DNA of 12,239 bases from Gemmatimonadota bacterium (GTDB lineage: Bacteria; GCA-2686955). The stretch spans positions 1-12,239 of the forward strand of contig NYZA01000246.1 in NCBI GenBank assembly GCA_002686955.1, in the 5' to 3' direction. The position numbers were made by a program, and so were the translations under genes. The notes below the pieces were generated by a model. The model had not been told where the DNA came from. It saw only the letters and a program-made list of their open reading frames with translations, and made no database searches. Below are positions 1 to 12,239 of the stretch, piece after piece (position 1 is the stretch's first letter; the number at the start of each line of letters is the position of its first letter).

Positions 1-4
1 CGTG

Positions 5-89
5 CCCTGGCGGTGCTTCGCACCGTTTCGCGCGGAGGCGTGCTGGTTGCACGTCGCGCAAAGCGAAACGGGGGGAAGTGCTGCCAGGG
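5..89 (+). repeat. Long imperfect inverted repeat / hairpin
   Basis: The ends CCCTGGC (5-11) and GCCAGGG (83-89) pair perfectly. Pairing continues inward through 12-19 with 75-82, using three G-U wobbles. It then runs through 23-31 (CCGTTTCGC) with 63-71, and a separate inner hairpin is formed by CGTGC (39-43) and GCACG (49-53). The wobble pairs form only in plus-strand RNA, so if this is an RNA element it is read left to right. There is no U-tract after it, so it is not a classical terminator. It lies beyond the 3' end of the convergently placed lyase gene; whatever lies to its left is outside the window. It could be a structured RNA, a REP-like palindrome or the end of a mobile repeat. Confidence 0.5.
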
Positions 90-169
90 TGCGGAGATGC
101 GCCGCCACAGCAGAAAGTTGGTGAGAAATGCGGGTTTAGCGCTGACCCATGAATCTCATCCTCAAACCT

Positions 170-991
170 TCAGGAGCCATCGGTGACGATGAAGTTGTCG
201 AAATAGGCGTAGACCGTCGTGGGTTCGCCACCGCGCAGAGGTGTCCACCTCGCGTCGCCACCTCCGTGGAATGTGCTGAAGAGGAAGTTCTGAATCTGCG
301 TGTCGGGACCGCCGTACTTGCGAAACGCAACTCCTAGGGTTTTCATCACTTCTTCCTCGTCGATCCGGATGAGGGCGGATCCGTTCGCATCTCCGGGGTC
401 GTTGAGATCGACGTCGAATTCCACGTGGTGCCATTGCCCCGCCACGAAGACCGGGCGTGGCGTCGTTCGGCCGATTCCCCACTTCGCGGTCTTGTGCTGA
501 TCATAGAGATAAGTGGCGCAGCGACCGCCTGGCTTGAAGAGCATCCGAGCGCTCCACCCTCGCGGCCGGCGCTTCCGGCCGCCGGTGACGGGGTGTTTCG
601 GAGCGAGCCCATGGAGCTTGCCGCCCCTGGTCCAATCGAAATCCTCTTCGAAACAGACATCGAAAGAGAGGCGGGCGAAGTCTGTCGTATGCTCCAAGGG
701 GTACGTGCATCCCACTCGCTCACTGCCACGTTCATTGCCAACGTACGCGACACGGATGGCGCTCGATTCGCCGTGGCCGAATCCCTCGGTCAAGGTGATT
801 CGGTGATCGTCGAGCAGCACCGCGGCCAACCCCTCGTCCAAATCTCCGTCGAAATCCTCTCTGAGTAGAACACGGGGCGGCTTCGGAGCGAGGGTGGGAG
901 GCTCCATCCCGCGCCACGCACAACCCTGCATGAACAGGAGCATGCACAGAAGGGGAGGCGTTCGGATCATGGGGTTTCTTGTCGTTGTCAT
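170..991 (-). CDS. Putative lipoprotein with polysaccharide lyase family 14-like domain
   Basis: A 273-residue protein with a short charged N-terminus and a hydrophobic stretch ending in MQGC (Cys24). This looks like a somewhat non-standard lipobox, so the protein is probably anchored in a membrane outside the cytoplasm. The body (about 45-270) has the pattern of PL14-type beta-jelly-roll proteins: GGKLHGL (123-129), GWSARM (145-150), a YLYD strand (161-164), WHHVEFDVDLN (187-197), FSTFHGGGD (238-246) and YAYFDNFIV (261-269). Members of this family cleave acidic polysaccharides such as alginate or glucuronan by beta-elimination; the substrate here cannot be told, and the protein could instead only bind glycan. 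The start at 991 has a GGAG only two bases before it; an ATG at 970 (residue 8) is an alternative that keeps the signal sequence. It is transcribed divergently from the OmpA-like gene, with 95 bp between them. Confidence 0.75.
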   Translation of the reverse strand: MTTTRNPMIRTPPLLCMLLFMQGCAWRGMEPPTLAPKPPRVLLREDFDGDLDEGLAAVLLDDHRITLTEGFGHGESSAIRVAYVGNERGSERVGCTYPLEHTTDFARLSFDVCFEEDFDWTRGGKLHGLAPKHPVTGGRKRRPRGWSARMLFKPGGRCATYLYDQHKTAKWGIGRTTPRPVFVAGQWHHVEFDVDLNDPGDANGSALIRIDEEEVMKTLGVAFRKYGGPDTQIQNFLFSTFHGGGDARWTPLRGGEPTTVYAYFDNFIVTDGS

Positions 992-1086
992 CGCTCCATT
1001 CTAGCCGGTCTTCGGCTGTTCTCTGGGCGGCGAGTGCTATCCTCGAACGACGTCGTCACAATCGCCACCGACCCACCGAGGTAATC
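992..1086. promoter_or_regulatory. Divergent intergenic region between lyase and OmpA-like genes
   Basis: This 95-bp gap must hold promoters for both genes if they are separately transcribed. It contains a perfect 10-bp palindrome ACGACGTCGT (1047-1056), a possible operator, and a 5-bp hairpin AGCCG/CGGCT (1003-1007 with 1013-1017). TGCTATCCT (1035-1043) resembles an extended -10 on the plus strand but has no good -35 partner. The promoter assignments are weak; only the palindrome and hairpin are directly visible. Confidence 0.3.
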
Positions 1087-2544
1087 ATGAGCCTCCCCCT
1101 CCCCCTTGGCCCTGCCCTCCTTCTCGCATCCATGATCAGCAGTGTCTCCGTCGCCCAGTCGACGCCGGAGCTCAGAGAGCTTCTCTTCGGAGAGGCCGAC
1201 GCAATCGTTGCCGAGGCGCGAGCGGCGCGGGCTCAGTTACTCGCCCCCGAGAGCTTCGCCAAGGGGCTCGATCACCACCGTAAGGCGGACGAGAAACTGA
1301 GCGATGGCAAAAAGGTCGAGGACATTCGGAAGGAGCTCGACAAGACGATGCGGACCATGAACGGCGCCATCGAGGCGGCGAAGCTGGCCGAGATCACGCT
1401 CGCCCTCTCGATCGCCGCCCGGGCCGACGCCGAAGCGGCCGAGGCGCCTCGCGCGGCGACGGAGCTCTGGCGGAAGGGGGAGAAGGAGTTCAACAGCGCC
1501 GCCCGCATATTGGAGAAGGGTGACCTCAGTGACGCCAAGAAGAAGGGCAAGAAGGCGGAGACACTATTTCGAGAAGCGGAGCTGGCGGCCATCAAATCTA
1601 CCTTTCTCGACGAGACCCGGGCGCTTCTGGCGCGGGCTGAAAGCGGCAAGGTGGATGATGTGGCGCCCGCCACGCTCGGCCGGGCGTCGGAGCTCCTGCA
1701 CCAATCGGAGCGTGAGCTGGAACAGAATCGTTATGACACCGATCTGGCCAGGTCCTTGGCCCAACAGTCGAACTACGAGGCGAAGCATGCGCTGTACCTG
1801 GCCGGAGTGCTGAGGCAGGTGAAGAAGGGTTCGCTGACCCCTGAACATCTCGTTCTGAGTTGGGAGACAGAGCTCGCCGAGGTGGCGGCCGCCGCGGGGG
1901 TGACGGCCCGATTCGACGCAGCGGCGGACTCGGTGACGAATGAAGTGGTCGAGTGGATTCAGGCGGCGGCCCGGGAGCGGCGACGCCTTGCCGGCGATGT
2001 GGCGGACCGGGACCGGTTGATCACCGACCTCGAGACGCAGGTCGCCGATCTGGAAAAGGCGCTGGGCGGATTCAACGAGGAGCAGATGAAGCTCAAACAG
2101 AAGATGGAGACTCAGGCCGAAGCCCGAAGACGGTACGAGCGGGTCGAGTGGATGTTCGGTCTGGGTGAGGCGGACATACTCCGCCAGAAGAACGGCCTGA
2201 CCATCCGACTGGTGGGTCTGAGCTTTCGCTCAGGGGGCTCGTCCATCGACTCGCAGTACTACGGCCTTCTCGCGAAGCTGAGCGATGCGATCGCCCTTTT
2301 CCCGGGGGCGGAGGTCGTGATCGAGGGGCACACCGACTCTCATGGTGGCGATGAATTGAACCTCGGACTGTCGAGAGCCAGGGCGAGTGCGGTGCGCGAG
2401 TACCTGACCCTGAATTCATCCATCGAGTGGGAGAAGATCGAGGCGATCGGACACGGCGAAATGCGCCCGATCGCAAGCAACGAAACCTCGGTGGGGCGTG
2501 CCCGCAATCGCCGCATCGATGTTGTTGTTCGCACCGGGCGGTAG
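1087..2544 (+). CDS. OmpA-family protein with DUF4398-like helical N-terminus
   Basis: A 485-residue exported protein. The ATG at 1087 is chosen because GAGG (1078-1081) sits five bases upstream and a clean signal peptide follows (residues 1-23, cleavage near SVA/QS). The upstream in-frame ATG at 979 adds 36 residues without signal character. Residues about 28-200 are Ala/Glu/Lys-rich helices resembling DUF4398. Residues about 295-352 form a heptad-rich coiled coil. The C-terminus from about 370 is an OmpA C-like domain. In it, GHTDS (414-418) and NLGLSRARA (425-433) place Asp417 and Arg432 at the 15-residue spacing of the peptidoglycan-binding Asp/Arg pair, and RNRRIDV lies near the end. The likely role is tethering the envelope to the cell wall from the periplasm, with the coiled coil as a spacer. 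Repeat R1 starts one base after the stop codon, so any native terminator has been lost or displaced. Confidence 0.88.
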   Translation: MSLPLPLGPALLLASMISSVSVAQSTPELRELLFGEADAIVAEARAARAQLLAPESFAKGLDHHRKADEKLSDGKKVEDIRKELDKTMRTMNGAIEAAKLAEITLALSIAARADAEAAEAPRAATELWRKGEKEFNSAARILEKGDLSDAKKKGKKAETLFREAELAAIKSTFLDETRALLARAESGKVDDVAPATLGRASELLHQSERELEQNRYDTDLARSLAQQSNYEAKHALYLAGVLRQVKKGSLTPEHLVLSWETELAEVAAAAGVTARFDAAADSVTNEVVEWIQAAARERRRLAGDVADRDRLITDLETQVADLEKALGGFNEEQMKLKQKMETQAEARRRYERVEWMFGLGEADILRQKNGLTIRLVGLSFRSGGSSIDSQYYGLLAKLSDAIALFPGAEVVIEGHTDSHGGDELNLGLSRARASAVREYLTLNSSIEWEKIEAIGHGEMRPIASNETSVGRARNRRIDVVVRTGR

Positions 2545-2545
2545 G

Positions 2546-2798
2546 CGCCACCTCGGGAGGAGGCTGCACTTTAGCCACCAAGCAACGATCGACTTCGGTA
2601 TGAAAGTCGAAGACCCCAGGGGGGACCGCGCACTGGTCCTCTGATCTCCGCCCTTCACAGCCAGGCATGCCCCCCGGCTCCGCTCGCCCGAACCGGCAAG
2701 TCCGTGAGCGCGCAGCGGCAACACCAATTCGCCCGCCTTCATCGTGCGGCGTCGGGCTCCCGCCCGAAGGCCCGGCCCACCCGCACGATCTCCACATC
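2546..2798. repeat. Repeat R1, copy 1
   Basis: A 253-bp stretch matching 5673-5925 with no net insertion or deletion; by hand count about 22 mismatches, roughly 91% identity. Its first codons, read on the plus strand, spell RHLGRRLHF, which in copy 2 is the continuation of an iorA-derived reading frame, so copy 1 carries the same junction. It includes a small hairpin (TCGACTT near 2590 with AAGTCGA). It begins one base after the OmpA-like stop codon and ends exactly where a FlgD-like protein tail begins. It is not convincingly coding: open frames on both strands differ between copies. The function is unknown. Confidence 0.85.
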
Positions 2799-2969
2799 AA
2801 GGGCGCGCTGGTGCGGGTTCTGGTGGATGGTCCGCGCCCCGTGGGCCTGCACCGCGTGCGTTGGGACGGCCTGAGCTCTGCCGGGCTCGCGGTCCCGAGC
2901 GGCGTCTACGTTGCCCGACTCGAAACGGGCGATGTTCGGGAGACCAGGAGGTTGCTCTTGGTCAAGTAA
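2799..2969 (+). pseudogene. Truncated C-terminal tail of a FlgD-like/sorting-domain exported protein
   Basis: The reading frame ending at the TAA at 2967-2969 encodes about 56 residues with the hallmark FlgD Ig-like / C-terminal secretion tail pattern: ALVRVLVDG, GLHRVRWDG, then SGVYVARLETG and a terminal ETRRLLLVK. In FCB-type bacteria such tails end long exported proteins. Everything N-terminal is missing, because the frame runs leftward straight into R1. It is therefore a decayed gene end cut at the R1 border. It is not expected to be functional; an in-frame ATG inside R1 (2667) would give a 100-residue hybrid but has no evident ribosome binding site. Confidence 0.75.
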
Positions 2970-2988
2970 GGGTTGCCGTCTCCGCCCC

Positions 2989-3085
2989 TACTCCCCCTTC
3001 ATCGACTCCGGCGCCGATCCCGGCGCCCTCGATCCCGATCGGCCCCACCCCCGACATCGGCGCCTACGAGCTCCCTTACGCCACA
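2989..3085 (+). pseudogene. Frameshifted remnant of a beta-helix protein C-terminus
   Basis: Frame from 2989 reads YSPFIDSGADPGALDPD, then the frame shifts by one base and DIGAYEL is read from 3053. Together these are the two halves of the common C-terminal cap of parallel beta-helix ('choice-of-anchor Q') proteins, SPxIDxGD...DIGAYE. The same cap, in variant form, is present intact in both beta-helix genes of this window (SPCIDAGD, SPCVDAGD). The remnant is about 30 residues long and out of frame internally, so it is non-functional. It sits between the FlgD-like tail and the next gene fragment, which shows that several unrelated gene ends were packed together here. Confidence 0.6.
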
Positions 3086-3106
3086 CCCGCCACTGCCGAC
3101 ATCCAC

Positions 3107-3297
3107 TCCCCCGATGCCGTCGCGCCGTCTCGGCGCTGTCGCTCGCCTCCGCGTTCGTCGCGCTCCGGAGCGCCCCGGCCCAGGCCGCGGGCATCCTCGT
3201 CCAACCCGAAGTCCTGATCTCTCGGACGGCGTCGACTATCGACCAGTCCCAAGACGAGATCTTCGATGTGCTGCAGTACAGCAGCCTCGTCATCCAG
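3107..3297 (+). pseudogene. Internal fragment of the small exported-protein gene (partial copy of 6327-6517)
   Basis: These 191 bp align to 6327-6517 without gaps and with about nine mismatches (roughly 95% identity). The piece encodes residues about 7-70 of the 159-residue protein at 6308: most of the signal peptide and the first conserved block ISRTASTIDQSQDEIFDV. The start codon, the ribosome binding site and the C-terminal 89 residues are missing. The reading frame is still open across the fragment, so the truncation looks recent. It is the strongest marker that module A is a degraded relative of module B. Confidence 0.9.
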
Positions 3298-3649
3298 CGG
3301 CTTGGACGACTATCCTCATCGGTACGTCGGCACGGTCGGCGTTGGGGTAAACAGGCCCTGTGGCTGGTTCGCAATCGCGGGCCGGCGCTTTCGGCTACTC
3401 TCGAAGGCAGCTTCTTCCCCTTCTGCTCGACGACAATCACACCTCCCCATCGACGCGGAGAGCTTGGCCGCCGACGTTTCGTGTTTCTCTGCCCTTTCCC
3501 CCGGATACCTGACCATACGCCCGATCGGGGGGATGTCGTATGCACCGATCGATGTGGTGGGGATCGGGGGAGCACACCATCAGGCGGTGACAGCCGCGAG
3601 ACAGTAGATGCGTTGTCGAGACGATCGACCCGAGAGAGAAGAGGCCGAC
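3298..3649. other. Unassigned gap upstream of the first beta-helix gene
   Basis: No convincing gene in these 352 bp. A plus-strand frame open to 3607 is simply the continuation of the truncated fragment's neighbours and matches nothing I recognise. The interval 3514-3542 has nested dyads: CATACG (3514-3519) with CGTATG (3537-3542), enclosing the perfect palindrome CCCGATCGGG (3520-3529). The promoter for the beta-helix gene is probably in this gap but no good -35/-10 pair was found. Confidence 0.4.
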
Positions 3650-4888
3650 ATGATCTTCACGCGAATCATCGAGACCGGCGTGCCGGTTCAGCGGCTGCTG
3701 ATCGCAGCGATCGGGCTGCTGATCTGCTCGAGCCTGGGCGCGAGCGCCACCGCCAGAACCATCCGAGTGCCCTCGGAGTACGGAAAGATCCAGCAAGCGA
3801 TCGATGTGGCGGTGGACGGAGACGTTGTAGTCATCGCGCCCGGCACCTATCGGGAAATGGGGATCTCCTTTCTCGGAAAGAAGATCATGGTGAGGGGCGT
3901 CGATCCATGGGATGACGAAGTGGTACAGGCGACCACGGTAGTGGGCGACACGACCTCGCCCGATCGCCATTTTGTTTTCGAGTCTGGAGAGGACTCCATG
4001 AGCGTACTGGCCGGAATCAGGCTCTCCGGGGAGAATCAGGTGTTTGACGGTGGCACCGGCGGCATTTCCGTATCGGCCTCTTCGCCTACGATTGCTCTAT
4101 GCTGGATCGAGGGGTGTCATGCACCATCCGATCAGATCATAGAGGAGGGAGGGGGGGCGTGGGTGGGCCCGAACAGCGCCCCTCTATTCGTGCGATGTTG
4201 GTTTCAGAGAAACTACGGCTACCACGCGGGGGGAGGGATCAGGGTGAAGGGGCCGGCCCAGCCGCGGATCCTGGCCTGTGGTTTCGAGGAGAACCGGGTG
4301 ACGTCTCTCGGTGGCGGTGTCGCGTGTACGAGCTCCGCCTTCACAGTCGCGAACTGTCTGTTCATCGCGAACGAGCTGTGCGGCGGAGCGAATCAAGGAG
4401 GAGGCATAAGAGTAGGTGATGGAGGCGGGACCATTGTGAACTGTACTTTCTACGGGAATGCCGAAGTGTGTATCAGTGAAGATCACGGCATCTACATGAA
4501 GTGGGATTCGACGGCAGTGAACAACTGTGTCCTTGTCGGCGATTACCCTACCGTGAAGCAGAGAGACAACAGTCAAAGCACGATCTCCTACACCAACCTA
4601 CCGGAGGGCTGGCCCGGCCCGGGGAATATCAGCGATAGCCCACGCCTACAGACCGTTCGCGAATGGCCTTTTGTGTTGGGGGCCGGCTCTCCCTGCATCG
4701 ACGCCGGAGACCCGAGCATCGAGGACGGGGTGAGGTGGCCGACACAGTATCGCAACGGTTCAAGAAGCGACATGGGGGCCTATGGGGGTCCGTACAGCGG
4801 CCTTTGGCTGGGGCGCTGGCCGCGGGGGTTGGAATGGCTGAAAGGGCATTTGGGGGAAGTGAGGGAGGCAGGCGGGGAAGCGCATTAG
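3650..4888 (+). CDS. Exported right-handed parallel beta-helix protein (module A)
   Basis: A 412-residue protein. The ATG at 3650 is preferred over the in-frame ATG at 3608 because an AG-rich ribosome binding site ending in GAGG (3641-3644) lies five bases upstream and a signal peptide follows directly (hydrophobic core about 16-30, cleavage near residue 36). The beta-helix N-cap IRVPSEYGKIQQAID...DGD...APGTY is at about 38-67. Several helix turns with GGGAWV, GGGIRV, GGGVAC and GGGIRV motifs follow. The C-terminal cap includes SPCIDAGD (347-354) and DMGAYGG. Such proteins are often glycan-binding or glycan-cleaving surface proteins, but no catalytic residues can be assigned. It is the paralogue of the protein at 10794, with which it shares the whole architecture but clearly diverged sequence. 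It appears intact and is followed 59 bp later by repeat R2. Confidence 0.85.
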   Translation: MIFTRIIETGVPVQRLLIAAIGLLICSSLGASATARTIRVPSEYGKIQQAIDVAVDGDVVVIAPGTYREMGISFLGKKIMVRGVDPWDDEVVQATTVVGDTTSPDRHFVFESGEDSMSVLAGIRLSGENQVFDGGTGGISVSASSPTIALCWIEGCHAPSDQIIEEGGGAWVGPNSAPLFVRCWFQRNYGYHAGGGIRVKGPAQPRILACGFEENRVTSLGGGVACTSSAFTVANCLFIANELCGGANQGGGIRVGDGGGTIVNCTFYGNAEVCISEDHGIYMKWDSTAVNNCVLVGDYPTVKQRDNSQSTISYTNLPEGWPGPGNISDSPRLQTVREWPFVLGAGSPCIDAGDPSIEDGVRWPTQYRNGSRSDMGAYGGPYSGLWLGRWPRGLEWLKGHLGEVREAGGEAH

Positions 4889-4901
4889 CCGTTGGGATCA
4901 T

Positions 4902-4927
4902 TCTACTTCGTGCGTAGAGAGTTCTTT
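4902..4927 (+). terminator. Weak hairpin after the first beta-helix gene
   Basis: TCTAC (4902-4906) and GTAGA (4914-4918) form a 5-bp stem with a 7-nt loop, 13 bases after the stop codon and followed by GAGTTCTTT. It is short and the U-tract is interrupted, so it is at best a weak terminator. Confidence 0.25.
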
Positions 4928-4947
4928 CCGGGGCGCATGCGGCGATT

Positions 4948-5200
4948 GGCGCTCCGTGATCGCGAGGCTCGGGAGGTTGGCGCGGACGCGATCAGGCCCG
5001 CCCCCCCGCACACGCGTTCAAAAGCCCCCGCGCCGAGCCCCATTCGGGCAGGCAGCCCCCGCGCAGGCGTCGCTCCCGTGGTCGAAAACCGGAAAACGCA
5101 CAGCGCCCCCCCGGGAAGTCATTGCCCCATCCCCGGAAGGACGCCGCCCGAGAGACGAAGCCCCATCCCCGCACCAGGCCGGGAACTTCGACGCGAAAGA
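4948..5200. repeat. Repeat R2, copy 1
   Basis: Matches 11978-12239 over its full visible length, starting at GGCGCTCCGTGATCGCGAGG and ending at ACGCGAAAGA. The right-hand 190 bp is nearly identical. A short block around 4984-5006 differs and accounts for a 9-bp length difference. Both copies follow the 3' end of a beta-helix gene. A minus-strand frame of about 60 codons is open in both copies, but most differences inside it change the amino acid, which argues against a selected protein. It probably is non-coding repeat DNA of unknown origin. Confidence 0.85.
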
Positions 5201-5291
5201 TCGCGGATGCAATGCCGCGAAGCCACGATCAACCGCTAACATTGGGGGTTAGATCAGCCGCCCCCATCCGCAGGCCCGCCCGATCCATCTC
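5201..5291. other. Spacer between R2 and the iorA fragment
   Basis: 91 bp with no gene. A small dyad CTAAC (5236-5240) / GTTAG (5248-5252) is present. There is no ribosome binding site ahead of the iorA-derived ATG at 5292, in keeping with that reading frame being non-functional. Confidence 0.4.
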
Positions 5292-5771
5292 ATGGAGATT
5301 ACTCCCACCCCCGACGCCGCGAATTCCCGCTCCGCCTCGAAGGTGGCGGTGCACCGCCTGCTCGCCGATCCGCCGGGGGGCCGGAGCCTGCTTCTGGGGA
5401 ACGAGGCGATCGTTCGGGGGGCGCTCGAAGCGGGGGTCGGTTTCGCCACGGGCTATCCCGGCACGCCCTCGTCGGAGGTAACCGATTCGTTCGCGGAGCT
5501 GAGCGACGAGGCGGGGCTGGTTTTCGAGTACGCGGTCAACGAGAAAATCTGTCTCGAGCTGGCGTTTGGGGCTTCGCTGGCGGGGGCGCGGGCGATCTGC
5601 GCGATGAAGCATCTGGGGTTGATCGTGGCGGGGGATCCTTCGTGCCTGACCAGTCCGAACGAGCAGGATCAGCGTCATCTCGGGAGGATGCTGCACTTTA
5701 GCCGCCATGCAACGATCGACTCCGGAATTGAAGTCGAAGACCCCCGGGGGGATCGCGCACTGGTCCTCTAA
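5292..5771 (+). pseudogene. iorA: Truncated, internally deleted iorA fused in frame to repeat R1
   Basis: The reading frame encodes the N-terminal part of indolepyruvate ferredoxin oxidoreductase subunit alpha, an enzyme of anaerobic aromatic amino acid and 2-oxoacid oxidation. The thiamine-diphosphate-fold signature is visible as LLGNEAIVRGALEAGV (about 34-49), GYPGTPSSEVTD (54-65), EYAVNEKICLELAFGASLAG (78-97) and MKHLGLIVAGDP. In intact family members about 20-25 residues separate that motif from the (D/G)DPS...NEQDxR motif; here VAGDP runs directly into SCLTSPNEQDQR, so an internal in-frame deletion is likely. After RHLGRMLHF the frame enters R1 and stops at 5769-5771. About 135 of the usual 600 or so residues remain, there is no ribosome binding site, and no iorB partner is nearby. 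Confidence 0.8.
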
Positions 5772-5925
5772 TCTCCGCCCTTCGCAGCCAGGCATGCCCT
5801 CCGGCTCCGCTCGCCCGAACCGGCAAGTCCGTGAGCGCGCACCGGCAACACCAATTCGCCAGCCTTCATCGTTCGGTCTCGGGCTCCCGCCCGAAGGCTC
5901 GTTCCACCCGCACGATCTCCACATC
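5673..5925. repeat. Repeat R1, copy 2
   Basis: Gap-free partner of 2546-2798. Here the left edge lies inside the iorA reading frame at RHLGRMLHF, so this copy preserves the junction from which the other can be derived. It contains the same TCGACT/AGTCGA dyad (about 5717-5738) and a C-run/G-run at the GACCCCCGGGGGG block. Minus-strand frames are open but differ in the other copy. Confidence 0.85.
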
Positions 5926-6129
5926 GACCAGATCGCTCGCCTCGATCGAGCTCCCGAAGAGCCCCCAGCGCGCCTTGACGCGGTCTGGCGAACTGCAAGC
6001 GCACTGCCCGTATCCAAACGTCAGGGCCGCACGTTGCTCCGGCTTGTCCTCATTGTCTCGGTGGCCCATACTGAGTGTCAGAGAGGGCAATCGCGCCCCC
6101 GCGGAGTGCGCGCAATGAGGCGAAAACCG
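5926..6129. other. Unassigned gap right of R1 copy 2
   Basis: No gene could be supported in this stretch. A minus-strand frame (5866-6150) begins with a TTG codon, has no evident ribosome binding site and runs into R1, so it is not called. Confidence 0.4.
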
Positions 6130-6307
6130 TTGACACAGTGTGATATGCAAGGGACCTTCAGGCGCCCGGGCCTACCCCTCGCCCCACGCCGCTGACGCGG
6201 CGAGGCTGTCCCTCTACCCGACCGAACGAAGCGATTTCAGACCCCACGAGCCCAGCAGCCGGCGCGTGGGGTTTTCTTTTTCCCCGGCTTCCACTGGAGG
6301 TTCATCC
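6130..6307 (+). promoter_or_regulatory. Leader of the four-gene operon with possible attenuator
   Basis: TTGACA at 6130-6135 is a perfect -35 hexamer but no good -10 lies at the usual spacing, so the promoter is unresolved. Downstream is a GC-rich hairpin CGCCGC (6187-6192) / GCGGCG (6197-6202), then the terminator-like hairpin at 6241-6280. The sequence CCCCACG occurs twice, at 6182-6188 and 6242-6248, and both copies can pair with CGTGGGG (6265-6271). The two pairings exclude one another. GGAGG (6296-6300) and the ATG at 6308 follow. This fits transcription attenuation ahead of the operon; no known riboswitch class was recognised. Confidence 0.35.
6241..6280 (+). terminator. Intrinsic terminator-like hairpin 28 bp before the operon's first gene
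   Basis: ACCCCACG (6241-6248) pairs perfectly with CGTGGGGT (6265-6272) around a 16-nt loop and is followed by TTTTCTTTTT (6271-6280 region). This is the clearest rho-independent terminator in the window. It has no intact plus-strand gene upstream for 1.3 kb and sits just ahead of a ribosome binding site. It is therefore either a leftover end of a lost gene or a leader attenuator. Confidence 0.7.
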
Positions 6308-6787
6308 ATGACTCGCCAACACTTTTTCCCCCGATGCCGTCGCGTCTTCACGGCGCTGTCACTCGCCTCCGCGTTCATCGTGCTCCGGAGCGCCCCGGCC
6401 CAGGCCGCGGGCATCCTCGTCCAGCCCGAAGTCCTTATCTCTCGGACGGCGTCGACTATCGACCAGTCCCAAGACGAGATCTTCGATGTGCTGCAGTACA
6501 CCAGCCTCGTCATCCAGGTGAAGGTCCACGAGGAGAACATCACCGCCAACAAGTGGGTCAAGGTGCACTTGCAGACAGGGAACACCCTTTCGACGCAGGA
6601 CTACAAGACGATTCAGTCGGTGGTCTTCGACAAGACATCCGACACCGCTCCCGATGTCTGGCTCGAGATGGTCTCGATCGACTCCGCCACGCCCCTCGGC
6701 CGGTATCTGCGCTGGCAGGCGGAGTTCGAGGACCCGACCTCCAGCCAGTGGTTCACCTTCAGCGCGGTTGCGGTCGGGCGGAACTAG
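6308..6787 (+). CDS. Small exported protein, unknown family, paralogue 1
   Basis: A 159-residue protein with GGAGG (6296-6300) seven bases before the ATG. The signal peptide is residues 1-33 (RCRR, hydrophobic core, APAQA/AG). The mature part is about 126 residues. Conserved blocks shared with the next gene are: ISRTASTIDQSQDEIFDV (about 44-61), KVHLQTGNTLSTQD (85-98), and LGRYLRWQAEF (130-140) followed by SSQW. The alternation of short hydrophobic strands suggests a small beta-sandwich. No cysteines are present in the mature protein. I do not recognise the family. First gene of the operon; a 191-bp fragment of a close copy lies at 3107-3297. Confidence 0.85.
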   Translation: MTRQHFFPRCRRVFTALSLASAFIVLRSAPAQAAGILVQPEVLISRTASTIDQSQDEIFDVLQYTSLVIQVKVHEENITANKWVKVHLQTGNTLSTQDYKTIQSVVFDKTSDTAPDVWLEMVSIDSATPLGRYLRWQAEFEDPTSSQWFTFSAVAVGRN

Positions 6788-6811
6788 CCGACTCGGGAAG
6801 GAAGGCACGCC

Positions 6812-7264
6812 ATGCGCCCAAACAGAATCGCCTTGTTCGCGATCCCGCTTCTTTCACTTGTCGCGATTCAGCCGCCAGCATCGGCACAGATCGGGCAAGG
6901 CCAGCAGGAGATCCAGATCACGCGCACCGCCGCGACCGTCGCTCAGCCGCAGGAGGAGGTCTGGGACGTGATGCCCTACACCCACGCCACGCTCCAGCTC
7001 AAGGTCACCGAGCTCAGCTTGACCGGCGGCGCCAGCATTCACTTCTATCTGCAAACATCGAACACCCTCTCCGATCAGGACTGGGTGCCGATGGACACTC
7101 TGACCGTGCCCGCGGCGGCCACGATGCCGCAGTTCGACATCGTCGAGCTCTCGCTGGATAGCCCGAATCCACTCGGCCACTACCTGCGCTGGCAGGCGGA
7201 GTTTTCCCACTCTTCGAGCACGCAGTACGCGGTGTTCTGGGTGGATTTGGTGGGGCGGAGGTGA
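6812..7264 (+). CDS. Small exported protein, unknown family, paralogue 2
   Basis: A 150-residue protein; AGGAAGG (6799-6805) lies six bases before the ATG and 24 bp separate it from the preceding stop. Signal peptide 1-25 (PPASA/QI). It repeats the pattern of the previous gene at lower identity: ITRTAATVAQPQEEVWDV (36-53), HFYLQTSNTLSDQDW (77-91), LGHYLRWQAEF (121-131) and SSSTQ, ending VGRR against VGRN in its partner. The two are therefore an old tandem duplication rather than a recent one. Its stop codon overlaps the GTG start of the next gene by four bases (GTGA, 7261-7264), which implies translational coupling. The function is unknown; a structural or binding module associated with the large VCBS protein is an inference from context. 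Confidence 0.85.
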   Translation: MRPNRIALFAIPLLSLVAIQPPASAQIGQGQQEIQITRTAATVAQPQEEVWDVMPYTHATLQLKVTELSLTGGASIHFYLQTSNTLSDQDWVPMDTLTVPAAATMPQFDIVELSLDSPNPLGHYLRWQAEFSHSSSTQYAVFWVDLVGRR

Positions 7265-10200
7265 GGGCGGGGAGGGGCTCGGCGGGGGCGACGCCTAGGC
7301 GCGCCCGATCGGGCGTCGTACTCTTGCTCTTGTCGTCATCTTTCGTGCTCGCGAGCGCCGAGCGCCTGTCTTGGCGGCGCGATACATCCCACTACTTCGA
7401 TTGGTTACCCACCCCCATGGGCGAAGAGAGCTACATGCCATGGACCTGGCCGGAGGCTCCGGGGACGACCAAGTCTCGCCCTTCCGACAGCATCTTCCGC
7501 CGTCTTGTGATGCTCGACATCAACCAGGATGGTCTGGCCGATCTCGTGGGTGCGTCGAGGGCCGACTTTGATGCCTACGCCGACGATCCGACGGGCGGTT
7601 GGCTCGAGCAGTGGCCCTGCTACTGGCTCAATATCGGAACGAGAGAGCGCCCGCTCTGGAAGACCGATTGGATATGGCAGGACGATCTCGAGCTGGAGGG
7701 GGCGACCATCGGCCACGCCGCGAGCGCCACGCCGGTCTTTCTTCCCGGCGACGAGTACCCCGATCTCTACATCGGCATCTCCGAGCCCGCTCCGGGAAGC
7801 GGCTACACTCCTCATCTGCTCGCCGTCACCAATACCGGCGCCCCACCGTACTACGCCTATCATAGATCGTTCTCCCCCACGCTGCACCCGCAGCACCTTG
7901 CGGACGGAACCCCGGTGCCTTTTCCGGAGATAGCGGGATTCACCGACTACGGCTTCTGGTCGCCTGGCGTGTACAATCCGGATCTGACTCTCGCCGGTCC
8001 TCAAAGCCTCGTCATCGGTTCCTACTTGACGGGTCAAGACACCGCGGTGGGTCGCCTCCACGGATTCGAGAACACGAATCTCGGCGGGGATTGGACAGTC
8101 TGGGAGCGGATGGATCCCGACCCCTTCGAGGGCTTGGAGATTCCCTATGGCGGGGAGTTGGATCCGCGCAACGACGAGTGGCGCGTGACCGCTGAATCGG
8201 CCTGGGCCCGCCACACCTACCCCTACCCCTCTCTCGCCCACCGAGCAAACCCCGCCTTCGCCGATCTCGACGGTGATGGCGAGCAAGAGATGATCGTCGG
8301 CGGCGGAGATGGAGAGCTGCACGCGTACGAGCGAAGCGGCGACGGCTGGGAGCCGGCCGATGATCTCATCGCCGAGATCATCGAGGAGCGAAGGCGATTC
8401 GGCGTTGTTGTCGTCACCGATGCATCAGCGACGGGTGAATGGCCCGAGCAGACCAATGCGCCACGCACCGACATCGCCAAAGGCAAACTCGCATCCCGCT
8501 TCGACACGGTGCCCAGCGCGCTTGATTTCGACGGAGACGGCGACCAGGACCTCCTCATCTGGAATCATCGAGGTGCGCTTCTCTATCTCAACGAAGGCCT
8601 GACACCGCGGAACGCGCTCTCCGCAACGATCGTCGCGGATGGATATGTGTACCACCTCGATGAGGACCTATTCTCCTCGCACTTGATCCTCACGAACAAC
8701 GCCCCGACAGCGCGCGATCTGGACATCGTCACGCGCCTTTTCGGCCCCGAGAACGAGCTGGCTTCCGTTCTCCACGAGGACGTCGTCTCGATCGAAGCCA
8801 ACTCCACGCGTCGTCTCGACCTACAGTCGGTTGGCGTTGGCGTTGCGTGGCCCGAGGGTCCCTGCCGTGTCACGATTCGCGTCACTCCATCGCCCAGTGA
8901 CCCGGAGGCTGCCTCCGCATACGCCTCCGTCAATATCCTGGTCAAAGATGTACCGACCTTTGAGGTCGAGGAGACCCCTTTCGTACCCGACGACACGAAT
9001 CTCTTCGCCCACATACCGGATCACTTCAACGGGAACGGGTTCGTGCATCTGGTCGATGTCGGGGATATCAATGGCGATGGCACGGCTGATGTGGTCTTCA
9101 CAGCGACACAGAAAAACCACAATTATCGATCTTCGCATCCTGGCTTTGCGATCAACCGAGGGATCTTGGGGCGTCCGTCCTGGGACGCGGGCTGGAATTT
9201 CGGCCTGCTATTGGTGTGTTACCTGGGCCGTGCCACGAAATACGGACAGAACACTGTTTCGAGTTTGGGAGATTTCGATAGGGATGGGTGGGGTGATATC
9301 TTCATCGGTGAGAAGAAGGGGCGGGACTCAGGTCCCGCGAGCTGGCTGGATGCATCAGAACCGACGTATGAGGCCGGTGAAGAGAGAGAGCATTGGTATT
9401 ATCGCTTCCACGGAGGCCTGGGACACCCAGAGCGCTACTTGCCTTGGCCGGACTTTCCTTGCCCGCCAATCCCGGACAACTATGAGGATTGTGATTGCTT
9501 GTCCCCGGCCCGCAGCATCGAGATCGATGAATGCGGGCACGAGGAGTGCCTGGAAGGCGAGCCCGACTGCCCACATTGGTGCTGTGCATGCGACGCGAAC
9601 TGCTTGCCGAGGCACCTTACCGTCAACTGGGGAAAACAGATCTACGGGTGGTGGGTCGACTCCGGCGCGGGCGAATGGTGGGCGCCGACGGCCGGGCATT
9701 GGGATCGAGATGGTCTATTGGACGTGCTCGTCGGTTTCCGCATGGGGTTGACCAAAGCCTACGGTAACGATGGCTACGTAGCGCTTCTAGCACGGACAGA
9801 GCTCGCTCGAGAAGAAGGGCTTGACCAGCGGATGATGGGCGCTGTGAGTAACTGTCTCGATTGGCTCGACAGTGATTACGATACAATGTTCGACTTTCCG
9901 ACAATGGAAGGCTATCCGGATGGAGAACATGGGCTTGAGGAAGATTGGTACAATTTGGAGCTTCTCCCAAGAGAGGCTGGCTATCGACCGGACTACACGA
10001 TTGGACCACGCGCCTTGCCGGCTATGGCCGACATCGACGAGGATGGCGTATTGGAGCTCTATGTCGGGAGGGCTGACGGCAACATATATCAGTACAGCCG
10101 GGAAGGCGGCCCGTGGCAACCGACCGATATGTTGGTGGGCATCGAGGAACGAAACGACGGTGGTCTATACTCTCCTCACGAGGGTCTAACCACTCGCCCC

Positions 10201-10797
10201 TCATTCTACGACTGGGACGGAGACGGTGATGACGACGTGCTGATATCGGATGTCAACGGCCTGCACCCGTACGAGAACGTGAAGTACCGGCGGGCGATCG
10301 ATGTGGAGTTGAACTCAGATGTGTCACATGTCAGTGACACGGGGCCAGGCTCGGTCGTTCGGCTGACCGCCCGAGTGAGCAACGAGTTCAAGGCGGGCGA
10401 TTCGGATGTCAAACGGATCATCGTGAGCAGAAGCGAGATCATTCACGCCGCACCCGACAATCATCCGCTGGAAACGATCGTTGTCGGCGGGCGGCGCGAG
10501 CTGGAACCGGAACAGGCTTGGAGCAAGGAGTTGACGGTGAATCTCGAGGGCGACACGCCGGGGGAGCATCGCTTTGGGTTACGAGTCAGCGGCGTAATGG
10601 TGCCGCTTGGCGAGCGGGTGCGAGGAAGCACCAACTGGATGCCGACCGCGGAAGGCCCAATGGAGATCGTGGGGGACCGTGTGGCGGTACCGGTGGAGCC
10701 CGCCGGACAGCGAATCGGCGGGCTGGCGGATGTACCGATTCAGGTGATGGCCGGCGCGGAGGGCGCCATGATGTCGATTGGAGGCAGGCGACGATGA
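7261..10797 (+). CDS. Large exported FG-GAP/VCBS-repeat protein
   Basis: A 1178-residue protein starting at the GTG in the GTGA overlap; no better start lies before the signal peptide (residues 1-33, LLLLSSSFVLASA/E). At least eight DxDxDG calcium-binding loops of FG-GAP/VCBS repeats are visible: DINQDG (86-91), DLDGDG (335-340), DFDGDG (422-427), DINGDG (602-607), DFDRDG (671-676), HWDRDG (813-818), DIDEDG (924-929), DWDGDG (984-989). They usually build beta-propeller blades of secreted or surface adhesins. A beta-sandwich-like linker (about 450-585) splits the repeats. A cluster of ten cysteines occupies 734-781, in a protein otherwise nearly free of cysteine. The C-terminus (about 1000-1178) looks like a CARDB/Ig-type sandwich. 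Its ATGA overlap couples it to the next gene. The ligand and partners are unknown. Confidence 0.88.
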   Translation: MRAGRGSAGATPRRARSGVVLLLLSSSFVLASAERLSWRRDTSHYFDWLPTPMGEESYMPWTWPEAPGTTKSRPSDSIFRRLVMLDINQDGLADLVGASRADFDAYADDPTGGWLEQWPCYWLNIGTRERPLWKTDWIWQDDLELEGATIGHAASATPVFLPGDEYPDLYIGISEPAPGSGYTPHLLAVTNTGAPPYYAYHRSFSPTLHPQHLADGTPVPFPEIAGFTDYGFWSPGVYNPDLTLAGPQSLVIGSYLTGQDTAVGRLHGFENTNLGGDWTVWERMDPDPFEGLEIPYGGELDPRNDEWRVTAESAWARHTYPYPSLAHRANPAFADLDGDGEQEMIVGGGDGELHAYERSGDGWEPADDLIAEIIEERRRFGVVVVTDASATGEWPEQTNAPRTDIAKGKLASRFDTVPSALDFDGDGDQDLLIWNHRGALLYLNEGLTPRNALSATIVADGYVYHLDEDLFSSHLILTNNAPTARDLDIVTRLFGPENELASVLHEDVVSIEANSTRRLDLQSVGVGVAWPEGPCRVTIRVTPSPSDPEAASAYASVNILVKDVPTFEVEETPFVPDDTNLFAHIPDHFNGNGFVHLVDVGDINGDGTADVVFTATQKNHNYRSSHPGFAINRGILGRPSWDAGWNFGLLLVCYLGRATKYGQNTVSSLGDFDRDGWGDIFIGEKKGRDSGPASWLDASEPTYEAGEEREHWYYRFHGGLGHPERYLPWPDFPCPPIPDNYEDCDCLSPARSIEIDECGHEECLEGEPDCPHWCCACDANCLPRHLTVNWGKQIYGWWVDSGAGEWWAPTAGHWDRDGLLDVLVGFRMGLTKAYGNDGYVALLARTELAREEGLDQRMMGAVSNCLDWLDSDYDTMFDFPTMEGYPDGEHGLEEDWYNLELLPREAGYRPDYTIGPRALPAMADIDEDGVLELYVGRADGNIYQYSREGGPWQPTDMLVGIEERNDGGLYSPHEGLTTRPSFYDWDGDGDDDVLISDVNGLHPYENVKYRRAIDVELNSDVSHVSDTGPGSVVRLTARVSNEFKAGDSDVKRIIVSRSEIIHAAPDNHPLETIVVGGRRELEPEQAWSKELTVNLEGDTPGEHRFGLRVSGVMVPLGERVRGSTNWMPTAEGPMEIVGDRVAVPVEPAGQRIGGLADVPIQVMAGAEGAMMSIGGRRR

Positions 10798-11972
10798 AAG
10801 GGTCCACCAGACGCCCCAGCTGCGCACTCGCATTACTGCCGTGGCTCGCATGCCACGGTCTCGCCCTCTCCGCGATCTTGCGCGTACCCCAAGACCACGC
10901 CACGATCCAGGGCGCCATCGACGCGGCCCAAGACGGCGATCGCGTGATCATCGAGCCCGGCACCTACAAAGAATGGGCCGTGGACTTTCGGGGCAAGGCG
11001 ATCAGCGTGGAGGGTACTGATCCATGCAGCCGAGCGGTGATAGAGGCTACGGTTGTTGATGGGGATTCAATTGACTCAGTAGTGGTGTTCCGTTCAGGGG
11101 AAGACACAACATCTGTTCTGTGCGGCCTGACCATAACTGGTGGCATGCCCAGGAACCATGGCGGCGGTGGAGTGTGGTGTGACAACAGCGCCAGCCCCCG
11201 GATCAGCGACTGCAATATCGTACACAATCATGCATTGGGAGGGAATGGCGGGGGAGTGAGTGTTGCTAACTATTCAGGGGGGAGCCACCCGATCATCGAG
11301 AGATGTAGAATCGCGCATAATTCGGGCGCGAGTCAAGGGGGCGGCGTGGCCGTCGGGGACTTTGGCGGCGACGTGGAGCTACGAAATTGCCTTGTCACTC
11401 ACAATCGGGCGAGCATGTACGGAGGTGGCGTGGGCGTGAGGGGTCGCTCCGCCTACCTTCACAGCACGCTGCTCCTCGACAATTCGGCTGGACTCAAAGG
11501 GACCAGCGTAAGCGTCAGATACGCAGATGAGCTGAAGATGAGCTTCTGCACAGTCGCCGGGAATAGGGGGGATGCGGACAACGCCATCCACATACGCTTC
11601 GGCGTTGACGCGACACTCTCCAACTGCATCATCTACAACAACGTCATGCCCCCGCTAGGCGAAGACCCCATGAACGTGAGCTTCTCCGACGTTGAGGGCG
11701 GCTACGAGGGAGAGGGAAATATCGACGCCACTCCGCTTTTCCGTTCTTACCGCGTCGGTAGCTACCTCCTGCGGCCCGGCTCTCCCTGCGTCGATGCCGG
11801 CGATCCGCAGTTGGCCGACGGTTTCAGGTGGCCGCCGTGGTACGACAACGATTGGCGAAGAGCCGACATGGGAGCCTTCGGCGGGCCCGGGAACCGTGGA
11901 TGGGTGCCGGGGGGGTGCGAAGAGAGCGTTTTCGTGCCGGAAGTGGGGTTGGATCCGAGAGGGGAGCATTGA
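10794..11972 (+). CDS. Exported right-handed parallel beta-helix protein (module B)
   Basis: A 392-residue protein. The ATG at 10794 overlaps the previous stop as ATGA and has GGAGG (10780-10784) nine bases upstream; in-frame codons further upstream lie inside the VCBS gene. Signal peptide 1-27 (LACHGLALSA/IL). N-cap LRVPQDHATIQGAID...DGD...EPGTY (about 29-58), then helix turns with GGGGVWC, GGGVSV, GGGVAV and GGGVGV, and a GNIDATPLF strand. C-cap SPCVDAGD (330-337) and DMGAFGG. Cysteines recur at turns (DC, RC, NC, FC), a pattern also seen in its paralogue at 3650. Last gene of the operon; it probably works alongside the VCBS protein. A carbohydrate substrate is possible but no active site can be assigned. 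Confidence 0.88.
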   Translation: MKGSTRRPSCALALLPWLACHGLALSAILRVPQDHATIQGAIDAAQDGDRVIIEPGTYKEWAVDFRGKAISVEGTDPCSRAVIEATVVDGDSIDSVVVFRSGEDTTSVLCGLTITGGMPRNHGGGGVWCDNSASPRISDCNIVHNHALGGNGGGVSVANYSGGSHPIIERCRIAHNSGASQGGGVAVGDFGGDVELRNCLVTHNRASMYGGGVGVRGRSAYLHSTLLLDNSAGLKGTSVSVRYADELKMSFCTVAGNRGDADNAIHIRFGVDATLSNCIIYNNVMPPLGEDPMNVSFSDVEGGYEGEGNIDATPLFRSYRVGSYLLRPGSPCVDAGDPQLADGFRWPPWYDNDWRRADMGAFGGPGNRGWVPGGCEESVFVPEVGLDPRGEH

Positions 11973-11984
11973 GCGCCGGCGCTC
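11971..11984. repeat. 14-bp perfect palindrome over the operon's last stop codon
   Basis: GAGCGCCGGCGCTC begins inside the TGA stop (11970-11972) and runs into the left edge of R2 copy 2. The corresponding site at R2 copy 1 (about 4941-4954) keeps only the right half. It has no U-tract, so it is not an intrinsic terminator by itself. Confidence 0.5.
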
Positions 11985-12239
11985 CGTGATCGCGAGGCTC
12001 GGGAGGTTGGCGCGAACGCGCTTCGGCCCGGCCCGGGTCGCCTACCGCACACGCGTTCAAAAGCCCCCGCGCCGAGCCCCATTCGGGCCGGCAGCCCCCG
12101 CGCAGGCGTCGCTCCCATGTTCGAAGACCGGAAAACGCACAGCGCCCCCCGGGGAAGTCATTGCCCCATCCCCGGAAAGACGCCGCCCGAGAGACGAAGC
12201 CCCATCCCCGCACCCGGCCGGGAACTTCGACGCGAAAGA
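11978..12239. repeat. Repeat R2, copy 2 (cut by window end)
   Basis: Matches 4948-5200, beginning six bases after the beta-helix stop codon and still matching at the last base of the window, so its true right end is not visible. It is nine bases longer than copy 1 over the same span because of a variable block around 12014-12045. Its position behind a beta-helix gene mirrors copy 1. Confidence 0.85.

Follow-up and report, generated by a model that had tools for sequence, protein, structure and literature searches.

Bacterial genomes are known to undergo tandem duplication and amplification that is then remodelled (PMC8942028, PMC7661048). They also carry dispersed intergenic repeats, described as REP/BIME, REPIN and MITE elements (PMC3733652, PMC3116915, PMC2817692), and REPs and REPINs are recognised by a palindrome of 20-40 bp with a GTAG or CGTC tag (PMC3733652). 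Here we analysed a stretch of 12,239 bp (the window), which is the entire contig C246 of a draft genome (4.28 Mb in 270 contigs, 84.5% complete) and holds two successive units, A and B, of exported-protein genes next to copies of two repeats, R1 and R2. Nothing relevant came up when the literature was searched for a surface-protein duplication system that would match. Our results suggest that the region is a tandem duplication, later subject to deletion and patching, within a family of paralogous exported-protein clusters, in which R1 and R2 are passengers; we hold this history to be probable, though by no means secure. Ordinary mechanisms are likely to be behind the rearrangement.

The locus resembles described bacterial tandem duplications in its head-to-tail order, in a joint of a downstream gene (iorA, of the indolepyruvate:ferredoxin oxidoreductase type) with the upstream flank (R1), in the remnants of extra copies and in a deletion at short direct repeats. 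Unlike them, it appears old and heavily decayed, its interior consists of unrelated paralogous genes and its original endpoints are not recoverable. Self-comparison of the window confirmed the repeat and small-protein blocks that the earlier note had picked out, in the same order and on the same strand: an R1 pair (2545-2798 and 5672-5925; 91.3% over 254 bp), a fragment pair of the small-protein gene small1 (3107-3297 and 6327-6517; 191 bp, 95.3%) and an R2 pair (4948-5200 and 11978-12239; about 250 bp, 91.6%). With E values of 1e-82 to 1e-106 the three pairs are well past chance, and they lie in identical order and orientation in both halves of the window; a single duplication could have given rise to all of them.

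What lies between these blocks is another matter. The earlier note had read the region as two modules with the same gene order and the same bordering repeats. The R1, small-protein and R2 pairs (91-95%) bear this out, but the beta-helix genes do not: each R2 in the window is preceded by a beta-helix gene (Pfam PF13229), and yet the two, bh1 and bh2, share only 35% amino acid identity and are not duplicates of each other. Therefore, contrary to one of the earlier proposals, the duplication did not take in a whole cassette. Moreover, no recent homology to unit B is seen in the interior of unit A (2799-3106 and 3298-4947), and the full unit between the joints is not present twice. Because of this we classify the locus as a decayed and patched duplication instead of a clean one, and later replacement is required to explain it.

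The left border of the rearranged region is an intact gene for an OmpA-like exported protein (1087-2544; Pfam PF00691, E 6.5e-19), which, like the genes, shards and repeats of the window described below, lies on the forward strand unless noted. The joint is at 2544/2545, with duplicated material from the first base past the stop codon. In the one other genome of the phylum searched for synteny we found no ortholog of the OmpA-like protein, of the iorA fusion or of small1; one distant relative of the OmpA-like protein was detected elsewhere.

Unit A includes several shards. Directly behind the OmpA stop codon stands a 28-bp iorA remnant (2545-2572), the same piece as 5672-5699 and a match to C168:308-335. 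It is followed by an R1 repeat (core about 2600-2700) with the final codons of a convergent gene for an exported protein (2573-2798, a copy of 5700-5925 that is also placed by the R1 family alignment). The next shard (2799-2968) is the C-terminus of an FlgD-Ig-tailed exported protein, 73% identical in DNA to C53:4512-4681, with a Pfam FlgD_ig match slightly under the cut-off (E 1.8e-5). Behind it come a frameshifted internal piece of a beta-helix gene (DIGAYELPYATPAT; 2973-3106), 81% identical to C234:4216-4348 and 85% to C66:2-127, and the small1 shard, which lacks both ends (3107-3297; 95.3% to 6327-6517). The FlgD-like shard and the beta-helix shard are additions to the list of module A features given previously. 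These pieces abut with sharp ends at 2799, about 2970, 3107 and 3297. The 310 bp at 3298-3607 gave no homolog in 482 kb of own-genome loci searched. The unit closes with bh1, an intact and exported beta-helix gene (3650-4888; PF13229, E 4.5e-11), and a long copy of R2 (4948-5200, core 5002-5124; 91.6% to 11978-12239). Since unit A between R1 and bh1 is made of shards and a stretch without homolog, simple decay of a copy of unit B does not account for it. Two explanations are at hand: the interior was replaced, or a cluster already present received patches of unit B.

Under the second of these options unit A would be a separate cluster of greater age, with no tandem duplication involved; gene conversion or short-tract recombination would have brought in three patches of unit B (254, 191 and about 750 bp). 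Such copying would suit the confinement of the likeness to discrete patches in an otherwise unrelated interior, the variation in identity from patch to patch (91-98%) and the frequent occurrence in this genome of paralogous patches of 150-770 bp with 84-95% identity. It is less simple, however, to see how gene conversion between clusters would have given both places the same unrelated neighbour, iorA fused to R1, and we consider this option unlikely, if worth keeping in mind.

Between the two units lies a truncated iorA (5292-5699; POR_N), which was recognised by its match to contig C168: window 5428-5638 equals C168:1-211 at 94%, and 5634-5699 equals C168:270-335 at 98%. The truncated copy has an internal deletion of 59 bp, which falls between copies of a 12-bp direct repeat. 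The intact iorA, fused to further domains, begins at the edge of C168. The first 28 bp of both blocks previously named R1 are thus iorA sequence, and the joint of iorA with R1 occurs identically at 2572/2573 and at 5699/5700, while the intact iorA in C168 runs on differently. We propose 5699/5700 as the novel joint of the tandem duplication. The claim that module A decayed after a duplication is supported, because the blocks are in the same order, a truncated iorA stands between the units and the iorA/R1 joint is found twice.

The contig ends are in keeping with this arrangement. In register, the window ends at the equivalent of position 5200 and C168 begins at that of 5428, so that C246 and C168 break off on either side of a single 227-bp gap at the 5' end of iorA. 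Window 5240-5427 was not found in any other contig of the genome, and no contig bridges C246 and C168. To judge by these ends, C168 probably follows the window, i.e. unit B would run into a functional iorA at the start of C168.

The divergence of the iorA copies complicates the picture. Their differences in the aligned piece are 10 synonymous and 3 nonsynonymous (P 4e-4), compared with a neutral-like 3 synonymous and 6 nonsynonymous in the small1 fragment. Because the iorA differences are mostly synonymous, the copies diverged at a time when each was functional. A long-lived, once-functional duplicate, or the entry of DNA from a related strain, would account for this better than a young pseudogene evolving neutrally, and the synonymous bias is the chief argument against a simple recent duplication. 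It also bears on the possibility that the contig is an assembly artefact, a chimera of strains or related species in a metagenome, because the iorA copies differ as orthologs from two strains do. The draft has 270 contigs, the ends of the window and of C168 lie in repeated or duplicated sequence (C246 stops inside R2 on the right and begins on the left in a third dispersed repeat), and R1 and R2 copies are over-represented near contig ends, all of which would suit a chimera. But the copies differ by 2-9% and hence are not assembler duplicates, the joints share little sequence, while a graph assembler joins contigs over tens of identical bases, and the same kind of mosaic is found in several contigs. 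We judge an artefact improbable, though conceivable.

Unit B holds the full row of genes. It opens with an R1 repeat and the minus-strand 3' end of a convergent gene for an exported protein (...IEASDLVDVEIVR...; 5700-5984), 84% identical to sequences in contigs C55, C172 and C229. The leader of small1 (6082-6317), with a match of 76% to C169:792-1014 only, carries a terminator-like hairpin in the computed fold, predicted about 30 nt upstream of the small1 start codon. The small exported protein small1 (6308-6787) has paralogs in contigs C32 and C53 and no Pfam match; it is probably all-beta, to go by a low-confidence structure model (pLDDT 57) that was too poor for a fold search. Its paralog small2 (6812-7264; 41% amino acid identity) is 91% identical at the amino acid level to the copy in C53. 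Behind them follow a large exported protein of FG-GAP/VCBS type (7261-10797; PF13517, E 5e-21), bh2 (10794-11972; PF13229, E 3e-12) and a long R2 copy cut by the contig end (11978-12239; 91.6% to 4948-5200).

The repeats themselves turned out to be common in this genome. Searches with the window copies returned 40 places for R1 and 18 for R2, and profile searches of 1.6 Mb of the genome raised this to at least 73 distinct R1 and at least 36 distinct R2 copies, with cores of about 103 nt and about 130 nt, respectively. Nearly all are intergenic (only 3 of the 73 R1 and 1 of the 36 R2 copies lie inside a well-scoring predicted gene), and they occur in both orientations, among all gene arrangements. 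As with REP/BIME, REPIN and MITE elements, there are many intergenic copies per genome in both orientations, some as convergent pairs. Unlike those, R1 and R2 measure about 100-130 nt, R1 has no supported palindrome and no associated tyrosine transposase was found. The R1 consensus (about 103 nt) contains no GTAG and does not have the palindrome of a REP or REPIN, and a REP/RAYT system was rejected: the genome has a single Y1_Tnp gene, and the 6.3 kb of sequence taken around it contains neither repeat. Integron attC sites have RYYYAAC/GTTRRRY ends, and an integron cassette array was also set aside, the R1 and R2 consensus sequences having no GTTRRRY site on inspection. Neither repeat matched a known RNA in Rfam at the gathering score (the best match, 17.9 bits against 49, is meaningless), and R1 was discarded as a structured RNA, its consensus fold having 7 pairs, none with a compensatory change; in R2 a short stem shows some changes on both sides. 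In 40 other genomes R1 gave a trivial short match in two only and none in the genome of the same family, so it is apparently absent from those searched. The genome also holds several other repeat families, of 170-230 bp, and the repeat at the start of the window belongs to one of them.

This distribution bears on the proposal that R1 and R2 are recombination borders between which exported-protein cassettes are swapped. The earlier note had suggested looking for further cassettes between copies of the two repeats, and had named random placement without such cassettes as evidence against its idea; the search found copies all over the genome, with no exported genes in between. About 69 beta-helix places exist in the genome, including bh1 and bh2, and 10 of 54 R1 and R2 copies lie within 5 kb of a beta-helix gene, against 10.0 expected from random positions on the same contigs. 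On contigs not picked for either repeat, R1 and R2 together are roughly twice as dense where beta-helix genes are present (25 copies in 620 kb) as on control contigs (10 in 500 kb; P 0.06), which is at most a mild excess and no significant tie to exported genes. The two units of R1, beta-helix gene and R2 in the window speak for an exchange, and C197, with R1 (at 6411), two genes, a beta-helix gene and then a weak R2 match (21.9 bits), is the one weak further case of these repeats flanking a different cassette. The repeats, however, occur in every orientation and between all types of gene, and the window R1 blocks start inside iorA instead of at an R1 border. As module borders, then, the pairs are real, but their cores are dispersed repeats and each supposed R1 opens with 28 bp of iorA. 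Repeat-bordered exchange is thus not sustained, and we regard it as highly improbable. Since R1 and R2 are common dispersed repeats, their presence beside a gene cluster says little, and a false lead is removed.

Related clusters elsewhere in the genome point in the same direction. Contig C32 holds an intact, complete cluster of two small genes, a large exported protein and a beta-helix gene, with neither R1 nor R2 in the 14 kb fetched. C32 thus repeats the order small1, small2, large gene, beta-helix gene of the window, and so does C53, though its large gene is different; these are paralogous clusters of exported beta-helix and FlgD-tailed proteins. Unlike them, the window has a large gene of FG-GAP/VCBS type and its cluster is accompanied by a decayed neighbour. 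C53:1-595 matches window 6673-7267 (the end of small1, and small2) at 88.9% in DNA and departs from it at the small2 stop codon. Downstream, the window continues with the FG-GAP/VCBS gene and C53 with a large gene of beta-helix type, which by inspection resembles that of C32, and an FlgD-tailed beta-helix gene. C53, with the same small1-small2 pair and different genes behind it, could be counted in favour of cassette exchange, but the two sequences part at the small2 stop codon and not at a repeat. The idea that exported-protein cassettes diversify is accordingly retained in part: the gene content behind the small1-small2 head varies and some exchange is real, but not at R1 or R2.

Further mosaics are present. 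In C169, 17 codons from the start of a small1-like gene seem to have been fused with the 3' part of a large gene of the C53/C32 type, and this fused gene sits behind the leader that is 76% identical to 6082-6317. Linked duplications carrying R1 also occur elsewhere, e.g. at C166:10819-11472 and 15134-15769. For low-copy duplications (150-770 bp, 84-95%), beta-helix contigs have 2.95 ends per 100 kb and controls 1.40, on small numbers and with the window itself counted in. A speculative notion, to which we give little credence, is that the genome diversifies its secreted-protein clusters: the head (leader, small1, small2) would be kept and the genes downstream of it exchanged. The window (VCBS and beta-helix genes), C53, C32 and the fused C169 remnant would then all stem from a single process, active and recurrent, with the dispersed repeats as its occasional substrates.

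In the history that we favour, tandem duplication followed by deletion and patching, the starting segment would have run from the flank to the left of an R1 repeat through small1, small2, a large exported protein, a beta-helix gene and R2 into the gene after it, iorA. Its head-to-tail duplication would have created the novel iorA/R1 joint. The right copy, unit B, would have stayed intact, while the left copy or copies would have lost most of their DNA and been patched by shards of other exported-protein genes via illegitimate recombination; since what lies inside unit A is no degraded unit B, this replacement is assumed on top of the duplication. R1 and R2 would have been carried along as ordinary intergenic repeats, not as recombination sites.

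For a poorly sampled bacterial lineage, the region illustrates how a cluster of genes for secreted proteins is duplicated, truncated and patched. If the pattern of a constant head and variable cargo were active, it would represent surface-protein diversification without a known recombinase.

A second linked duplication was found in another contig of the same genome, at C166:10819-12018 and 15134-16285 (87% and 84%). Each duplicate copy carries R1, one of the dispersed intergenic repeats that border the window's exported-protein gene units, and a beta-helix gene sits between the two copies. Several exported proteins have in common a C-terminal domain, DIGAYE/DIGPFE...IEASDxVDxEI, present at C66:2-454 and C234:4223-4675 and also in C55, C172 and C229. 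In C55 and C172 the 3' end of the domain-bearing gene directly adjoins R1 and is duplicated together with it; in C229 the matching gene end is located at the contig edge.

The leader of the small exported-protein gene small1 (6308-6787, plus strand) is conserved between window 6082-6317 and C169:792-1014, with two different genes downstream, while C32, which holds a complete paralogous exported-protein cluster, retains the last part of it and lacks the rest. About 30 nt upstream of the start codon, this leader contains a strong terminator-like hairpin (ACCCCACG...CGTGGGGTTTTC), which could be an attenuator.

The intact IorA (indolepyruvate:ferredoxin oxidoreductase type), inside whose gene contig C168 begins (C168:1 onward), appears to be a fusion, with a second domain (PCAEQCPLGLCIQGYAGHVAAG...CRVCHRPCE) in the same frame, resembling a glutamate-synthase small-subunit type domain.

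At the left contig edge, the protein encoded by window 170-991 (minus strand) is exported and carries a polysaccharide lyase 14 domain (PF21294, E 1.8e-26). The contig begins inside a third dispersed repeat (window 1-139), palindromic and about 180 bp long, with further copies in C155, C108, C228 and C183 and similar places in C176, C34, C39 and C29. At least two additional families of dispersed repeats (165-190 bp, 84-96% identity) are present, one at C17:57848, C88:3575, C199:7636, C165:12301, C264:6831 and C35:8953, another at C155:2145, C239:34937, C97:21666, C24:10370 and C47:1. The dispersed-repeat content of this genome is unusually high.
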